Origin: a bacterium
GTDB taxonomy: Bacteria > Planctomycetota > Planctomycetia > Planctomycetales > Planctomycetaceae
Direction: 5' to 3'
Length of the DNA: 64,000 nucleotides
Assembly (NCBI GenBank): GCA_016124895.1
Contig: WGMU01000006.1
Coordinates: 62,001-126,000, forward strand
How positions within the stretch are numbered: the stretch's first letter is position 1; the number at the start of each line of letters is the position of its first letter. Below the pieces are notes generated by a model that worked only from the letters and a program-made list of their open reading frames with translations, was not told the DNA's origin and did no database searches. Both the position numbers and the translations under genes were made by a program. Positions 1 to 64,000 of this stretch are shown here, one piece after another.

Positions 1-806
1 AGGGGCACAGGCGACGTACCCGTTTCAATCGAACGAACAATTGCTCGCAGCAGGTTGCGGTAGGCAAACCGCGTCGACACAGGACCAGACGCGACGCCGT
101 GCTCGCAGAAGGCCGTGAATCCGTAGGCCGTCGATCCGGTGCGCGCGCCGCGGACCGTACCGAGCCTCCCGTCAGCCCAGCGGCCAGTGACGACTTCTGC
201 TCCCTCGTTGCTGATCGCCGAGACGCTTTCGCAGTCCGGACCCAGCAGCTCGAACAGCAGCTCGACGCAATGAATTCCGTAATGGAACAGACCAGGGTTT
301 TTCTCCGCTCGCTTTGCCGGTCCGTACGTGATCACTCCGTGCAGATCGCCCCAGTTGGGACTGCTCTGAAAGTCGAGCACGTCCTGCGAGAACCTCATTC
401 CCGACGAACTGAAACACAGTGCGTCGTGTTCGGCGGCAAGCTTCGCGATGGTCTCCGCATCGGCGACCGAACACGCGAACGGCTTGTCGACGAACGTTGG
501 CAGTCCGGCTTCGAGGAACGGCCGGGCGCGTTCAAGATGCGCCGCTCCGCACAGCGAGAGGACGAGGGCAACGTCGACCTTTCCGATGAGATCGGATGGT
601 TCGGCGACGAACGGAATCTCGAGCTGCTGCAGTTCCGCACGGAAACCGGGAATTCGTTCGGGAGCCATCATCGACTCGCCGCACCAGACGGCTTCAACGC
701 GCGCACCATCAACGAACTGCTCGCGATCGACGCCCGCCTGATTGAGACGGCGCGCGAACTCGACGCAGTGCGACGAATCACAGTCGACAAGGCCGACGCG
801 CAACAT
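1..806 (-). CDS. Gfo/Idh/MocA family oxidoreductase (C-terminus beyond the window)
   Basis: The reverse strand is open from an ATG at 806 to the window edge, about 268 codons without a stop. The N-terminus (MLRVGLVDCDSSHCVEFARR) fits a Rossmann fold that binds NAD(P). Further in, VDVALVLSLCGAAHLERARP is followed by GLPTFVDKPFACSVADA, which matches the EKP-type motif of the family (here DKP), and then FHYGIHCVELLFELLGP. Members are mostly cytosolic or Tat-exported sugar or inositol dehydrogenases. No signal peptide is visible here, so a cytosolic protein is likely. The substrate cannot be read from the sequence. The gene is truncated by the window and runs away from ligA, with about 530 bp between the two divergent starts. 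Confidence 0.85.
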   Translation of the reverse strand, partial: MLRVGLVDCDSSHCVEFARRLNQAGVDREQFVDGARVEAVWCGESMMAPERIPGFRAELQQLEIPFVAEPSDLIGKVDVALVLSLCGAAHLERARPFLEAGLPTFVDKPFACSVADAETIAKLAAEHDALCFSSSGMRFSQDVLDFQSSPNWGDLHGVITYGPAKRAEKNPGLFHYGIHCVELLFELLGPDCESVSAISNEGAEVVTGRWADGRLGTVRGARTGSTAYGFTAFCEHGVASGPVSTRFAYRNLLRAIVRSIETGTSPVP

Positions 807-3343
<2,537 letters not shown>

Positions 3344-3378
3344 CGTTTCGGCGCCGATGCGGATCCTGAAACAGCGAT

Positions 3379-3450
3379 GTAGGGTGCGTAGAGCGCAGCG
3401 GAACGCACCAGAATTGAGCGGTGCGTTCCGCTGCGCTCTACGCACCCTAC
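3379..3450. repeat. Perfect 31-bp inverted repeat (GTAGGGTGCGTAGAGCGC type)
   Basis: Arms at 3379-3409 and 3420-3450 are perfect reverse complements over 31 bp, with a 10-nt loop. The repeat begins with GTAGGGTGCGTAGAGCGCAG. It lies 36 bp after the ligA stop and could fold in RNA as a strong hairpin, but no U-tract follows. I read it as a dispersed mobile palindrome that may also serve as a transcript end. Confidence 0.85.
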
Positions 3451-3476
3451 AGATCTGATGCGAATTCCGACGCGGG

Positions 3477-3537
3477 TTTTGAACAGGAGAAAACGGAGTT
3501 CACAGAGACTCTGTTCTCTCTGTTTCCTTCTGTTCAA
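3477..3537. repeat. Inverted repeat of the GAACAGGAGAAAAC family
   Basis: The left arm starting at 3477 (TTTTGAACAGGAGAAAACGG) pairs imperfectly with the right arm at 3518-3537 (CTCTGTTTCCTTCTGTTCAA). Related copies occur at 34431-34515 (full) and 32981-33010 (half), so this is a dispersed family within the window. Confidence 0.75.
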
Positions 3538-3652
3538 GATATCCCTGCGGATCGCCATGCCGTTTCACAGTGAGCATGATTGAGCGGAACGAGCATGGTC
3601 CTCTGCCGGCATTTCTGATTGGTCTATCGAGGTCTGACAAGTCGGTGAAGCG

Positions 3653-6184
3653 ATGATGTTTTCCTTTTCTGATCACGCAATTCGACGATCGCTTTTCGGC
3701 TTCGCAGCACTGGCTGTCTGTGTCTCGAATTCTGTGGTGACGTCTCGCGCGGCTGACGAGGCAGAGGTTGAGTCGTCGGATGCGGCTGCTGTGACATTCT
3801 TCGAAGCGAAGATTCGGCCGGTGCTCGTGCAGCATTGCTACAAGTGCCACTCGGCATCGGCGGGGATGTCGGAAGGCAGTCTCCTGGTGGATTCCCGCGA
3901 CGGGCTACGGACGGGTGGTGATCGCGGACCGGCGGTGGTACCGGGGAAGCCGGACGAGAGTCTGCTGCTGCAGGCGATCAAACATGCGGATTCGGATCTG
4001 CGGATGCCGCCGAAGCGTGAACGGCTGCCGGATTCCGTTATCCGTGATTTTGAAACCTGGATCCGGCGCGGTGCCGTTGATCCTCGCACCGAGACGGCGA
4101 ACGCGGGACCAAAGCCACCGGTTGATTACGAGACCGGGCGCCGGCACTGGGCGCTACAGAAACCAGTCCGGCATCCGGCTCCGAAAGTGAAACGCGGCGA
4201 ATGGCCGCTCAGTGACGTGGATCGGTTTGTGCTGGCGAAGCTCGAAACCGAAAGGCTCACGCCGACGCCTGATGCCAAACCGGCCACGCTGCTGCGGCGG
4301 CTGTACTTTGATCTGGCTGGGCTGCCGCCGTCACCCGCGGAGCTGTCCGCGTTTCTGCAGAAGATCGAATCGGACGGAGTCGATGCCGCGCTATCAGCCG
4401 AAGTTGATCGACTGCTCGCCTCGCAAAAGTTTGGTGAGCGCTGGGGGCGGCACTGGCTCGACGTGGCCCGGTTTGCGGAATCGAGCGGCAAGGAAGCGAA
4501 CATCTCGTTTCCGTACGCCTGGCGGTATCGCGATTACGTGATCGACTGCTTCAACGACGACGTGCCGTTTGATCGGTTCATCACCGAGCAGATTGCCGGC
4601 GACCTGCTGCCGTATGACAGTCCGCAGGAACGGGCTCGGCTACTGATCGCGACGGGGTTTCTGGCCGTCGGTGCGAAGAACCTCGACGAAGGGAATGGCT
4701 TTCAGTTTCTGGCCGACGTAATCGATGAACAGATCGACGCGGTGTCGCGGTCCGTCCTGGCAAACTCGATCGCCTGCGCCCGCTGCCACGATCACAAGTT
4801 CGACCCGTTCACGATGCGTGACTATTACGCGCTGGCGGGCGTCTTTGTCAGCACGCAGACGTTCTTCGGAACGGCGGTCTCACCGGCGAATCGAGTTGGT
4901 GGCGATCCATTGCCACTGCCAGCCGACGCTGGTCAGCCAGTTCTGCACCAGGGGATTTCCGCCGAGCAGGTCCAGAAGCTGAAGGACGAACTGGCGGCTC
5001 TTAAAAAAGAAGAAGCCGATGGACGCGCGGCCGTTTTCAAGGCGATCAAAGAAGGCCGCGATCCCGAGGGCATTTTCACGCTGCGGGATGCGTTGCGAAT
5101 CTTCTGGCGGAGCGGCGCGATTGAAGGCCAGCTTGAGAAGGTCAGCGAGACTGGTGAGCCGTTGCAACTGACGATGGGCGTTCTCGACCGCGAAAAACCG
5201 ATCGACGCCCCGCTGCTCGACCGTGGTGATATCCACAAAGCCGGGGACAAGGTGCCGCGCACGTTTCCCGGCGTGCTCGAACTCGACTGCGAATCTCCGC
5301 CGCCGGATCACAGCGGCCGGTTGCAGTTTGCTCGCTGGCTGACGCATCCCGATCAGCCGCTGACGGCCCGCGTCATGGCCAACCGAGTCTGGCATGACCT
5401 GTTCGGTGCCGGTCTCGTGAGCACGGTCGACAACTTCGGCATGACCGGCGAACCGCCGTCGCATCCGGAACTGCTCGACAACCTGGCCGTGCGGTTCGTC
5501 GAAGATGGATGGTCGGTCAAGTCGCTCGTTCGGTCGCTCGTGCTGACGCGGACGTACCGACAGGCATCAACGTTCAACAAGGCAGCCTTCGAGCACGATC
5601 CAGATAACCGGCTGTTGTGGCGGATGCCGAAACGGCGGCTCGATGCTGAACTGATCCGCGATGCCATGCTCGCTGTGGCCGGCGATCTGGATCTGTCCCG
5701 ACCGGTCGGATCGCTCGTTGGTAATGTGATCGGCGACGGACCGATTTCACTGATCGGACTGAATCCGAAGGTTCCGGCTGACCTCGACGGTTCGCGGCAT
5801 CGCTCGGTCTATCTGCCAGTGCTGCGTGACCGCCTGCCGGACGTGCTCGACCTGTTTGACTTTGCGGAACCGAGCCTCGTCACCGGAGCCCGTGAAACAA
5901 CGAACGTCCCGGTGCAGGCGCTCTATCTGATGAACAGCCCGTTTGTGCGCGAGCGAGCCGAGTCGCTGGCGCGGCGTCTGCAGAGCGAAACCGACAACGC
6001 CGACGAACAGATTCGCCGCGCGTTCCTGCTGTGTTTCAGCCGCGAACCGGACACTGACGAGTTCACACTGGCCCGCGAATTTCTGGCGAGCGATTCTGAT
6101 CCGACCAGTGAAGAGTCAACAAACCAACTCGCCAGCTTCTGCCAGAGCCTGATGGCAACGGCGGAGTTCCGGCACGCGGATTGA
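3653..6184 (+). CDS. PSCyt1/DUF1549/DUF1553 secreted cytochrome-type protein
   Basis: The 843-residue protein has an N-terminal signal peptide (hydrophobic FGFAALAVCVS, cleavage near SRAAD). A planctomycete cytochrome-c domain PSCyt1 follows, with haem motif CYKCH (residues 62-66). Next come DUF1549/PSCyt2, with SQKFGERWGRHWLDVARFAE and a second CARCH motif near residue 377 (CARCHDHKFDPF), and DUF1553/PSD1 at the C-terminus (RVMANRVWHDLFG, FDFAEPSLVTGARETTNVPV). The family is nearly confined to Planctomycetota and its allies. It is exported and probably binds haem; its biochemical role is unproven. The stop overlaps the upstream region of the next gene, a DUF1501 partner, which is the usual pairing. 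Confidence 0.95.
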   Translation: MMFSFSDHAIRRSLFGFAALAVCVSNSVVTSRAADEAEVESSDAAAVTFFEAKIRPVLVQHCYKCHSASAGMSEGSLLVDSRDGLRTGGDRGPAVVPGKPDESLLLQAIKHADSDLRMPPKRERLPDSVIRDFETWIRRGAVDPRTETANAGPKPPVDYETGRRHWALQKPVRHPAPKVKRGEWPLSDVDRFVLAKLETERLTPTPDAKPATLLRRLYFDLAGLPPSPAELSAFLQKIESDGVDAALSAEVDRLLASQKFGERWGRHWLDVARFAESSGKEANISFPYAWRYRDYVIDCFNDDVPFDRFITEQIAGDLLPYDSPQERARLLIATGFLAVGAKNLDEGNGFQFLADVIDEQIDAVSRSVLANSIACARCHDHKFDPFTMRDYYALAGVFVSTQTFFGTAVSPANRVGGDPLPLPADAGQPVLHQGISAEQVQKLKDELAALKKEEADGRAAVFKAIKEGRDPEGIFTLRDALRIFWRSGAIEGQLEKVSETGEPLQLTMGVLDREKPIDAPLLDRGDIHKAGDKVPRTFPGVLELDCESPPPDHSGRLQFARWLTHPDQPLTARVMANRVWHDLFGAGLVSTVDNFGMTGEPPSHPELLDNLAVRFVEDGWSVKSLVRSLVLTRTYRQASTFNKAAFEHDPDNRLLWRMPKRRLDAELIRDAMLAVAGDLDLSRPVGSLVGNVIGDGPISLIGLNPKVPADLDGSRHRSVYLPVLRDRLPDVLDLFDFAEPSLVTGARETTNVPVQALYLMNSPFVRERAESLARRLQSETDNADEQIRRAFLLCFSREPDTDEFTLAREFLASDSDPTSEESTNQLASFCQSLMATAEFRHAD

Positions 6185-6198
6185 AACAGGATTGTCTC

Positions 6199-7620
6199 AT
6201 GCACCGACGACAAGCTCTCAAATCTCTGGCCTCCGGGTTCGGCTACCTTGCGTTCGCGAGTCTGGCTCACGAAGCGGCGGCGCGGGATGCGTCGTCGGCA
6301 GGGCAGGCAGACGTGCTGGCTCAGCAGGCAACGCACTTTGCTCCGCGTGCAAAGCGGGTCGTGTTTCTCTGTATGAACGGAGGCCCTTCGCACGTTGACC
6401 TGCTGGATTACAAGCCGGAACTCAACAGCCGGACCGGCAAGCCACTCAACAGCGACAACAAGGTCGGTGGTCCCAAGCTGCTTGGGTCGCCGTTCCAGTT
6501 CGCTCAGCATGGAGAATCCGGCTTGTGGCTTTCGGAGGTGATGCCGGAACTCGCGAAGCACGCTGACGACCTGTGCGTAATCCGCAGCATGTACACCGAC
6601 GTGCCGAATCACTCGCCGGCCTTCCTGCAGATGCACACCGGCAGTTTTCTGTTTGTTCGCCCGTCCGTGGGAGCGTGGGCACTCTACGGCCTGGGGACGG
6701 AGAACCAGAACCTGCCGGGGTTTATCACGCTGAATCCGCCGTCGGACAATGGCGGTGCGCGGAATTATGGCAGCGGATTTCTACCGGCCGTCTGCCAGGG
6801 CACGCGCATTGGAGGCAACCGGATTCCAGACTTCTACGCCGCGCTGCTGGGCAAGGACGAAGAGCCCGGTCCGCCGCTGAAGAACGTCGAAAACTCATTC
6901 CTGTCGCGTACCGAGCAGCGGCAGCAACTCGACCTGATCCGCAGCCTCAACGCGCACAAACTCGAACGCGACGTCTATCACCCGGAGATCGAAGGCGCGA
7001 TCGAGTCGTTCGAGCTGGCCTTCCGGATGCAGACGGAAGTGCCCGACGTGCTCGATGTTTCGTCTGAAACTGAAGCGACGCGAACGCTGTACGGGATCGG
7101 CTCTGGCCTGCCGAGTGACCGCTTCGGTCGGCAGTGCCTGATGGCGCGGCGACTGATCGAAGCCGGTGTCCGCTTCGTTGAGCTGACGGCTCCGACAAGC
7201 TGGGATCACCACTTCCTGCTGCAGGATCAGATGACGAAGAGCTGCGCGATTGCCGATCAGCCGGTCGCCGGTCTGCTGGCGGATCTCAACCAGCGCGGGT
7301 TGCTCAACGATACTTTGGTGATCTGGGCGGGCGAGTTCGGCCGGACGCCGTACGGCCAGAGTGGCTCGGGCCGCGACCACAACAACAAGGGCTATTCGAT
7401 CTGGATGGCTGGCGGCGGCGTCAAAGGCGGACTGGCGTACGGTTCGACGGACGAAATCGGCTATCAGGCCATCGAGAACCCGGTCCACATTCACGACTGG
7501 CACGCAACGATCCTGCACCTGCTGGGGCTCGATCACGAACGGCTGACGTTTAATTACGGCGGCCGCAACTTCCGGCTGACCGACGTGCATGGCCGCGTTG
7601 TCCAGGGAATCCTGGCGTAA
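6199..7620 (+). CDS. DUF1501 domain-containing exported protein
   Basis: This sulfatase-fold DUF1501 family protein starts at the ATG at 6199 (MHRRQALKSLASGFGYLAFA), a typical Tat-like or Sec leader. A TTG at 6181 would add six residues and overlap the upstream stop, so I prefer 6199. Family motifs are present: FLCMNGGPSHVDLLDYKPEL near the N-terminus, FGRQCLMARRLIEAGVRFVE in the middle, and WAGEFGRTPYGQSGSGRDHN with HIHDWHATILHLLGLDHERL at the end. It is translationally close-coupled to the PSCyt1 gene (14-nt gap). The two are thought to work together outside the cytoplasm on an unknown substrate. Confidence 0.93.
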   Translation: MHRRQALKSLASGFGYLAFASLAHEAAARDASSAGQADVLAQQATHFAPRAKRVVFLCMNGGPSHVDLLDYKPELNSRTGKPLNSDNKVGGPKLLGSPFQFAQHGESGLWLSEVMPELAKHADDLCVIRSMYTDVPNHSPAFLQMHTGSFLFVRPSVGAWALYGLGTENQNLPGFITLNPPSDNGGARNYGSGFLPAVCQGTRIGGNRIPDFYAALLGKDEEPGPPLKNVENSFLSRTEQRQQLDLIRSLNAHKLERDVYHPEIEGAIESFELAFRMQTEVPDVLDVSSETEATRTLYGIGSGLPSDRFGRQCLMARRLIEAGVRFVELTAPTSWDHHFLLQDQMTKSCAIADQPVAGLLADLNQRGLLNDTLVIWAGEFGRTPYGQSGSGRDHNNKGYSIWMAGGGVKGGLAYGSTDEIGYQAIENPVHIHDWHATILHLLGLDHERLTFNYGGRNFRLTDVHGRVVQGILA

Positions 7621-7668
7621 GCGATTCAGGTCGCGCGTCTCCGCGAGGCTGCAACGTGACGTACGCAT

Positions 7669-7702
7669 AAAAAACAGCGCTGCTTCGCTGGAAGCAGCGC
7701 TG
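7669..7702 (-). terminator. Intrinsic terminator for the minus-strand lipoprotein gene
   Basis: A perfect 12-bp stem (CAGCGCTGCTTC at 7675-7686 with GAAGCAGCGCTG at 7691-7702) has a 4-nt loop. Read on the minus strand it is followed by six Ts (plus-strand A-run 7669-7674). It sits between two convergent genes, 32 bp past the lipoprotein stop. Confidence 0.85.
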
Positions 7703-7733
7703 GACAATGTCAGTTGGCGTCGAAGCAGGCGAC

Positions 7734-8855
7734 TCAGCGCTTTTTCGCATCGCGGATCGTCAGCTCAGCAACCTTCCAGTCCTTGCCCTCTTTTTTCACG
7801 AGGATCGTGATCATGGTTTCGCCCGACTTGAGCACGATCTGCCGGCCACCGCGAGCATTGCGGGGTTGCCCGGCCAGTTGCGGCTGAGCGAACGACTGCT
7901 TCAACTCAGCCTTCTCCTCGTCAGTCAGCTTACCCGCGGCGATCTTCTGCAGCTCGCCGCGAGCGCGACTCGACACGTAACTGGCCATGTCCTCGTACTT
8001 ACCCCGCATCAACCCCATGACCAGATGGTAAGCCGGAAACTCGGGAGCGTCGGCAGGTGGAGCAGCCGCGCCGCCTCCACCCGGTCCACCTCCCGAACCA
8101 GCAAGCTCGGCGCCCGTGCCAGGCTCGCCAGCAGGAGTCACTCCTGGCTGACCGAAGCTGGCCGGATTCGCCGCCGCTGCTGGGTCGCTACTGCCGCCTG
8201 GAACTCCCGGCGCGCCAGGGGCCTGACCGTAATTGGCGGCCAGTGTCGGATCGCTGGAGGTTCCGGGTGCGGCACTCGTGCCAGGGTAGCTCCCTGGTGC
8301 CTGACCGTAATTGGCGGCCAGTGTCGGATCACTGGAAGTTCCGGGTGTGGCACTCGTACCGGGGTAGCTCCCTGGCCCCTGACCGTAGTTCGCTGCCAGA
8401 GTCGGATCACTGGAGGTTCCAGTTGCGACACTCGAACCAGGATCGCTTCCGGGTGCCTGACCGTAATTCGCGGCCATTGTCGGGTCGGAGCCGCTCGTCG
8501 TTGCGTCAGCCGATGAATCAGATCCGGAGTTCCCGGTGCCCGCACCGTAGGCCGCCGCCATTGCTGCCGGGTCGGTGGTTGCGGAACTCGAACTGTCGGG
8601 TGCTGACCCGGAGTCTGGATCCACTTCCGGCATCGTGCCCATCATCGCCGGATCCATTCCACTGGCCGCGCCCGCAGAACTGGCTGGTGCTCCAGTGGCT
8701 GCCGTTCCCGACGCGGCAGTTTGAGCGCCGCTGGAATCCGCGGCGCTGTCGCTGCAGCCCGTGGCGGACAGGCTCAGCAGTAGAGCGGCGGCGATTGGAC
8801 CGGCAGCCGAGTAAACGGCGACAGATCGAGCCAGGTGGCGGATGATAGTCAGCAT
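7734..8855 (-). CDS. Putative lipoprotein with 26-residue tandem repeats
   Basis: No known family was recognised. The start chosen is the ATG at 8855 (MLTIIRHLARSV), with an AGGAGA ribosome-binding site about 9 nt upstream; a frame opening at 8909 lacks one. A hydrophobic stretch followed by LSATGC is a lipobox, so it is probably a lipid-anchored envelope protein. The middle is Ser/Pro/Gly/Ala-rich and low in complexity, including a 26-residue repeat with core SSDPTLAANYGQ (DNA period 78 bp). The last ~90 residues look globular and charged (YHLVMGLMRGKYEDMASYVS, TMITILVKKEGKDWKVAEL) and could be a small folded domain. It stands alone, with an intrinsic terminator downstream. Confidence 0.8.
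   Translation of the reverse strand: MLTIIRHLARSVAVYSAAGPIAAALLLSLSATGCSDSAADSSGAQTAASGTAATGAPASSAGAASGMDPAMMGTMPEVDPDSGSAPDSSSSATTDPAAMAAAYGAGTGNSGSDSSADATTSGSDPTMAANYGQAPGSDPGSSVATGTSSDPTLAANYGQGPGSYPGTSATPGTSSDPTLAANYGQAPGSYPGTSAAPGTSSDPTLAANYGQAPGAPGVPGGSSDPAAAANPASFGQPGVTPAGEPGTGAELAGSGGGPGGGGAAAPPADAPEFPAYHLVMGLMRGKYEDMASYVSSRARGELQKIAAGKLTDEEKAELKQSFAQPQLAGQPRNARGGRQIVLKSGETMITILVKKEGKDWKVAELTIRDAKKR
8223..8490 (-). repeat. 78-bp tandem repeats inside the lipoprotein gene
   Basis: Repeat units begin at 8223, 8301, 8379 and 8457 (plus-strand motif CTGACCGTA), giving an exact 78-bp period with three full units and one partial unit. Each encodes 26 residues with the core DPTLAANYGQ. The period is a multiple of three, so unit number can change without breaking the frame. 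Confidence 0.9.
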
Positions 8856-9082
8856 GGACGCGGTCTCCTGATTCTGGACCGGAAGGGCGCTGAGTTGACC
8901 GGCAGGCAACCGGCCGAGCGGAATTTCGCCGCCTGTGTTCCCAGCCTGTGCAGCGAACGAATCCGGGCAGCCTACCCGCGAAATCTTCTGATGTCACCCG
9001 GAGTTGATGGTTTCCGCCCGAACGTCAATAGTTCCGCGCCAATTGCCTGCCCCACCGCCGTTGCCATCAAGCCGAATGATCG

Positions 9083-9793
9083 ATGACTGCCTTCGACCGG
9101 ATTTCCGCCAATCTCGACCGCGTCCGCTCCGGAATCGCCGCGGCGTGCGCACGCTCTGGACGCAGCGTCGACGAAGTCCGACTGGTCGCCGTGACGAAAT
9201 ACGCGCAGCTCGACTGGGTCCGCGATCTCATTTCGCTGGGGCAGACAACGCTGGGCGAAAGCCGTCCACACCAACTCGCCAGCCGGGCCGACGAACTCGC
9301 CGCGGAACCAGGCATCCCGGTCGAATGGCACATGATCGGACATCTGCAGCGCAACAAGGTGGATCTGGTCCTGCCGATCGCCGCGCTGATTCACTCGGTC
9401 GACAGCCTGCGTCTGGCGCAACGGATCAGCACCGTTGCCGTGACACGTGAGAAGCCAGCGGCGGTGCTGATTGAAGTGAATGTTTCCGGCGAGGATTCAA
9501 AAGACGGATTCGCTCCCGACGAGTTACGCACGGCCTGGGGCGAACTTGCTGGCCTGAGCGGTCTCGACATCCGCGGACTGATGACGATGGCGCCGCGCGT
9601 CGACGAGCCAGCCCAGGCACGACCGTACTTTGCCCGGCTGAGAGCACTCCGTGACGAACTGACAGCTTGCTCAGATAGACGCATTGACCTGGCAGAACTG
9701 TCGATGGGCATGAGCGGCGATTACGAAGCAGCGATCGAAGAAGGCGCGACGCTCGTCCGCGTCGGCAGTTCGCTGTTCGAGGGACTGTCCTGA
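9083..9793 (+). CDS. YggS/PLPBP-family pyridoxal-phosphate homeostasis protein
   Basis: The 236-residue single-domain TIM-barrel protein resembles the N-terminal part of alanine racemase. Lys-39 in LVAVTKY is the expected PLP-binding lysine. The motif HMIGHLQRNKVDLVLP matches the family signature, and MGMSGDYEAAIEEGATLVRV at the end matches the phosphate-binding MGMS(x)D signature. The protein has no known catalytic activity. It binds PLP in the cytosol and buffers vitamin B6 and amino-acid pools. It is an isolated gene in a region of single-gene units. Confidence 0.95.
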   Translation: MTAFDRISANLDRVRSGIAAACARSGRSVDEVRLVAVTKYAQLDWVRDLISLGQTTLGESRPHQLASRADELAAEPGIPVEWHMIGHLQRNKVDLVLPIAALIHSVDSLRLAQRISTVAVTREKPAAVLIEVNVSGEDSKDGFAPDELRTAWGELAGLSGLDIRGLMTMAPRVDEPAQARPYFARLRALRDELTACSDRRIDLAELSMGMSGDYEAAIEEGATLVRVGSSLFEGLS

Positions 9794-9839
9794 GTAATCA
9801 GTCGCCAGCCGACTCTTCTTACCATTTGGCGACTCAACT

Positions 9840-9869
9840 CGATTAACGCCCGGCCGCAGGCGTTAATCG
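9840..9869. repeat. Short palindrome of the TTAACGCC-CAGCCGCA family
   Basis: An 11-bp perfect stem (9840-9850 with 9859-9869) encloses GGCCGCA. The sequence resembles the outer ends of larger elements at 45082-45181 and 59852-59926, which share TTAAC ends and a CAGCCGCA core. It lies between the PLP-protein gene and the ABC-F gene and could also work as a hairpin terminator, but there is no T-tract. Confidence 0.6.
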
Positions 9870-9925
9870 AACGAGCGACTGAAACTGGAACGAGCTGATC
9901 CGTTTTCTGAATCGAGTATCCCCTG

Positions 9926-11788
9926 ATGGCCCTGTTGAGTCTGCGAAATTTGTCGTTTACCTGGAGCGGCCCGCCGCTGCTCGATCACGCCACGATCGAA
10001 ATCGAACGCGGCGAGCGGATCGGTCTGCTGGGCCGCAACGGAGCCGGCAAGTCGACGCTGATGAAGATCATTGTCGGCGAGGTCAAGCCGGACGACGGCA
10101 CGGTGCAGCTTGCCGCTGACGCAAAAATCGCGCGGCTGATCCAGGAAGTTCCTGATGACGAAACTCGCAGCCGATCCGTCGCGGAGATCGTTCGCGAAGG
10201 TTACGTCCAGGAAGAGGCGACGGCGGACGAGGGGCACTCACACGACAACTGGAAAGCCGAGCACGCGGTCGAACGCACCCTCTCCCGAATGAAGCTCGAC
10301 GGTGACGCCGTGTTTTCGACGCTCTCCTCCGGGATGAAACGTCGCGCGCTGCTGGCGCAGGCTCTGGTGATGGAACCAGACATTCTGCTGCTCGATGAAC
10401 CGACCAACCATCTCGACATCGACTCGATCCTGTGGCTGGAAGGCTTTCTCCGCAAGTTCGATGGCACACTGATTTTCGTCACGCACGACCGAACGTTTCT
10501 GCAGGCGCTGGCGACGCGGATCATCGAGATCGATCGCGGCCGGCTGTTCGACTGGACCTGCAATTACGAGACGTTTCTGCAACGTAAGCAGGACTTGCTC
10601 GACGCCGAAGAAAAGGCGAATGCCCATTTCGATCGCAAGCTAGCCGAAGAAGAAGTCTGGATTCGGCAGGGAATCAAGGCGCGACGGACGCGCAATGAAG
10701 GCCGCGTCCGAGCCCTCAAGAGGATGCGCGAAGAGCGCCGCCAGCGGCGCGAGAAGATCGGCAACGTCCGGATGCAGGCGGTCGAAGCAGAACGTTCCGG
10801 GCAACTGGTCCTCGAAGCGAAGGACGTCGGCTTTTCGTACGGCGGCCGGCCGATTATCTCCGGCCTGTCGCTGCTGCTGACGCGCGGCGACCGGGTCGGA
10901 ATCATCGGCCCGAACGGAGCTGGCAAGTCGACCCTGCTCAAACTGCTGCTCGGCGAACTGCAGCCGACTTCGGGCACGCTGCGGCGCGGCACGAATCTGG
11001 AAGTCATCTATTTCGACCAGCTTCGCGAGCAGATCGAAGAAGAAAAGACCGTCGCCGAGAACGTTGGCGAAGGTCAGGATCATCTGCTGATCAACGGCCA
11101 GCGCAAGCACATTTACGGCTACCTGCAGGACTTCCTGTTTACACCCGAACGAGCCCGCCGGCCGGCGCGGTATCTCTCCGGCGGAGAGCGCAACCGCCTG
11201 CTGCTGGCGCGGATTTTCAAGCGGCCGTCGAACCTGATGGTCCTCGACGAACCGACGAATGATCTCGACGCGGAAACGCTTGAACTGCTCGAAGAACTTG
11301 TCGTCGGCTACTCGGGGACGCTGCTGCTGGTCAGCCACGACCGCGCATTCCTGAACAACGTCGTGACGAGTACGCTGGCCGTCGAAGGCGATGGCAGCGT
11401 CAAAGAATACGACGGCGGCTACGACGACTATGTCCGACAGAAGTCGCAGGCCGACGCCGCCGAACTGCAGGCGGCTGAAGCTGCGGCGGTTGCGCAACGC
11501 TCAGCAGACTCGTCCGCCGCGCCGCTCGACCAGCAGTCCCTGTCGACTCCCGCAATGTCTGCTGCGAAAAAGCTGAGCTGGAAGGAAGAACGCGAACTCG
11601 AAACGCTGCCGGAGAAGATCGAGCAGCTCGAACAGGAACAGTCCGACCTGCACGCCGCGATGGCCGACCCCTCCTTTTTCAGACAGGACAGCGACACGAT
11701 CGCCACAACAACGGCCCGTCTGGAAGCCCTCGCCACGGAACTCGAGACTGCCCTCGCCCGCTGGGAAGAACTCGAATCCCGCGCGTAG
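9926..11788 (+). CDS. ABC-F family ATP-binding protein (Uup-like)
   Basis: The 620-residue cytosolic protein has two ABC ATPase domains and no membrane segments. Domain 1 has Walker A LLGRNGAGKST, signature LSSGMKRR and Walker B LLLDEPTNHLD. Domain 2 has IIGPNGAGKST, LSGGERNR and LVLDEPTNDLD. A charged linker (residues ~245-285) separates them. The C-terminus from about residue 560 (EERELETLPEKIEQLEQEQS) is a coiled coil as in Uup, which binds DNA or ribosomes. ABC-F proteins act on the translating ribosome or, for Uup, also in transposon excision. The ATG at 9926 gives the normal N-terminus. Confidence 0.95.
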   Translation: MALLSLRNLSFTWSGPPLLDHATIEIERGERIGLLGRNGAGKSTLMKIIVGEVKPDDGTVQLAADAKIARLIQEVPDDETRSRSVAEIVREGYVQEEATADEGHSHDNWKAEHAVERTLSRMKLDGDAVFSTLSSGMKRRALLAQALVMEPDILLLDEPTNHLDIDSILWLEGFLRKFDGTLIFVTHDRTFLQALATRIIEIDRGRLFDWTCNYETFLQRKQDLLDAEEKANAHFDRKLAEEEVWIRQGIKARRTRNEGRVRALKRMREERRQRREKIGNVRMQAVEAERSGQLVLEAKDVGFSYGGRPIISGLSLLLTRGDRVGIIGPNGAGKSTLLKLLLGELQPTSGTLRRGTNLEVIYFDQLREQIEEEKTVAENVGEGQDHLLINGQRKHIYGYLQDFLFTPERARRPARYLSGGERNRLLLARIFKRPSNLMVLDEPTNDLDAETLELLEELVVGYSGTLLLVSHDRAFLNNVVTSTLAVEGDGSVKEYDGGYDDYVRQKSQADAAELQAAEAAAVAQRSADSSAAPLDQQSLSTPAMSAAKKLSWKEERELETLPEKIEQLEQEQSDLHAAMADPSFFRQDSDTIATTTARLEALATELETALARWEELESRA

Positions 11789-11848
11789 CCTGACTGCGAT
11801 CGTCGTTTCTCGTGCAGGCGCAGCCGAGCTTGATCCGGGCAGGTTGTC

Positions 11849-12301
11849 GTGACCATGATGACGAACATGAATTCCCGTCTGTCCTGTTTTCGCCGATCTC
11901 TATGCTGGCTGCTGCTCCTGAGTGTGGGGCATTTGCCGGTGCCGTGTTTTGATGCGGACTGGGAAGTGCGCGGCGAGCCGATTGACAGCGTGTTTGACGC
12001 CTCCGCGTGGTGTCCGTTGCTGCTGGGTCTGGCACCGGCTGATGACATCGACCGCGGGCCGTTTCGGGAACAGTCCGACAGCGACGTCGACTCACCGTTT
12101 GGCGCTCCGTTTGTCAGCGCGTCTGGCATCCGCGTTCCGGTGGCGACTGGTGCGACAACTGCGCCAGCCGACGCGGCTGTGCCCGTGACTCTGTCAATGG
12201 GATCGTACCCTTGGCGCACGGCGATCAATGGACTGTCCAGCTCTACTCGCGTAAATCATGGGCGTTCCCGTTGCGTGATGCTCTGCGTGCTGCGCGTCTA
12301 A
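11849..12301 (+). CDS. Small exported hypothetical protein upstream of the RND pump genes
   Basis: The frame of up to 150 codons begins at GTG 11849; ATGs at 11855, 11858 and 11867 are alternatives, and none has a strong ribosome-binding site. It encodes a positively charged hydrophobic leader (CFRRSLCWLLLLSVGHLPVP) followed by an acidic, low-complexity tail. No known family was recognised. It precedes and is co-directional with the adaptor gene (162-bp gap), so it may belong to the efflux operon as a small periplasmic partner. It could also be a chance open frame. Confidence 0.45.
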   Translation: MTMMTNMNSRLSCFRRSLCWLLLLSVGHLPVPCFDADWEVRGEPIDSVFDASAWCPLLLGLAPADDIDRGPFREQSDSDVDSPFGAPFVSASGIRVPVATGATTAPADAAVPVTLSMGSYPWRTAINGLSSSTRVNHGRSRCVMLCVLRV

Positions 12302-12463
12302 ACGCACAGGCCCCGTGTCGAGAGTCCTTCGCCGACTGGTCTAACGGCCTGTGTCGAGCGTTCGTGGCAGCCGACTCTCCGCCAGGGCTCGTGTCTGCTT
12401 CTGATTCCGCGGCGCTGCCTCTGTACTCCGAGCGTCCGGCTTTGAGCATTCAGGTGACCGATC

Positions 12464-13702
12464 ATGCGCGACCTTCGAATTCTCCTGCTGCTGATTGCGA
12501 TGATTCCTCTGGCTATCCTCGGTTGCGATCGGTTTGAGCGTGAGGAAGCTCCAGAGTCAGACGCAACCAACGAGCGATCCTTTGTCGAAGAAGGTGGACT
12601 ACGACTCGATGCAGAGACGCAGGCGGCGATCGGATTGCGCATCGAGCCCGTCGAGCGGCGGCAACTTCGGGAGACAATGACTCTGCCTGGCTGGCTGCTC
12701 GCAATCCCTGGCAGCGAAGTCGCCGTTCGATCTCCAGCGACAGGTTTCTTTTTCCCCGCTGAACCGAAGCCTGCTCCGGCGATCGGTCAGCGACTGGAAG
12801 TTGAGGAGCGACTGGGATCGATTCGATTTGTCTTTTCGCCCCAGGAACGAGCGCAATTGGTCGCCGCCAAAGAAGAGGCCGACACGCTGATGCAGCAGTC
12901 ACGAGTCTCGATGGAAATCGCGGCGGCGCAGCTCGATGCCATTCGATCAGGAAGTCGTGGCGTTGTCGCGAAAACCCGGATCCAGGAGCTGGAAGAGATC
13001 GCCCAGAAGGCTCGCGTGGCGTTGAACGAAGCCCAGGAGAAGCTGCCGTTTCTGCCGAAAGAGCCCTATGACGAAACGCTGGGGATCGAACCAGTCGGTG
13101 TGACGAGTGCTGTCGCCGGGCACGTGACGGACCTTTATGTTCGACCGCGGCAGTTCGTCCTGCAGGGCGATCCGCTCTGGACGGTCGCCGACTGGTCAAC
13201 GCTCTGGCTGCGGGTGCCCGTCTTTACTGGTGACCTCTCGCGAATCGACCGCGAGCGGCCGTGCCGAATCCGCGCCGACCGGTTGGAACTCAGCGGACGG
13301 CCGATTGACGTTCCACGTGCTTCCGAGCCGGGCCGGCGGACGGTCGACCTGTACTTTGAAGTCGAGTACGCGATGGGAGCGTTACGACCCGGCGCGCCCG
13401 TCGAAGTCGAGCTTTCCTGTCGAGAGTCCAGCGTCCCAGGTGAGCAGGCAGCGGACCAGAACCGAGGGACGATTGTCGTGCCGCAGTCCGCCGTTCTGTG
13501 GGACGGATTCGGCTCTGCCTGGGTTTATGTCGCAACGAATGACGAGACGTTTCGGAGGCAACGCGTCGAAACCGAAGCCGCGATCGGCGATCTGGTCGCC
13601 GTCCGCCGGGGACTCGACGACAAAGACCGCATCGTGATTCAGGGAGCCGCTGCACTTCGTACCGAGCAATTCAAAGACGGCATCCCACTCGACGACGACT
13701 GA
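12464..13702 (+). CDS. RND efflux periplasmic adaptor (HlyD/MFP family) lipoprotein
   Basis: The 412-residue protein has a leader ending in the lipobox LAILGC, so it is probably lipid-anchored in the periplasm. After it come a barrel-sandwich segment (GLRIEPVERRQLRETMTLPG, VRSPATGFFFP), a helical hairpin (residues ~125-195), the returning lipoyl half (GVTSAVAGHVTDLYVRPRQF) and a C-terminal beta-barrel/MP domain (IVVPQSAVLWDGFGSAWVYV). The family bridges an inner-membrane RND pump and an outer-membrane channel. Its partner pump gene is 130 bp downstream. No outer-membrane factor (TolC/CusC type) lies nearby, so one must be supplied from elsewhere. Confidence 0.92.
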   Translation: MRDLRILLLLIAMIPLAILGCDRFEREEAPESDATNERSFVEEGGLRLDAETQAAIGLRIEPVERRQLRETMTLPGWLLAIPGSEVAVRSPATGFFFPAEPKPAPAIGQRLEVEERLGSIRFVFSPQERAQLVAAKEEADTLMQQSRVSMEIAAAQLDAIRSGSRGVVAKTRIQELEEIAQKARVALNEAQEKLPFLPKEPYDETLGIEPVGVTSAVAGHVTDLYVRPRQFVLQGDPLWTVADWSTLWLRVPVFTGDLSRIDRERPCRIRADRLELSGRPIDVPRASEPGRRTVDLYFEVEYAMGALRPGAPVEVELSCRESSVPGEQAADQNRGTIVVPQSAVLWDGFGSAWVYVATNDETFRRQRVETEAAIGDLVAVRRGLDDKDRIVIQGAAALRTEQFKDGIPLDDD

Positions 13703-13707
13703 GCAGG

Positions 13708-13828
13708 GAGTCGAGGGTCCAGAGTCCAGAGACGGCCTGGATAATCGGTTCCCGACTGCCAACGGCCTATTCCCTGCTTCCGGTTCCCGGCCACCAACTC
13801 TCAACTCTCGTCTCTGGACTCTCGACTC
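13708..13828. repeat. Inverted repeat of the GAGTCCAGAGTCGAGGGTC family
   Basis: The left part at 13708-13732 starts with GAGTCGAGGGTCCAGAGTCC. The right part at 13811-13828 (TCTCTGGACTCTCGACTC) is its imperfect reverse complement. It fills the gap between adaptor and pump genes. A second, shorter copy sits inside the pump coding sequence at 15326-15385. Confidence 0.75.
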
Positions 13829-13832
13829 TCCC

Positions 13833-16800
13833 GTGACTCGCCTCATCACATTCTCGCTCCGATATCGACCGGTCGTGCTGCTACTGGCGGTGCTGCTGCT
13901 GGGAGGCGGTGTGGCCGCCGTGCGGTCGGCTCCCTGGGACATCTTCCCGGAGTTTGCACCACCGCAACTGGTCGTGCAGACCGAAGCTGCCGGATTGTCG
14001 ACGGAGGAAGTCGAACGTCTCGTCACAATCCCGGTCGAATCGGCCGTGAATGGAGTCAGTCGTCTGATCACGCTGAGGTCGTCGTCGGCTCCGGGACTGT
14101 CGGTTGTGACGGCGATCTTCGAAGACAACACCGACATCCTTGACGCCCGCCAGTTGGTGGCCGAGCGGCTCGGAGAACTCGGGCCGCAACTTCCTCTCGG
14201 CGTCGACACCCCACGGCTGACTCCGCTGGCCGCATCAACCAGTCGGCTGCTCATGATCGGCTTGACGTCTGAGTCCGTCAGTCTCGAAGAGTTGCGGACA
14301 CTCGCCGACTGGACGCTGCAACGGAGGCTGCGCGCGGTTCGCGGAGTCGCTCATGTCGAAGTCTTTGGCGGCGACGTGCGGCAGTATCAGATTCTCGTAC
14401 GCCCGGAACGGTTGCAGCAGGCGCAGGTCACACTGGAAGAGGTTGTCGCTGCCGCGCGACAGGCGACGGCTTTTGGCGGTGCCGGCTTTGTGGAAACTCC
14501 GGCGCAGCGTCTGCCAATTCAGCAGCGGACTCGGATCGAATCCCCGGACGATCTGGCCGCCGTGCCGGTTGTGATCACAGATGGCGTACCCGTGACACTC
14601 GGGCAGGTCGCCGAAGTGACGACCGGTGCGCGCGACAAAGTGGGAGACGCCCTCATCAACGGGCAGCGTGGCGTGCTGCTGATCATCCACAAGCAGCCGT
14701 CGTTCAACACGCTGGCGGTGACGGAGGACGCACAGCAGGCTGTCGTGTCGCTGCGTCAGTCGCTGCCGGACGACGTCGAGCTGCACGTCGAACTGTTCCG
14801 GCAGGCGACGTTTATCGAGCGAGCGATTTCCAATCTGAATGCGGCGATTGTGATCGGAGCCGGGCTCGTTGCGGTGATCCTGATCGCCTTTCTGTTTCAG
14901 TGGCGGACCGTCGTGATCAGCCTTACCGCGATCCCGCTGTCGCTGCTGGGAGCAGTTCTGGTGCTGCGAGCCTGCGGAGCCTCACTGAACGCCATGACGC
15001 TCGGCGGCCTCGCGATCGCGCTGGGAGAACTCGTCGACGACGCGATCGTCGATGTCGAAAATGTGCTGCGCCGCCTGCGCGAAAACCGTCTGTCGCAGGA
15101 GCCGAAACCGGCGTTTGAGGTTGTCCTGTCGGCGAGTCTCGAAGTGCGCAGCGCGGTCGTTTACGCCAGCTTTATCGTGATTCTGGTTTTCGTACCGGTC
15201 TTCTTTATGGGCGGTCTCGGCGGGACATTCTTCCGGCCACTCGGACTGGCTTATATCGCCGCGATTCTGGTCTCACTGCTCGTCGCCCTGACCGTGACGC
15301 CAGCCATGTGCCTGTGGCTGCTTCCGAGTCCAGAGTCGAGGGTCCAGAGTTCAGAAAAGAAAGTCGGCAGTCCTGCTCTGGACTCTCCCCCTCTGGTCCG
15401 ACTGCTGACGTCTCTCTATCTGAAGACGCTCGGGCCGGTTTTGAATTATCCGAAGCTGACAATCGCGCTGGCAGTGCTGCTGCTGGCTGCTGCCGGCACA
15501 GCGGTGCCGTATCTTGGCGGTGAGTTCCTGCCGGAATTCCGAGAGTCGAACTTTGTCGTCTTTGCAGCGGGCAGTCCGGATAGTTCGCTCGCCGAATCGC
15601 GACGTATGGGGAAGCTTGTCAGTGAACGGCTGCAGCGGATTCCGGGAGTGCGTTCGGTCGCTCAGCAGATCGGCCGGGCGGATCTGTCCGAGGATACCTG
15701 GGGACCGAACATCAGCGAGATCTGGGTGACGCTCGACCCGGGTGTCGAAATCGGCCCGCTGCTGCGCGACATCAACACGTCGCTGGCGGAAGTTCCGGGC
15801 GCCGTCTTTCAGACGAAGCAGTTTCTGCGGGAACGGATCGACGAAGTGCTGACCGGATCGACATCCGACATCGTGATCCGCGTTGTCGGCCCGGATCTCG
15901 CCGCGTTGCGCGAGCAGGCCGCAGCGATTGCCAACGCCATTCGCGACGTCAGCGGCGTTGATGAACTGCGTGTCGAGCAACAGGTTGATGTGCCACAGAT
16001 CGAAGTGCTGCTGCGACCACGTCACGCAGCCCGGTTCGGCTTCGCGGTCGGCGCGTTGAACGACGGGATTCAGACACTGCTTCGCGGCACAATCGTCGGG
16101 CAGGTGTATGAGCAGGACCGGGTCTTCGATGTCGTCGTGCGGGCTCATCCCGATCTGCGAAACGATCCGCAATTGCTCGGAGCACTGCGTCTTGATGCTC
16201 CGACTGGAGAGGTCATCCCGCTCAGCGCCGTCGCCGACCTCTGCATCACGCAGTCGCCGAACATGATTAATCGTGAGCAGGCCAGTCGGCGGATTCACGT
16301 GACCTGTAACGCCGCCGGCCGCGACGTGACGAGCGTCATCGCCGACATTCAAAGCCACATCGCTGCACAGGCTCCGCCACGTCCCGGCTACCGACTCGAA
16401 TTTGCTGGCGAGCACGCGGCGCGGGCGGCGGCACAGGAACGACTGCTGCTGTTGAGCGTCGCCGCGCTGCTGGGCATCTTCATACTGTTGTACCTGGACC
16501 TGCAGTCGCTGAGTCTATCGCTGCTGGTCATGCTAAGTGTTCCGCTGGCGTGTGTTGGCGGCGTCGCGGCGATTCTGTTGAGCGGCGGCGACGTATCACT
16601 CGGTTCGCTGGTCGGCTTTGTGACGGTGTTCGGCATCGCTGTCCGCAACGGGATTCTGCTGATCACAAGTTTTCGTCATGTCGCCCAAACCGAGCCATCG
16701 CTGTCGCCGCATGAGATCATCCTGCGTGGCGCAGGAGAACGACTGGCACCAATTCTGATGACGGCCGGCAGCACCACGCTGGCTCTGTTGCCGCTTATCC

Positions 16801-16943
16801 TGAACGGCAACCTGCCAGGCCACGAGATCGAACATCCGATGGCGATTGTGATCACCGGCGGGCTGGTGTCCTCAACGTTCCTGACGCTGTACCTGCTGCC
16901 GGTGCTGTGTACGCCACGAGTGTCGAACGATCGGCTTGAGTAA
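13833..16943 (+). CDS. CusA/CzcA-type heavy-metal RND efflux pump
   Basis: The 1036-residue inner-membrane proton antiporter uses a GTG start (MTRLITFSLRYRPVVLLLAV), as expected for the first transmembrane helix. The first half has a periplasmic porter loop and then TM helices 2-6, including the proton-relay motif GELVDDAIVDVENVLRR. The second half repeats this plan, ending in TM helices 8-12 (FGIAVRNGILLITSFRH). The layout suggests export of divalent or monovalent metal cations, but the metal cannot be read. Residues ~497-520 (PSPESRVQSSEKKVGSPALD) derive from a dispersed palindrome inserted between TM6 and TM7 on the cytoplasmic side. Confidence 0.94.
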   Translation: MTRLITFSLRYRPVVLLLAVLLLGGGVAAVRSAPWDIFPEFAPPQLVVQTEAAGLSTEEVERLVTIPVESAVNGVSRLITLRSSSAPGLSVVTAIFEDNTDILDARQLVAERLGELGPQLPLGVDTPRLTPLAASTSRLLMIGLTSESVSLEELRTLADWTLQRRLRAVRGVAHVEVFGGDVRQYQILVRPERLQQAQVTLEEVVAAARQATAFGGAGFVETPAQRLPIQQRTRIESPDDLAAVPVVITDGVPVTLGQVAEVTTGARDKVGDALINGQRGVLLIIHKQPSFNTLAVTEDAQQAVVSLRQSLPDDVELHVELFRQATFIERAISNLNAAIVIGAGLVAVILIAFLFQWRTVVISLTAIPLSLLGAVLVLRACGASLNAMTLGGLAIALGELVDDAIVDVENVLRRLRENRLSQEPKPAFEVVLSASLEVRSAVVYASFIVILVFVPVFFMGGLGGTFFRPLGLAYIAAILVSLLVALTVTPAMCLWLLPSPESRVQSSEKKVGSPALDSPPLVRLLTSLYLKTLGPVLNYPKLTIALAVLLLAAAGTAVPYLGGEFLPEFRESNFVVFAAGSPDSSLAESRRMGKLVSERLQRIPGVRSVAQQIGRADLSEDTWGPNISEIWVTLDPGVEIGPLLRDINTSLAEVPGAVFQTKQFLRERIDEVLTGSTSDIVIRVVGPDLAALREQAAAIANAIRDVSGVDELRVEQQVDVPQIEVLLRPRHAARFGFAVGALNDGIQTLLRGTIVGQVYEQDRVFDVVVRAHPDLRNDPQLLGALRLDAPTGEVIPLSAVADLCITQSPNMINREQASRRIHVTCNAAGRDVTSVIADIQSHIAAQAPPRPGYRLEFAGEHAARAAAQERLLLLSVAALLGIFILLYLDLQSLSLSLLVMLSVPLACVGGVAAILLSGGDVSLGSLVGFVTVFGIAVRNGILLITSFRHVAQTEPSLSPHEIILRGAGERLAPILMTAGSTTLALLPLILNGNLPGHEIEHPMAIVITGGLVSSTFLTLYLLPVLCTPRVSNDRLE
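15326..15385. repeat. Copy of the intergenic palindrome inside the RND pump gene
   Basis: GAGTCCAGAG at 15326-15335 and CTCTGGACTC at 15376-15385 form a perfect 10-bp inverted repeat. Between them, TCGAGGGTCCAGAG matches the intergenic copy at 13708-13828. The frame stays open through it and the encoded stretch has no counterpart in the pump fold, so it looks like an in-frame insertion tolerated in a cytoplasmic loop. Confidence 0.75.
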
Positions 16944-17033
16944 TCCTGAGTTTCGTGCAGAAGACCGCCGTAACAGTGACGGAGCGTTTCGATCGCCGAT
17001 CGATTTACGACTATCCGTCTCGGTCCCGAAGTA

Positions 17034-17102
17034 GTTGGGAGTCTTTTTCGGAAGTCAGCTTTTCGTCCCGGCAATGCCCGTCGACCGAAAACGACTCCCG
17101 AC
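17034..17102. repeat. Inverted repeat between convergent genes
   Basis: The 18-nt arms at 17034-17051 (GTTGGGAGTCTTTTTCGG) and 17085-17102 (CCGAAAACGACTCCCGAC) pair with two mismatches. The element lies between the end of the RND pump gene and the end of the minus-strand haem-protein gene. It may be a dispersed palindrome or a shared transcript end. Confidence 0.55.
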
Positions 17103-17174
17103 TCCCTGCTGGTCTCCGAAGCACGATGCCCGGCACAGACATTCAGAATCGGGAACGTGTTTCGGAAACATGCC

Positions 17175-18521
17175 TTACTCATTTGCCACCGCGGCCTGTT
17201 TCACGTCCTCATTCTGCTCCGTCCAGAAGCCGGGTAGATCCGACTTTGTTTCGTGGATGATCTGCAGGATGGCGCGGCGGTCAGCGAGCGACAGGTGCGC
17301 GAATCGGTCGGACTGATCGGCACCGGAGAGGACCTCCCAGAGACGCTGCCAGACGTACGACTTCATCTGGGCCGGCAGACCATCGAACGCGGCAGAGTGA
17401 ATCAGGTAGCTGCACGGGTAGCGGAACAGACGCGTCTGCAGATCGAAGTCGCGCAGCGAACGGCCGAGACTGTCGCGTGGACCGGCTTCAACGAAAGCCC
17501 GCGTGAAACCAGACGTCCCGGCTACCGGCGCGGTGAGCTGCGCCTCCCCCACCAGCAGCAGGGCATCGACCAGTTCCTCACCGACATTGGCGATTCGTCG
17601 CGTCGTACTGTCGAGCGACGTACCGGCCGGATTTCCCAGCATCTCGTTCAGCGTCTGCTCGTGAGCCAGTGCCTGACGCGTCGCGAAGTTCGCTTTCGTC
17701 AGGTGGTTGTGCGTCAGCGTCTGATGTTCGAGCACCATCAGGGCGACCAGGTCACTGTGCGGAGAGAGGTAGCGATCGTCGTCGAATCGACCATCGAGCC
17801 GAAGCACGTTCTGCCCGGCGGAGTTGTCAATCGGCTCAGAAGCGTTGCGGTCGGCAACAACCAGATTCCCCAGATGCTGCTGCGAACCGTGCGTCCCGGT
17901 CACGTACCAGCCACCCCAGCGATGTTCCAGCGGCGTCGTGTGATCCACCGTTCGACTGCCGAGCCCCAGCATCGGCGTCCCGTCCGTGCCGACATACAGC
18001 GATCGCACCAGATGACCAGGGACGCCCTCGGTTCGCGACGAACTGTGACACACCAGGCAGGCGTCGGTGTGCCGGCGGAATTCCGGCCGATCGCTCGGTT
18101 TCTGTGCCATCGAATAAAACACGGTGCCGAGCTGCGGGTCAACGGCGGAGACCTCAAGCACGTCGCCGGACTGGCAGAAGCCGATATAGACATCATCGTT
18201 GAAGTAAACCGCGCGCGGCGTCTTCGGTGAAATGCGCCGCAACTGCAGGCTGGTCTTCGAGAACACCAGCATCTGCGACTCGACCGGAACCCGCAGCGCA
18301 CGCAGCACAGCCGGCAGATATCCAAACTCGTCGTCGTAGCTCAGTGCAACCTGCCCGCCATCAAGTTGCGACTGCAGAGTCGAGACACAGTTCGCAGGCG
18401 TCGCCTGACTGTAACCGATCGGCGGACGCTCGAATTCGTCCTCGGCGTGCAGAGAATTCGCGACAGGAAACAACAGACAGGTGCAAATCAGACTGGCGGC
18501 AAAACGGTGGTGCATTGACAT
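17175..18521 (-). CDS. Secreted mono-haem protein of unknown function
   Basis: With the ATG at 18521 the protein is 448 residues, beginning with a clear signal peptide (SLICTCLLFPVANSLHA). An upstream in-frame start at 18659 would bury that peptide. One haem-attachment motif, CLVCH, is at residues 155-159. The flanking text (GVPGHLVRSLYVGTDGTPML, HRWGGWYVTGTHG, HLVALMVLEHQT-like helices) resembles conserved planctomycete or verrucomicrobial secreted cytochrome proteins of no assigned role. It lies downstream of the DUF3365 haem protein, separated by an intrinsic terminator, so the two are probably distinct transcripts with related themes. A periplasmic redox role is inference. Confidence 0.8.
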   Translation of the reverse strand: MSMHHRFAASLICTCLLFPVANSLHAEDEFERPPIGYSQATPANCVSTLQSQLDGGQVALSYDDEFGYLPAVLRALRVPVESQMLVFSKTSLQLRRISPKTPRAVYFNDDVYIGFCQSGDVLEVSAVDPQLGTVFYSMAQKPSDRPEFRRHTDACLVCHSSSRTEGVPGHLVRSLYVGTDGTPMLGLGSRTVDHTTPLEHRWGGWYVTGTHGSQQHLGNLVVADRNASEPIDNSAGQNVLRLDGRFDDDRYLSPHSDLVALMVLEHQTLTHNHLTKANFATRQALAHEQTLNEMLGNPAGTSLDSTTRRIANVGEELVDALLLVGEAQLTAPVAGTSGFTRAFVEAGPRDSLGRSLRDFDLQTRLFRYPCSYLIHSAAFDGLPAQMKSYVWQRLWEVLSGADQSDRFAHLSLADRRAILQIIHETKSDLPGFWTEQNEDVKQAAVANE

Positions 18522-18690
18522 GGCAGGCTCACTTCGAGCAGAGGACTTTGAGGCGGGACCAGTCGGTGTTGAGAGAAACGACTGCAGCGGAAGGCGGGAG
18601 GGACGCCTGATGGCAGGTATCCCGATCAGTGGTGGGTGGTGAAACGTTCCAGGGCTCATCCAACGGCGTCAGGCCGCGGGAATTCCGTTG

Positions 18691-18731
18691 AAAAAGACTG
18701 CTTCCCGGCTCTGTACTCCGGGAAGCAGTCT
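18691..18731 (-). terminator. Intrinsic terminator after the DUF3365 gene
   Basis: A perfect 14-bp stem (AGACTGCTTCCCGG at 18695-18708 with CCGGGAAGCAGTCT at 18718-18731) has a 9-nt loop. Read on the minus strand it is followed by a run of Ts (plus-strand A-run 18691-18695). It lies about 57 bp past the DUF3365 stop and ends the nsrR-like/DUF3365 transcript. Confidence 0.88.
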
Positions 18732-18787
18732 GCTCGTCGATCGGAAATCGGCGCCGGGCAGGCACGGCAGCCGACGGCGCTCCGGAC

Positions 18788-19330
18788 TTATTCGACCGCA
18801 ATCGTGTAGCTCAGCAGGCCGATGGCGGCGCCCTTCTTCGCGTCTTTGTAATGGGGATGGCACATCGTGCATTTCTCCATGACCACTGGAATCGGTGTCG
18901 CCGCGCGCAGGATCCGCTTGCCATCTTTTTCCTGGACCTCGTCATACCATGCCTCGCCAGCCTTCATCTTGCTGACGGCTTCCTTTTCAAAAGCGTCTTT
19001 GGCGACGTTGTCTTCGTTGTAAGGCTCACCGGTCACGTCGATCAGACGCACTTCGTGCCAGCCCTTCTTCTTCATCGCGTCGAACAGAGCCACCGCCGCC
19101 GAACCGGCCGCCAGATCGTCCGTCTCGTTGACGTAGTGCTCGGTGATCAGCACGACAACGGTCTTGTAGAGATCGTCGAGCATCCGCACGGTCTTGCGAG
19201 TGCGTTCGACGGCCGGGTCTTTCTTTTCCTTCTTCTCGGCAGCCACAACCGGAGAAAAACTGGCCCACGCTACGGCAGCGGAAGCCAGCAGCGCCATGGT
19301 GATGGCAAGTGGTCGAGACGGTGTTCTCAT
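18788..19330 (-). CDS. DUF3365 (Tll0287-like) haem-binding sensor protein
   Basis: The start at 19330 (MRTPSRPLAITMALLASAAV) has AAGGAAA a few bases upstream; the earlier ATG at 19345 overlaps that site. The 180-residue protein has a signal peptide ending near VVAAEK, then a compact PAS-like alpha/beta domain. A C-terminal CTMCH motif (residues 154-158) comes just before the last strand (AAIGLLSYTIAVE). Tll0287-type proteins bind c-type haem and are thought to sense redox state or small ligands such as NO. It follows the NsrR-like gene by 20 nt and is probably co-transcribed. That placement suggests a link to NO or haem stress. Confidence 0.88.
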   Translation of the reverse strand: MRTPSRPLAITMALLASAAVAWASFSPVVAAEKKEKKDPAVERTRKTVRMLDDLYKTVVVLITEHYVNETDDLAAGSAAVALFDAMKKKGWHEVRLIDVTGEPYNEDNVAKDAFEKEAVSKMKAGEAWYDEVQEKDGKRILRAATPIPVVMEKCTMCHPHYKDAKKGAAIGLLSYTIAVE

Positions 19331-19350
19331 CGAGTTTCCTTTCACGGAAA

Positions 19351-19779
19351 TCAGGAAAGTGGAATGACTCCAGCCAACTGCCGTTTCGTCGGCACTACGT
19401 CAGCCAGAGTGACGGAATTGAGATACTCAAGCTGAACCCGTTCAGCCTGAGCGAGCACGTTTTTGAGCTTGCAGAACTTCTCAACGGCACAGACATCGCC
19501 CATACCTACGCAATCCAGCAGGTGCATCTGGCCCTCGAACGCGACGACGACTTCGCCAATCGAAATCTGCTCGGCAGAGCGGCTTAGCTCGATGCCGCCG
19601 CCAATGCCGCGGATGCTGCGGAGATACCCAAAGCGGGCGAGCTGATTGACCACTTTCGCGACATGCGCCCGCGAGATGCCAAACAGCTCGGCGACATCGT
19701 CGATGCGGCAGCGTTCCCCACGTGTCGCAAGAAACATCAGCGTCCGCAGGGCGTAATCCGTTTGCAGAGCAAGCCTCAC
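19351..19779 (-). CDS. Rrf2-family regulator, NsrR-like (Fe-S, nitric-oxide sensing)
   Basis: The 142-residue transcription factor has a winged helix (MRLALQTDYALRTLMFLATR, ISRAHVAKVVNQLARFGYLR) and the recognition-wing text RGIGGGIELS. Three cysteines at 90, 97 and 103 (LLDCVGMGDVCAVEKFCKL) match the cluster ligands of NsrR, which binds an Fe-S cluster that is destroyed by NO. The closing LNSVTLADVV also matches NsrR. IscR is less likely, as its cysteine spacing differs. It is first in a two-gene operon with the DUF3365 haem protein and probably controls its own promoter. Confidence 0.9.
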   Translation of the reverse strand: MRLALQTDYALRTLMFLATRGERCRIDDVAELFGISRAHVAKVVNQLARFGYLRSIRGIGGGIELSRSAEQISIGEVVVAFEGQMHLLDCVGMGDVCAVEKFCKLKNVLAQAERVQLEYLNSVTLADVVPTKRQLAGVIPLS

Positions 19780-20107
19780 TGAACCACCTCAGCACAAAAG
19801 AGGTATAACAAATACATGTTTTGCGTGCAGAGTAAACCCGCTGAGCATCAAGAAGTCAAGCCCAATGGCCTCACAGAAACTCTGCTGGCTCGCCAAGCCC
19901 GTGACCGGCCCGGACTCTGCCTGCGGTCGCAGCCGCGCGGACCGGCACGTTCTCCTGAGCCAGCCGAGCCAGGGCGTCCCCGCGAATTCCGTTCCGGCGA
20001 CGAGCATCAGGCGCGGTCCGGGGTCGTGAGCAAGTGCGAAGCCAGCAACGCACCCGGACACCATGCTGGCTGATGCTGAATGTGCCGGAATCGGGAATCT
20101 CCTGCGA
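19780..20107. other. Intergenic region upstream of the NsrR-like gene
   Basis: These 328 bases hold the promoter of the NsrR-like gene and the 3' flank of the Tm-1-like gene. An AT-rich patch at 19800-19820 (minus strand TTGTTATACC) is the only plausible -10 region. The small dyad GTAT-N5-ATAC at 19803-19815 could be a regulator site, but the match is weak. No gene is supported. Confidence 0.4.
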
Positions 20108-21340
20108 TCACGATCCTGACGACTGTCTGATCAGTTCGAGCATCAGTTCGACAGCCTTTGCAGCGAATGCCGGATCGTTGATGCTGGCATCGACTTCGAC
20201 AACCGGGATGTCGCTGCGGACGCTGGCTTTGACGGCGTCGAAAAAGGCCCGATCGGCCTCGCGGTCGCAGAAACGGTCACCATCGGCGTCGAGCATTGAG
20301 ACGCCTTTCAATGGGAAGAGGAATGCGACTGGGCCGGTCGCGGCGTTGGCTTTCGCTGCAAAGATCCCGCCGAGCTGACGGTTCTCTTCGACGGTCGTTC
20401 GCATCAGTGTGATCTCCGGCGTCCATTCGTAGAAGTTGCGGTTGCCGTCGCGGAATTTCGGCGGCACCGTGCTCAACGGACCGAAGTTGCACATGTCGAT
20501 ACAGCCAGGCACGATCAGGTGTGGCAGGCCGCGGCGACCAGGTGCCGAGAGGCGATCAGGGCCGGCGGTCAGGACGCCACCACACAGTTCATCGGCCCAT
20601 TCGGTCGTTGTGATATCGAGCACCGCGTCCACAAGTTGTTCATCCGCCAGCGATTCGAGGACTCGTCCGCCGGTGCCCGTCGCATGAAAAACGAGCACTT
20701 CGTAACCGGCGGCATCGAGTGCCGCACGGCAGGCGTCGACGCACCTGGTCGTGTTGCCAAACATGCTCGCAGCAATCAGCCGCCGTTCGCTCGCGGCGGC
20801 CGGGATCGCAGCACCAGCCATCCCGCAAATCGCGCCGGCCGCCCGTGAGAGGATGGTCCGCGAGATGCGATTGATGCCGGCCACGTCGACGATCGACGGC
20901 ATGATCACGATGTCTTTTGTGCCGACGAACGGGGAAACGTCCCCGGCCGCGAGCGTCGAGACACAGAGCTTCGGGACTCCGATCGGCAGACTGCGCATGG
21001 CCGCCGTCACGATGCCCGTCCCGCCCGAGCCGCCCATGCCGATGATGCCGTCGAACCGGCCGGCCTCAAACAAACGCCGTACCGCGACGGCCGCACCGGC
21101 ACTCATCACCGCGATTGCCCGACCGCGGTCCCGGTCGCGCCGCAGCGTTGCCAGCGAGTCGCCACCAGCCTGAGCGATCCCGTCGGCTTCGACGTCGATG
21201 GGAAACAGATCGGTTGAACCATCGATACCCACGTTGACCGTCATGACGTCGCAGCCAGCGTCGACAATTCGCTCGCGCAGAAACGCGTACTCAGCGCCTT
21301 TGGTATCGAACGTTCCAAGCAGCAGGATGCGACTGGGCAT
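20108..21340 (-). CDS. Tm-1-like ATP-binding (UPF0261) protein
   Basis: The start at 21340 (MPSRILLLGTFDTKGAEYAF) has GGAGAAG about 8-14 nt upstream, which beats the longer frame from 21382. The 410-residue protein shows the two-domain UPF0261 plan. The N-terminal nucleotide-binding part has GIIGMGGSGGTGIVTAAMRS and VSPFVGTKDIVIMPSIVDVA. The C-terminal part has LIVPGCIDMCNFGPL, EITLMRTTVEENRQLGGIFA and FLFPLKGVSMLD. The plant homologue Tm-1 binds ATP and a viral replicase; the bacterial role is unknown and probably enzymatic. It stands alone, divergent from fliD. Confidence 0.92.
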   Translation of the reverse strand: MPSRILLLGTFDTKGAEYAFLRERIVDAGCDVMTVNVGIDGSTDLFPIDVEADGIAQAGGDSLATLRRDRDRGRAIAVMSAGAAVAVRRLFEAGRFDGIIGMGGSGGTGIVTAAMRSLPIGVPKLCVSTLAAGDVSPFVGTKDIVIMPSIVDVAGINRISRTILSRAAGAICGMAGAAIPAAASERRLIAASMFGNTTRCVDACRAALDAAGYEVLVFHATGTGGRVLESLADEQLVDAVLDITTTEWADELCGGVLTAGPDRLSAPGRRGLPHLIVPGCIDMCNFGPLSTVPPKFRDGNRNFYEWTPEITLMRTTVEENRQLGGIFAAKANAATGPVAFLFPLKGVSMLDADGDRFCDREADRAFFDAVKASVRSDIPVVEVDASINDPAFAAKAVELMLELIRQSSGS

Positions 21341-21688
21341 GGAGCTTCTCCGAGGCAGCAGATCAAACGTCAGGCGAGACAAGGCGTGTTTCTGCCCGAT
21401 TTGTCGCAGGGCCTACGCCGTTTGCAAAGCGTTCGGTGGCCGGCGTTCCAGGCGGCGATTGCCTCCGTGTCTGAGGTTTTCCACCGGCCAAGTCTGCGGC
21501 AATGAGAAGACAGGGTGGCGTGACAATCGGTGCGGGCTGAAGGGCTCGTGCGGCGTTCGTCGGAATCAGAGTCGTGCCAACTGCGGTTTGCAGCAGCCAT
21601 CTTTTCCTGACCGATACTTTCTGCACGGACCGTCTGCGCGCTGCTGCGCAACGGTGACTGCCAGTGTCGCCATTTGCAGGGCAATCGT
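21341..21688. other. Divergent region upstream of fliD
   Basis: These 348 bases separate two divergent genes and so should hold promoters for both. I found no convincing sigma-28 or sigma-54 element for fliD and no repeat. Short open frames across it lack protein-like composition. Confidence 0.4.
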
Positions 21689-24439
21689 GTGACGGGAATT
21701 CGGACAGGCATCGGGCTCTTCAGTGGGATCGATATCGCTGGTCTGACCGACCAGTTGATCGCCGCCGAGCGTGCGCCTGCCAATCGAATCGAAAGCCGCA
21801 TTGCGAACTTTCAGGCTGTTGATGCCGGACTGCAGGCCCTGGAGGCAAATGTCCTGACACTCGGAACGTCGATCGCGACGCTCGGACAGAAAAACACATT
21901 CGACTCATTTCAGGTGGGTAACTCGTCGCCAGGGCAGCTTACCGTGTCGACGGATGGATCGGCGGCGCTGGGTAATTACGCTTTTCAGACGCTGCGACTG
22001 GCCTCGACTGAGCAGCGGCTGTCGAAAGGCTTTGCGAATTCCGACACACAGAAAATCGGTGCCGGATCGATTGCCATTTCGCAGGGCGGCGAACTGACGA
22101 CGGCGACACGGCTCGACACGTTTAATGGCGGCGACGGCATCCAGCGCGGCTCCATCCGGATCACCGACCGTTCGGGTTCGACGGCAACGGTCGATCTGTC
22201 AGCGGCATTCACGATCGACGACGTTCTGAATGCGATCAACGACGCCAGTGGGATCAACGTGACCGCGTCTGCTTCCGGGGGCAGTCTCGTGCTGACGGAC
22301 ACGTCCGGCAGCACGTCGTCCAATCTGAAGGTTGAAGAGGTCGGCAATGGCACGACCGCCTCTGACCTCGGAATCCTGCAGTCTGCTGGAGCAAACACAC
22401 TGACCGGTTCCGAAGTCTATTACGTGACCCAGGATTTCACGTTCGACCAGCTCAACGATAGCAACGGCATCTTCAAAACACAGGGATCAGCCGACCTGAA
22501 AATCACGGCGCAGGACGGCACCGCGATCGAAGTCAATCTCGACAGCGTCTTCAGTCTCAGCGAACTGCTCGACGCGATTAATACGCAGTCCAGTAATGGC
22601 GGCAAGGTGACTGCGAGCCTGTCCAACGGGCGGCTCAGCCTGACTGACAATACTGGCGGAGCTGGAACTCTGACGGTCGAAGACGTCAACGGTGCCAAAG
22701 TGGTAAATTCGCTGGGGCTCGATAACGCCGCTACCGGCAACACACTGACGGGCGACCGGCTGCTGGCGGGGATCGGCTCCCGACTGCTCAGAAACCTGAA
22801 CGGCGGCCAGGGCATTTCAACGCCGGGCCAGATCACCGTGACGGATCGCACCGGAAAGACGGCGACACTGGATCTCAGCGGGGCCGAGTCGCTCGATGAA
22901 GTCCTGACGGCGATCAATTCAGCGGTCGACGATTCGACCCTGCAGGCGCTCAGTCTTAAGGCTCGCATCGACGCGAACGGGACGGGGATTCAGATCGTCG
23001 ATACGTCGGGAGCGACAGCCAGTAATCTGACGATTGCTGATGTCGGAGGCGGAACAACTGCCGCCGATCTCGGCATCACCGTCGACGACGCTGTGTCGAG
23101 TATCGAGTCCGGTTCGCTGTCGCTGCGGCACGTCAATGCAACGACGTCGCTGTCGACTTATGCGCCGGACGGCGGACCCGTTCAGACGGGCTCGTTTCTG
23201 ATCATCGATTCGGCCGGCAATCAGGCCTCGATTTCGATCAGCACAAACGCAAAGACGATTGGAGACGTCCTGCAGCGCATCAATGCGGCAACGGGAGTGC
23301 AGGTTACAGCCAGTCTGAATGATACGGGCGATGGTTTCGTCATTACCGACGATGCCGGCGGCGCTGGAACTCTGCAGATCAAGGAAGTCACAGGCAACGT
23401 CGCCGCCGAGCTGCGGATTCTGGGGCAGGGAGTTGTCGGCGGTGGTGGCAGCCAGGAAATCTCCAGCCGGCAGCGAACGGTGATCGATGTCAGCGCGGAC
23501 GACACACTCGATTCGCTCGTCAGCAAAATCAACAGTACGTCGAATGACCTGAGTGCCAGCGTCGTCAACGACGGTTCGTCATTCAACGCATTTCGACTGA
23601 CGCTGACCTCCAGAACTTCGGGATCAGCCGGCCGGTTCGTCATCGATACGGGAAGTCTCGATCTCGGTCTGACGACTTCGACAACCGCTCAGGACGCTCT
23701 GCTGCAGATCGGATCAAATCCCGCAACGTCGTTCCTGCGTTCATCAACCAGCAACCAGTTCGACAAAGTCGGGACCGGCATCAACGTGACGGTACAAGCC
23801 GTCAGCACGACACCCGCGCAGGTTTCGATCACTCGGGATTCCAGCCGAGTCACGTCGGCATTGCAGAATTTCGTCTCGGCATATAACTCGTTCATCACAA
23901 CGAAAGACACGCTCACAAAATTCGATGCGACGGATCCGACTCAGAGCGGACCATTGCAGGGACAGGGCATTGTTCTAAGGGTCGAGACTCGGCTGAACGC
24001 GCTGATCAATCATCAGTTTGGGTCATCTGGCTCGATCCGTTCGCTCAGTGATCTGGGAATCCAGGTGACCACTGGCGGGCAACTGCAGTTCGATCAGTCC
24101 GTCTTTAACGATGCCGTCGCTTCTGACTCTGAATCCGTCCGGTCATTTTTCCTGATCAGCGGCGCGGGGGCTGCCGACGGCCTGAGCAAGACTCTGGATT
24201 CACTGACGAATACCGTCGATGGCGTCTTCACACTCCAGCGGAACTCAATTGGAGCGACGATCGATTCCATGACGAATCGCGTCGCGGAAATTGACGCGTT
24301 GCTGGCCATCCGCAAGGAGCGGCTGCTGCAGAATTTCATAAATATGGAATCCGCCATCGGTGCGGTGCAGTCACAACAGAGTGCCCTGTCAGCGCTGCTC
24401 GGAAATGGCATCGCCAGTTCCAGTGGATCATCAAAGTAG
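21689..24439 (+). CDS. fliD: Flagellar filament cap protein FliD with five flagellin-IN repeats
   Basis: FliD caps the growing flagellar filament and helps flagellin fold. The GTG at 21689 has AGGG about 9 nt upstream; a TTG at 21674 would add five residues. The N-terminal domain is typical (GLFSGIDIAGLTDQLIAAER), and the C-terminal domain returns with a coiled-coil-forming end (MTNRVAEIDALLAIRKERLL). Between them lie five flagellin-hook-IN type repeats, starting near 22147, 22490, 22820, 23185 and 23475, with text such as TIDDVLNAINDASGINVTAS. At about 916 residues it is nearly twice the usual size. No other flagellar gene is in the window. Confidence 0.93.
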   Translation: MTGIRTGIGLFSGIDIAGLTDQLIAAERAPANRIESRIANFQAVDAGLQALEANVLTLGTSIATLGQKNTFDSFQVGNSSPGQLTVSTDGSAALGNYAFQTLRLASTEQRLSKGFANSDTQKIGAGSIAISQGGELTTATRLDTFNGGDGIQRGSIRITDRSGSTATVDLSAAFTIDDVLNAINDASGINVTASASGGSLVLTDTSGSTSSNLKVEEVGNGTTASDLGILQSAGANTLTGSEVYYVTQDFTFDQLNDSNGIFKTQGSADLKITAQDGTAIEVNLDSVFSLSELLDAINTQSSNGGKVTASLSNGRLSLTDNTGGAGTLTVEDVNGAKVVNSLGLDNAATGNTLTGDRLLAGIGSRLLRNLNGGQGISTPGQITVTDRTGKTATLDLSGAESLDEVLTAINSAVDDSTLQALSLKARIDANGTGIQIVDTSGATASNLTIADVGGGTTAADLGITVDDAVSSIESGSLSLRHVNATTSLSTYAPDGGPVQTGSFLIIDSAGNQASISISTNAKTIGDVLQRINAATGVQVTASLNDTGDGFVITDDAGGAGTLQIKEVTGNVAAELRILGQGVVGGGGSQEISSRQRTVIDVSADDTLDSLVSKINSTSNDLSASVVNDGSSFNAFRLTLTSRTSGSAGRFVIDTGSLDLGLTTSTTAQDALLQIGSNPATSFLRSSTSNQFDKVGTGINVTVQAVSTTPAQVSITRDSSRVTSALQNFVSAYNSFITTKDTLTKFDATDPTQSGPLQGQGIVLRVETRLNALINHQFGSSGSIRSLSDLGIQVTTGGQLQFDQSVFNDAVASDSESVRSFFLISGAGAADGLSKTLDSLTNTVDGVFTLQRNSIGATIDSMTNRVAEIDALLAIRKERLLQNFINMESAIGAVQSQQSALSALLGNGIASSSGSSK

Positions 24440-24630
24440 ACAACCCGACAGGCTGATCGCGGAACAGCGTTTCTTCGCCATCAAATACGCACCGGGCCGA
24501 AACCAGACAATCCGCAGGTATCGGCATTCGCCCGCGTCGTCATTGCGTTGCCCTGCCACAATCCGGCAATGTTCCCTCCAACGGCAGCCGCGTCGTCGAG
24601 AATTCCGAACTCCGCACTCTGATTCTGCAC

Positions 24631-25269
24631 ATGCCTGTTTTCGCCGTCGTTCCCGCTGCCGGACTCAGTCGTCGTATGGGGCGGCCGAAACTCACACTGC
24701 CTCTCGCCGGCCAACCGGTCATCAAGCATCTGCTGGCAGCGCTTGATCAGCCGGAAATCGATGCCGTCGTGCTTGTGTTTCGACACGGCGACTCGGAACT
24801 GTCTGCAGCGCTGCAGACCGCAGCCTCAGCGCGACATTCTCAGTTGATCGTCGTGCAGCCGGAGATCGACCCGCCAGATATGCGGACGAGTGTCGAGATC
24901 GGACTGGCTGAAATTCGCCGACGATTCTCACCGGGCGACGACGCGGCGTGGCTGCTCATTCCGGCCGATCATCCGGTACTTGACGGCGACGTCGTTCGTC
25001 AACTGCTCGCAGCCATGTCTCAGAGCGATGCTGACATTCTGATTCCAACGCACGACGGTCAACGTGGTCATCCGACGTTGTTTCGCTGGCCGCTGGCAGA
25101 ACGCGTCACTGAGATTCCTGCAGGCCGGGGACTCAACTGGCTGGTGCGGCACGAGTCTGTATCTGTCATTGAAGTGGCGGTCGCGACCGACAGCGTGCTG
25201 CTCGATCTGGACACGCCGGACGACTTCCGGAAGCTCGAACAGCGACGCATCGGACATCGTCGATCCTGA
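24631..25269 (+). CDS. MobA/MocA-like nucleotidyltransferase
   Basis: The 212-residue cytosolic enzyme has the nucleotide-binding signature AAGLSRRMGRPKLTLP right after the start, and Asp in LLIPADHPVLDGDVV for metal binding. The pattern matches molybdenum-cofactor cytidylyl- or guanylyltransferases, which transfer a nucleotide from CTP or GTP to molybdopterin. Other NTP_transf_3 proteins share it, so the substrate is open. No molybdoenzyme or moa/moe gene is nearby. The short gap before the PEPCK gene (172 bp) does not force an operon. Confidence 0.85.
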   Translation: MPVFAVVPAAGLSRRMGRPKLTLPLAGQPVIKHLLAALDQPEIDAVVLVFRHGDSELSAALQTAASARHSQLIVVQPEIDPPDMRTSVEIGLAEIRRRFSPGDDAAWLLIPADHPVLDGDVVRQLLAAMSQSDADILIPTHDGQRGHPTLFRWPLAERVTEIPAGRGLNWLVRHESVSVIEVAVATDSVLLDLDTPDDFRKLEQRRIGHRRS

Positions 25270-25441
25270 CAGGCGGCGCCGAGTCGATTGGCGAAATCGA
25301 TCCATGCCCGTGCTATGCTCCGCGCTCCTGAGCCGTGTCTGCTGCACGCCTCACGACGGACTGCTCAACCGTCGGCTGGAATCGGAACATGCCACCTTTG
25401 AGCGTACGCGCCGACGCTGAAATGACAGGACCAATGCAGTC

Positions 25442-28400
25442 ATGAGTCAGCCTGTGAGATCAATTGGCTTTGTTGTTGAGAATCCTCTGTCAGACCGAAA
25501 CGCCGCACGCGAACGAGTCATCCGTTACGTCGTGCTGAAACTGATTGCGAACGGTCTGCCTCATCCGCCGACACCGGACTCTGCAACAACGTCTCTCGAC
25601 GCCGAAAGTCTGCTCGACAGTTATCACCAGCGGTTGCGGCTGTTGCAGGATATTCGCTGCCCGGCCGATCGCCGCATCGAGACATTTCTGAACGCGCATC
25701 TCGCAGCACATGCTGGCGACGAACCGCTCAGCCTGCCGGAGTGGACGATTATTCTTGATCGACATGGCCTGGCCCGCGAGATGTCTCTGCCGGTCGATGG
25801 TGACAGTTACGAAAACGGACTCGTCTCGTCCTATCGTGTTCGTAATGGCGTGCTGCACAACCCGTTACACGACCGGCGGACGACCAGCGGCACGTTTCAC
25901 GTGGCCGAAGGCGGCCTGCCAATTCCGCGCGACAAGCGGGCGGTTCCGCAGCAGACCTTTGCGGCGCTGTTTCGAGCGGCCTTCAACGCGCCGGACGAAT
26001 CGCTTGAGCTGCCGTTTACTGCCGACTGCGGCGAATCGGCAAAGACGTTCGTTTCGCTGCTGCTGCGGCCACTCGTGTGTCCGGCAGTGCCCGGCGTCTG
26101 TTCGGAAAAGCGGATGGAAATCCGCTTTTTTGCTCCCGGCTCGCTGGTCAGTAATCTCGATTTTGTCGAGTCGATCTTCGGCAATGCCGGTGACCCGTTC
26201 GTGCCGGATAACGATGCGGCGCTCGACGTCGAACACTGGACCGGGCAGACCGGCTGCGTGATTCTCGCTCCGCATCTGACCCGCCTGCGCAAGTGCGACG
26301 TCGGACTGCCGAACGATGCGGATGCGACCGAACGGCAGCGTGAAGACGGCATGTGCTGGAAGTCCGAGGACGAGCTGTACAACGACGGCCAGCCGTTCAA
26401 GCTGACCTGCCGTGACGCCGAAGGCGTCATCGTCACGCTGATTGCCGACAACTATTACGGCTACTGCAAAAAGGAGGTGAAAACGCAGATCAGCTTCGCG
26501 GCCAATCTGTATGGCAACGTCGAAGAAGAACATGCTGGCGGGGCAATCGCGTTTGCGAGTTTCAATCTCGGCGACGAGTTCAACGCAGACAGCCGCCGGT
26601 ACAACAACCGTACGTTCGACGATGTCGCACGGGATTACGGCGGTTCGCTGATCGAAATCCAGCCGGAGGGCTACGGCATCGACCGAGTCTGTCCGAACCT
26701 GATCGTTATCCCTGAAGACGCACGTGCGTCGGTTCATGGTCAGAAGATTTCCTGGCAGCGGGACGGTGCCGATTACTCAATTCCGTTGCTGCCAGAGCAG
26801 GTCTACATGACGCCGGCAGGTTACCGCTTTCAGCTCCGCAAACACCCGTCAGCTCCGACCTGGCGTCTGGTCGGGACACTGTTTGAAGGTGTCTTCTGTC
26901 ACAAGCCGTGTACCGTCAGCGGCGGAGGAAAAAGTGAGATCAGCAAGTCGCTGATTGATTACGTGCTGTACGGGCCGATTTTTGTCGCCGATGTCGAACG
27001 CGATCTCGAACTCGTCGATCAGATTTTCAAACGTGATTACACCGACCGCTGGGATCCCGAAGGCAGCGTGCAGCCGGACTATGCAAAATTTCCAAGCCGT
27101 CCAGTGCTCGCGCCGAACCGATCGCTCGGCAGTGTGATCAAGTTGCTGACTCCTTCCGTCGACTACACCGGCGAGTACAACGAGTGGCTGCGGTCAATCC
27201 CCGGTTACATCTATGCGCTGGTCTTCATCATCAAGCGGTTTCATCGCGGCAATGCGGACACCGACTGGCGGCAGAACTTTTCGGTCGACATCGTCAATGG
27301 CGAGTCCGGTCACGAGCTGAAATACGGCGAGCGAAAACTGGTCGGTGATTACCTGCGCGTCGGGCTGCTCAACAGCAACACCTGGCGAACGTACAAACTG
27401 CGGCAGGACTTCGCAGCGGCGGAGAAAATCCAGACGGAAGACGACATCAGCGCGTCAGTCGTTGTTCCACACAGCCAATTGAACTCGGTTGGCGAAGTGA
27501 CGCCGCCAGCGTTCAGTTACAAGTTTGTTGCAAACTGCGAATTTCGACTGTTCCAGCGTCCGGATGATGCCGTGCATCGCGGACTCGATAAGCAGTGCGA
27601 AGCAGACCTCGCGCGAACCGACAACTTCATCGTCAACTTCGAGCCGCTGTCGCGCGACCAGGTCACTGAACTCCGCAACCACGCTGTTGATCTCAGCAAA
27701 TTCACTCAGCCGATGCAGCGCCTGCTCGAAGAAGCGGCTGCGTCGAGTGACCCGTACGTTGTCTGTTCCGCGACGCCGCGACTGATCGACGGTGTGCCGA
27801 GCAAGAACCCGCGATATCTGCAGAACCGACCGGACCTGATGGATCCCGACAGAGGTCACATCGCGCGGATGGGCGTGCGTCTCTTCCGGGCGATTCCTGC
27901 TGATGAGCCGGTGCATATTCCGGTGAATGCGGTTCTGTTCGGTCGCCGCAACAACCCACCGGATTACGAGCGTGGTATCCGACCACTGGCGGTCTACAAC
28001 CCGCTGCACTATCAGGAACTGCCGGAACTCTTCATGGACTTTGTCTGTTCGCTGACAGGCAAAAGTCCGTCAACGACAGGAGCTGGCAGCGAAGGTGCTC
28101 TGACGAAAGGTCCGTTCAACGCACTGCTGCCGATCACCGATCTGAACAACGCGCTGGTCAGTTATCTGCTGACCGAACTGGCGGGCTTCTCGACGCCAGC
28201 GGGACATATCGGTCCCAACGTGCAGGTCGATCACGACATCAGTCTGCTGATCCCCGAAATCTGGTGTCGGCTCTCTCCAGAAGAACGCACACCGGAATAC
28301 ATGATCCGCGAAAAGCTGCTCGAAAAACTGAGCGACTTTGAACACGACGGCAGGCAGGTCCCGGCAAGTCGGCTTGGCTATCGCATCACGTCTCGGTTTA

Positions 28401-28921
28401 TCCGCAGCTTTGTCGGTCGAATTTTTGACAACCCGCGCAAAGTGTTCGACGAGTCCATTCTGAAACCCGAAACGCAGGATCCGGCTGCATTCGCTGACGG
28501 CGTGCAGTACATCACCGAAGCTCACGAGCGTGTCGCGAAGCTGTACTTTGACGATGGTTCGGTTGAGCAGGCGTGTCCGCCGCTGAAAGCGCTGCTGCAC
28601 ATCATGGTGCATGGCCAGTATGAAGGTTGCGGCCTGAACGATCCCGCAATCCGCGCGCTGTTCACGCAGAAATCGATGCTGGTGTCCGACTGGTACCGCG
28701 AACGACTACTGACGAAGCAGAAGCGGGACGTCGCTCTCTGGCAGCGGCACGTCAGGGCGCTTGAAGAGTTCGCGGCCTCACCTTCATCCAACGGCGCCGT
28801 CAAACGGCTTGAGATCGCGTCAAAGCTCGAAGCTGCGCGCAGGGAACTCGCCCGGGTCGATTCGCCCGAGTACCTGTCTGAACTCAATGGAATGCTCGGC
28901 GCCGACCCGATGGGTCTGTGA
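25442..28921 (+). CDS. Phosphoenolpyruvate carboxykinase, diphosphate-dependent (PPi-PEPCK) family
   Basis: The 1159-residue protein is the size of the PPi-type PEPCKs described from Propionibacterium and Entamoeba, far larger than ATP or GTP PEPCKs (about 540-640). Those enzymes interconvert PEP, CO2 and phosphate with oxaloacetate and PPi in the cytosol. Stretches I associate with the family are NGVLHNPLHDRRTTSGTFHV, NYYGYCKKEVKTQISF (residues ~339-354), CHKPCTVSGGGKSEISKSL (~486-504) and KSPSTTGAGSEGALTKGPFN (~873-892). No signal peptide or membrane segment is visible. The ATG at 25442 opens MSQPVRSIGFVVENPL. Identification is by recalled similarity; the family is often labelled hypothetical. 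It is a single-gene unit. Confidence 0.82.
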   Translation: MSQPVRSIGFVVENPLSDRNAARERVIRYVVLKLIANGLPHPPTPDSATTSLDAESLLDSYHQRLRLLQDIRCPADRRIETFLNAHLAAHAGDEPLSLPEWTIILDRHGLAREMSLPVDGDSYENGLVSSYRVRNGVLHNPLHDRRTTSGTFHVAEGGLPIPRDKRAVPQQTFAALFRAAFNAPDESLELPFTADCGESAKTFVSLLLRPLVCPAVPGVCSEKRMEIRFFAPGSLVSNLDFVESIFGNAGDPFVPDNDAALDVEHWTGQTGCVILAPHLTRLRKCDVGLPNDADATERQREDGMCWKSEDELYNDGQPFKLTCRDAEGVIVTLIADNYYGYCKKEVKTQISFAANLYGNVEEEHAGGAIAFASFNLGDEFNADSRRYNNRTFDDVARDYGGSLIEIQPEGYGIDRVCPNLIVIPEDARASVHGQKISWQRDGADYSIPLLPEQVYMTPAGYRFQLRKHPSAPTWRLVGTLFEGVFCHKPCTVSGGGKSEISKSLIDYVLYGPIFVADVERDLELVDQIFKRDYTDRWDPEGSVQPDYAKFPSRPVLAPNRSLGSVIKLLTPSVDYTGEYNEWLRSIPGYIYALVFIIKRFHRGNADTDWRQNFSVDIVNGESGHELKYGERKLVGDYLRVGLLNSNTWRTYKLRQDFAAAEKIQTEDDISASVVVPHSQLNSVGEVTPPAFSYKFVANCEFRLFQRPDDAVHRGLDKQCEADLARTDNFIVNFEPLSRDQVTELRNHAVDLSKFTQPMQRLLEEAAASSDPYVVCSATPRLIDGVPSKNPRYLQNRPDLMDPDRGHIARMGVRLFRAIPADEPVHIPVNAVLFGRRNNPPDYERGIRPLAVYNPLHYQELPELFMDFVCSLTGKSPSTTGAGSEGALTKGPFNALLPITDLNNALVSYLLTELAGFSTPAGHIGPNVQVDHDISLLIPEIWCRLSPEERTPEYMIREKLLEKLSDFEHDGRQVPASRLGYRITSRFIRSFVGRIFDNPRKVFDESILKPETQDPAAFADGVQYITEAHERVAKLYFDDGSVEQACPPLKALLHIMVHGQYEGCGLNDPAIRALFTQKSMLVSDWYRERLLTKQKRDVALWQRHVRALEEFAASPSSNGAVKRLEIASKLEAARRELARVDSPEYLSELNGMLGADPMGL

Positions 28922-29035
28922 CGCGTCCACCAGCCCGAGACGCGGCAGTAATCGCAACACCCCGTTTGCGTGTCGTCGCAGTGTGTGTGTCGTCGCCCTT
29001 TTCACCAGCACACGCGTCGTCGTTACAGAGGCGGG

Positions 29036-30205
29036 TCACTCAGCGGCGCGGTTCAGTTCGACGATCTTTTTCGTGATGTGGTTCAGGACAAACGGCAGGT
29101 AGATGATGCCGGAGTAGTGATCGGCGGTCATGCGGATGTGATGCGTCGTTGTCAGGCCGGCAGCTTTTGCGAGTGACTCGGAGCTGCGCGGCGGGACCAC
29201 GGTATCCCGCGTTCCCGAGTATAACCAGGTACGGTTGGCGTTGTACCGGTGAGCCAGCCGGTTCGGCTCGATGTGATAAACGAGTTCCTTCAGCCGCTCA
29301 CCTGTCAGCCCGGCGGCTTCCAGTCGTTCGCGGACTTTTGCCGAGTCGCGTTTGCCGTGCTGGATAACATCGAACAGGTCGCCGCCAGCGAGCATCAGAA
29401 ACACGCCGTGATATCCGCGATCAAGACCTGCGGTTGTGGCGGAAACAAATCCGCCGAGGCTCGTTCCCTGGAGAGAAATGTTCGACGCGTCGACATCCGG
29501 CAGAACGGAGATGGCATCGCGGGCGCGGCGGACATCGGCAACCGCCTGTCGAATCGAAGCAACAAGATTGTCCGCGTCGCGCGGACGCTCTCCTGCGCGA
29601 CGTTCTCCATAATGCGGCAGATGCAGCAGGAAGGCGTGCAGACCGCGCTGCTGGAACCCGCGAGCAAACAGCCGGCCGACCGTCATGCCGCTGCCGGATT
29701 CGTGAACGACGACAACCGCGGGCGCGACGATCACTTTGTCGGACTCGTCGCGCGCCGCATACCACTCCAGCGCGACCCGGTCGTTCTGCGCGTTGCCGGT
29801 GTCGATCGGTGACGGAAAACGAACCAGTGCATCGCCGCGGTTCTCCTTTGCCGGCTGGATACTTACGTCAAATTCCTGGACCGGCCACGACAGTCCGGTC
29901 AGGCATGCCTGCGCGTCAGCGTTTGAGTCCGCCCGACAGTTCAACGAGTCGCGTGCGGTCAACGTCCGTTCGGCAAACGATGATTGTGCAGCCGATTCAA
30001 CGGCAAGCGCTGACGACAATGAGAAGCTCAAAACGGCGAGTCCGCTCACCAGGCGCCAGACAATGCCGGACAGCGAGCCGTCCCAACGTCGCTGCGACCG
30101 TCGCGAATTTCCCGCAGGAATCTTTGGCTGTCCCTGTTCGATGACGCGGTTCCTCGAAACAATGCCGGACCTGCAGGATCCCGTCGACGCACGACAAAAC
30201 GACAT
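29036..30205 (-). CDS. Exported alpha/beta hydrolase
   Basis: The open frame extends to 30364, but that would overlap the divergent NYN gene (starting at 30261), so I take the ATG at 30205; a later non-ATG start nearer the hydrophobic segment (RLVSGLAVLSFSLSSALAVE) is also possible. The mature part is an alpha/beta hydrolase: VVVVHESGSG strand, the nucleophile elbow GTSLGG, acid region GTRDTVVPPRSS, and a histidine in TADHYSGIIYLPFVLNH. The strand LHAFLLHLPHYGERRAGERP resembles dienelactone-hydrolase or acetyl-esterase types. The substrate is unknown; the protein is probably periplasmic. It is divergent from the NYN gene with a short shared promoter region. Confidence 0.78.
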   Translation of the reverse strand: MSFCRASTGSCRSGIVSRNRVIEQGQPKIPAGNSRRSQRRWDGSLSGIVWRLVSGLAVLSFSLSSALAVESAAQSSFAERTLTARDSLNCRADSNADAQACLTGLSWPVQEFDVSIQPAKENRGDALVRFPSPIDTGNAQNDRVALEWYAARDESDKVIVAPAVVVVHESGSGMTVGRLFARGFQQRGLHAFLLHLPHYGERRAGERPRDADNLVASIRQAVADVRRARDAISVLPDVDASNISLQGTSLGGFVSATTAGLDRGYHGVFLMLAGGDLFDVIQHGKRDSAKVRERLEAAGLTGERLKELVYHIEPNRLAHRYNANRTWLYSGTRDTVVPPRSSESLAKAAGLTTTHHIRMTADHYSGIIYLPFVLNHITKKIVELNRAAE

Positions 30206-30260
30206 CCTTTGCAGCAGCTTCTGCGTCAGGCTGCTCTGTTGAACAAGGCACAACGCTGTC

Positions 30261-31067
30261 ATGGCAGAAGAGTCCCTGATTGCCGTCTTCGTCGACTTCG
30301 AAAATCTGGCTCTCGGCGTGCGAGACATGAAGTCTGGCCGGTTTGACATCTCGCTGATCCTCAAGAGGCTGCTGGAAAAGGGCCGTCTGGTTTACAAGCG
30401 GGCGTACTGTGACTGGAAGAATTACCGCGACGAAGTCCGCGAGTTTCACGGTCAGGGCATCGAACTGATCGATATCCCGCAAAGCCGGATGAGCGGCAAG
30501 AACAGTGCGGACATTCGTATGGTCGTCGACGCGCTCGACCTCTGCTACTCGAAAGACCATATCGACACGTTCGCCCTGATCTCCGGTGACAGCGACTTTT
30601 CACCGCTGGTCTCGAAGCTCAAAGAGAACAACAAGCGAGTGATCGGCTGCGGTGTGAAAAGTTCGACGTCCGAACTGCTGATCGGCAACTGCGACGAGTT
30701 CATCTATTACGACGACCTGGCAAAGGTTGCTCAACGAGCGAAGCCAAAAGCACCGGTCGACAGTAAAAAGCCGACGAACGTCAAGGACGAAGCCCGGCAG
30801 CGCGTTGTTGAAGTGCTGGAGTCGATTGAGAAGGACTACGACACGGTCTGGGGCTCGCTGCTCAAGCAGGTCATCCGCCGCGTGTTTCCGGGCTTCAGCG
30901 AGGGGTATTACGGTTACGGCAGTTTCTCAGAACTTCTGGAAGACGTCGCCGATGCGGGCATGATCGAACTGGAATTTGATCACGATCGCCGTAATTACCA
31001 GGTCAGCCTGCCACAGAAGAAAGTCCCGCGCCGCCGCAAAATTGCGTCTCGTTCGCGCGAGGATTAA
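30261..31067 (+). CDS. NYN-domain ribonuclease-like protein with C-terminal OST-HTH/LOTUS domain
   Basis: The 268-residue cytosolic protein has an N-terminal NYN (LabA/DUF88, PIN-like) domain. Acidic metal-binding residues lie in VFVDFENLALG (Asp-12), KNSADIRMVVDAL and SGDSDFSPLVSKLKE. After a basic Lys/Pro linker (~residues 155-180), the C-terminal part (VWGSLLKQVIRRVFPGFSEG, YGSFSELLEDVADAGMIELE) matches the OST-HTH/LOTUS winged helix, which binds RNA. This domain pair is known in bacteria and in eukaryotic RNA-processing proteins. The likely role is RNA cleavage or turnover; no target is suggested by context. The very basic tail (PRRRKIASRSRED) fits nucleic-acid binding. Confidence 0.9.
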   Translation: MAEESLIAVFVDFENLALGVRDMKSGRFDISLILKRLLEKGRLVYKRAYCDWKNYRDEVREFHGQGIELIDIPQSRMSGKNSADIRMVVDALDLCYSKDHIDTFALISGDSDFSPLVSKLKENNKRVIGCGVKSSTSELLIGNCDEFIYYDDLAKVAQRAKPKAPVDSKKPTNVKDEARQRVVEVLESIEKDYDTVWGSLLKQVIRRVFPGFSEGYYGYGSFSELLEDVADAGMIELEFDHDRRNYQVSLPQKKVPRRRKIASRSRED

Positions 31068-31274
31068 GCAACGCGTTCGAAACCGGTTCCCGTTCGCGTG
31101 ATCAATCGCTGGCTGCCAGCCCGTTATTCGCGTATCCCGGAACAGTTCGAGAGTGATGACTGTCAGCCGTGGTTTGTGAAATCTGAAATCTCAGGTTCGG
31201 TGATCCTCTGAAATGTCAGGTCCAGCGATCTCTGAGGTTCCTTGTTTTTGAGTTCGCTCTCGTGAGGCCCCGCC

Positions 31275-32150
31275 ATGACTCGCCTGCTGATGATTCTGGG
31301 AGTTGTGCTGACTGCTTCGGTCTGCCTGGCTGAAAACGCAGATGGCAAGTCTGAGCGGCTCTCGCTCTGGAACGGCAAAGCGCCAAACGGCGACGGCACG
31401 ATGGAAGACGGCGATGCCTGGCTGACGCTGCATCGTCCGGAAAAACCTAACGGAACAGCCATCGTGATTTGTCCGGGCGGAGGCTACGGCGGACTGGTGA
31501 CTGGTGCCGAAGGTCACGGGATTGCCGCCTGGCTCAACCAGCACGGAATCACCGGACTCGTCCTGGAATACCGACTGCCGAAAGGTCGTCCATACGTCCC
31601 GCTGCTGGACGCTCAGCGAGCGATTCAAACGACGCGAGCGAACGCGCAGAAGTGGGACATCGACGCGAAGAAAATCGGGATCATGGGTTTCTCGGCTGGC
31701 GGCCATCTGGCCTCGACGGCGGCGACGCACTTCGACGCGGGTGTCGCACAGTCGGCTGATCCCGTGAGGCAACAGTCGTCGCGACCCGACTTTGCGATCC
31801 TGATCTATCCGGTCGTGACGATGGACTCGACAACGCACGGCGGCTCGCGCCGCAACCTGCTGGGCGACAAACCGTCCGACGAGCTGATCGACCTGTTCTC
31901 GAACGAAAAGCGCGTGACTGCCGAGACACCTCCGACATTCCTCGCGCACGCGCAGGACGACAAAGTCGTCGTGCCCGCCAACAGCCAGGCGTTTTATGAC
32001 GCACTGAAGGCGCACAACGTCCCGACCGAGTACCTCAAACTCCCCTCCGGCGGCCACGGCCTGAACGGCTACAAAGGCCCAATGTGGGACGCCTGGCAGA
32101 AACAGTCGCTTGAATGGCTGACGACGCTGAAACTGACTTCCGCGCCGTAG
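31275..32150 (+). CDS. Secreted alpha/beta hydrolase (esterase/xylan-esterase-like)
   Basis: The 291-residue protein has an N-terminal signal peptide (MTRLLMILGVVLTASVCLAE). An alpha/beta hydrolase core follows: oxyanion-hole strand AIVICPGGGYGGL, nucleophile motif GFSAGG, acid in LAHAQDDKVV and catalytic histidine in LPSGGHGLNGY. The layout resembles BD-FAE/acetyl-xylan-esterase type enzymes common in planctomycetes that degrade algal or plant polysaccharides. Action outside the cytoplasm on acetylated sugars is inference. It is an isolated gene. Confidence 0.9.
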   Translation: MTRLLMILGVVLTASVCLAENADGKSERLSLWNGKAPNGDGTMEDGDAWLTLHRPEKPNGTAIVICPGGGYGGLVTGAEGHGIAAWLNQHGITGLVLEYRLPKGRPYVPLLDAQRAIQTTRANAQKWDIDAKKIGIMGFSAGGHLASTAATHFDAGVAQSADPVRQQSSRPDFAILIYPVVTMDSTTHGGSRRNLLGDKPSDELIDLFSNEKRVTAETPPTFLAHAQDDKVVVPANSQAFYDALKAHNVPTEYLKLPSGGHGLNGYKGPMWDAWQKQSLEWLTTLKLTSAP

Positions 32151-32504
32151 AGAAACTCAAGCAGAGTTTCGACAGCCTGAATCAGCACCGCGACTCACCA
32201 GGGGCGTCTGCGACTTTCGCGGCGGTCACCGATCGCTTGTCTCGTAAGGGATCTGTCGCGCTTCGCATGGCCTCACCGAGCGGGCCGTTGACAACTCCGT
32301 CAGTGCGGCGGACGTCGAGACTCTGAAGCCTGACCCACGCCTTGCGATATGAAATGTCCCTGGCCTCTGACGTGACCGTCCGGTTGCCCACGTCTGTGTC
32401 CGGATTCCAATGTGTGATTTGCCTGCCAGGGGTGACGTTCTGTACGGATGAAAGTACAACCGTCGTGAGTCAGCACGATCATATTCCGCCACAGGAGCAA
32501 CTTC
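32151..32504. other. Intergenic region, nothing recognised
   Basis: These 354 bases lie between the secreted hydrolase and the DUF3592 gene on the same strand. I see no palindrome, terminator or convincing small gene; open frames on either strand lack protein-like composition. Confidence 0.4.
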
Positions 32505-32948
32505 ATGGACCGCGATGAACTGAGACAGGTCAAATTCTATCTGGGGATCAGCCTGATCTTTCTGCTGTCGATGTGGCAGTCCTGGCGCGAACTCAAGTAC
32601 GCCGTGTGGGGAGAAACGACAACGGGCAAAGTAACGCAAGTACGAGAAGTCAGCGGGAGCCGCACAGGAACAAAGCAGTTGCAGGTTGACTTCAGATTTT
32701 CGGGCGTGGACGGAGGAACGCGTTCCGAATATGAGCACCTTCCACTCGATGCAGTCATTACTGAAGGCGATCAGGTCGATGTCGAGTACCTGCCTGGCGA
32801 AGAGGATTCCGCACGCATCGAAGGCCAGTCGAACATGAGTATGGTTTACCTGTTTCTGGGCAGTCTACTGGCGATGGGATTTGTTGCGTTTCGAGTCTGG
32901 AAGATGGCGCACAACGCCGTCCACGGCACACGCAGCCGCCGCTGGTGA
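32505..32948 (+). CDS. DUF3592 membrane protein
   Basis: The 147-residue protein has an N-terminal transmembrane helix (VKFYLGISLIFLLSMWQSW) and a C-terminal one (MVYLFLGSLLAMGFVAFRVW). Between them a soluble beta-rich domain (TTTGKVTQVREVSGSRTGTK, DQVDVEYLPGEEDSARIEG) matches the DUF3592 plan. The function of the family is unknown. The ATG at 32505 follows AGGAGCAACTTC, a good ribosome-binding site, and fits the first helix. Confidence 0.88.
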   Translation: MDRDELRQVKFYLGISLIFLLSMWQSWRELKYAVWGETTTGKVTQVREVSGSRTGTKQLQVDFRFSGVDGGTRSEYEHLPLDAVITEGDQVDVEYLPGEEDSARIEGQSNMSMVYLFLGSLLAMGFVAFRVWKMAHNAVHGTRSRRW

Positions 32949-32980
32949 CGGTCAGTCATCGAGATCGAACAAACCAGCAA

Positions 32981-33010
32981 CTCCGTTGTCTCTGTCTTCT
33001 CCTGTTCAAC
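32981..33010. repeat. Half copy of the GAACAGGAGAAAAC palindrome family
   Basis: The 30 bases contain TCTTCTCCTGTTCAAC, matching one arm of the elements at 3477-3537 and 34431-34515. The opposing arm is absent, so this is a degenerate remnant. It lies between the DUF3592 gene and the end of the Tat oxidoreductase gene. Confidence 0.5.
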
Positions 33011-33031
33011 TTCTGCCTGTCTGAGTCTCGC

Positions 33032-34393
33032 TCAGATCGACCAGGGCGATCGGTACGGCATCGCATTGAGCAGTTGGTTGGCTTCGTCGTCGTTGATGAT
33101 CTGTTCGGTCGTGGCGTTCCAGGTCAGGGAGCGACCCAACTGCTGCGAGACGTAGGCCAGGTGGCCGGGGGTAATGGAGCGGTGAGCTGTCTCTGCCGGG
33201 CAGATGCACTCGTTGCGGCTGCGAATGCTGTCGAGGAAATTTCTGGTGTGGCCTGTTGAGTGGTAGACGGTCTTTGGACCCGGTTTGAAGTTGCGGTCGG
33301 CGAGGCGGGTGTCGGAGGCGGTCAGGCGGCCGCGGGTGACATGGATCCAGCCGGACTCGCCGATGAACTTTGTGCCGAGTTGGTTGGCGTCGCCGATCGA
33401 CGTCGTGACGCCGCCGGGGTACTCGCAGCGGATCTCGTAATGGTGCGGCGTGTTGTAGACATCGGTTTCCGGGAACGACCAGTCGACTGCTTCGACCTTC
33501 GTCGGGCCGGACTTGTCCATGCCCAGAGCCCAGTGGGCGATGTCGTTGTGATGGCCGATCCAGTCCATCAGGACGCCGCCGCCGAACGCTCGATGCCCGC
33601 GCCACCAGCGGTGATGCCGCGCTCGCATGTAAGGCAGCTTCGAAGCCGGACCGCACCAGAAGTCGTAATCGAGTGATTCGGGCGGAGCGGTGACGTTTGT
33701 GTCGCCCTGGGCTTTGTCGTAGCCGGGCGGCAGGCCGACCTCGACGCGCTGAATCGCTCCGAGGTGGCCATTGATGACCAGTTCGACGGCCTGCCGGAAC
33801 TCGAAGTCTGATCGTTGCTGCGAGCCCGTCTGGAAGATCGCGTTCTGCTTCGCGACCTCGCGGTAAACGAACTGCCCTTCGCGAAAGAAGTGTGTGACCG
33901 GCTTCTCGCAGTAGACGTCCTTGCCGGCGCGGAGAGCCGTCAGCGCACACAGCGCGTGCCAGTGGTCGGGCGTCGCGACGACGACGGCATCGATGTCCTC
34001 GCGGCTGCAGACTTCGCGGAAGTCGGCAACCACGATCAGGCCCGTGTGGGCACGACCGGACTTTGTCGCGACTCCGTACTTCTTCTCGACGCGCTGCCGA
34101 CCGGGCGTCCGACCGTACGTTGGCCCCTTGCTGCCCCAGGGTCGGTCGCGATAGTGAAACTCGTCGACGTCGCAGATCGCGGTCACGCGCGCGTCGGTGT
34201 GATCGAGGAACTCGTCGAGCAGGTTGAAGGCTCGCGAGCCGAGACCGACGACGCCGATATTGATCCGTTCGCTGGGCGGCGTTGACCCTTCAAGCCCGAG
34301 GGCCGAGGCGGGAACGATCGTCGGAGCGACGGCGGCAGTTGCAGTTGTGGCAAGAAATCGGCGACGACTGATGCGAGGTGTGAAATTCGACAT
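33032..34393 (-). CDS. Tat-exported Gfo/Idh/MocA family oxidoreductase
   Basis: The 453-residue protein begins with a clear twin-arginine leader (MSNFTPRISRRRFLATTATA), so it is exported folded, probably with its NAD(P) bound. A Rossmann domain follows (RINIGVVGLGSRAFNLLDEF), then CDVDEFHYRD, the family motif ATPDHWHALCALTALRAGKD with YCEKPVTHF, and a C-terminal beta-sheet domain containing WWRGHRAFGGGVLMDWIGHH. This is the abundant planctomycete branch with multiple paralogues, thought to act on sugars or glycosidic bonds by redox chemistry. It is a single-gene unit whose promoter must lie upstream of 34393. Confidence 0.93.
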   Translation of the reverse strand: MSNFTPRISRRRFLATTATAAVAPTIVPASALGLEGSTPPSERINIGVVGLGSRAFNLLDEFLDHTDARVTAICDVDEFHYRDRPWGSKGPTYGRTPGRQRVEKKYGVATKSGRAHTGLIVVADFREVCSREDIDAVVVATPDHWHALCALTALRAGKDVYCEKPVTHFFREGQFVYREVAKQNAIFQTGSQQRSDFEFRQAVELVINGHLGAIQRVEVGLPPGYDKAQGDTNVTAPPESLDYDFWCGPASKLPYMRARHHRWWRGHRAFGGGVLMDWIGHHNDIAHWALGMDKSGPTKVEAVDWSFPETDVYNTPHHYEIRCEYPGGVTTSIGDANQLGTKFIGESGWIHVTRGRLTASDTRLADRNFKPGPKTVYHSTGHTRNFLDSIRSRNECICPAETAHRSITPGHLAYVSQQLGRSLTWNATTEQIINDDEANQLLNAMPYRSPWSI

Positions 34394-35071
34394 GGCGGGT
34401 TCGTTTCCAGAGATTCAACGAGGAGCTGACTTTGAACAGGAGAAAACAGAGGGAACGGAGGATCGTTCGATCGCGTTACTCAGTGGCCGCTGTTAACTCT
34501 GTTTTCCTGTTCAAACTGAGTCTGCTAATTGCACTCCGACGCCATCAGCAATGCTCAAATCGGCCGCAACTGATCTGTTTGTGCGACGGAAATCCCCACA
34601 GTAAATCAATCGTGTCCGATGCGACAGGGTGGCAACGGCGGGCGACACAGTCGGTACAGTTCTCCCAGATACCGGGAGGTGGTTTTGGGCGGCTTTTGCG
34701 AGGTGTTTCTGTGCGGAGGCTTGCTTGAATCACGCATCGGGCACGGGTAGAGTGGCCGACTTTCCATCCCACCGAGAAACTGCCGCCGACGGGTACTCAT
34801 CAGCCTGCACCAGTCGGCGTTCCCATCGAACTCGGCGAAGCCAGCCTGCTGGCGCCTCCCTCCACAGGATGTCACCGGACTCTCCCTGTCCGGGTCTTTC
34901 AGGATGACTGATCGAGGCACTCGTCCGCGCTTCACACCGCAGTTCCCGGTTCCCCGTGTCTTCGAGTTTGTCTGCGGCTGTCCGTTTGAAGGTTCAGATG
35001 GCGAGACAGCGGCAGAGAATTACGGTTAGCATTCCGCAGTCTGGTCAGGCAGCTCGACGAAGGAAACATTC
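34394..35071. other. Long divergent intergenic region before the fatty-acid operon
   Basis: These 678 bases separate the Tat oxidoreductase and the first dehydratase gene, on opposite strands. Close to the oxidoreductase is the palindrome at 34431-34515. The rest shows no palindrome and no convincing gene. It should contain the promoter of the fab-like operon, which I could not locate. Confidence 0.45.
34431..34515. repeat. Inverted repeat of the GAACAGGAGAAAAC family
   Basis: The left arm starting at 34431 (TTTGAACAGGAGAAAACAGA) pairs with the right arm 34497-34515 (CTCTGTTTTCCTGTTCAAA). It is the second full copy of the family seen at 3477-3537. It starts 38 bp upstream of the oxidoreductase ATG, so it may lie in that gene's leader. 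Confidence 0.75.
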
Positions 35072-35545
35072 ATGCGGTTTTCGCTGGTCGACAGAATCGT
35101 CGCGCTCGACAAAGGACAGTCAATCTCGACAGTCAAGAACCTCTCCCTGGCGGAAGAGTATCTGCAGGACCACTTTCCCGGTTTTGCGGTCATGCCGGGC
35201 GTGATGATGGTCGAGTCGCTGGTGCAGTCCGGTGCCTGGCTGATGCGCGTGACGAATGATTTTTCACACTCGACGATCCTGCTGAAGGAAACGCGGGCGG
35301 TGAAGTTCAATAACTTTGTGACGCCAGGCAAGCAGCTTCGCGTGACCGTGAAGACTCACAAGTGGGGTGACGACGAGTGGACATTCAAATGTGAAGGGTC
35401 CGTCGACGGAAACTCCGCCGTATCAGCCCGCATCACGCTGCAGCAGTTCAATCTGAAAGATCGAAACGCTTCGCTCGTGAAAACAGACGAAGAACTGATC
35501 GCGAAAATGCAGGAGCTGTACGGTCAGCTCTGGCAGCCCGAGTAA
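35072..35545 (+). CDS. FabZ-like 3-hydroxyacyl-ACP dehydratase (first of two)
   Basis: The 157-residue hot-dog-fold protein has catalytic His-34 and Glu-48 in DHFPGFAVMPGVMMVESLVQ. It would remove water from 3-hydroxyacyl groups on an acyl carrier protein in the cytosol. It starts a run of six same-strand genes (dehydratase, FabG, ACP, second dehydratase, FabF, hydrolase). The two dehydratases share the opening plan and the H/E motif, but their C-terminal halves differ, so they are old duplicates or distinct specialists. The ATG at 35072 fits the family N-terminus. Confidence 0.9.
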   Translation: MRFSLVDRIVALDKGQSISTVKNLSLAEEYLQDHFPGFAVMPGVMMVESLVQSGAWLMRVTNDFSHSTILLKETRAVKFNNFVTPGKQLRVTVKTHKWGDDEWTFKCEGSVDGNSAVSARITLQQFNLKDRNASLVKTDEELIAKMQELYGQLWQPE

Positions 35546-35617
35546 CCGCGGCCTGGCCGCTTTGAAGTGTCTCACACTTCTGGACCGCGAACGCACTCGT
35601 TCGCTGAGGAGAATCAG

Positions 35618-36373
35618 ATGAAACTTGCCGGCAAGACCGCACTCGTAACGGGCGGAAGCCGCGGAATCGGACGAGCCTGCGTCTGGGCTCTGGCAAAGGA
35701 GGGTGCGAAGGTCGCCTTCACTTACAACTCGAATGTCGAAGCGGCCGAAAGCCTGGTCAAGGAACTGGAACTCGATCAGCACGAAGCGGTCGCCATTCAG
35801 GCCAACGCCGCCGACGGCGCCAAAGCGGTCGAACTCGTCGACTCGCTGATCGAGAAGTGGGAGAAGCTCGACATTCTCGTCAACAATGCTGGCATCATTC
35901 GCGACGGTCTGCTGATGCAGATGTCCGAAGAAAACTGGCTCGACGTCATCAATACGAACCTCAACAGCATTTACTACTACTGCCACGCAGCAATCCGTTC
36001 GATGATCTCGGCCCGGTCCGGCCGGATCATCAATATCTCCAGTGTCGCTGGCCGATACGGCAATCCGGGGCAGACGAACTATGCCGCAACGAAGGGCGGC
36101 ATCGACGGCTTTACCCGCTGTCTGGCGTACGAAGTCGGCCGTCGGGGCATCACCGTCAACTCGATCGCTCCGGGATTTATCGCGACGGATATGACCGAAG
36201 CGATCCGGAACGCGGCGGAAAAGGAAATCACAAAGCAGATCGCAGTGCGACGGCTTGGTCAGCCCGAAGATATTGCGAATGCAGTGGCGTTTCTGGCAAG
36301 CGACGACGCGGCGTACATCACCGGTCAGGTGCTGACGATCGACGGCGGGCTGACGCTGGGCAGTGGAATGTAA
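35618..36373 (+). CDS. fabG: 3-oxoacyl-ACP reductase FabG-type
   Basis: The 251-residue short-chain dehydrogenase starts at the ATG 35618, which follows GAGGAGAATCAG; an upstream in-frame ATG at 35567 lacks a site. It has TGGSRGIG (residues 11-18) for NADPH binding, LVNNAGIIRDGLLMQM, catalytic Ser in IINISSVAG, and Tyr/Lys in YAATKGG. FabG reduces 3-oxoacyl-ACP in the elongation cycle. It is probably part of the operon, 72 nt after the first dehydratase. FabG-like reductases are common, so specificity for the neighbouring ACP is inferred from context. Confidence 0.92.
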   Translation: MKLAGKTALVTGGSRGIGRACVWALAKEGAKVAFTYNSNVEAAESLVKELELDQHEAVAIQANAADGAKAVELVDSLIEKWEKLDILVNNAGIIRDGLLMQMSEENWLDVINTNLNSIYYYCHAAIRSMISARSGRIINISSVAGRYGNPGQTNYAATKGGIDGFTRCLAYEVGRRGITVNSIAPGFIATDMTEAIRNAAEKEITKQIAVRRLGQPEDIANAVAFLASDDAAYITGQVLTIDGGLTLGSGM

Positions 36374-36444
36374 TGTGTGAACTCCGCATTGCTGCCAATT
36401 GGGTCTGGTGGCGACGCGGTTGAATCTGGGTTGAGTCAGTAGTC

Positions 36445-36488
36445 GTTTCGCCGGGCTGCTGGCCTCATAGCTGGGTCTCCGGCGAAAC
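36445..36488. repeat. Short inverted repeat before the acyl carrier protein gene
   Basis: GTTTCGCCGG (36445-36454) and CCGGCGAAAC (36479-36488) form a perfect 10-bp stem with a 24-nt loop. It lies in the 156-bp gap between fabG and the ACP gene. It might be an internal attenuator or RNA stabiliser, or chance. Confidence 0.4.
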
Positions 36489-36529
36489 CGCAGGGCAGAA
36501 CAACGCCCTTTGCAACAGGAGAAAGCCTG

Positions 36530-36916
36530 ATGGCTTCACGCGATGAAATTCTGGAAACAGTCACGGAAACGCTGGTCGACGCGCTGGGTGTTGACGACGA
36601 CGAAGTGACGGAAGACGCGACGCTGCAGGACGACCTGGGAGCCGAATCGATCGACTTCCTGGACATCGTCTTCCGCCTCGAAAAGAACTTCAACATCAAG
36701 ATTCCTCGGGGCGAACTGTTCCCGGAAGGCCTGGCGTCGGATTCGTCACTGGTCGCTGACGGAGTCGTCACCGAAGAAGGGATCGCGAAACTTCGCGAGA
36801 AAATGCCACACGCTGATGTCGATTCATTCGCGGACGATCCGAAGGTCGAAAACATCCAGAGCCTGTTCACAGTGAAGATGATCGTCAACTTCATTGAAAA
36901 GAAACTGGCTGACTGA
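36530..36916 (+). CDS. Acyl carrier protein, unusually long
   Basis: The protein carries acyl chains on a phosphopantetheine arm attached to Ser-40 in LQDDLGAESIDFLDI. The first 80 residues are a normal ACP, acidic with the expected helices (EILETVTETLVDALGVDDDE). The total of 128 residues exceeds the usual 75-85 because of a C-terminal extension (HADVDSFADDPKVENIQSLF, ending FIEKKLAD). Together with two dehydratases, FabG and FabF this suggests a dedicated synthase rather than the housekeeping ACP. Confidence 0.9.
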   Translation: MASRDEILETVTETLVDALGVDDDEVTEDATLQDDLGAESIDFLDIVFRLEKNFNIKIPRGELFPEGLASDSSLVADGVVTEEGIAKLREKMPHADVDSFADDPKVENIQSLFTVKMIVNFIEKKLAD

Positions 36917-36922
36917 CTGCTG

Positions 36923-37017
36923 CTGACGTAAACGACCCGTTTCGAGCTGGCGCAACGACGTTAAGCCGCAGGATTGCGCAAAGAACTGCTTTGCGATTCT
37001 TCGCGGCTTTGCGTCAG
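36923..37017. repeat. Palindromic element of the GCAAAG/CTTTGCG family
   Basis: The stretch contains GCGCAAAGAACTGCTTTGCG, a tight hairpin, and outer segments TGACGTAA and TTGCGTCA. It ends TTCTTCGCGGCTTTGCGTCA, resembling the right end of the element at 44771-44854. It fills most of the gap between the ACP and the second dehydratase gene. Confidence 0.55.
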
Positions 37018-37080
37018 GCTTGCCTGTTGCAGGGCGTTTGAGCGTCGGGCTCCGCAACTCCGGTTCTGAGAGAACTTCAC

Positions 37081-37578
37081 ATGCGCTGGTTCTGGATTGA
37101 CCGCTTTGTTGAATTTGAAAGCGGAAAATGTGCCAAGGCGGTCAAGAACGTGACGCTGGCCGAAGAGCATCTGCATGATCATTTTCCCGGCTTCGCAGTG
37201 ATGCCCGGTTCGCTGATGATCGAGGGAATGGCTCAGACCGGTGGCATCCTGCTCGGCGAAATGAACCAGTTCGAGCACATCGTCATCCTCGCGAAGGTTC
37301 CGAAATGCACCTTCCATTCATGGGCGGTGCCCGGCGATTCGATCATCTACGACGCGAAGCTGCTGGAAGCACGGGACGAAGGCGGATCGGTTGAAGTCAC
37401 GGCAACGGTCGGCGACCGGCTGATTGCCGAAGCGGAAATCATGTTCGTCCATCTTGATCAGCGTGATTCGCAGTTCGGCTCGATCGATCAGAAGAACTTC
37501 GTGTTCTCGATGAACCTGCTGGGAATTCTGGAAGTCGGCAAGGCTGGTGATGGTTCGTCACCGGCTGAGGGCAGATAA
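37081..37578 (+). CDS. FabZ-like 3-hydroxyacyl-ACP dehydratase (second)
   Basis: The 165-residue hot-dog protein has catalytic His-34 and Glu-48 in DHFPGFAVMPGSLMIEGMAQ, at the same positions as the first copy. The C-terminal half (AKVPKCTFHSWAVPGDSIIY, VEVTATVGDRLIAEAEIMFV) differs from it. Both active-site residues are kept, so both are probably active. An internal pair of dehydratases is unusual for housekeeping FAS II and fits a pathway with distinct chain steps. The ATG at 37081 follows GAGAGAACTTCAC. Confidence 0.9.
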   Translation: MRWFWIDRFVEFESGKCAKAVKNVTLAEEHLHDHFPGFAVMPGSLMIEGMAQTGGILLGEMNQFEHIVILAKVPKCTFHSWAVPGDSIIYDAKLLEARDEGGSVEVTATVGDRLIAEAEIMFVHLDQRDSQFGSIDQKNFVFSMNLLGILEVGKAGDGSSPAEGR

Positions 37579-37664
37579 TCCACGTTACAGACACATTCAC
37601 ACCTTGCGGCGGATCGGAATTTTACCGGCCTCCGTATTTCTGCCTTCCGCGGGAGGGTGACATT

Positions 37665-38954
37665 ATGAGACGTCGCGTCGTCGTTACCGGCATGGGCTGC
37701 ATCACGCCGGTCGGTCATACCGTTGATGAGATCTGGGAGTCGATGATGGCCGCCAGGAGTGGCATCGACTGGATCACTTACTTTGACGCTTCGAAGTTTC
37801 CGACGAAGTTCGCCGCGCAGGTCAAGAACTACGACCTCGCGAAATACGTCACCAATCCGGAACGCTTCGAGCACGCCGGCCGGAACATCAAATTCGCGAT
37901 CGGTGCCGCCAGACAGGCCGTTGACGATTCCGGCATCCTGAGCTGCAGCAGCCTCGATCCGACACGCTTCGGCGTTTACCTCGGAGCCGGTGAAGGCGCT
38001 CAGGACTTCAACATCTTCATGAGCATCATCGCTCAGTCGCGGACGGAAAACGACGAGTGCGACGTCGCCGAGTTTGCCCGACTGGGGCTCGAACACCTGA
38101 ATCCGCAGATGGAACTGGAGCAGGAACCGAACATGACGGCCGCTCACCTGGCCAGTCTGTTCAATGCTCAGGGCCCGAACCTCAACTGCCTGACTGCCTG
38201 CGCGGCGTCCAGCCAGGCGATCGGTGAAGCGACGGAACTGATTCGTCGCGGCGACTGTGATGTCATGCTCTCCGGCGGTGCGCACAGCATGATCCATCCG
38301 TTCGGAGTCACGGGCTTTAATCTGCTGACCGCCCTGTCGACTTACGAAGGCGATCCGAAAGAAGCCTCGCGACCGTTCGATATCAGCCGCGACGGTTTCG
38401 TGCTCGGTGAAGGCGCCGGCATTCTGGTGCTCGAAGAGCTGGAACACGCCAAGAAACGCGGCGCTCGGATTTACGGCGAGGTCGCCGGCTACGGATCGAC
38501 GGCCGACGCTTACCGCGTCACCGATATTCACCCGGAAGGCCGCGGTGCAACAGCCTGCATCAAGCTGGCACTGAAAGACGCCGGGCTTAACACCGACAGC
38601 ATTCAGTACATCAACGCGCACGGTACCAGCACGAAGGTCAACGATCAGGTCGAAACGCTGGCCTGCAAGCAGGCACTTGGACAGGACGCCTACTCGTCGC
38701 CGGTGTCCAGCATCAAGAGCATGATGGGGCACTTGATCGCCGCCGCGGGGGCCGTCGAGGCGATCACCTGTCTGCTCGCGATTAACCGCAACGCCCTGCC
38801 ACCGACGATCAATTACCACACGCCGGATCCAGACTGCGACCTCGACTACATCCCGAATCAGGCCCGTGAGACAAAGGTGACAACCTGCCTGTCGAACAGC
38901 TTCGGCTTCGGCGGCCAGAACGTGTCGCTGATCCTCAAAGAGTTCGCCGCTTAG
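37665..38954 (+). CDS. fabF: Beta-ketoacyl-ACP synthase II, FabF-type
   Basis: The 429-residue condensing enzyme has nucleophile Cys-179 in CLTACAASSQ, His-319 in NAHGTST, Lys-351 and His-356 in SSIKSMMGHL, the complete KAS I/II triad. It extends acyl-ACP by two carbons with malonyl-ACP. The start (MRRRVVVTGMGCITPVGHTV) is the normal FabF N-terminus and follows GGGAGGGTGACATT. The insertion around residues 117-150 (FMSIIAQSRTENDECDVAEF) is longer than in housekeeping FabF and could shape chain specificity. Confidence 0.94.
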   Translation: MRRRVVVTGMGCITPVGHTVDEIWESMMAARSGIDWITYFDASKFPTKFAAQVKNYDLAKYVTNPERFEHAGRNIKFAIGAARQAVDDSGILSCSSLDPTRFGVYLGAGEGAQDFNIFMSIIAQSRTENDECDVAEFARLGLEHLNPQMELEQEPNMTAAHLASLFNAQGPNLNCLTACAASSQAIGEATELIRRGDCDVMLSGGAHSMIHPFGVTGFNLLTALSTYEGDPKEASRPFDISRDGFVLGEGAGILVLEELEHAKKRGARIYGEVAGYGSTADAYRVTDIHPEGRGATACIKLALKDAGLNTDSIQYINAHGTSTKVNDQVETLACKQALGQDAYSSPVSSIKSMMGHLIAAAGAVEAITCLLAINRNALPPTINYHTPDPDCDLDYIPNQARETKVTTCLSNSFGFGGQNVSLILKEFAA

Positions 38955-39008
38955 GCGCCGCATCCGCCGGAACTGTGATCTGCCCTGCCTGAGCGTCTGG
39001 AGTCGCCA

Positions 39009-40007
39009 GTGCCTGTGTTGTTCGGACTTTTGATTGTTGCCGTCATCGTCGCCATCGCGTTGCTCGCGATGCAGGTCGGAATCAATCGGTCCGTCATGCA
39101 GATGATGGAACAGTCGCCGCCGCTGCACGCGATCGAAAATGACCCGGCTCCTGAAGCCGAGCCCTTTTCGTTTCAGACTGCCGATGGCCTGACGCTGCAG
39201 GGAGCGGTGTATCCGCCGACAGATCAATCGCCGCGTGGACTGGTGTTGTTTTTTCACGAACTCGGTGGCGACCAGTGGTCGGCCAGTTCGTACTGCGACG
39301 GGCTGCTCAATGCTGGATTCGCCGTCGTGACGTTTGCGTTTCGGAATCATGGCAATAGTGACCGGCTGCCGAATTACGACGCGCTGCACTGGCTCTCCGA
39401 GCACGAACTGGCGGACATCCGCGCGTTTCTAACGCACCTCAATTCCCGTGCCGATCTGAGCAGCCTTCCCTGGACGGCCTTCGGAGTCAGCCGCGGCGGC
39501 GGAGCAGCTTTGATCGCTGCGGCCGAGTGCCCGCGGATTCGCGGCGTGCTTTGCGAGAGCGCCTATTCGACGCTCTGTCTGATGTCGACGTTCTCACGCC
39601 GCTGGGTCGAGTTGTTTGTGCCGCGCTGGGCTTTACGATTGATCCCGGGCTGGCATGTTGAACTCACTCTGGCCAGCGGCCGGCTCTTCAGTGAATTCCG
39701 ACGCGGTGTCCGGTATCTGCATCTCGAACGCTTTCTTCCAAAGCTCTGTAAGCGGCCGGTGCTGCTGATTTCCGGGCAGCGAGACAGCTACGTAACGCCG
39801 CAGATTGCCACATCGCTGCAGCAGTCGGTCGGCGACCACAGCCGCCTGTGGATGGTGTCCGGAGCACGCCACAATCGCTCGCGCGAAGTCGACGCATCCG
39901 CGTACGACGCTCGCCTCGTCGCGTTTGTCGAGCAGCTTTGCGGAAACGTCGACGAGCCGGCCGCAATCGAGCCTGCTCATCACGACCGAACAGTTTCTCA
40001 AAACTGA
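39009..40007 (+). CDS. Membrane-anchored alpha/beta hydrolase at the end of the fab-like operon
   Basis: The GTG at 39009 opens a 332-residue protein with an N-terminal transmembrane helix (VLFGLLIVAVIVAIALLAMQ). An alpha/beta hydrolase fold follows: LVLFFHELGGDQWSASSYCD, nucleophile elbow GVSRGGG, acid in LLISGQRDSYVTP and histidine in VSGARHNRSREV. It starts 54 nt after fabF and may be co-transcribed. In that setting it could act as a thioesterase or acyltransferase releasing the product at the membrane, but the fold also fits unrelated esterases. Confidence 0.85.
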   Translation: MPVLFGLLIVAVIVAIALLAMQVGINRSVMQMMEQSPPLHAIENDPAPEAEPFSFQTADGLTLQGAVYPPTDQSPRGLVLFFHELGGDQWSASSYCDGLLNAGFAVVTFAFRNHGNSDRLPNYDALHWLSEHELADIRAFLTHLNSRADLSSLPWTAFGVSRGGGAALIAAAECPRIRGVLCESAYSTLCLMSTFSRRWVELFVPRWALRLIPGWHVELTLASGRLFSEFRRGVRYLHLERFLPKLCKRPVLLISGQRDSYVTPQIATSLQQSVGDHSRLWMVSGARHNRSREVDASAYDARLVAFVEQLCGNVDEPAAIEPAHHDRTVSQN

Positions 40008-40251
40008 CCAATGATCGCCGCCCAGAGAAAGTCGTTGATTGCTTCACGATCGAAACTCATCATCAGGGACCGATCCCGCATGTCTTCCAAATCGCCAGTG
40101 GGAACAGACACTCGCGAAAATGAGCCATCCGCTGTGAGCGGTCATGGTCGTTCTGACTGTCGGCCATCTTGAGAGCAGTTTGACTTCAATGTCGGCAGCA
40201 CTCCCTGAATGGCGACTCGGCGCTGCCATGTTCGTTTCGATCGCAAAGCGA

Positions 40252-41226
40252 TCAATGACTTTCTGCAGCGAGAATCCGCGGCAGTTCGTTCAGATCGAGA
40301 TTGCCGCCGGAGAGCACGCCGACGACCTTCTTTTCAACGAAGCGCGATCGTTCGCGCAGAGCAGCCGCCAGCGTCGCCGCACCAGCGCCTTCGGCCAGAT
40401 TATGAGTGTGTTGCAGCAGCAGTCGCGCGGCGCGACGCAGTTCGTCATCGCTGACCAGAATCACGTCGTCCATTAAAGCCTGCATGATCTGCAGAGTCAT
40501 CTCGGCCGGTCGGCGAGTGGCCATGCCTTCCGCCCAGGTATGGATCTCGGCCGTCGTCTCCAGCCGACCGGACCGCCATGAGTTCGCAACGGCAGGCGCC
40601 CCTTCCGCCTGAACTCCGATGATCTGCGTTTCCGGCCGAACGGCTTTCGCAACCAGACTCGCCCCGCACGCGCCGCTGCCCAGACCGATCGGCACCAGAA
40701 TGACGTCCGGATTCGGGAGATCGTCAAAGATCTCGCAGGCCATCGAACCGACACCGGCAATCAGCTTCGGCTCGTTCGCCGAGTGGACATACCTCATGCC
40801 GCTACTGACGAGTTCTGTTTCGACGTAATCGCGAGCGGCGTCGAAATCGCGGCCGTGTTCAATCAACGTTGCACCGAGTCGTCGGATGGCGGCTCCCTTG
40901 TCCGGGTTATTCGCTTCCGGCACGACGATTGTGCAGCTCACGCCGAAGTGTCGCGCCGACCAGGCGAGCGACTGCCCGTGATTTCCCGTCGAACATCCCA
41001 GAATGCCGGCCCGGCGCTCGACTTCGCTCAACGTCGCGACCAGATTCACACCGCCGCGAATCTTGAACGCACCGACCGGCTGATGATTCTCATGTTTAAC
41101 GAAATACTCACAGCCAGTCAGTTCGCAGAGCCCCGGATACGAATACAGCGGAGTCGGCTTCAACACAGAGCGCACGCGCGGCAGGGCTTCAAGCACATCG
41201 CTATAGCTGACCGGCAGTTCGGACAC
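40252..41226 (-). CDS. Threonine/serine dehydratase-like PLP enzyme
   Basis: The 324-residue fold-type II PLP enzyme has Lys in NHQPVGAFKIRGGVNL (Schiff base), STGNHGQSLAWSARHFGV, a phosphate-binding glycine loop VPIGLGSGACGASL and Ser/Gly near the end (VVGVLSGGNLDLN). It matches catabolic threonine dehydratase or serine racemase types, which deaminate threonine or serine to 2-oxo acids. The C-terminal ACT regulatory domain of biosynthetic IlvA is absent. The exact substrate is uncertain. It is convergent with the hydrolase gene. Confidence 0.9.
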   Translation of the reverse strand: MSELPVSYSDVLEALPRVRSVLKPTPLYSYPGLCELTGCEYFVKHENHQPVGAFKIRGGVNLVATLSEVERRAGILGCSTGNHGQSLAWSARHFGVSCTIVVPEANNPDKGAAIRRLGATLIEHGRDFDAARDYVETELVSSGMRYVHSANEPKLIAGVGSMACEIFDDLPNPDVILVPIGLGSGACGASLVAKAVRPETQIIGVQAEGAPAVANSWRSGRLETTAEIHTWAEGMATRRPAEMTLQIMQALMDDVILVSDDELRRAARLLLQHTHNLAEGAGAATLAAALRERSRFVEKKVVGVLSGGNLDLNELPRILAAESH

Positions 41227-41251
41227 GGCACGCGTTCCGTTTGAGGAGCAA

Positions 41252-42403
41252 CTACTTGCAGGGGTTCTCGTACCAGGTCACGTTCTTACTCTGCTGCCCG
41301 GCAATCAGCAGGTCGATGTCGCCGTCGCGGTCCATATCGAGCGCCCGGATGTCGTACGCCCTTTGCCCGGTTGCGACAACGTGCGTCGTGAACGTCCCGT
41401 GGCCGTCGTTCTCAAACCAGGCAGCGACTTCACTCCCGTAGGCACACGTCGCGGCGTCGATGTCGCCATCGCCGTCCATATCGAGCACCTGCAGGCAGTG
41501 CGGGAACTGCAGTAGCGGGTTGATGTCGTGAGTCCTCCAGACACCGTCGGCCTTGCCTGGGTTCTCGAACCAGAGGACTCCGTGGCCGTGACCGCGTGTG
41601 GCGATGAAATCGGTATCGCCGTCGCCGTCGACATCGGCCTGCTGGATGTTCGTCGCTCCGGGATGCGGACCAGGCAGTTCGTGTTTCGTAAACGGCTGCG
41701 CTGGATCGGGACCAGCTTCCCACCAGGTGAACCATTCGCCCATGCCCGACGTGTCCTGCGGCCCGCCCTTCGCGCCCATCGCGATATCAACGCGGCCATC
41801 GCCGTTCACGTCGCCGACGCCCAGATAATGGCTCAGCCCCGGTGCGTCCTTGTTCGCGAAGATGTGCCGAATCCAGCTCTTTGCGGAATGCGGATCCTTC
41901 GGCACTTCCAGCCACGCTCCCGAGTTCGGAAACGGTCCGACCGGCTGCGCACTGTTCGCCAGCAGATCGATCTTCCCGTCGCCGTTGATGTCACCTTTCA
42001 GCAGCCCGTGGATCCCGTTGATCTCCTGATCGACGACGCGCGGCGTCCACGGACCAGCGGTCGGATCGGCCGGGCATTCGAGCCACACCACCAGACCCGG
42101 CTGATACCGGGCTCCGATGAAGTCCAGATCGCCGTCGCCGTCGACATCGAACGACTCAGCATGAATGAAGCTGTGTCCGGGAGTTTCGTCGATGACATAC
42201 TCCGTCCAGCTCGGACCAACAAACAGCCGCGTCTTCCCGCCACTGTTGCTGATCACGTCCACCTTGCCATCGCCGGTAAAGTCCCCACCGACCACCGCGT
42301 TGCAATGCTCACCCTCATGCACAACGTGCTTCTTCCAGTCACCCGCGAGGGAACTCGTCGAACACAACAGCAACACGAAGACAGCAACAACGAGAGAGCG
42401 CAT
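41252..42403 (-). CDS. Secreted FG-GAP/VCBS-repeat beta-propeller protein
   Basis: The ATG at 42403 gives a signal peptide (MRSLVVAVFVLLLCSTSSLA) and a 383-residue product; the longer frame to 42568 would hide it. Seven calcium-binding D-x-D-G-D loops follow at regular spacing (DFTGDGKVD, DVDGDGDLD, DINGDGKID, DVNGDGRVD, DVDGDGDTD, DMDGDGDID, DMDRDGDID), implying a seven-bladed propeller. Such proteins are exported and bind proteins or glycans; the partner is unknown. There is no adjacent gene that suggests a target. It begins 25 nt after the dehydratase start region and is on the same strand. Confidence 0.88.
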   Translation of the reverse strand: MRSLVVAVFVLLLCSTSSLAGDWKKHVVHEGEHCNAVVGGDFTGDGKVDVISNSGGKTRLFVGPSWTEYVIDETPGHSFIHAESFDVDGDGDLDFIGARYQPGLVVWLECPADPTAGPWTPRVVDQEINGIHGLLKGDINGDGKIDLLANSAQPVGPFPNSGAWLEVPKDPHSAKSWIRHIFANKDAPGLSHYLGVGDVNGDGRVDIAMGAKGGPQDTSGMGEWFTWWEAGPDPAQPFTKHELPGPHPGATNIQQADVDGDGDTDFIATRGHGHGVLWFENPGKADGVWRTHDINPLLQFPHCLQVLDMDGDGDIDAATCAYGSEVAAWFENDGHGTFTTHVVATGQRAYDIRALDMDRDGDIDLLIAGQQSKNVTWYENPCK

Positions 42404-42624
42404 AGCGGGAATCCTCAGAGAATGATCGCAGCGTTTCGCCACGGAAGCAGACCGAGTCCGGATGATGCTCGGCACGGGCGCGAATGACAACGCAGCGAAT
42501 TCGTCTCGCGGGCCGGACCGCACGATCTCACCGCGATCAGAGAGAGTCGCCGCGCGGTCGGAGCGCAACGGAGACCCCGCCTACTTTCTGCTAACGCTTC
42601 GCGATGAGAGTGTGACTCATCCGA

Positions 42625-42657
42625 GTAGGGCCAGTCCCCACCGGCCGCTTAACTACG
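42625..42657. repeat. Degraded copy of the GTAGGGCC palindrome
   Basis: The text GTAGGGCCAGTCCCCACCGG resembles the left arm at 43140-43162, but the pairing arm is missing. It sits just upstream of the low-GC patch. Confidence 0.45.
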
Positions 42658-42666
42658 GCTTGGCAC

Positions 42667-42984
42667 TCAATCCTCTGCATGAAATCCATTCTTTGGAGCC
42701 CAACTCTCAACGGCGCATCGAAGGCGATCTACCTCTTCCGGATTGTCTTTCCGTGCTTGCACTCGGAACTCTATTGGAAGGTCTGCGAATGACATGCTTG
42801 TGTTTACGAAAACAACACTACAGCTTGTGTCAACACTGTGACCTTCCTCAAGCTCGATGAAGTCTCGACCATTGGTCCAACGAGGCATTGTACTCAAGCT
42901 TACACTTCTCACTGGCTGGCGTGACATAGTGGGATTCGGCCTCGAATGCGTGATCTCTTCCGATGCGTGCATCGCACTGCCCAC
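42667..42984 (-). CDS. Possible small hypothetical protein in a low-GC patch
   Basis: The 105-codon frame could also start at internal methionines near residues 20 or 33 (MPRWTNGRDFIELEEGHS). The residue mix is protein-like, with acidic and aromatic positions (FADLPIEFRVQARKDNPEEV), unlike the Arg/Ser-rich shadows typical of this genome. No family was recognised. Because the local base composition differs from the neighbours, it could be a remnant of acquired DNA, or not a gene at all. Confidence 0.35.
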   Translation of the reverse strand: MGSAMHASEEITHSRPNPTMSRQPVRSVSLSTMPRWTNGRDFIELEEGHSVDTSCSVVFVNTSMSFADLPIEFRVQARKDNPEEVDRLRCAVESWAPKNGFHAED

Positions 42985-43139
42985 ACACCCGTACGAACAC
43001 TGGAGATGTGGGAATTCAGAGGCCCTTCGGGACGCGTTTGCAAGTCTCTGGATACCTGACTTGTTGTATTCAATTAAAAATCAGATGCGCACCAGAACGT
43101 AGATTTATGCTGGTGAGCGAACTGGATGTCAACTGCCGA

Positions 43140-43210
43140 GTAGGGCCGGTTCCTACCGACCGCCTGATCAAGCCTTACCGCACAATCCGGCCGGTCGGAA
43201 CCGGCCCTAC
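43140..43210. repeat. Inverted repeat of the GTAGGGCCGGTTCC family
   Basis: The left arm 43140-43162 begins GTAGGGCCGGTTCCTACCG. The right arm 43192-43210 (CGGTCGGAACCGGCCCTAC) pairs with it apart from a 4-nt difference. It ends 12 bp from the DUF1501 stop codon. Confidence 0.75.
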
Positions 43211-43221
43211 GGATGCGATCG

Positions 43222-44547
43222 CTACATCCACTCGCGGATCGGGTGGCCTTCGATCAGGCGGACGGGGCGGCCGTCGGGGGCGTGGACGGTCAGGTCGGTC
43301 GGGATGCCCAGCTTCGAATAGACCGTCGCGGCGATGTCAGCGCTGTGGTATTCGTTGTTGATCACCATTCCACCTTCGTCATCAGTCGCACCCAGCACGC
43401 TGCCGCCGGGGATGCCGGCTCCGGCCATGATCGCGAAGCCTGAGCTGGCCCAGTGGTCGCGACCGCTGGCGCTGTTGATCTTCGGCGTGCGGCCGAAGTC
43501 GGTCAGCCACAGGACCAGCGTTGATTCAAGCATTCCACGGTCCTGCAGGTCGGCGATCAGTTGTGGCAGCGCCTGATCGACCGGCGGGATGCGGCTGTCT
43601 TTCAGCGATTTAAAGTTGTTCTGATGTGTGTCCCAGCCGCCATCGGTGACCGTGACGAAGCGGACGCCGGATTCGATCAGGCGGCGAGCCAGCAGGCAGC
43701 TCTGTCCGAAGCGGTGCTTGCCGTACTTCTCACGCAGTTCCGGAGTCTCGTCCTCAATCGCGAAGGCCTGCTTCGTTTCCGGTGACGTGATCATGTTGAA
43801 GGCGGCGCTGAAGCTTTCGTCGAGTGCTTCGAACTTCGCCGGTTCCAGGTCGGCTTTCTTCTGCAGTTCGCCGAGCTTTGCAAGCATCTGCTGCCGACGA
43901 CTGACCCGGTCCATGACGATGCCCTTCGGCGGGCTGATGTCGCGGACTTTGAAGTTTTCGGCGTTGGGGTCTTCGAGCATCTCGAACGGCGCGTGTTCGA
44001 GGCCCAGCACACCGGGCGTACCGCCACCAAAGCGACGATCGACCTGATCGCCAAGCTGCACGAACGGCGGCAGTGCTGACTTGAAGCCCTTCAAGTAACT
44101 GACAACCGAACCGTATGTCGGGTAGGCGACAGCCGGGTTGAACTTGCGGCCGGACATGACGAACTGGTCGGCGGATCCGTGGCTGCCGTTTTCGGGGTTC
44201 CAGCCGCGGAGCACGGCAAAGCGATTCAGCTCGCGCGCCATGTTCGGGCAGATTTCGGTGAACTGAACGCCGGGAACGGCTGTGTCGATGACGCCAAATT
44301 CGCCGCGAATACTGACCGGCGCCTGCGGTTTCGGATCGACTGTGTCATGATGGCTGGTGCCTCCGCGCGTCCAGATCAGGATACAGTTCGTGTCGGCCGA
44401 GCCCGCTGCACTGGTCGTAGCGGCGGCTTTTGCGGCCAGAAGCTGTGGCAGTGAAAGACCAAGTCCTGTCAGAGTGCCGATTTGAAGAAAGCTGCGGCGG
44501 GTCACGCCTTCACACGTGCGGTCAATTCCAGTCGAGAAACTCAGCAT
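43222..44547 (-). CDS. DUF1501 domain-containing exported protein (second copy)
   Basis: The 441-residue protein has a Tat-like leader (MLSFSTGIDRTCEGVTRRSF then LQIGTLTGLGLSLPQLLAA). DUF1501 signatures include CILIWTRGGTSHHDTVDPKP, FGQSCLLARRLIESGVRFVT, WLTDFGRTPKINSASGRDHW and the C-terminal EYHSADIAATVYSKLGI. Its PSCyt1 partner (46149-49277) is on the same strand, but the two are separated by thiS-thiG on the other strand, unlike the tight pair at 3653-7620. The role is unknown, exported, probably coupled to the cytochrome-type protein. Confidence 0.93.
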   Translation of the reverse strand: MLSFSTGIDRTCEGVTRRSFLQIGTLTGLGLSLPQLLAAKAAATTSAAGSADTNCILIWTRGGTSHHDTVDPKPQAPVSIRGEFGVIDTAVPGVQFTEICPNMARELNRFAVLRGWNPENGSHGSADQFVMSGRKFNPAVAYPTYGSVVSYLKGFKSALPPFVQLGDQVDRRFGGGTPGVLGLEHAPFEMLEDPNAENFKVRDISPPKGIVMDRVSRRQQMLAKLGELQKKADLEPAKFEALDESFSAAFNMITSPETKQAFAIEDETPELREKYGKHRFGQSCLLARRLIESGVRFVTVTDGGWDTHQNNFKSLKDSRIPPVDQALPQLIADLQDRGMLESTLVLWLTDFGRTPKINSASGRDHWASSGFAIMAGAGIPGGSVLGATDDEGGMVINNEYHSADIAATVYSKLGIPTDLTVHAPDGRPVRLIEGHPIREWM

Positions 44548-44869
44548 GGTCAGGTCTCCGGGGCAGGTGTCAGATCGTCTCTGACGAGTGGGGAGATTCC
44601 GGGGCGAGCAGCCGTCCGCAGGGTGCGGGGAAGGAGCGAAGATTCTACCCGTCGGCGATCGACGGATAAAAGCACGTTTAACTTATCGGCGGGGAGAATC
44701 GCCCGGCTTCGGCTCCTTGACGCTCTCCCGATGCAGTCCTACAACCGCGCCAGAGTTAATCGTGCATGATCTGACGCAAAGGCGCAGAGTCGCAAAGAGA
44801 TGTGCCAGGTCGGGTAACTTACCGTTTCTCTGCGTCATCACGGCTTTGCGTCAGACGGGCAGGTTCACT
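44548..44869. other. Divergent region between DUF1501 and thiS
   Basis: This 322-bp stretch separates the divergent DUF1501 and thiS genes. It includes a palindrome at 44771-44854. I looked for the conserved segments of a TPP riboswitch (CUGAGA and the late GAU-containing helix) and did not find them. A longer open frame in the thiS phase passes through here from 44588, but it encodes no recognisable domain. Confidence 0.45.
44771..44854. repeat. Palindrome of the CTGACGCAAAG family
   Basis: CTGACGCAAAG (44771-44781) pairs with CTTTGCGTCAG (44844-44854), with a second internal pairing of CGCAGAGTCGCAAAGAGA with TCTCTGCG. The element abuts the thiS start (15 bp). Related text is at 36923-37017. 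Confidence 0.7.
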
Positions 44870-45070
44870 GTGGAAATCATCGTCAACGACGAAACACGCG
44901 AGATCCCGGACGGGAGCACCGTCGCGGACCTGCTTGCGCTGCTTGAGATGGAGTCACGGTACCTGGCCGTCGAACGCAACCTCGAACTCATCCCGCGAGC
45001 CCGTCACGCCGAATGCCTGCTCAAACCCGGTGATCGGCTCGAAATCGTGACGCTTGTTGGTGGCGGTTAG
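44870..45070 (+). CDS. thiS: ThiS, sulfur-carrier protein of thiamine biosynthesis
   Basis: The ubiquitin-fold protein of 66 residues starts at GTG 44870 (VEIIVNDETREIPDGSTVAD), with GCAGGT 8 nt upstream. It ends in the required GlyGly tail (VTLVGGG), which is thiocarboxylated and hands sulfur to the thiazole synthase ThiG. A frame opening at 44588 would add 94 residues that belong to no family, so the short start is right. It lies 136 bp before thiG, with a palindrome between them, and is probably in the same operon. Confidence 0.93.
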   Translation: MEIIVNDETREIPDGSTVADLLALLEMESRYLAVERNLELIPRARHAECLLKPGDRLEIVTLVGGG

Positions 45071-45081
45071 CCAAATCTCTC

Positions 45082-45181
45082 GTTTAACACTCAGCCGCAT
45101 GTGCCGGCTGAGCTGCGACAAAACACATTACTGGTGGCCGGCAGACCGATCTTGCGGTCGGTGCCCGGCAGAGTGTTAAAC
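45082..45181. repeat. Palindromic element of the TTTAAC-CAGCCGCA family between thiS and thiG
   Basis: GTTTAACACTC (45082-45092) pairs with GAGTGTTAAAC (45171-45181). Inside are CAGCCGCATGTGCCGGCTG and GGCCGGCAGACCGAT, so several stems are possible. The outer ends and CAGCCGCA core match 59852-59926. It may also act as an mRNA hairpin between the two thiamine genes. Confidence 0.75.
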
Positions 45182-45206
45182 AACCTGAAACTCACACTGC
45201 GAAACA

Positions 45207-46025
45207 ATGTCTGATCAACCGCTTGTCCTCGGATCGCACACACTGCAGTCGCGACTGATTGTCGGCACGGGGAAGTACTCGACGTACGAAATGATGCAAC
45301 AGTGCCTCGAAGCCAGCGGGGCTGAGGTGATCACGGTCGCTGTGCGGCGCGAGCGGCTGATCGACAAGGACGGCCGGAACATCCTCGATTTCATCAACCT
45401 GTCGCGCTACACGATTCTGCCTAACACCGCCGGGTGTTTTACGGCCGACGATGCTGTGCGCGTGGCGCGGCTCGGGCGGGAGATCCTCGAAGGGCTGGAG
45501 AATCCCGGAGCGGACTGGGTCAAGCTGGAGGTGCTCGGCGACACGAAGACGCTGCTGCCCGACCCCGTCGCGACGCTGCAGGCTACCGAGACACTCGTCA
45601 AAGAAGGCTTTCAGGTACTCTGCTACACGACCGACGATCCGATCACGGCGCGGCGGTTGAAAGACGCGGGAGCGACGTCAGTCATGCCGGCTGGCAGCCC
45701 GATCGGCAGCGGCCAGGGCGTACTCAATCCGAACAACATCCGCATCTGTCTGGAGTACCTGAAGGACGGCGATCCGGATTATCCCATGATCATTGATGCC
45801 GGCGTCGGGACCGCCAGCGACGTTGCCTTCGCGATGGAACTCGGCTGCGACGGTGTGCTGCTCAATACGGCCATCGCCTCGGCTACCGATCCGCTGACGA
45901 TGGCTCACGCGATGAAGCACGCCTGCCTGGCCGGCCGCATGGCGTCGCAGGCCGGTCGCATCCCGCGAAAGCTCTACGCGACGGCGTCGAGTCCCGAAAC
46001 CGGAGTGATCACACCGTCTCGTTGA
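45207..46025 (+). CDS. thiG: Thiazole synthase ThiG
   Basis: The 272-residue cytosolic TIM-barrel enzyme joins DXP, dehydroglycine and ThiS-bound sulfur into the thiazole phosphate of thiamine. It has [20 protein letters not shown], the Schiff-base lysine in [22 protein letters not shown] and a C-terminal [20 protein letters not shown] phosphate site. Length and order are normal. Neither thiH nor thiO, which supply dehydroglycine, is beside it. Expression is probably shared with thiS. Confidence 0.97.
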
Positions 46026-46045
46026 GCGTGTTGACTGTGGCAGGT

Positions 46046-46132
46046 TCTCACGTGAAGACGCGAAGCCACTGAGATTCGAGACGAACAGGCTTTTGCTGCA
46101 ACGCCTTCGCGGCTTAGCGCCTTCGCGTGAGA
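46046..46132. repeat. Inverted repeat of the TCTCACGCGAAG family after thiG
   Basis: TCTCACGTGAAGACGCGAAG (46046-46065) pairs imperfectly with CTTCGCGGCTTAGCGCCTTC and GCGTGAGA (46105-46132). It lies between thiG and the convergent PSCyt1 gene and may serve as their shared transcript end. Confidence 0.7.
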
Positions 46133-46148
46133 CCATTCCAGCTTGATC

Positions 46149-49100
46149 TCAGTCAACGTATAGAAACTCATTGCTGTTAAGCACGACGCGGCAGAATTCG
46201 GGCAGGCCGTAACTCGCAATGAACGGCGCAATGGCGATTCGTTCGTCTTTCCGTACGGTGCGTCCGTAAGCAAGACGAAAGAGCGCTTCGATCTGCGCAT
46301 CAACGTTGGCGCCGGCTTCGTGTTGAACCCGTTCGGCAAGCCGGTCGGCCATGCGCAGGACGAACGAATTATTGAGCAGCGCGAGTGCCTGCAACGGCGT
46401 GACGGTGACGGCTCGTCTGGGAGCCTTGGCTGACGGATCGGGGCAGTCGAACGCGTCGAGGAACGGGTTACGGCCCGAACGGACCCAGGTGCGATAGACG
46501 CTGCGGCGATTGAACTCAGCGCCGACCTTATCCCGCATCTCGTAAAACTGCGTGTTGCTGGTAAACGTGTCGAAGTCGCGGAAGCCGGGACCGCCGAGCC
46601 GCTCATTCAGCACGCCGGCGATGGCCAGCGTCGTGTCGCGGATCGCTTCTGCTTCGAGCCGTTGCGGGCTCATGCGCCACAGCAGTCGGTTACCCGCGTC
46701 GACCTGTGCCGGTTCATCGCGGTAACGGCTCGCCTGCCGATATGTCGCCGATGTCAGAATCAGCCGGTGCAGCGTCGTGAGCTGATAGCCACTGCGAATG
46801 AACTCGTCCGCCAGCCAGTCAATCAACTCCGGATGCGACGGTCGGCCGCCGTTAAAACCGAAATCGTTCGGCGTATCGACGAGGCCGGTTCCAAAGTGGT
46901 AATGCCAGACGCGGTTGACGATGACGCGGGCAAAAATCGCGTTGTCGGGCGAGGTGATCCAGTCCGCAAGTTTACGGCGGCGGTCGGCGTCCGACGCGTC
47001 AGCCGGCAGTCCGAAATCCGCAGACTCGCCGGTGAGCGCGGCGATGCCACCTGGCGTGACGACATCACCCAGCGCAGCGGGATTACCGCGCAGCCGGACG
47101 TGCTCGACGGTCGCCGGACGCGGAGTTGCCGCATAAACAGACAGCGGTTGCACGGCCGCTCGTGCCGCGCTGAGCTGGTTGACATCGCGGCGTAACGTCG
47201 TCAGTTGCTCGCGTTCAGCCGGCATCAGTGCCGCGACGATCTGGTCGGCGGTCACACCGTGCGCGGAGAATTCAGCCGACGCCGCGACTTCGGCATCGGT
47301 CAGTGCGCGGTCGTAAAGCTGAGCCGCTTCGATTGCGCCGTTCAGCATCCGATTGCCGCCGGCCGCGGTGCCGTGCCGCAGTCCGAAGACAATCTGTGCC
47401 TTGCCGGACTCGAATGTCGCCGGACCGTTCGACCGATACGCCGAGCCATACGGCTTGCCGTCGCGATAACCGACGATCGTTCCATCGGTGCGGTAAACAA
47501 TCGCGACATGCACAACGCGGCTTGCTGCTTCGGTTTCTTCCGGGCCGTTGAAACTCTGCGTCCGGACAAAGCCGTTGCTGCCGGCCATCCAGCGCCGCGG
47601 TTCCCGCTCACCAAAGACAATGGCGTCGAACTGGCCGCCGTCGAGGTTCTGCAGCGAGGCGACTCCGCCGCCGCGCTGATCCAGATCGGCAAGCTGCACC
47701 CAGGCTTCGAGCGTCTTCTCGCGCAGCGGTCGTTGGATCGGCGTCGTTGTGACGAACGCGTTCTGACCGTCGACGATCAGCCGACCGTCCTGCAGCTTCG
47801 CTCCGCCATGAGCCTCGCCGTGCAGCGATCCGACTTCGTCATTGAGATTGCCCTCGAAGTCCCAGCGGGCGATCGGCACTGGCAGCGAGTCAGGAACAGG
47901 TCGGTCCGTCTCCAGTTGCTTGAGTGCCCGTCCCCGACCGACAGCTTCAAGGTCGGCAATCTGCTTCCGCGCGGCGGCGATCTGCTGATCGAGTTGCTCG
48001 CCGCGTTGCCGGTCGCTCGGCGAGATCACATTGCGGCTGCCGTGCCAGACGCCGTTGAGCGCTGCGGCCAGCCGATAATACTCGTCCTGGCGGATCGGGT
48101 CGAACTTGTGCTCGTGACAGCGCGCGCAATTCGTTGTCAGACCGAGGAACGTCTGCCCGACGACGCCGACCAGGTCCTCCAGTTCGTCCTGCCGAACGAC
48201 CGCCTTCATCGCGGCGCTCTGCTGACTCATGCCGACTTCATCCCACGGCGCAGCGACGAGAAAGCCAGTCGCAATCACAGCCTGCGGATCGTCCGGTCGC
48301 AGCACGTCGCCGGCAATCTGCAGCCGGACGAACTCGTCATACGGCATGTCCGCGTTGAACGCGTTGATGACCCAGTCGCGGTACGGCCACGAGTTCTCGC
48401 GCAGCTTGTCCCGCTCGAAGCCCTGACTCTCGCCGAAGCGCACAACGTCGAGCCAGTGCCGTCCCCAGCGGACTCCGAAGTCCGGCGACGCCAGCAACCG
48501 AACGACAAGCTGCTCATACGCGTCCGGCCGATCGTCCGCGACGAACATGTCGACTTCGTCCGGAGTCGGCGGCAGGCCGAGCAGATCGAAATAGAGACGC
48601 CGGATCAGCGTGCGTCGCCCGGCTTGCGGCGACGGCGTCAGATGTTCGGCTGCGAGTCTCGCGAGGATGAACTCGTCGATTGGATTGTTCGCCCAATCGG
48701 CGAGCGCTTCGGGATCGACAGCGCGCGCGTCGAGACTCGGCGGCGGTGAGTCGCTAAGAGGGCGCAGCGACCACCAGTCGTAACCGGCGCGTTTGCCGGT
48801 CGTTGTCTTGAACAGATCGATCGGACCACTCCCCCAGGCGGCGCCGCTCGAAATCCAGTCGCGCAGGATCCGCTTCTCTGCGTCGGACAGAGGATGTTTC
48901 GGCGGCATCTCGTCATCCGCAACGCGCATCCACAGCGGGCTGTCGTTGAGCTTGCCCGGCACGACCGCTGGCCCGCTGTCACCGCCGCCCAGCACACGCT
49001 GCTGCTGCGTCAGATCGAGACTGCCTTTCGGATCGGACCCGCTGTGACACTCCAGACATTTCGACGCGAGCAGCGGTGCGACGTCTCGCTCGAAGCCGAC

Positions 49101-49277
49101 TTTGCCTGGCGGTGCTGGCTTTGCAGAGTTGACGTCAGCAGACGTCGATCCGGAAGCTGGCGGCGCTTCGGCGTGCGCCGGATTCTGCAAAGATCGATTC
49201 GTCGGCGGATCAATCAGCAGAACAACTACCGTGATCAGCAGCGTCAGATAAAACGTTGCGCGGGAGAATCTCGCCAT
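46149..49277 (-). CDS. PSCyt1/DUF1549/DUF1553 protein with internal LamG-type domain
   Basis: The ATG at 49277 gives 1042 residues and a membrane or signal segment (ATFYLTLLITVVVLLIDPPT); the frame upstream to 49367 is only a dispersed palindrome. Order: PSCyt1 with CLECH at 74-78, DUF1549 with RWGRHWLDVVRFGESQGFER, CARCH at 384-388, then an inserted concanavalin/LamG-like segment (~465-650; ARWDFEGNLNDEVGSLHGEA, KTLEAWVQLADLDQRGG, GAIEAAQLYDRALTDAEVAA), then DUF1553 (FARVIVNRVWHYHFGTG). The insertion could bind carbohydrate. It is exported and probably carries haem. Its DUF1501 partner lies beyond thiS-thiG. Confidence 0.93.
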   Translation of the reverse strand: MARFSRATFYLTLLITVVVLLIDPPTNRSLQNPAHAEAPPASGSTSADVNSAKPAPPGKVGFERDVAPLLASKCLECHSGSDPKGSLDLTQQQRVLGGGDSGPAVVPGKLNDSPLWMRVADDEMPPKHPLSDAEKRILRDWISSGAAWGSGPIDLFKTTTGKRAGYDWWSLRPLSDSPPPSLDARAVDPEALADWANNPIDEFILARLAAEHLTPSPQAGRRTLIRRLYFDLLGLPPTPDEVDMFVADDRPDAYEQLVVRLLASPDFGVRWGRHWLDVVRFGESQGFERDKLRENSWPYRDWVINAFNADMPYDEFVRLQIAGDVLRPDDPQAVIATGFLVAAPWDEVGMSQQSAAMKAVVRQDELEDLVGVVGQTFLGLTTNCARCHEHKFDPIRQDEYYRLAAALNGVWHGSRNVISPSDRQRGEQLDQQIAAARKQIADLEAVGRGRALKQLETDRPVPDSLPVPIARWDFEGNLNDEVGSLHGEAHGGAKLQDGRLIVDGQNAFVTTTPIQRPLREKTLEAWVQLADLDQRGGGVASLQNLDGGQFDAIVFGEREPRRWMAGSNGFVRTQSFNGPEETEAASRVVHVAIVYRTDGTIVGYRDGKPYGSAYRSNGPATFESGKAQIVFGLRHGTAAGGNRMLNGAIEAAQLYDRALTDAEVAASAEFSAHGVTADQIVAALMPAEREQLTTLRRDVNQLSAARAAVQPLSVYAATPRPATVEHVRLRGNPAALGDVVTPGGIAALTGESADFGLPADASDADRRRKLADWITSPDNAIFARVIVNRVWHYHFGTGLVDTPNDFGFNGGRPSHPELIDWLADEFIRSGYQLTTLHRLILTSATYRQASRYRDEPAQVDAGNRLLWRMSPQRLEAEAIRDTTLAIAGVLNERLGGPGFRDFDTFTSNTQFYEMRDKVGAEFNRRSVYRTWVRSGRNPFLDAFDCPDPSAKAPRRAVTVTPLQALALLNNSFVLRMADRLAERVQHEAGANVDAQIEALFRLAYGRTVRKDERIAIAPFIASYGLPEFCRVVLNSNEFLYVD

Positions 49278-49309
49278 GGCTCGCGCTTTCCGCAGGAAAT
49301 CCGTTCTTA

Positions 49310-49439
49310 ATTGGACAGCGTCACTTTCGGTTGCCGTACAAGCACGAAGCGCAAGCGAGTGAGTCATTTACGTCAAACACACTCGCTTGCGCTTCGTGCT
49401 TGTATCCTCGCACATTTCGCCAAAGTGGCGCTGTCCAAT
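49310..49439. repeat. Nested composite palindrome between divergent genes
   Basis: The outer arms (49310-49327 ATTGGACAGCGTCACTTT; 49422-49439) pair over 18 bp with one mismatch. An unrelated inner pair (49337-49361 and 49380-49404, starting TACAAGCACGAAGCGCAAGC) is a perfect 25-bp inverted repeat with an 18-nt loop. One palindrome may have landed in another. The element lies between the divergent PSCyt1 and nuclease-like genes, close to both starts. Confidence 0.85.
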
Positions 49440-49454
49440 GAAACCGCAGGTCGA

Positions 49455-50621
49455 ATGTCTCTGAGCATGTTGAACAGACTGCTGTCTGAAATCGAGCGAG
49501 GCTGCGTTCGGCTGGTGCTGAGCGACGAGCCGGCTCGCGTTCTTGATGAGCCGGACGGCTCTTCGTCGCAGCAGATCGCCGACGAAGGCCCGTCGCCGCA
49601 GTTCGTTGGCTGCGTCTGGGAATCGCTGCCGGTGCTCGCCGAACTGATTCCCGACGTGCTCGATGCGCTGGCAGAAACCGCGCTGGCCTGCTGGCCGAAC
49701 TGGTACACCGACGCACCGCAGAGTCGCTTCTCATATCGCGCGGAGCAAACCCCGGAACTGTCAGAGTTACTCGCAGTCAGCGCGTTGCGGCAGGCACGCG
49801 TGCCGGTTCTGGAACCGTGGCTCCGCGCGGCGATCGACTGCTGCCGAGCCGGGCGGGTTCCGCGGCCGGCCGGGTTTGCTGACGCGATTCAGGCAGCGCA
49901 GCTCGCGCTGGCGATCGATCCGGCGCGGCTGATCCTGCTGCTTGCGGTGACAAGGGCCGACCAGTCGCCCGACCGGCTCGATGGCCTGGCGCGCGCCGCC
50001 GAATGGTTCGCTCGCGCGACGGGAGCACCGGTGGCCGTCGTCGTTCCGAACGCGCTGGCCGATAACGCGGCGCTCGACAGCATCAGCTTTGACGCGCTGC
50101 GTACCGACGGCGCCGCCGCATGGAATCCTCGACGAGCGATTGACACTGCGAACGTCGACGGACCTTCTTCTTCAGGGACTACGCCGCCGCAACCGTCGCC
50201 GCCACCCGAGCGTTCACGGCTGTTGGTCTGGCCGCTGCAGGGCGTGCCACATCCGCGCAGCGAAGGTGAGCAACGGCTCGCGGAACGATTGCGGCAGGAC
50301 GACGAACTGGCGGCGCTGTTCGAGTTCAATCAGTCGGTGACAACAAACCGCGACTCGCAGCACACCGTCGACCTGCTGTGGCGTGCCGGCCGCATCGTCG
50401 TCGAGATCGACGGCTACCGCTGGCACTCCAGCCGCGAGATGTTCGCCCGCGACCGGCAGCGCGATTACGAGCTGACGATCAGCGGCTTTCTGGTGTTGCG
50501 ATTGACGCACGAAGAAGTGGTGCGCGACGTCGGACTGGCCGTCGAGAAGATCCGCGACCTGGTCCGGTTCCGCGGCACTCGACAGTGGCCAGTCGACCGC
50601 TCCAACGAAAAGTGCCAATGA
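49455..50621 (+). CDS. PD-(D/E)XK nuclease-like protein (DUF559-type C-terminus)
   Basis: The 388-residue protein starts at the ATG 49455, since the upstream frame from 49311 lies in the nested palindrome. The N-terminal ~250 residues are uncharacterised, Ala/Leu-rich and probably helical, ending in a proline-rich linker (SSSGTTPPQPSPPPERSR). From ~residue 268 a DUF559/Vsr-like endonuclease domain follows: SEGEQRLAERL, Asp-306 in TVDLLW, Glu-317/Asp-319 in VVEIDGYRWH and LTISGFLVLRLTHEEVVRD, as in PD-(D/E)XK enzymes. Cytosolic DNA cleavage is inferred from the motif. It lies upstream of a winged-helix gene and a HerA-like ATPase on the same strand, though a 540-bp palindrome-rich gap intervenes. 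Confidence 0.8.
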   Translation: MSLSMLNRLLSEIERGCVRLVLSDEPARVLDEPDGSSSQQIADEGPSPQFVGCVWESLPVLAELIPDVLDALAETALACWPNWYTDAPQSRFSYRAEQTPELSELLAVSALRQARVPVLEPWLRAAIDCCRAGRVPRPAGFADAIQAAQLALAIDPARLILLLAVTRADQSPDRLDGLARAAEWFARATGAPVAVVVPNALADNAALDSISFDALRTDGAAAWNPRRAIDTANVDGPSSSGTTPPQPSPPPERSRLLVWPLQGVPHPRSEGEQRLAERLRQDDELAALFEFNQSVTTNRDSQHTVDLLWRAGRIVVEIDGYRWHSSREMFARDRQRDYELTISGFLVLRLTHEEVVRDVGLAVEKIRDLVRFRGTRQWPVDRSNEKCQ

Positions 50622-50636
50622 GTTTAATCCTGGACC

Positions 50637-50652
50637 ACGGACTGTCAGTCCG
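50637..50652. repeat. Short palindrome after the nuclease-like gene
   Basis: CGGACTGTCAGTCCG is a tight hairpin 15 bp past the stop codon of the nuclease-like gene. It could end its transcript, but no U-tract follows. Confidence 0.4.
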
Positions 50653-50708
50653 TCGGCTCCGGAAGTGATTCACAGTATCCGTTACGGCGAAGCCGTTAAA
50701 TCCATCAG

Positions 50709-50931
50709 CCAGGGGTCAGCGGAGCGGCGCAGCCGCGAAGCGCCGCCCCTGGAAAGTGAAGCCACAATTCGAATTCCCGCTCACGTCAGCCGAAGTGCCC
50801 CTCCCGACGCTGGAGGCAATTTACCAAAGGCCGAACGGTCCGGGCGGCGGGAGGGGCACCTCGGCTGACCACACGGGAACGTCCAGCGCGAACCCCGAAC
50901 CAGGTGTGCGCCGCTGCGCGGCGACACCTGG
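50709..50931. repeat. Three unrelated palindromes in a row
   Basis: In the 541-bp gap between the nuclease-like and winged-helix genes lie three palindromes. They are CCAGGGG...CCCCTGG (50709-50752, inner GCGGCGC/GCGCCGC), a 21-bp inverted repeat with one mismatch at 50785-50805/50849-50869 (GTCAGCCGAAGTGCCCCTCC), and CCAGGTGTGCGCCGC with GCGGCGACACCTGG (50900-50931). No gene is supported in the gap. Transcription from the nuclease-like gene is unlikely to cross so many hairpins unhindered. Confidence 0.75.
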
Positions 50932-51162
50932 CTGTTGAATAAAACGGCTTCGCCGTACGGTGGAGGCGAAGAACCGGAAGTCCGTTCCGCGGCGTTGACG
51001 GTGACGAGGTTTGTATCGCTCGTCCGAACTCTGACGTCAGACGCGGGCGTTCGGTCTGTGTTCTACCATGTCTGCCTGGACAGGTTCAGGATCGCGTCAC
51101 AGACTCCGGGAAGCATCGATTGTTTCTGACCGGTCCCGGTCCGCCCCTTCGAGGAGCACGCG

Positions 51163-51834
51163 ATGGAGTTCTCTCCCGACCCGCTGCAGACACTGTTGCT
51201 GTGGCGACTGCTGGCCGACGACGGCGGCGCGTTTCAACAGGGTCTGAAACCCGATCTACCGAAGCCAAGACGCGACCCGCTGGTCAAAGCGGGGCTGCTG
51301 GAAGTCGTCAAGCGACGAAAGGCGGACGGCGGAAGACCGGTCAACTATCTGCAGCTAACCGATGCCGGCTGGGAGTGGGCCGCCGCGCATCTTGATGCGG
51401 AAGTTTCGCCGCGTTCGACGGCCGCTGGCCCGATTCTTCGCTCGCTACTCACAAAGCTGAAAACGCATCTCTCGCACCAGAATTTGTCGCTGGCCGATTT
51501 CGTTCGACCACCGGGCGAGGAAAAAGGCGCGGGCCGAGAGTCGCGGATCGAGGACGTCGCAACGGGAGCGGTGTCGGCGACCGATCGCGTGCGCCGCGTT
51601 TGTGAACGGCTCGCGCAAAGTCACCGGGGCGTGCGGATTTATCTCGCCGATGTCCGACGGGAACTCGGTGACCTCAGCTGCGACGCCGTTGACTCCGCGC
51701 TGCGCGAGCTGGAACGCGACCGGACGCTCGTGCTTTATCCGCTGGATAACCCGCAGGAGATCAGACCGCAGGACGCCGACGCCGCACTCAACAACAGCGC
51801 CGGACGGCCACGGCACATCGCCTATCTTCCGTGA
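51163..51834 (+). CDS. Winged-helix-like protein preceding the double ATPase
   Basis: The 223-residue protein is not a recognised family. The N-terminal ~75 residues (LQTLLLWRLLADDGGAFQQG, DPLVKAGLLEVVKRRKADGG, VNYLQLTDAGWEWAAAHLDA) read as a winged helix with a basic wing. A second helical segment (TDRVRRVCERLAQSHRGVRI, LADVRRELGDLSCDAVDSAL) may be another helix-turn-helix. It could bind DNA or act as an adaptor for the ATPase. The gene ends 27 nt before the double ATPase and is surely co-transcribed with it. The ATG at 51163 follows GAGGAGCACGCG. Confidence 0.82.
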   Translation: MEFSPDPLQTLLLWRLLADDGGAFQQGLKPDLPKPRRDPLVKAGLLEVVKRRKADGGRPVNYLQLTDAGWEWAAAHLDAEVSPRSTAAGPILRSLLTKLKTHLSHQNLSLADFVRPPGEEKGAGRESRIEDVATGAVSATDRVRRVCERLAQSHRGVRIYLADVRRELGDLSCDAVDSALRELERDRTLVLYPLDNPQEIRPQDADAALNNSAGRPRHIAYLP

Positions 51835-51861
51835 CCTTGTCCGCATTGAGAGAGAATCGAG

Positions 51862-54800
51862 ATGACGACTCTATTTGCAAAGCCGGCGACCACGCTCGAC
51901 CGCTCACGCCGCGACGGAGACTTCGCCATGAATGAACTGGACGTCCTGCGTGCCGTCAGCTTTGACTGGACGATGCACCTCACCAGTGTGTGGAGCGACC
52001 CGCCGTTTGACGTTCCGGATCTCCACGCTGAGCTGCGCAGCGAACTCGAATGGAAACTCGATCAACTCGCCCGGTCGAACGCGCCGGAATCACCGCTTGG
52101 CTGGGTGATCATGGGCAGCGGCGGGACGGGCAAGACGCACCTGCTGTCGATCCTGCGGCGCGAAGCCCGGCAGCGCGGCGTCGCGTTCGTTCTGGTCGAC
52201 ATGACCGACGTCCACGATTTCTGGGAAACGGTTCTGCAGGGCTACACAACGTCGCTGCAGCAGCGGATCGACGGCGTCCAGTTTCAGTACGAACTGCTGC
52301 TCGAACGCTTCTTTGATTCTTTGCACGTGAAGGATTCGCCGGCTCAGGTGCGGATGCTGGCCACTACGAACGCGGATCAACTGCGCCAGGCCGCCGGCCG
52401 GCTCCTCACCGTGCTGCGCGGTCGGGCTCCGGCGGAAACACTGCAGTATCAGGACGTCGTCCGCGTGCTGCTCGCGCTGAACTCGCAGGACTTTGACCTG
52501 TCGAGCGTCGCGCTGACCTGGCTGCAGGGCTTCGAGATCGATGACGCCGATCGCCGGCTGCTGGGGCTCAACCGGCCGCAGGAAAAACCGATGGAGATCG
52601 TGCGGGCGCTGTCCTGGCTGATGAGTCTCTGCGGGCCGACGGTGCTGGCACTCGATCAGCTCGACCCGATCGTCACGCAGCTCAACGTCGCGTCGCGCGA
52701 TCTGGAGTCCGAACCCGACGCCGAAGAACTCCGCGTCGCTCGAACGATTATTGAAAGGCTGGCGGGTGGACTGAGTGCTCTCCGCGACGTGACGCGGCGC
52801 ACGCTGTCGGTCGTGTCGTGTGTTGAGGCAACGTATGCAGTGCTCACCGAACTGACGCTGCACACGAACAAGGATCGCTTCGAGCCGCCGCGAATCCTGG
52901 GCGCCGTCTCGCGGGGCCGGGTCGCGCGCGACGTCGTGCTTTCGCGACTGGAACCGGTGTTCGAACTGACGGGTTTCGAGCCGCCAGTGCCTACGTGGCC
53001 GTTCGCTGTCGAAGCGTTCGATTCGATCAACTCGGACCTGTCGCCGCGCCAGTTGTTGAAACTCTGCTATGACCATCAGCTCGATTGCCTGCGCCGCGGC
53101 GCGGTCTCGCTGCTGTCTTCGTTCCATGCGGATGCGCAGCCCGAGGCACCTCAACCGGAAGCGGAGTCGCATCGGCTGGACGAAGTGTTCGAGAAGCTGC
53201 GCGCCGATGCGCCGCTCGATCAGTTGCTCGAAGAGAAGCGCGACGACGAACTGCTCGGCCCGCTGCTCGAAGCGGCCTGCCGCTGTGTCCTGCGCGAAAC
53301 GCGGCTGCCGGCGGGAGTCGACGGCGCGGTCGATGTCGACTTTGGACCGGCGGGAAAGAAGACGCTGCACGCGCGCCTGCGGCTGATTCATCACAGCGAA
53401 AACAGCCGCGAAGATCACTTCTGCGTTCGCGCGCTGCAGCGGACTCACGCGACGGCGTTCCAGTCGCGGCTGAAAAACGCGATGACGACGTCCGGAATTG
53501 ACCGGCGGCTCAGTTTCCGTCGCCTGGTTCTGGTGCGCACGACGCCGCTGCCTGGCGGTGCAAAGACAACGGCGATGTTTGAGAAGTTTGCGGCAGCGGG
53601 TGGCATCCTCGTCGATCTTTCGATCGAGGATCTGAGAACGCTGTTCGCGCTCGTTCGCCTGGAACAGAAGAACGATGCCGAGTTTTCCGAGTGGCTGCGT
53701 CTGCGACGTCCTGCGACGCAACTCGACCTGATGCGAACCGTCGTGCCGCCACTGTGTGAGCCGACACCCGAGGTCGCGGAGCGGCGCGAGCCGTCAGGTG
53801 CTCCATCGACGGACGAACCTCAACCAGGCAGCCTGCGTCAGTCCGCAGCATCAAACCGGAAACTTCAAACGCCTGTCGAGTCGGACATTCCGCTGTCAGC
53901 GCCTGCAGTTCCCGATACCGCATCGCCTGAAACTCCTGCAACTTCCGAGACGCTCAACCGTAACGTGCTGCCGTTCGGCCGCCGCGTTGTCGGGACTCAA
54001 ACCGGCGAGCCGCTGACGCTCAATGCGGGGCTGCTCGAAAAGCACGCCGTCGTATTTGCCGGAGCCGGTTCAGGAAAGACCGTGCTGCTGAAGCGGCTGA
54101 TCGAAGAAGCAGCGTTGCGTGGCATTCCTTCGATCGTGATTGACGGAGCAAACGATCTCGCCTGCCTGGGAGAACGCTGGCCGGAACCTCCGGCTGGCTG
54201 GCTCGACGGCGATGCGGCTCTGGCCGAGCAGTACTTCTCCACCGTCGAAAACGTCATCTGGACGCCGGGTTCGGAAAGCGGCAATCCGCTGAACCTCGAA
54301 CCGCTGCCGGACCTCGCGGCCGTCGCTGATCAACCGGAGGAACTCGAAGCCGCCGTCGATATGGCCGTCGCGACGCTGAGTGAACTCGTTGCAGAAGGCC
54401 GTTCCAAGAGCGCGCAGAACAAACGCGGCATCCTGACGTCTGCGCTGAAGTTCTTCGCGAAGCAGGGAGGCGGGACGCTGAGGCAGTTTGCAGAGTTGCT
54501 CGCCGATCTGCCGGCCGAGGCCGGACTGGGCATCAGCAAAGAGGACAGACTGGCGGCCGAGATCTCCGACAGTCTGAAAGTCGCGATGGAGACGTCTGCG
54601 ATGCTGCGCGGCAGCGGCACGGGGCTCGATCCGGCGATTCTGTTCGGCGACCTGCCGGGCGCTGAGCGCACCCGGATTTCGGTCATCAGTCTGGCATGGT
54701 TGGCGAGTGTCGAGAGTCGGCGACACTTTCTGAATCAACTGGCGATGACTCTGTTTGCCTGGATCAAACAGCACCCGAGCCCGCCCGGCCGGCGGCTGCG

Positions 54801-55221
54801 CGGTCTGCTGATCATCGACGAGGCGAAGGACTCCGTCCCCGCGACCGGGTCGAGTGCCTGCACGGAAAGCATGGAACGGCTGGTCGCTCAGGCGCGGAAG
54901 TACCACCTGGGCGTGGTCTTCGCGACGCAGAATCCAAAGGACATCCGGCACACGATCGTCAGCAACTGCGCGACGCACTGTTACGGCAAAGTGAACTCGC
55001 CCGCGGCCCGCGACACGCTGACTGAGATGCTGCAGTCCAAAGGCGGTTCCGGCCGCGACATCTCGAACCTGCCCCGCGGCCAGTTCTACCTCCACAACGC
55101 CGACGCCACGCCCACTCCGGTCAAGGTCCAGATGCCCCTGTGCCTGAGCCACCACCGCAGCGACCCACTGACGAGCGAAGAAGTCCGCCAGCGCGCCGCC
55201 GAGTGCGCAGGACGCGGATGA
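51862..55221 (+). CDS. Double ATPase: unknown AAA module fused to a HerA/DUF87-like ATPase
   Basis: The 1119-residue cytosolic protein has two P-loops. Module 1 (residues ~25-630) has Walker A GSGGTGKT (85-92), an atypical Walker B VLALDQLD (261-268) and a long C-terminal part with conserved CRC near 473-475. An E/P/S/T-rich linker (630-700) follows. Module 2 (~705-1110) is HerA/FtsK-like: Walker A AGAGSGKT (733-740), Walker B LLIIDEAKD (Asp-986, Glu-987), VVFATQNPKDI (1018-1028) and the tail RGQFYLHNADATPTPVK. HerA-like motors pump or translocate DNA and often pair with nucleases. The gene follows the winged-helix gene by 27 nt; no relaxase or T4SS gene is near. Confidence 0.88.
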   Translation: MTTLFAKPATTLDRSRRDGDFAMNELDVLRAVSFDWTMHLTSVWSDPPFDVPDLHAELRSELEWKLDQLARSNAPESPLGWVIMGSGGTGKTHLLSILRREARQRGVAFVLVDMTDVHDFWETVLQGYTTSLQQRIDGVQFQYELLLERFFDSLHVKDSPAQVRMLATTNADQLRQAAGRLLTVLRGRAPAETLQYQDVVRVLLALNSQDFDLSSVALTWLQGFEIDDADRRLLGLNRPQEKPMEIVRALSWLMSLCGPTVLALDQLDPIVTQLNVASRDLESEPDAEELRVARTIIERLAGGLSALRDVTRRTLSVVSCVEATYAVLTELTLHTNKDRFEPPRILGAVSRGRVARDVVLSRLEPVFELTGFEPPVPTWPFAVEAFDSINSDLSPRQLLKLCYDHQLDCLRRGAVSLLSSFHADAQPEAPQPEAESHRLDEVFEKLRADAPLDQLLEEKRDDELLGPLLEAACRCVLRETRLPAGVDGAVDVDFGPAGKKTLHARLRLIHHSENSREDHFCVRALQRTHATAFQSRLKNAMTTSGIDRRLSFRRLVLVRTTPLPGGAKTTAMFEKFAAAGGILVDLSIEDLRTLFALVRLEQKNDAEFSEWLRLRRPATQLDLMRTVVPPLCEPTPEVAERREPSGAPSTDEPQPGSLRQSAASNRKLQTPVESDIPLSAPAVPDTASPETPATSETLNRNVLPFGRRVVGTQTGEPLTLNAGLLEKHAVVFAGAGSGKTVLLKRLIEEAALRGIPSIVIDGANDLACLGERWPEPPAGWLDGDAALAEQYFSTVENVIWTPGSESGNPLNLEPLPDLAAVADQPEELEAAVDMAVATLSELVAEGRSKSAQNKRGILTSALKFFAKQGGGTLRQFAELLADLPAEAGLGISKEDRLAAEISDSLKVAMETSAMLRGSGTGLDPAILFGDLPGAERTRISVISLAWLASVESRRHFLNQLAMTLFAWIKQHPSPPGRRLRGLLIIDEAKDSVPATGSSACTESMERLVAQARKYHLGVVFATQNPKDIRHTIVSNCATHCYGKVNSPAARDTLTEMLQSKGGSGRDISNLPRGQFYLHNADATPTPVKVQMPLCLSHHRSDPLTSEEVRQRAAECAGRG

Positions 55222-55406
55222 TGCCCTCATACGGCGTTGCGAGCTTCGTCATACGAGACGTTTTTTGACAGGCGGTTCTTCCACGACCTCTCCGAAGCTG
55301 TGCAGTTCCAGTGCTCACAGGCTGCTGGAGTGGACGGCTGGCGCACCGGGGGTCAAAGTGGTTTGATTGATTTCCGCTCCCGTGCTGACGTTTTTCAGGC
55401 TGGTCA

Positions 55407-57473
55407 ATGTCTGCTTTGTCTCCCCTCGCTGTTGCCGATTCTCTCGCTGGGGACCAAACGCCGATGACATCCGTTTCTCCGCTCGACGCGCTGCGGGCGG
55501 TCGACTTTGACGGGACGCTGCATCTGGCGAGTGTGTGGGCGACGCCGCGGTTTGACGTTAACGGGCTGCATGCAGAAGTGCGGCGCGAACTGCTCACCGT
55601 TCTCGATGAGCTGGCTTCACAGAATGAGCCGCGGTCGCCGCTCGGGCGCGTGATTGTTGGCAGCGGCGGGACAGGAAAGACGCATCTGCTGTCGGTGCTG
55701 CGGCGGGAAGCCAGCCAGCGCGGTTGCAGCTTCGTGCTGATTGATATGACGGCCGTCCGTGATTTTCCGGCAACGGTGCTGCAGGGTCTGGTGGATTCGC
55801 TCGGTCGGACCATTGATGGACCGGGTGAAGCGAACGGACCGGAGGCGTCAAGTGAGCAGCAGCCGCAGTATCGAACGCTGCTGGCGCGGCTGCTGAGCAC
55901 GTTCGAGCTGGCTGAACCGGTGTCGCGCAGCATCGAGAAGCTCGAACATTTCAGCCCCGACCGGCTGTTGAGAAACATCGCTCTGCTGCTGACAGAAATG
56001 AGCCGTCGGCATCCGCCCGAGACGATGCAGTTTCAGGATGCGCTGCGGGCACTGATCGCTCTGAACTCGCGCGACCTGCAGGTTTCAACTCTCGGGCTGC
56101 GCTGGTTACAGGCTTCGGAACTCGACACCGACGAGCGACGAATGCTCGGCTTCACGCGGTCGCAGTCTGAACCATTCGAGATCGTGCGCGCCATGTCCTG
56201 GCTGATGAGTCTCTGCGGGCCGACGGTCATTGCGTTCGACCAGCTCGACCCGATCGTCCATCAACTGCAGTTGGCGAATGCTCATGCCGAAGCGGGTGAG
56301 TCACTGCCGCAATCGGTGCTCGCGGCACGGTCGATCGTCGAGCAGATTGCCGGAGGTCTGAGCGCGTTGCGCGACGTAACGCGGCGTACGCTGCTGGTCG
56401 TTTCGTGCGTCGAAGCAACGCTCGACGTTCTGCGACGACACGCCTTGCGGCAGGATCTGGAACGTTTCGAGTCACCGCTGATGCTCGGTTCGCTCCCGGA
56501 CGACGCAGTCGCCCGTTCGGTCGTCGTCCAGCGACTCGGTGACGCGTTCGATCGAACAGGGTTCTCACCGCCCTGGCCGACATGGCCGTTTCGTCCCGAG
56601 CTGTTCGACAATCTGCTGGGGCTCTCGCCTCGCGAGATCCTGCGGCTGTGTGCCGAGCATCGGCGCCGCTGTCTGATACGCGGCCAAGTGGTCGAGCTGT
56701 CGTCGTTCGCTGTCGACGAAGATGCTCATCAGCACGGGAGTTCGCCCGGCGAAGGCGCGAGCGAGTCCGGCGAGCGCGAAGTTTCGATTCCCTTCCGCAA
56801 GCAGGCTCATGAACTGGTTCATGAGTCAATCAGTAAACCTGATGGCGGAAAGTCCGACGGCTCGCCCGTGCCGACTGAACAGCAGATGCTCGATGCTGAG
56901 TTTGACCGCCTGAAGAGCGAGGCCGATCCAGCGAGCCTGCTCGCAAAACTGCACGACGACGAGCGACTCGCCCCGCTGCTGCAGACGGCCTGCCGCTGCC
57001 TGATTCGCGAATGCCGACTGCCGGAAGGCGTCGATGCTTCAGTCGAAACGGACTTCGGCAATCCGAAGCTGCCGCCGCTGCACGCGCGACTGCGTCTGGT
57101 GCAGTCGGGCGACGAAACCGAGCGGCACCTCTGCCTGAGGGCTCTGCAGCGCGACAACGCGACTGCGTTTCAAACGCGACTGAAGTCCGCGCTGACGGCG
57201 TCGGGTATCGCGGCTGATCTCCCGTTTCGCCGACTCGCCATCTTTCGGCGCGGCAGCGTTCCGTCCGGCCCGGCAACGGAACAACTGCTGAACGAATTCC
57301 GCGAAGCAGGCGGCTGGCTGATCTCGTTGAGCGACGACGACCTGCGAACTCTGCAGGCATTGAACCAGCTCGAAACAACCCAATCGCCAGCGTTCGTCGA
57401 CTGGCTGAAACGTCGCGGCCCGGTTTCGTCCCTCGAAGGTTTCCGTGCTCTCACGGCCGACTGGTTCCCGTAA
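55407..57473 (+). CDS. Stand-alone copy of the unknown AAA module
   Basis: The 688-residue protein aligns end to end with module 1 of the preceding ATPase and lacks the HerA part. In an ungapped hand alignment of residues 25-120, 66 of 96 positions match (including Walker A GSGGTGKTHLLS at 85-96). Later blocks also match: SWLMSLCGPTVIAFDQLDPI, RTLLVVSCVEATLDVL, the CRC stretch and the closing LHARLRL region. The ATG at 55407 makes the two N-termini the same length; 55464 is an alternative. The 185-bp gap to the preceding stop allows a shared transcript. It probably arose by duplication and may form a complex with the fused copy. Confidence 0.85.
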   Translation: MSALSPLAVADSLAGDQTPMTSVSPLDALRAVDFDGTLHLASVWATPRFDVNGLHAEVRRELLTVLDELASQNEPRSPLGRVIVGSGGTGKTHLLSVLRREASQRGCSFVLIDMTAVRDFPATVLQGLVDSLGRTIDGPGEANGPEASSEQQPQYRTLLARLLSTFELAEPVSRSIEKLEHFSPDRLLRNIALLLTEMSRRHPPETMQFQDALRALIALNSRDLQVSTLGLRWLQASELDTDERRMLGFTRSQSEPFEIVRAMSWLMSLCGPTVIAFDQLDPIVHQLQLANAHAEAGESLPQSVLAARSIVEQIAGGLSALRDVTRRTLLVVSCVEATLDVLRRHALRQDLERFESPLMLGSLPDDAVARSVVVQRLGDAFDRTGFSPPWPTWPFRPELFDNLLGLSPREILRLCAEHRRRCLIRGQVVELSSFAVDEDAHQHGSSPGEGASESGEREVSIPFRKQAHELVHESISKPDGGKSDGSPVPTEQQMLDAEFDRLKSEADPASLLAKLHDDERLAPLLQTACRCLIRECRLPEGVDASVETDFGNPKLPPLHARLRLVQSGDETERHLCLRALQRDNATAFQTRLKSALTASGIAADLPFRRLAIFRRGSVPSGPATEQLLNEFREAGGWLISLSDDDLRTLQALNQLETTQSPAFVDWLKRRGPVSSLEGFRALTADWFP

Positions 57474-57617
57474 ATCGTGGCGGCCGGATCGCGTCACGGT
57501 GCCCGGCAGCCCGGACGGCCCGGCAAACTTGAAGGCCGGAAGTCACTCGATATACTGCTCCGCTTCTCTCTGGTCCATTTTCCGGCTGGGCTCAGCCGAT
57601 GTTGAGGAAAGTCAGTC

Positions 57618-57878
57618 ATGTCAAGAGTTTGCGACGTTTGCGGTAAGGGCGCTGGCCGCGGAAATAAAAAGGTCGAACGCGGTAAGGCCAAGTATCTGGG
57701 CGGCAACGGCCGCAAGACAACGGGCATTACGAAGCGGTATTTCTACCCGAATCTGCAGCACGTCCGCGTGCAGACTCCGGAAGGCGCCCGGCAGCAGAAG
57801 GTCTGCACCAACTGCATCCGGTCCGGTCGAATTCAGAAGGCCGTCGTTCGCGAAGCCTTTACGATCGACGCCAACTGA
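57618..57878 (+). CDS. rpmB: 50S ribosomal protein bL28, zinc-ribbon form
   Basis: The 86-residue protein has Cys-5, Cys-8, Cys-63 and Cys-66 (CDVC and CTNC), forming a zinc-binding C+ variant of bL28. The core text TKRYFYPNLQHVRVQTPEG matches L28. It is a large-subunit ribosomal protein. The start ATG at 57618 gives MSRVC, the normal opening. It is followed by an intrinsic terminator at 57937-57998, so it is not a firm operon member with gatC. Confidence 0.93.
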   Translation: MSRVCDVCGKGAGRGNKKVERGKAKYLGGNGRKTTGITKRYFYPNLQHVRVQTPEGARQQKVCTNCIRSGRIQKAVVREAFTIDAN

Positions 57879-57936
57879 TCTGTTCAGTGGCTCTGAGCGA
57901 GTCGCTTTTCGCGAGCCGCCGACAGCGAATCCAAAT

Positions 57937-57998
57937 CAGAGGGTGAAGTTCTGATCGAGCCGGGTTGCTCGATGGGAGCTTCACCCTCTGGTCGTTTT
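57937..57998 (+). terminator. Intrinsic terminator after rpmB
   Basis: The 12-bp outer stem (CAGAGGGTGAAG at 57937-57948 with CTTCACCCTCTG at 57979-57990) and the inner stem ATCGAGC/GCTCGAT are followed by GTCGTTTT. It lies about 60 bp past the rpmB stop and 30 bp before gatC. Confidence 0.75.
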
Positions 57999-58026
57999 CA
58001 GACAGAAGTCCGACGAGGTTGTCGCG

Positions 58027-58323
58027 ATGGTCGAACTCAGTAACGAAGACGTTCGCAAGGTTGCCAGTCTGGCCCGGCTGAAGCTCAGCGACGCGGAGAT
58101 CGAGCACTTCGCTCAGCAGCTTGGCGGCGTCCTGCAGTATGTGCATGTGCTCGACGAGCTGGATGTGTCGGACATCGAACCGATGGCGCACGCAGTCGAC
58201 ATATCCAACGTGCTGCGCGACGACGAGACGACTCCGAGCCTGCCACGGGAGGATGCTCTGGCCAACGCTCCGAAAACCGACGGCCGCTACTTCCTGGTAC
58301 CGCAGATTCTGGAAAACGCGTAA
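58027..58323 (+). CDS. gatC: Aspartyl/glutamyl-tRNA amidotransferase subunit C
   Basis: The 98-residue GatC (MVELSNEDVRKVASLARLKL, VLQYVHVLDELDVSDIEPMA) stabilises GatA and bridges it to GatB. The GatCAB complex converts misacylated Glu-tRNA(Gln) and Asp-tRNA(Asn) to Gln- and Asn-tRNA. It opens the gatC-gatA-gatB set, in the usual order; the gap to gatA is 57 bp. Confidence 0.95.
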   Translation: MVELSNEDVRKVASLARLKLSDAEIEHFAQQLGGVLQYVHVLDELDVSDIEPMAHAVDISNVLRDDETTPSLPREDALANAPKTDGRYFLVPQILENA

Positions 58324-58380
58324 CGAGCGAGCAGAGAGCAGCCAGCAGGGAACCGCGACTACCCAGACGGGGAAATCAGA

Positions 58381-59847
58381 ATGCAACTTTCCGGAGCGAC
58401 CGCTTCTCAGCTTCTGGAAGCAATGGACAGCGGCGAGATGACCGCCGCCGACATCGTGCGGGCGCATCTTGATGCGATCGCCTCGCTGGACGAATCCGTT
58501 GGAACGTTTCTGTCAGTCGATGCCGAAGCCGCTCTGACGCAGGCTGCTGAGGTTGATCGAAAGCGTGCCGCCGGTGAGCCGCTGGGGCCGCTCGCCGGAC
58601 TGCCGGTCGCCGTTAAAGACAACATCTGCACTCGGGGCCGGGCGACGACCTGCGCCAGTCGGATGCTGGAAAACTTCGTTCCGCCATACGACGCGCACAT
58701 CGTCGAACGATTGAACTCAGCCGACGCAGTCATCATCGGCAAGACGAACCTCGACGAATTTGCGATGGGTTCGTCGACCGAGAACTCGGCACTCAAAGTC
58801 ACTCGCAATCCGTGGAACGTTGACTGCACGCCCGGCGGGTCGAGTGGCGGGTCGGCGGCAGCGGTTGCGGCGGCGCTGGCACCGCTGGCCATCGGCAGCG
58901 ACACCGGCGGTTCGATCCGACAACCGGCGTCGTTCTGCGGGGTGGTTGGAATGAAGCCGACTTATGGTCGCGTGTCGCGTTACGGGCTGGTGGCGTTTGC
59001 AAGTTCGCTCGACCAGATCGGCCCGTTTGCAAACGACGTCGCCGGCGCCGCGCTGCTGCTCGAAAGGCTGGCCGGACACGACGCCCGCGATTCAACGAGC
59101 GTCGACTGCCCCGTGCCGGCTTACTCGCAAAGCGTCGATCAACCGCTCGAAGGTCTGCGCGTCGGTGTGGTGCAGGAATATCTTGGCGAGGGAACTGACG
59201 ACGATGTTCGGTCCGCGATTGAAACGGCGATCGCGGTTTATCGATCGCAGGGAGCCGAGATCGTCGACATCTCGCTGCCGCACACGAAGTACGCGGTTGC
59301 CACTTACTACCTCATTGCGTGCTCGGAGGCGTCAAGCAATCTCGCGCGGTACGACGGCATCCATTACGGACATCGGGCCGAGCAGTTCGAGAGTCTTGTC
59401 GACCTGTACGCGGCCAGTCGCGAGGAAGGCTTCGGCGACGAAGTCAAACGGCGGATCATGCTCGGCGTCTATGCGCTCTCGGAAGGCTACAGCGATCAGT
59501 ACTACGTGAAGGCGCTGAAGGTTCGCCGTCTGATCCGCAACGACTTCGACGCCGCGTTTCAGAACGTCGACGTGATCGTCGGCCCGACGTTTCCGACGCC
59601 CGCGTTCAGAATCGGGGAACTGGTCGACGACCCGCTGCAGATGTACCTGTCAGATATCTGCACGATTGGAGCCAATCTGGCCGGCATTCCGGGAATCTCG
59701 ATTCCCTGTGGGATCAGCGCGTCGGGCCTGCCGATCGGGTTGCAGCTTCTGGCCGGTCCGTTTGAAGAAGAGAAGCTGCTGCGAGCGGCCCGGATGTTCG
59801 AGCGGGAAACCGACTGGCACACACGCCGCCCGTCGCTGAGCCAGTAA
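58381..59847 (+). CDS. gatA: Aspartyl/glutamyl-tRNA amidotransferase subunit A
   Basis: The 488-residue amidase-signature protein releases ammonia from glutamine. The Ser-cisSer-Lys triad sits in LPVAVKDNICTRG (Lys), PGGSSGGSAAAV (Ser) and SDTGGSIRQP (Ser). Length, order and start (MQLSGATASQLLEAMDSGEM) are normal. It is followed by a palindromic element at 59852-59926, then gatB. Confidence 0.97.
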   Translation: MQLSGATASQLLEAMDSGEMTAADIVRAHLDAIASLDESVGTFLSVDAEAALTQAAEVDRKRAAGEPLGPLAGLPVAVKDNICTRGRATTCASRMLENFVPPYDAHIVERLNSADAVIIGKTNLDEFAMGSSTENSALKVTRNPWNVDCTPGGSSGGSAAAVAAALAPLAIGSDTGGSIRQPASFCGVVGMKPTYGRVSRYGLVAFASSLDQIGPFANDVAGAALLLERLAGHDARDSTSVDCPVPAYSQSVDQPLEGLRVGVVQEYLGEGTDDDVRSAIETAIAVYRSQGAEIVDISLPHTKYAVATYYLIACSEASSNLARYDGIHYGHRAEQFESLVDLYAASREEGFGDEVKRRIMLGVYALSEGYSDQYYVKALKVRRLIRNDFDAAFQNVDVIVGPTFPTPAFRIGELVDDPLQMYLSDICTIGANLAGIPGISIPCGISASGLPIGLQLLAGPFEEEKLLRAARMFERETDWHTRRPSLSQ

Positions 59848-59851
59848 CTTC

Positions 59852-59926
59852 GTTTAACGCCCAGCCGCAGGCGCCGGCCACCAGAACAGGTGCAAGTCGA
59901 GGGTCGCCGGCGCTTGGTCGTTAAAC
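59852..59926. repeat. Palindromic element of the TTTAAC-CAGCCGCA family between gatA and gatB
   Basis: GTTTAACG (59852-59859) pairs with CGTTAAAC (59919-59926), and GGCGCCGG with CCGGCGC further in. The sequence GCCCAGCCGCAGGCGCCGGC links it to 45082-45181 and 9840-9869. It begins 4 bp after the gatA stop and may affect gatA/gatB stoichiometry as an mRNA hairpin. Confidence 0.75.
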
Positions 59927-59987
59927 AGGCACTGCCGATCTGGATAACCAGGAAACATCGAACTCCGATTTCGGAGACCAGCGAGTC

Positions 59988-61481
59988 ATGGAATACACAA
60001 CGGTTATCGGCCTCGAAGTCCACGTGCAGCTTCTGACGAAGTCGAAGCTGTTCTGCGGTTGTGAAAATCTTTTCAACCCGGACAATCCGAATGTTCAGAC
60101 GTGTCCGGTGTGCCTCGGTCTGCCCGGCGCACTGCCGGTGATGAACCGCGAGGCGTTTCGCCTCTCGCTGAAAACGTCGCTGGCGCTAAACCTGCAGATC
60201 GCTCAGTCGTCGAAGTGGGACCGCAAGCAGTATTACTACCCGGACCTGCCGAAGGCTTATCAGATCAGCCAGTACGACCTGCCTTACAGTTCGGAAGGCT
60301 GCGTCGAGATCACCGTGCCGTCGACCGGCAAAACGCGACGCGTCGGCCTGTTCCGGGCTCACCTGGAAGAAGACGCTGGCAAGAACATTCACGATGAGTC
60401 AGGCCGAGGCGGAGACAGCCAGGTCGACCTGAACCGTTGCGGGACGCCACTGCTGGAGATCGTCAGTAAGCCGGATATCCGCTCGGCCGAGGAAGCCCGC
60501 GTGTTCCTCGAAGAGCTGCGTCTGCTGCTGTGGTACATCGAAGTGTCTGACTGCAACATGCAGGAGGGGTCGCTGCGCTGCGACGCCAACGTCAACCTGC
60601 ATGTGCAGCACAACGGCGAAACCGTCGCGACGCCGATCGTCGAGATCAAGAACCTGAACAGCTTCCGCGGCGTCGAAGCGGCTCTCGAATACGAGATCAG
60701 ACAACAGGCAAAGAAGTTTGAAGCTGACCCCGAGGGCTACCGCATCGGCAAGGTCCCGAAGGCGACACACGGCTGGAACGCGGACCGTGGCGTGACGTTC
60801 GAGCAGCGAGGCAAGGAAGAGGCCGCTGACTATCGCTACTTCCCCGATCCGGACCTCTGCCCGGTCACGGTCTCCGACGACGAGATCGCCGAAATCCGTG
60901 CAACCCTGTGCGAGTTCCCCGCATCGCGTCGGCATCGCTACGTCAGCAAACTTGGCCTGTCCGACGACGTCGCCGGAGTCATCATCGACCAGGGCCGCCG
61001 ATACGCCGACTACTTTGAGGCCGTCGCCAGTGAGTGCGGCGACGGCAAACAGGCGGCCAACTGGATGACACAGGACGTGCAGCGCGAACTCAACGAGCGT
61101 AAGGTCGAGATCACCGAGTTCTCAATCCCGGCCGCGGTACTCGGCACGCTGCTCAAGCAGATCGTCGCTGGCGAAATCACGGTCAAGAGCGGACGTGAGG
61201 TCTTCATCGTTCTTCTGACGGAAGGCGACGACGGCAGCGAACTCGAAACATCACGCGTCAACGAGATCATTGCTGAAAAAGGACTGAAGGTTGAGCAGGA
61301 CACGGGTAAGATCGAATCGATCATCGATACCGTCGTCACCCGCAACGAGAAAGCTGCCGAGGACGTCCGCGCCGGCAAGCTGCAGGCGGTCGGGCCGCTG
61401 ATCGGTCAGGTCATGCGCGAACTCAAAGGCGCCGACGCGTCAGCCGTCCGCCAGATGATTATCGACCGGCTGACGAAGTAG
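59988..61481 (+). CDS. gatB: Aspartyl/glutamyl-tRNA amidotransferase subunit B
   Basis: The 497-residue GatB phosphorylates the misacylated tRNA and receives ammonia from GatA. It has [34 protein letters not shown] and [18 protein letters not shown], and a C-terminal Yqey/tRNA-binding tail ([20 protein letters not shown]). The start ATG at 59988 ([15 protein letters not shown]) is normal. It completes the amidotransferase set and is convergent with the metallophosphoesterase gene. Confidence 0.97.
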
Positions 61482-61532
61482 CGACACGCAGCAGTCGAAG
61501 TATCGGCGTTCCAATCGTTCTGATGGTACTTC

Positions 61533-62429
61533 CTACGAGTTGACGACTTCCGCACTTTCCACAACGGCGGCAGCCTGCTGGACGTCGTGTTCGAACTGAT
61601 GACCAGGTCGCGGAAAGGTGTGCTGGCTGAACGGTGTGAAGCCACGTTCCTCGTCGAAGTAGACGTAGTGCGTGATCCGGTGCGACGTGGCCGTGATTTC
61701 GACCAGGTTAAACGAATTCTTTTCGCGCTCGCGACCGCGGCCCCGCCGTGAAGTGGATGTTCCACACTGCACAATGATAATGCCGCGTTCACGGTCCGTG
61801 CCGGGAAAGAAGTCCAGCGAGTTGCCGATGTAGGCTCGGTGCAGGTGACCTCCGAGGATCATTTCAACACCGAGCTCCACGAACCGGTCAATTGCCCGCC
61901 GAGCCTTAGGCATCGTCCAGTCGTGCAGATAGTCTGGTGCCGGGGCGAAGTGGTGATGTGCGACAACGATGCGCGCGGCATCGGGTGGTGCGCTCCGCAG
62001 AGCCTCGCTGCACAGGTCGAGCTGCCAGCGGTGGATGCGACCGTTCGTGATATTGCGATAGGGCGAGGACGTATCGAGCCCGACGATCACCGCCCCGTCC
62101 ACGCGCAGCACCGGGTTCAGTTCCTCGCTGATGTGACGGCGGTATAGCTCATGCGGTTTGAGCATCCGCTCCGCCACGCGGTACAGCGGCACGTCGTGAT
62201 TGCCCGGTACGACGAGTTGCGGAACCGGCGGTAGTTGTTTCAGAAACTGAGCCGCGTCGATGAACTGCTGCGGTTTCGCTCGCTGCGTAAAGTCGCCGCT
62301 GACAACGACGACATCCGGTGAAAGCTGATCGGCCATTTCCTGTAGAGCGCGGCCAACTTTTGGCAGGAAAGGAGGGCCGAAGTGGAGGTCTGAAAGATGC
62401 AGAATTCGCAGTGACTGATTTCCGGTCAT
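61533..62429 (-). CDS. Calcineurin-type metallophosphoesterase
   Basis: The ATG at 62429 (MTGNQSLRILHLSDLHFGPP) begins immediately before the first metal motif; the longer frame to 62609 has no homology. The 298-residue protein has all the di-metal motifs: DLHFG, SGDFTQRA, PGNHDVPLYR, VAHHHFAPAPDYL and GGHLHRAYI. It resembles the 3',5'-cyclic-AMP phosphodiesterase/CpdA branch (class III), which hydrolyses phosphoesters with two metals in the cytosol. The natural substrate is unknown. Confidence 0.92.
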   Translation of the reverse strand: MTGNQSLRILHLSDLHFGPPFLPKVGRALQEMADQLSPDVVVVSGDFTQRAKPQQFIDAAQFLKQLPPVPQLVVPGNHDVPLYRVAERMLKPHELYRRHISEELNPVLRVDGAVIVGLDTSSPYRNITNGRIHRWQLDLCSEALRSAPPDAARIVVAHHHFAPAPDYLHDWTMPKARRAIDRFVELGVEMILGGHLHRAYIGNSLDFFPGTDRERGIIIVQCGTSTSRRGRGREREKNSFNLVEITATSHRITHYVYFDEERGFTPFSQHTFPRPGHQFEHDVQQAAAVVESAEVVNS

Positions 62430-62798
62430 GATTCTGTCCGCCTGAAGAGACTCAGAGCTACCGGCGGAAGGACATGCCAACTCCACCGGGAACACACCGT
62501 AGTGTGCAGCGGCTGTGCCATTTGGCGTGGAAGCAGAAAAATCGAGCGGACCGACGATCCCGCGTGGGCAAGTCCAGCTTTCGTGATCTGACGCAACAGA
62601 CAGAACCACGCACAGTCGCGGAAGCCTTACGAAGCCGTATCAAAGAAGCATCACTTCAGCAGACCAGCCACCAGTGTAGCCATTGCGGACTGGCTTTACG
62701 TATTGAATTCGCCCAGTGCGACTGCCGGCTCGCCCGGCAGTGCAGTGGACGCTGAACATTGCTGAGCGAGCCAGCAGTGGCACGCTGGAGATCCTGTG
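62430..62798. other. Intergenic region with a small CTGCCGG palindrome
   Basis: These 369 bases lie upstream of the metallophosphoesterase and past the end of the isomerase gene. ACTGCCGG (62721-62728) pairs with CCGGCAGT (62734-62741) and the flanks repeat CAGTG. The text around 62757-62785 (CATTGCTGAGCGAGCCAGCA) resembles other small palindromes seen in this genome. No gene is supported. Confidence 0.45.
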
Positions 62799-63620
62799 TT
62801 ATCCCAGCAGGTCTGCGTCCTGCAGAAGATGCCTGGTCGACTCGTAGGCTTCGGCGACCCACTGTTCGATTTTGTCAGGCTCGGGGGAGTATTCGAGTTC
62901 GATGGAGATGGCTCCGTCGATAGCGAGGTCTTTGATTTCGCGGAGGTAGGGAGCGAAGTTGACGACGCCTCGGCCGGGGGGGAGGTCGCCGTGGACTTTG
63001 CCGTCGCAGTCGGAAATGTGGACGTGGATTGCTTTGTTCTTCAGGCGGCGGAGTTCCTCGGGAGCGACATCGGCCAGCAGCAGGTGCGAGACGTCAATGT
63101 TCGCCTGCAGCGCCGGATGATCAACGTCATCAATGAACTGCACCATGCGCGAGACATTGTTCAGCAGGGAGAGTGGGAACGGTTCCAGTTCGAGGGCGAT
63201 CTGCACGCCCAGCTTCTCGGCGTACTCGGCGAGTTTGCGGCAGTTGGCGACGCCCGTCTGCCACTGCTCGGCAGGCGGGATGACTTCCTGGTTCCAGATG
63301 TACTCGCCCAGCACCAGAAGCAGGTTCTGCGCTTCGTACTCGTAGACCAGATCGAGAAACGCCTTGCAGCGGTCCATGTGAAACCTCTGGACGCTGGGGT
63401 TGAAGTCGATCAGCCCGACGGCGACGCAGCAGATCGAGACGATGGGCAGGCCGTGCCGATCGCACTCACGCTTGATCAGACGCCGCTCGCGCACGTCGAT
63501 GTCCAGCGGGTCAGTGAAGATATCGATCGAATCAAAGCCCAGTTCCTTCGTCTTCTGAATACCCCAGGCGGTGTCGCGGCCGGCCTGAGCCCATGCGGAA
63601 TTGATCAACCCGAGTTTCAT
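62799..63620 (-). CDS. Sugar-phosphate isomerase/epimerase (xylose-isomerase-like TIM barrel)
   Basis: The 273-residue AP-endonuclease-2/TIM-barrel family protein begins MKLGLINSAWAQAGRDTAWG. Metal-binding residues are expected in IALELEPFPL (Glu), ANIDVSHLLL (Asp/His), AIHVHISDCDG (His) and ISIELEYSPEPD (Glu). Members isomerise or epimerise sugars such as myo-inositol derivatives or ketohexoses in the cytosol. No neighbour names the substrate; oxidoreductases of the Gfo/Idh/MocA type, common partners, are elsewhere in the window. The ATG at 63620 has AAGGAGCTGCC upstream, a good ribosome-binding site. Confidence 0.9.
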   Translation of the reverse strand: MKLGLINSAWAQAGRDTAWGIQKTKELGFDSIDIFTDPLDIDVRERRLIKRECDRHGLPIVSICCVAVGLIDFNPSVQRFHMDRCKAFLDLVYEYEAQNLLLVLGEYIWNQEVIPPAEQWQTGVANCRKLAEYAEKLGVQIALELEPFPLSLLNNVSRMVQFIDDVDHPALQANIDVSHLLLADVAPEELRRLKNKAIHVHISDCDGKVHGDLPPGRGVVNFAPYLREIKDLAIDGAISIELEYSPEPDKIEQWVAEAYESTRHLLQDADLLG

Positions 63621-63906
63621 GGCAGCTCCTTTGGTAACAGAATCGTCAACAGGCCAGGATAATCGCTGATCGCTCTGGGAGCGAAGCGGCAGACGGACAT
63701 TTCACGGTCCGGTGTTCAGTTTTCAGAGAAGCAGAAATCTCTGCGGCGACCGCGGGAATCACTCGGGCTGGCTGGCGCTGCGGGGTGTGGTTTGCCGAAA
63801 AACTGATGAGCGATTCGTGAAGAAGCCGGCGAGCGGGCGGGCTGTGTCTCGACCTGGTCGACGAGTTGCTTCACGGCTGGTACAACGGCAGCAGGGACGC
63901 GGCTGG

Positions 63907-64000
63907 ATGATTATTCGTATGAGCGCATTAAAAGTTCGACAGAAGGTCGGCAAGTATCGCATCGAACGTCGCCTCGGACAGGGCGGCTTCGCCGACGTTT
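63907..64000 (+). CDS. Start of a Hanks-type Ser/Thr protein kinase (cut by the window edge)
   Basis: The last 94 bases read MIIRMSALKVRQKVGKYRIE and then RRLGQGGFADV without a stop. The glycine-rich loop GQGGFADV preceded by YRIERRL is the start of the N-lobe of a Hanks-type kinase, which planctomycetes carry in large numbers. Alternative ATG at 63919 (MSALKVRQKVGKYRIERR). No more can be said from 31 codons. Confidence 0.85.
   Translation, partial: MIIRMSALKVRQKVGKYRIERRLGQGGFADV

What the first reader, a model, noticed from the sequence alone, without database searches (positions are those of the whole stretch)
49455..57473. Uncharacterised nuclease / winged-helix / double-ATPase locus, a candidate new defence-like system
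Four same-strand genes lie together: a protein with a DUF559/PD-(D/E)XK nuclease end (Asp-306, Glu-317, Asp-319), a winged-helix protein, a 1119-residue fusion of an unknown AAA module with a HerA/DUF87-like ATPase, and a free copy of the AAA module. HerA-type motors paired with nucleases are known from HerA-NurA and from antiphage HerA-Sir2 and HerA-DUF4297 pairs. Here I see no NurA, Sir2, PglZ/PglX, relaxase or T4SS gene, so it does not fit a system I know. Seen directly: domains and motifs. Inference: joint function. The 541-bp palindrome-rich gap after the nuclease-like gene weakens the link between that gene and the rest.
Basis: partly seen in the sequence, partly recalled or inferred. 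Interest (0 to 1): 0.78.

Follow-up and report, generated by a model that had tools for sequence, protein, structure and literature searches.

The report
DNA-motor and nuclease defence operon
A planctomycete operon pairs a DNA-cutting enzyme and a small DNA-binding-type protein with a large two-motor ATPase; the same set recurs patchily in distant bacterial phyla and most likely catches and cuts invading DNA, a kind of system proposed from sequence analysis in 2024.

Summary
The four genes are real and where stated: DUF559 nuclease (388 aa), winged-helix-type protein (223 aa), ORC-like AAA–HerA fusion (1119 aa), free AAA copy (688 aa). In 90 of 90 homologous loci (88 distinct; several phyla) the wHTH gene lies just upstream of the fusion; in 55 of 90 the nuclease precedes it, usually almost touching. 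So the nuclease belongs, and the window's 541-bp gap is an exception that carries a dispersed repeat. The free AAA copy does not recur. Two diverged sister architectures keep wHTH, AAA and HerA; one replaces the DUF559 gene by a Cas4-like, four-cysteine nuclease fused to HerA. The grammar 'ORC/CDC6 ATPase + HerA + nuclease + wHTH' was proposed as an anti-invader 'HerA/FtsK capture' system in PMC10853773, so this is a new variant of a known kind. Restriction of invading DNA is the likeliest job, by inference. Against it: at most 4 of 110 flanking proteins match PADLOC, no phage or viral copy was found, 35 of 90 loci lack the nuclease, and 19 of 88 loci share one neighbourhood, in the ribosomal protein cluster where read.

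The parts
49455..50621 (+). Nuclease gene: N-terminal ORC/STAND-like P-loop-type domain without a recognisable Walker A (residues 1-220), C-terminal DUF559/Vsr-like nuclease (residues 267-375)
   Evidence: Pfam DUF559; invariant D306, E317, D319, H324, D333, R336, D337 in 40 homologues; model matches 3hrl Z 12.9, 3r3p Z 12.7, 1vsr Z 9.2; N-terminus ORC and RdrA chains Z about 8.9
50622..51162 (.). Gap filled by a dispersed, inverted-repeat-rich element; not a coding part
   Evidence: Inverted repeats; matches to parts of it on contigs C158, C85, C189, C34; in 46 of 55 relatives with the nuclease its stop lies within 48 nt of the wHTH domain
51163..51834 (+). Winged-helix-type protein; its C-terminal domain is shared with the second genes of both sister architectures
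   Evidence: Upstream of the fusion in 90 of 90 loci; weak winged-helix family matches; profile matches E 2.5e-10 and 2.4e-5
51862..55221 (+). Fusion: ORC/Cdc6-like AAA (residues about 25-430), alpha+beta domain (433-640, perhaps an inactive REase), HerA motor (about 712-1110)
   Evidence: Model of residues 1-642, pLDDT 89.8; 1w5t Z 16.3, rmsd 3.6 over 268; Pfam DUF87 and HerA_C; Walker A K91 invariant; HerA Walker A lysine, D and E of Walker B and Q conserved in 15 sequences
55407..57473 (+). Free copy of the AAA plus alpha+beta module; local paralogue, function unknown
   Evidence: 47% identity to the fusion's AAA part; no second intact AAA gene in the DNA held for the other loci

Best explanation
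An accessory anti-invader DNA restriction machine of the ORC/Cdc6-HerA ('HerA/FtsK capture') kind. The wHTH protein and the ORC-like AAA module bind and mark DNA; the HerA part forms a ring motor that pumps the bound DNA; the DUF559 nuclease, docked through its ATPase-dead-looking N-terminal domain, cuts what is delivered. Shown: gene content and order, conservation, intact motifs, fold assignment by model, replacement of the nuclease in sister loci. Inferred: complex formation, ring assembly, pumping, cutting, and that invaders are the target. How self is spared is unknown.
For: wHTH 90 of 90 and nuclease 55 of 90 loci, mostly operon-tight. Catalytic residues invariant. AAA is ORC-like, motor HerA-like. 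Sister loci fuse a Cas4-like nuclease with invariant H, D, D-Y-K and four Cys to HerA, which ties nuclease to motor; the AAA proteins are homologous over 511 columns (E 2.9e-19). Patchy: 11 of 149 relatives, own included; 28 of 118; 1 of 28. Full-length copies in three records of the plasmid collection. Same domain grammar proposed as anti-invader.
Against: No defence-island signal: at most 4 of 110 flanking proteins match PADLOC at 1e-10, and 1 of 10 in the window, a phosphoesterase. No viral or phage copies. 35 of 90 loci lack the nuclease. 19 of 88 loci share one neighbourhood and 14 another, so long vertical residence is likely in parts of Actinomycetota. One of the three plasmid records is 11.85 Mb and looks chromosomal. 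No functional data.
Confidence: 0.58

Rival explanations
1. A cellular DNA-processing or repair machine comparable to HerA-NurA: the motor feeds broken ends to the nuclease, without a defence role.
For: HerA plus nuclease is the HerA-NurA plan (known biology; PMC12977600 seen in a listing only). Fixed neighbourhoods in many Actinomycetota and absence of a defence-island signal fit a housekeeping use.
Against: Patchy in every group searched; nuclease exchanged or missing; no match to NurA appears among the Pfam hits of the nuclease.
Confidence: 0.2
2. A barrier specific to plasmids or conjugation rather than phages, acting while the DNA is being transferred or segregated.
For: HerA/FtsK motors are proposed to catch DNA during segregation, transfer or packaging (PMC10853773).
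Against: Nothing here separates plasmids from phages as targets; some copies lie on plasmid records themselves.
Confidence: 0.13
3. A remnant of a Tn7-like or conjugative mobile element, AAA plus nuclease being parts of its transposition or transfer machinery.
For: The AAA model also matches TnsC (Z 13.6); TrwB_AAD_bind passes its Pfam cut-off (25.6 against 20.5), but its best stretch is only residues 82-115 around Walker A.
Against: None of 10 flanking window proteins has a transposase, relaxase or T4SS domain; no such gene recurs among the neighbours by clustering, though these were not all family-scanned; VirB4, TraC and TraD models stay far below cut-off.
Confidence: 0.05

Closest known systems
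ORC/CDC6-type 'HerA/FtsK capture' systems (PMC10853773; passages and sections 22 and 26 read)
   Same: ORC/CDC6-like AAA, HerA motor, wHTH and an active nuclease, in one or several polypeptides; proposed to intercept and pump invader DNA to the nuclease.
   Different: Here the nuclease is DUF559/Vsr-like with an ATPase-dead ORC/STAND-like N-terminus; DUF559 and Vsr do not occur in that main text. The paper speaks of two REase families; its supplements could not be read. Extra free AAA gene in the window.
BREX and BREX-related capture (BRC) systems (PMC12839542; section 36 and passages read)
   Same: ORC/Cdc6-like AAA (the sister-type AAA passes Pfam BrxC_BrxD; BrxC 9zdx among fold matches, Z 12.3), HerA in BRC, inactive STAND domains, wHTH.
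   Different: In the window no PglZ and no methylase among 10 flanking proteins; three core genes only.
HerA-SIR2, HerA-DUF4297, HerA-NurA
   Same: HerA motor paired with an effector; solved HerA chains are the hits of the motor profile (best 1.5e-14).
   Different: 22.7 and 25.4 bits against cut-offs of 800 and 850 for NCBIfam antiphage HerA; no SIR2 or DUF4297 match; extra ORC-like AAA and wHTH.
MADS (PADLOC mad1-mad8)
   Same: The HerA part matches mad8 at 1.2e-27.
   Different: wHTH and nuclease match no mad model; AAA only weakly. MADS was known here only as a PADLOC name; searches gave no usable text.

Membership tests
ORC/CDC6-type HerA/FtsK capture system | ORC/CDC6 family AAA+ ATPase | tested here: met
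   ORC2 1w5t Z 16.3, rmsd 3.6 over 268 residues; Foldseek 1fnn 9.3e-5
ORC/CDC6-type HerA/FtsK capture system | HerA/FtsK motor | tested here: met
   DUF87 and HerA_C above cut-off; HerA chains by profile; Q in the sensor position nearly invariant (reading by eye)
ORC/CDC6-type HerA/FtsK capture system | Inactive REase between the AAA core and a C-terminal wHTH | tested here: inconclusive
   Residues 433-640 show a helix-strand-strand-strand-helix-strand order in the model, but the fold search rows hardly covered them
ORC/CDC6-type HerA/FtsK capture system | Active REase of one of two families | tested here: inconclusive
   A nuclease with invariant catalytic residues is present; whether DUF559 is one of the paper's two families could not be checked
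ORC/CDC6-type HerA/FtsK capture system | wHTH | tested here: inconclusive
   Weak winged-helix matches in a minority of members; no credible PDB profile match
BREX / BRC | PglZ (and a methylase in BREX) in the locus | tested here: not met
   None among the four genes or 10 flanking window proteins
HerA-SIR2 / HerA-DUF4297 | Antiphage HerA equivalog with SIR2 or DUF4297 partner | tested here: not met
   NCBIfam scores far below cut-off; no such partner domain
HerA-NurA | NurA nuclease partner | tested here: not met
   The nuclease is DUF559
MADS | Further mad proteins beside mad8 | tested here: not met
   Only the HerA part matches well; no mad match in 10 flanking window proteins
Conjugation machinery | Relaxase or T4SS genes beside the motor | tested here: not met
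   None in 10 flanking window proteins; T4SS ATPase models far below cut-off; one short TrwB_AAD_bind match over Walker A only

The most novel reading that the evidence does not exclude
A multi-phylum DNA-capture machine in which a constant wHTH / ORC-AAA / HerA core accepts exchangeable nucleases: a dead-ATPase-DUF559 subunit in two branches, a Cas4-like iron-sulphur-type nuclease fused to the motor in a third, none or an unrelated protein in others. The core, not the nuclease, would be the sensor, and in the window lineage a free AAA subunit would build a mixed ring that controls loading.
Probability: 0.3. Interest if true: 0.68.

Novelty: new variant of a known kind. Interest (0 to 1): 0.5.

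Why it matters
It turns a set of unnamed genes spread over planctomycetes, actinobacteria, cyanobacteria and other phyla into a compact three-gene test case for the 'HerA/FtsK capture' proposal, with invariant catalytic residues to mutate, and it shows exchange of the nuclease around a fixed motor core. No PADLOC-DB 2.0.0 model matched beyond the HerA part.

Tried and rejected
Viral contigs: 600 stretches matched a pattern, none a relative. Phage records: none. PDB profile of the wHTH family: mainly calmodulin rows at E 0.012-0.14, judged spurious; Lrs14-like 0.018 and MarR 0.082 are suggestive only. PDB profile of the Cas4-like domain: nothing. Defence islands: 110 proteins drawn at random from flanking ORFs of 17 loci (156 ORFs of at least 130 aa; those over 900 aa left out) gave 2 mad3, 1 QatD, 1 HTH_VI; a control set was listed but not scanned. 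My ORF caller picks wrong frames in GC-rich DNA, so nuclease and wHTH counts were redone with HMMs on all ORFs. First tblastn runs failed and were repeated. Tree: quick method, long branches, two Rhodococcus rows mislabelled as Cyanobacteriota, five loci left out (two duplicates, one split, one broken, one cut by a contig end); used only for coarse grouping and no transfer is claimed from it. G001, the same-genus genome without a match, is 84% complete in 1210 pieces, so absence there is not certain. MADS literature: none usable (PMC12926258 passages only). Searches were read as listings.

Full report
Setting. The window lies in an 8.13-Mb genome. Around the finding stand ThiG, a PSD1/PSCyt (DUF1553) protein, ribosomal protein L28, GatA and GatB (Pfam), a planctomycete-type background.

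Parts. The nuclease ends in DUF559 (35 bits, cut-off 20.6), with D306, E317, D319, H324, D333, R336 and D337 invariant in 40 homologues. Its model (pLDDT 80) matches 3hrl (Z 12.9), 3r3p (Z 12.7) and Vsr (Z 9.2); residues 1-220 match ORC and RdrA chains at Z about 8.9, close to the level where chance arrangements begin, and no Walker A is seen by eye. The second protein is winged-helix-like on weak evidence. The fusion joins an ORC/Cdc6-like AAA (Z 16.3), an alpha+beta domain, and a HerA motor. The last gene is a free copy of the AAA plus alpha+beta part (47% identity).

Linkage. wHTH directly upstream: 90 of 90; its stop lies within 54 nt of the AAA domain in 87. Nuclease upstream of the wHTH: 55 of 90; within 48 nt of the wHTH domain in 46 of the 55. 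The window's gap is an exception and carries a dispersed repeat. No other locus shows a second intact AAA gene in the DNA held.

Without nuclease. 35 of 90 loci, among them 21 of the 24 Mycobacteriaceae loci (counted). Four Streptosporangiaceae loci carry another gene family at that place.

Sister architectures. L043-L050: wHTH in 8 of 8, DUF559 nuclease in 6 of 8; in one of the six it is broken by a frame change and the ATPase is split (L050). L051-L055: wHTH, separate AAA, and HerA with an N-terminal PDDEXK_1 nuclease (tested in L052: 1.7e-12); H56, D177, D192-Y-K194 and four cysteines are invariant in 5 of 5. The iron-sulphur reading is inference. Profiles: AAA E 2.9e-19 over 511 columns, nuclease domain E 2.5e-20, wHTH C-terminus E 2.5e-10 and 2.4e-5. 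L061-L065 have wHTH and AAA matches without a HerA match in the stretch searched.

Distribution. Full-length fusion: 11 of 149 relatives, own included; 5 of 392 genomes of the phylum at E 2.5e-265 or better, own included; 28 of 118 and 1 of 28 in two actinobacterial genus samples, their seed genomes included. G001 of the same genus has no match; its DNA matches the window up to 49115 on one contig and from 57520 on another, each with other neighbours, so the locus lies at a breakpoint between the two genomes. The 88 distinct loci form 44 neighbourhood groups of 19, 14, 6, 5 and fewer. Of the 19, four were read (L101, L139, L115, L089): all lie beside an S17-like gene in the ribosomal protein cluster, L101 also beside an L14-like gene (names by eye). 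Plasmid collection: three records with at least 80% coverage, one of 11.85 Mb.

For and against defence. For: domain grammar, patchiness, nuclease exchange. Against: at most 4 of 110 flanking proteins and 1 of 10 in the window match PADLOC; no viral copies; shared neighbourhoods in Actinomycetota.

In print. PMC10853773 (sections 22 and 26) describes ORC/CDC6 ATPase, inactive REase, active REase, HerA/FtsK and wHTH in varied fusions, some with an exonuclease fused to HerA, and proposes interception of invader DNA. PMC12839542 (section 36 and passages) adds BRC systems and describes inactive STAND domains as sensors. DUF559 does not occur in either main text; supplements were out of reach. I therefore file it as a new variant of that kind, with three of five defining features inconclusive.

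Noticed in passing
L101, L139, L115, L089: The operon sits inside the ribosomal protein cluster, beside an S17-like gene, in actinobacteria; 19 of 88 loci share this neighbourhood group. It may be an insertion hotspot.
   Followed up: partly
L089 12431-12724 and L115 12290-12583: The record titled Kitasatospora arboriphila has an S17-like protein identical to that of Williamsia limnetica, so it is probably mistitled or contaminated.
   Followed up: no
L051-L055: Cas4-like nuclease with four invariant cysteines fused to a HerA motor, next to separate wHTH and AAA genes.
   Followed up: partly
L103, L114, L124, L129: Streptosporangiaceae carry a different protein family, without known name here, at the place of the nuclease.
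   Followed up: no
L056-L060: A HerA-like gene of about 810-830 aa, matching the motor part only, found in many of the 105 of 149 relatives with any match; without the AAA or wHTH partners in the loci read. Own genome and G001 show none.
   Followed up: partly
L050 8556-12994: A sister-type ATPase gene split by two insertion-sequence-like ORFs (by eye), with the nuclease frame also broken; described only.
   Followed up: no
L061-L065: wHTH plus AAA genes without a HerA match beside them, in genomes some of which also carry the full system.
   Followed up: no
window 49337-49404: A near-perfect 28-bp inverted repeat between the divergent PSD1 and nuclease genes, overlapping the start of the PSD1 ORF.
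   Followed up: no
G001 contigs: 196 matches to the PSD1/DUF1553 protein in one genome: a very large family.
   Followed up: no
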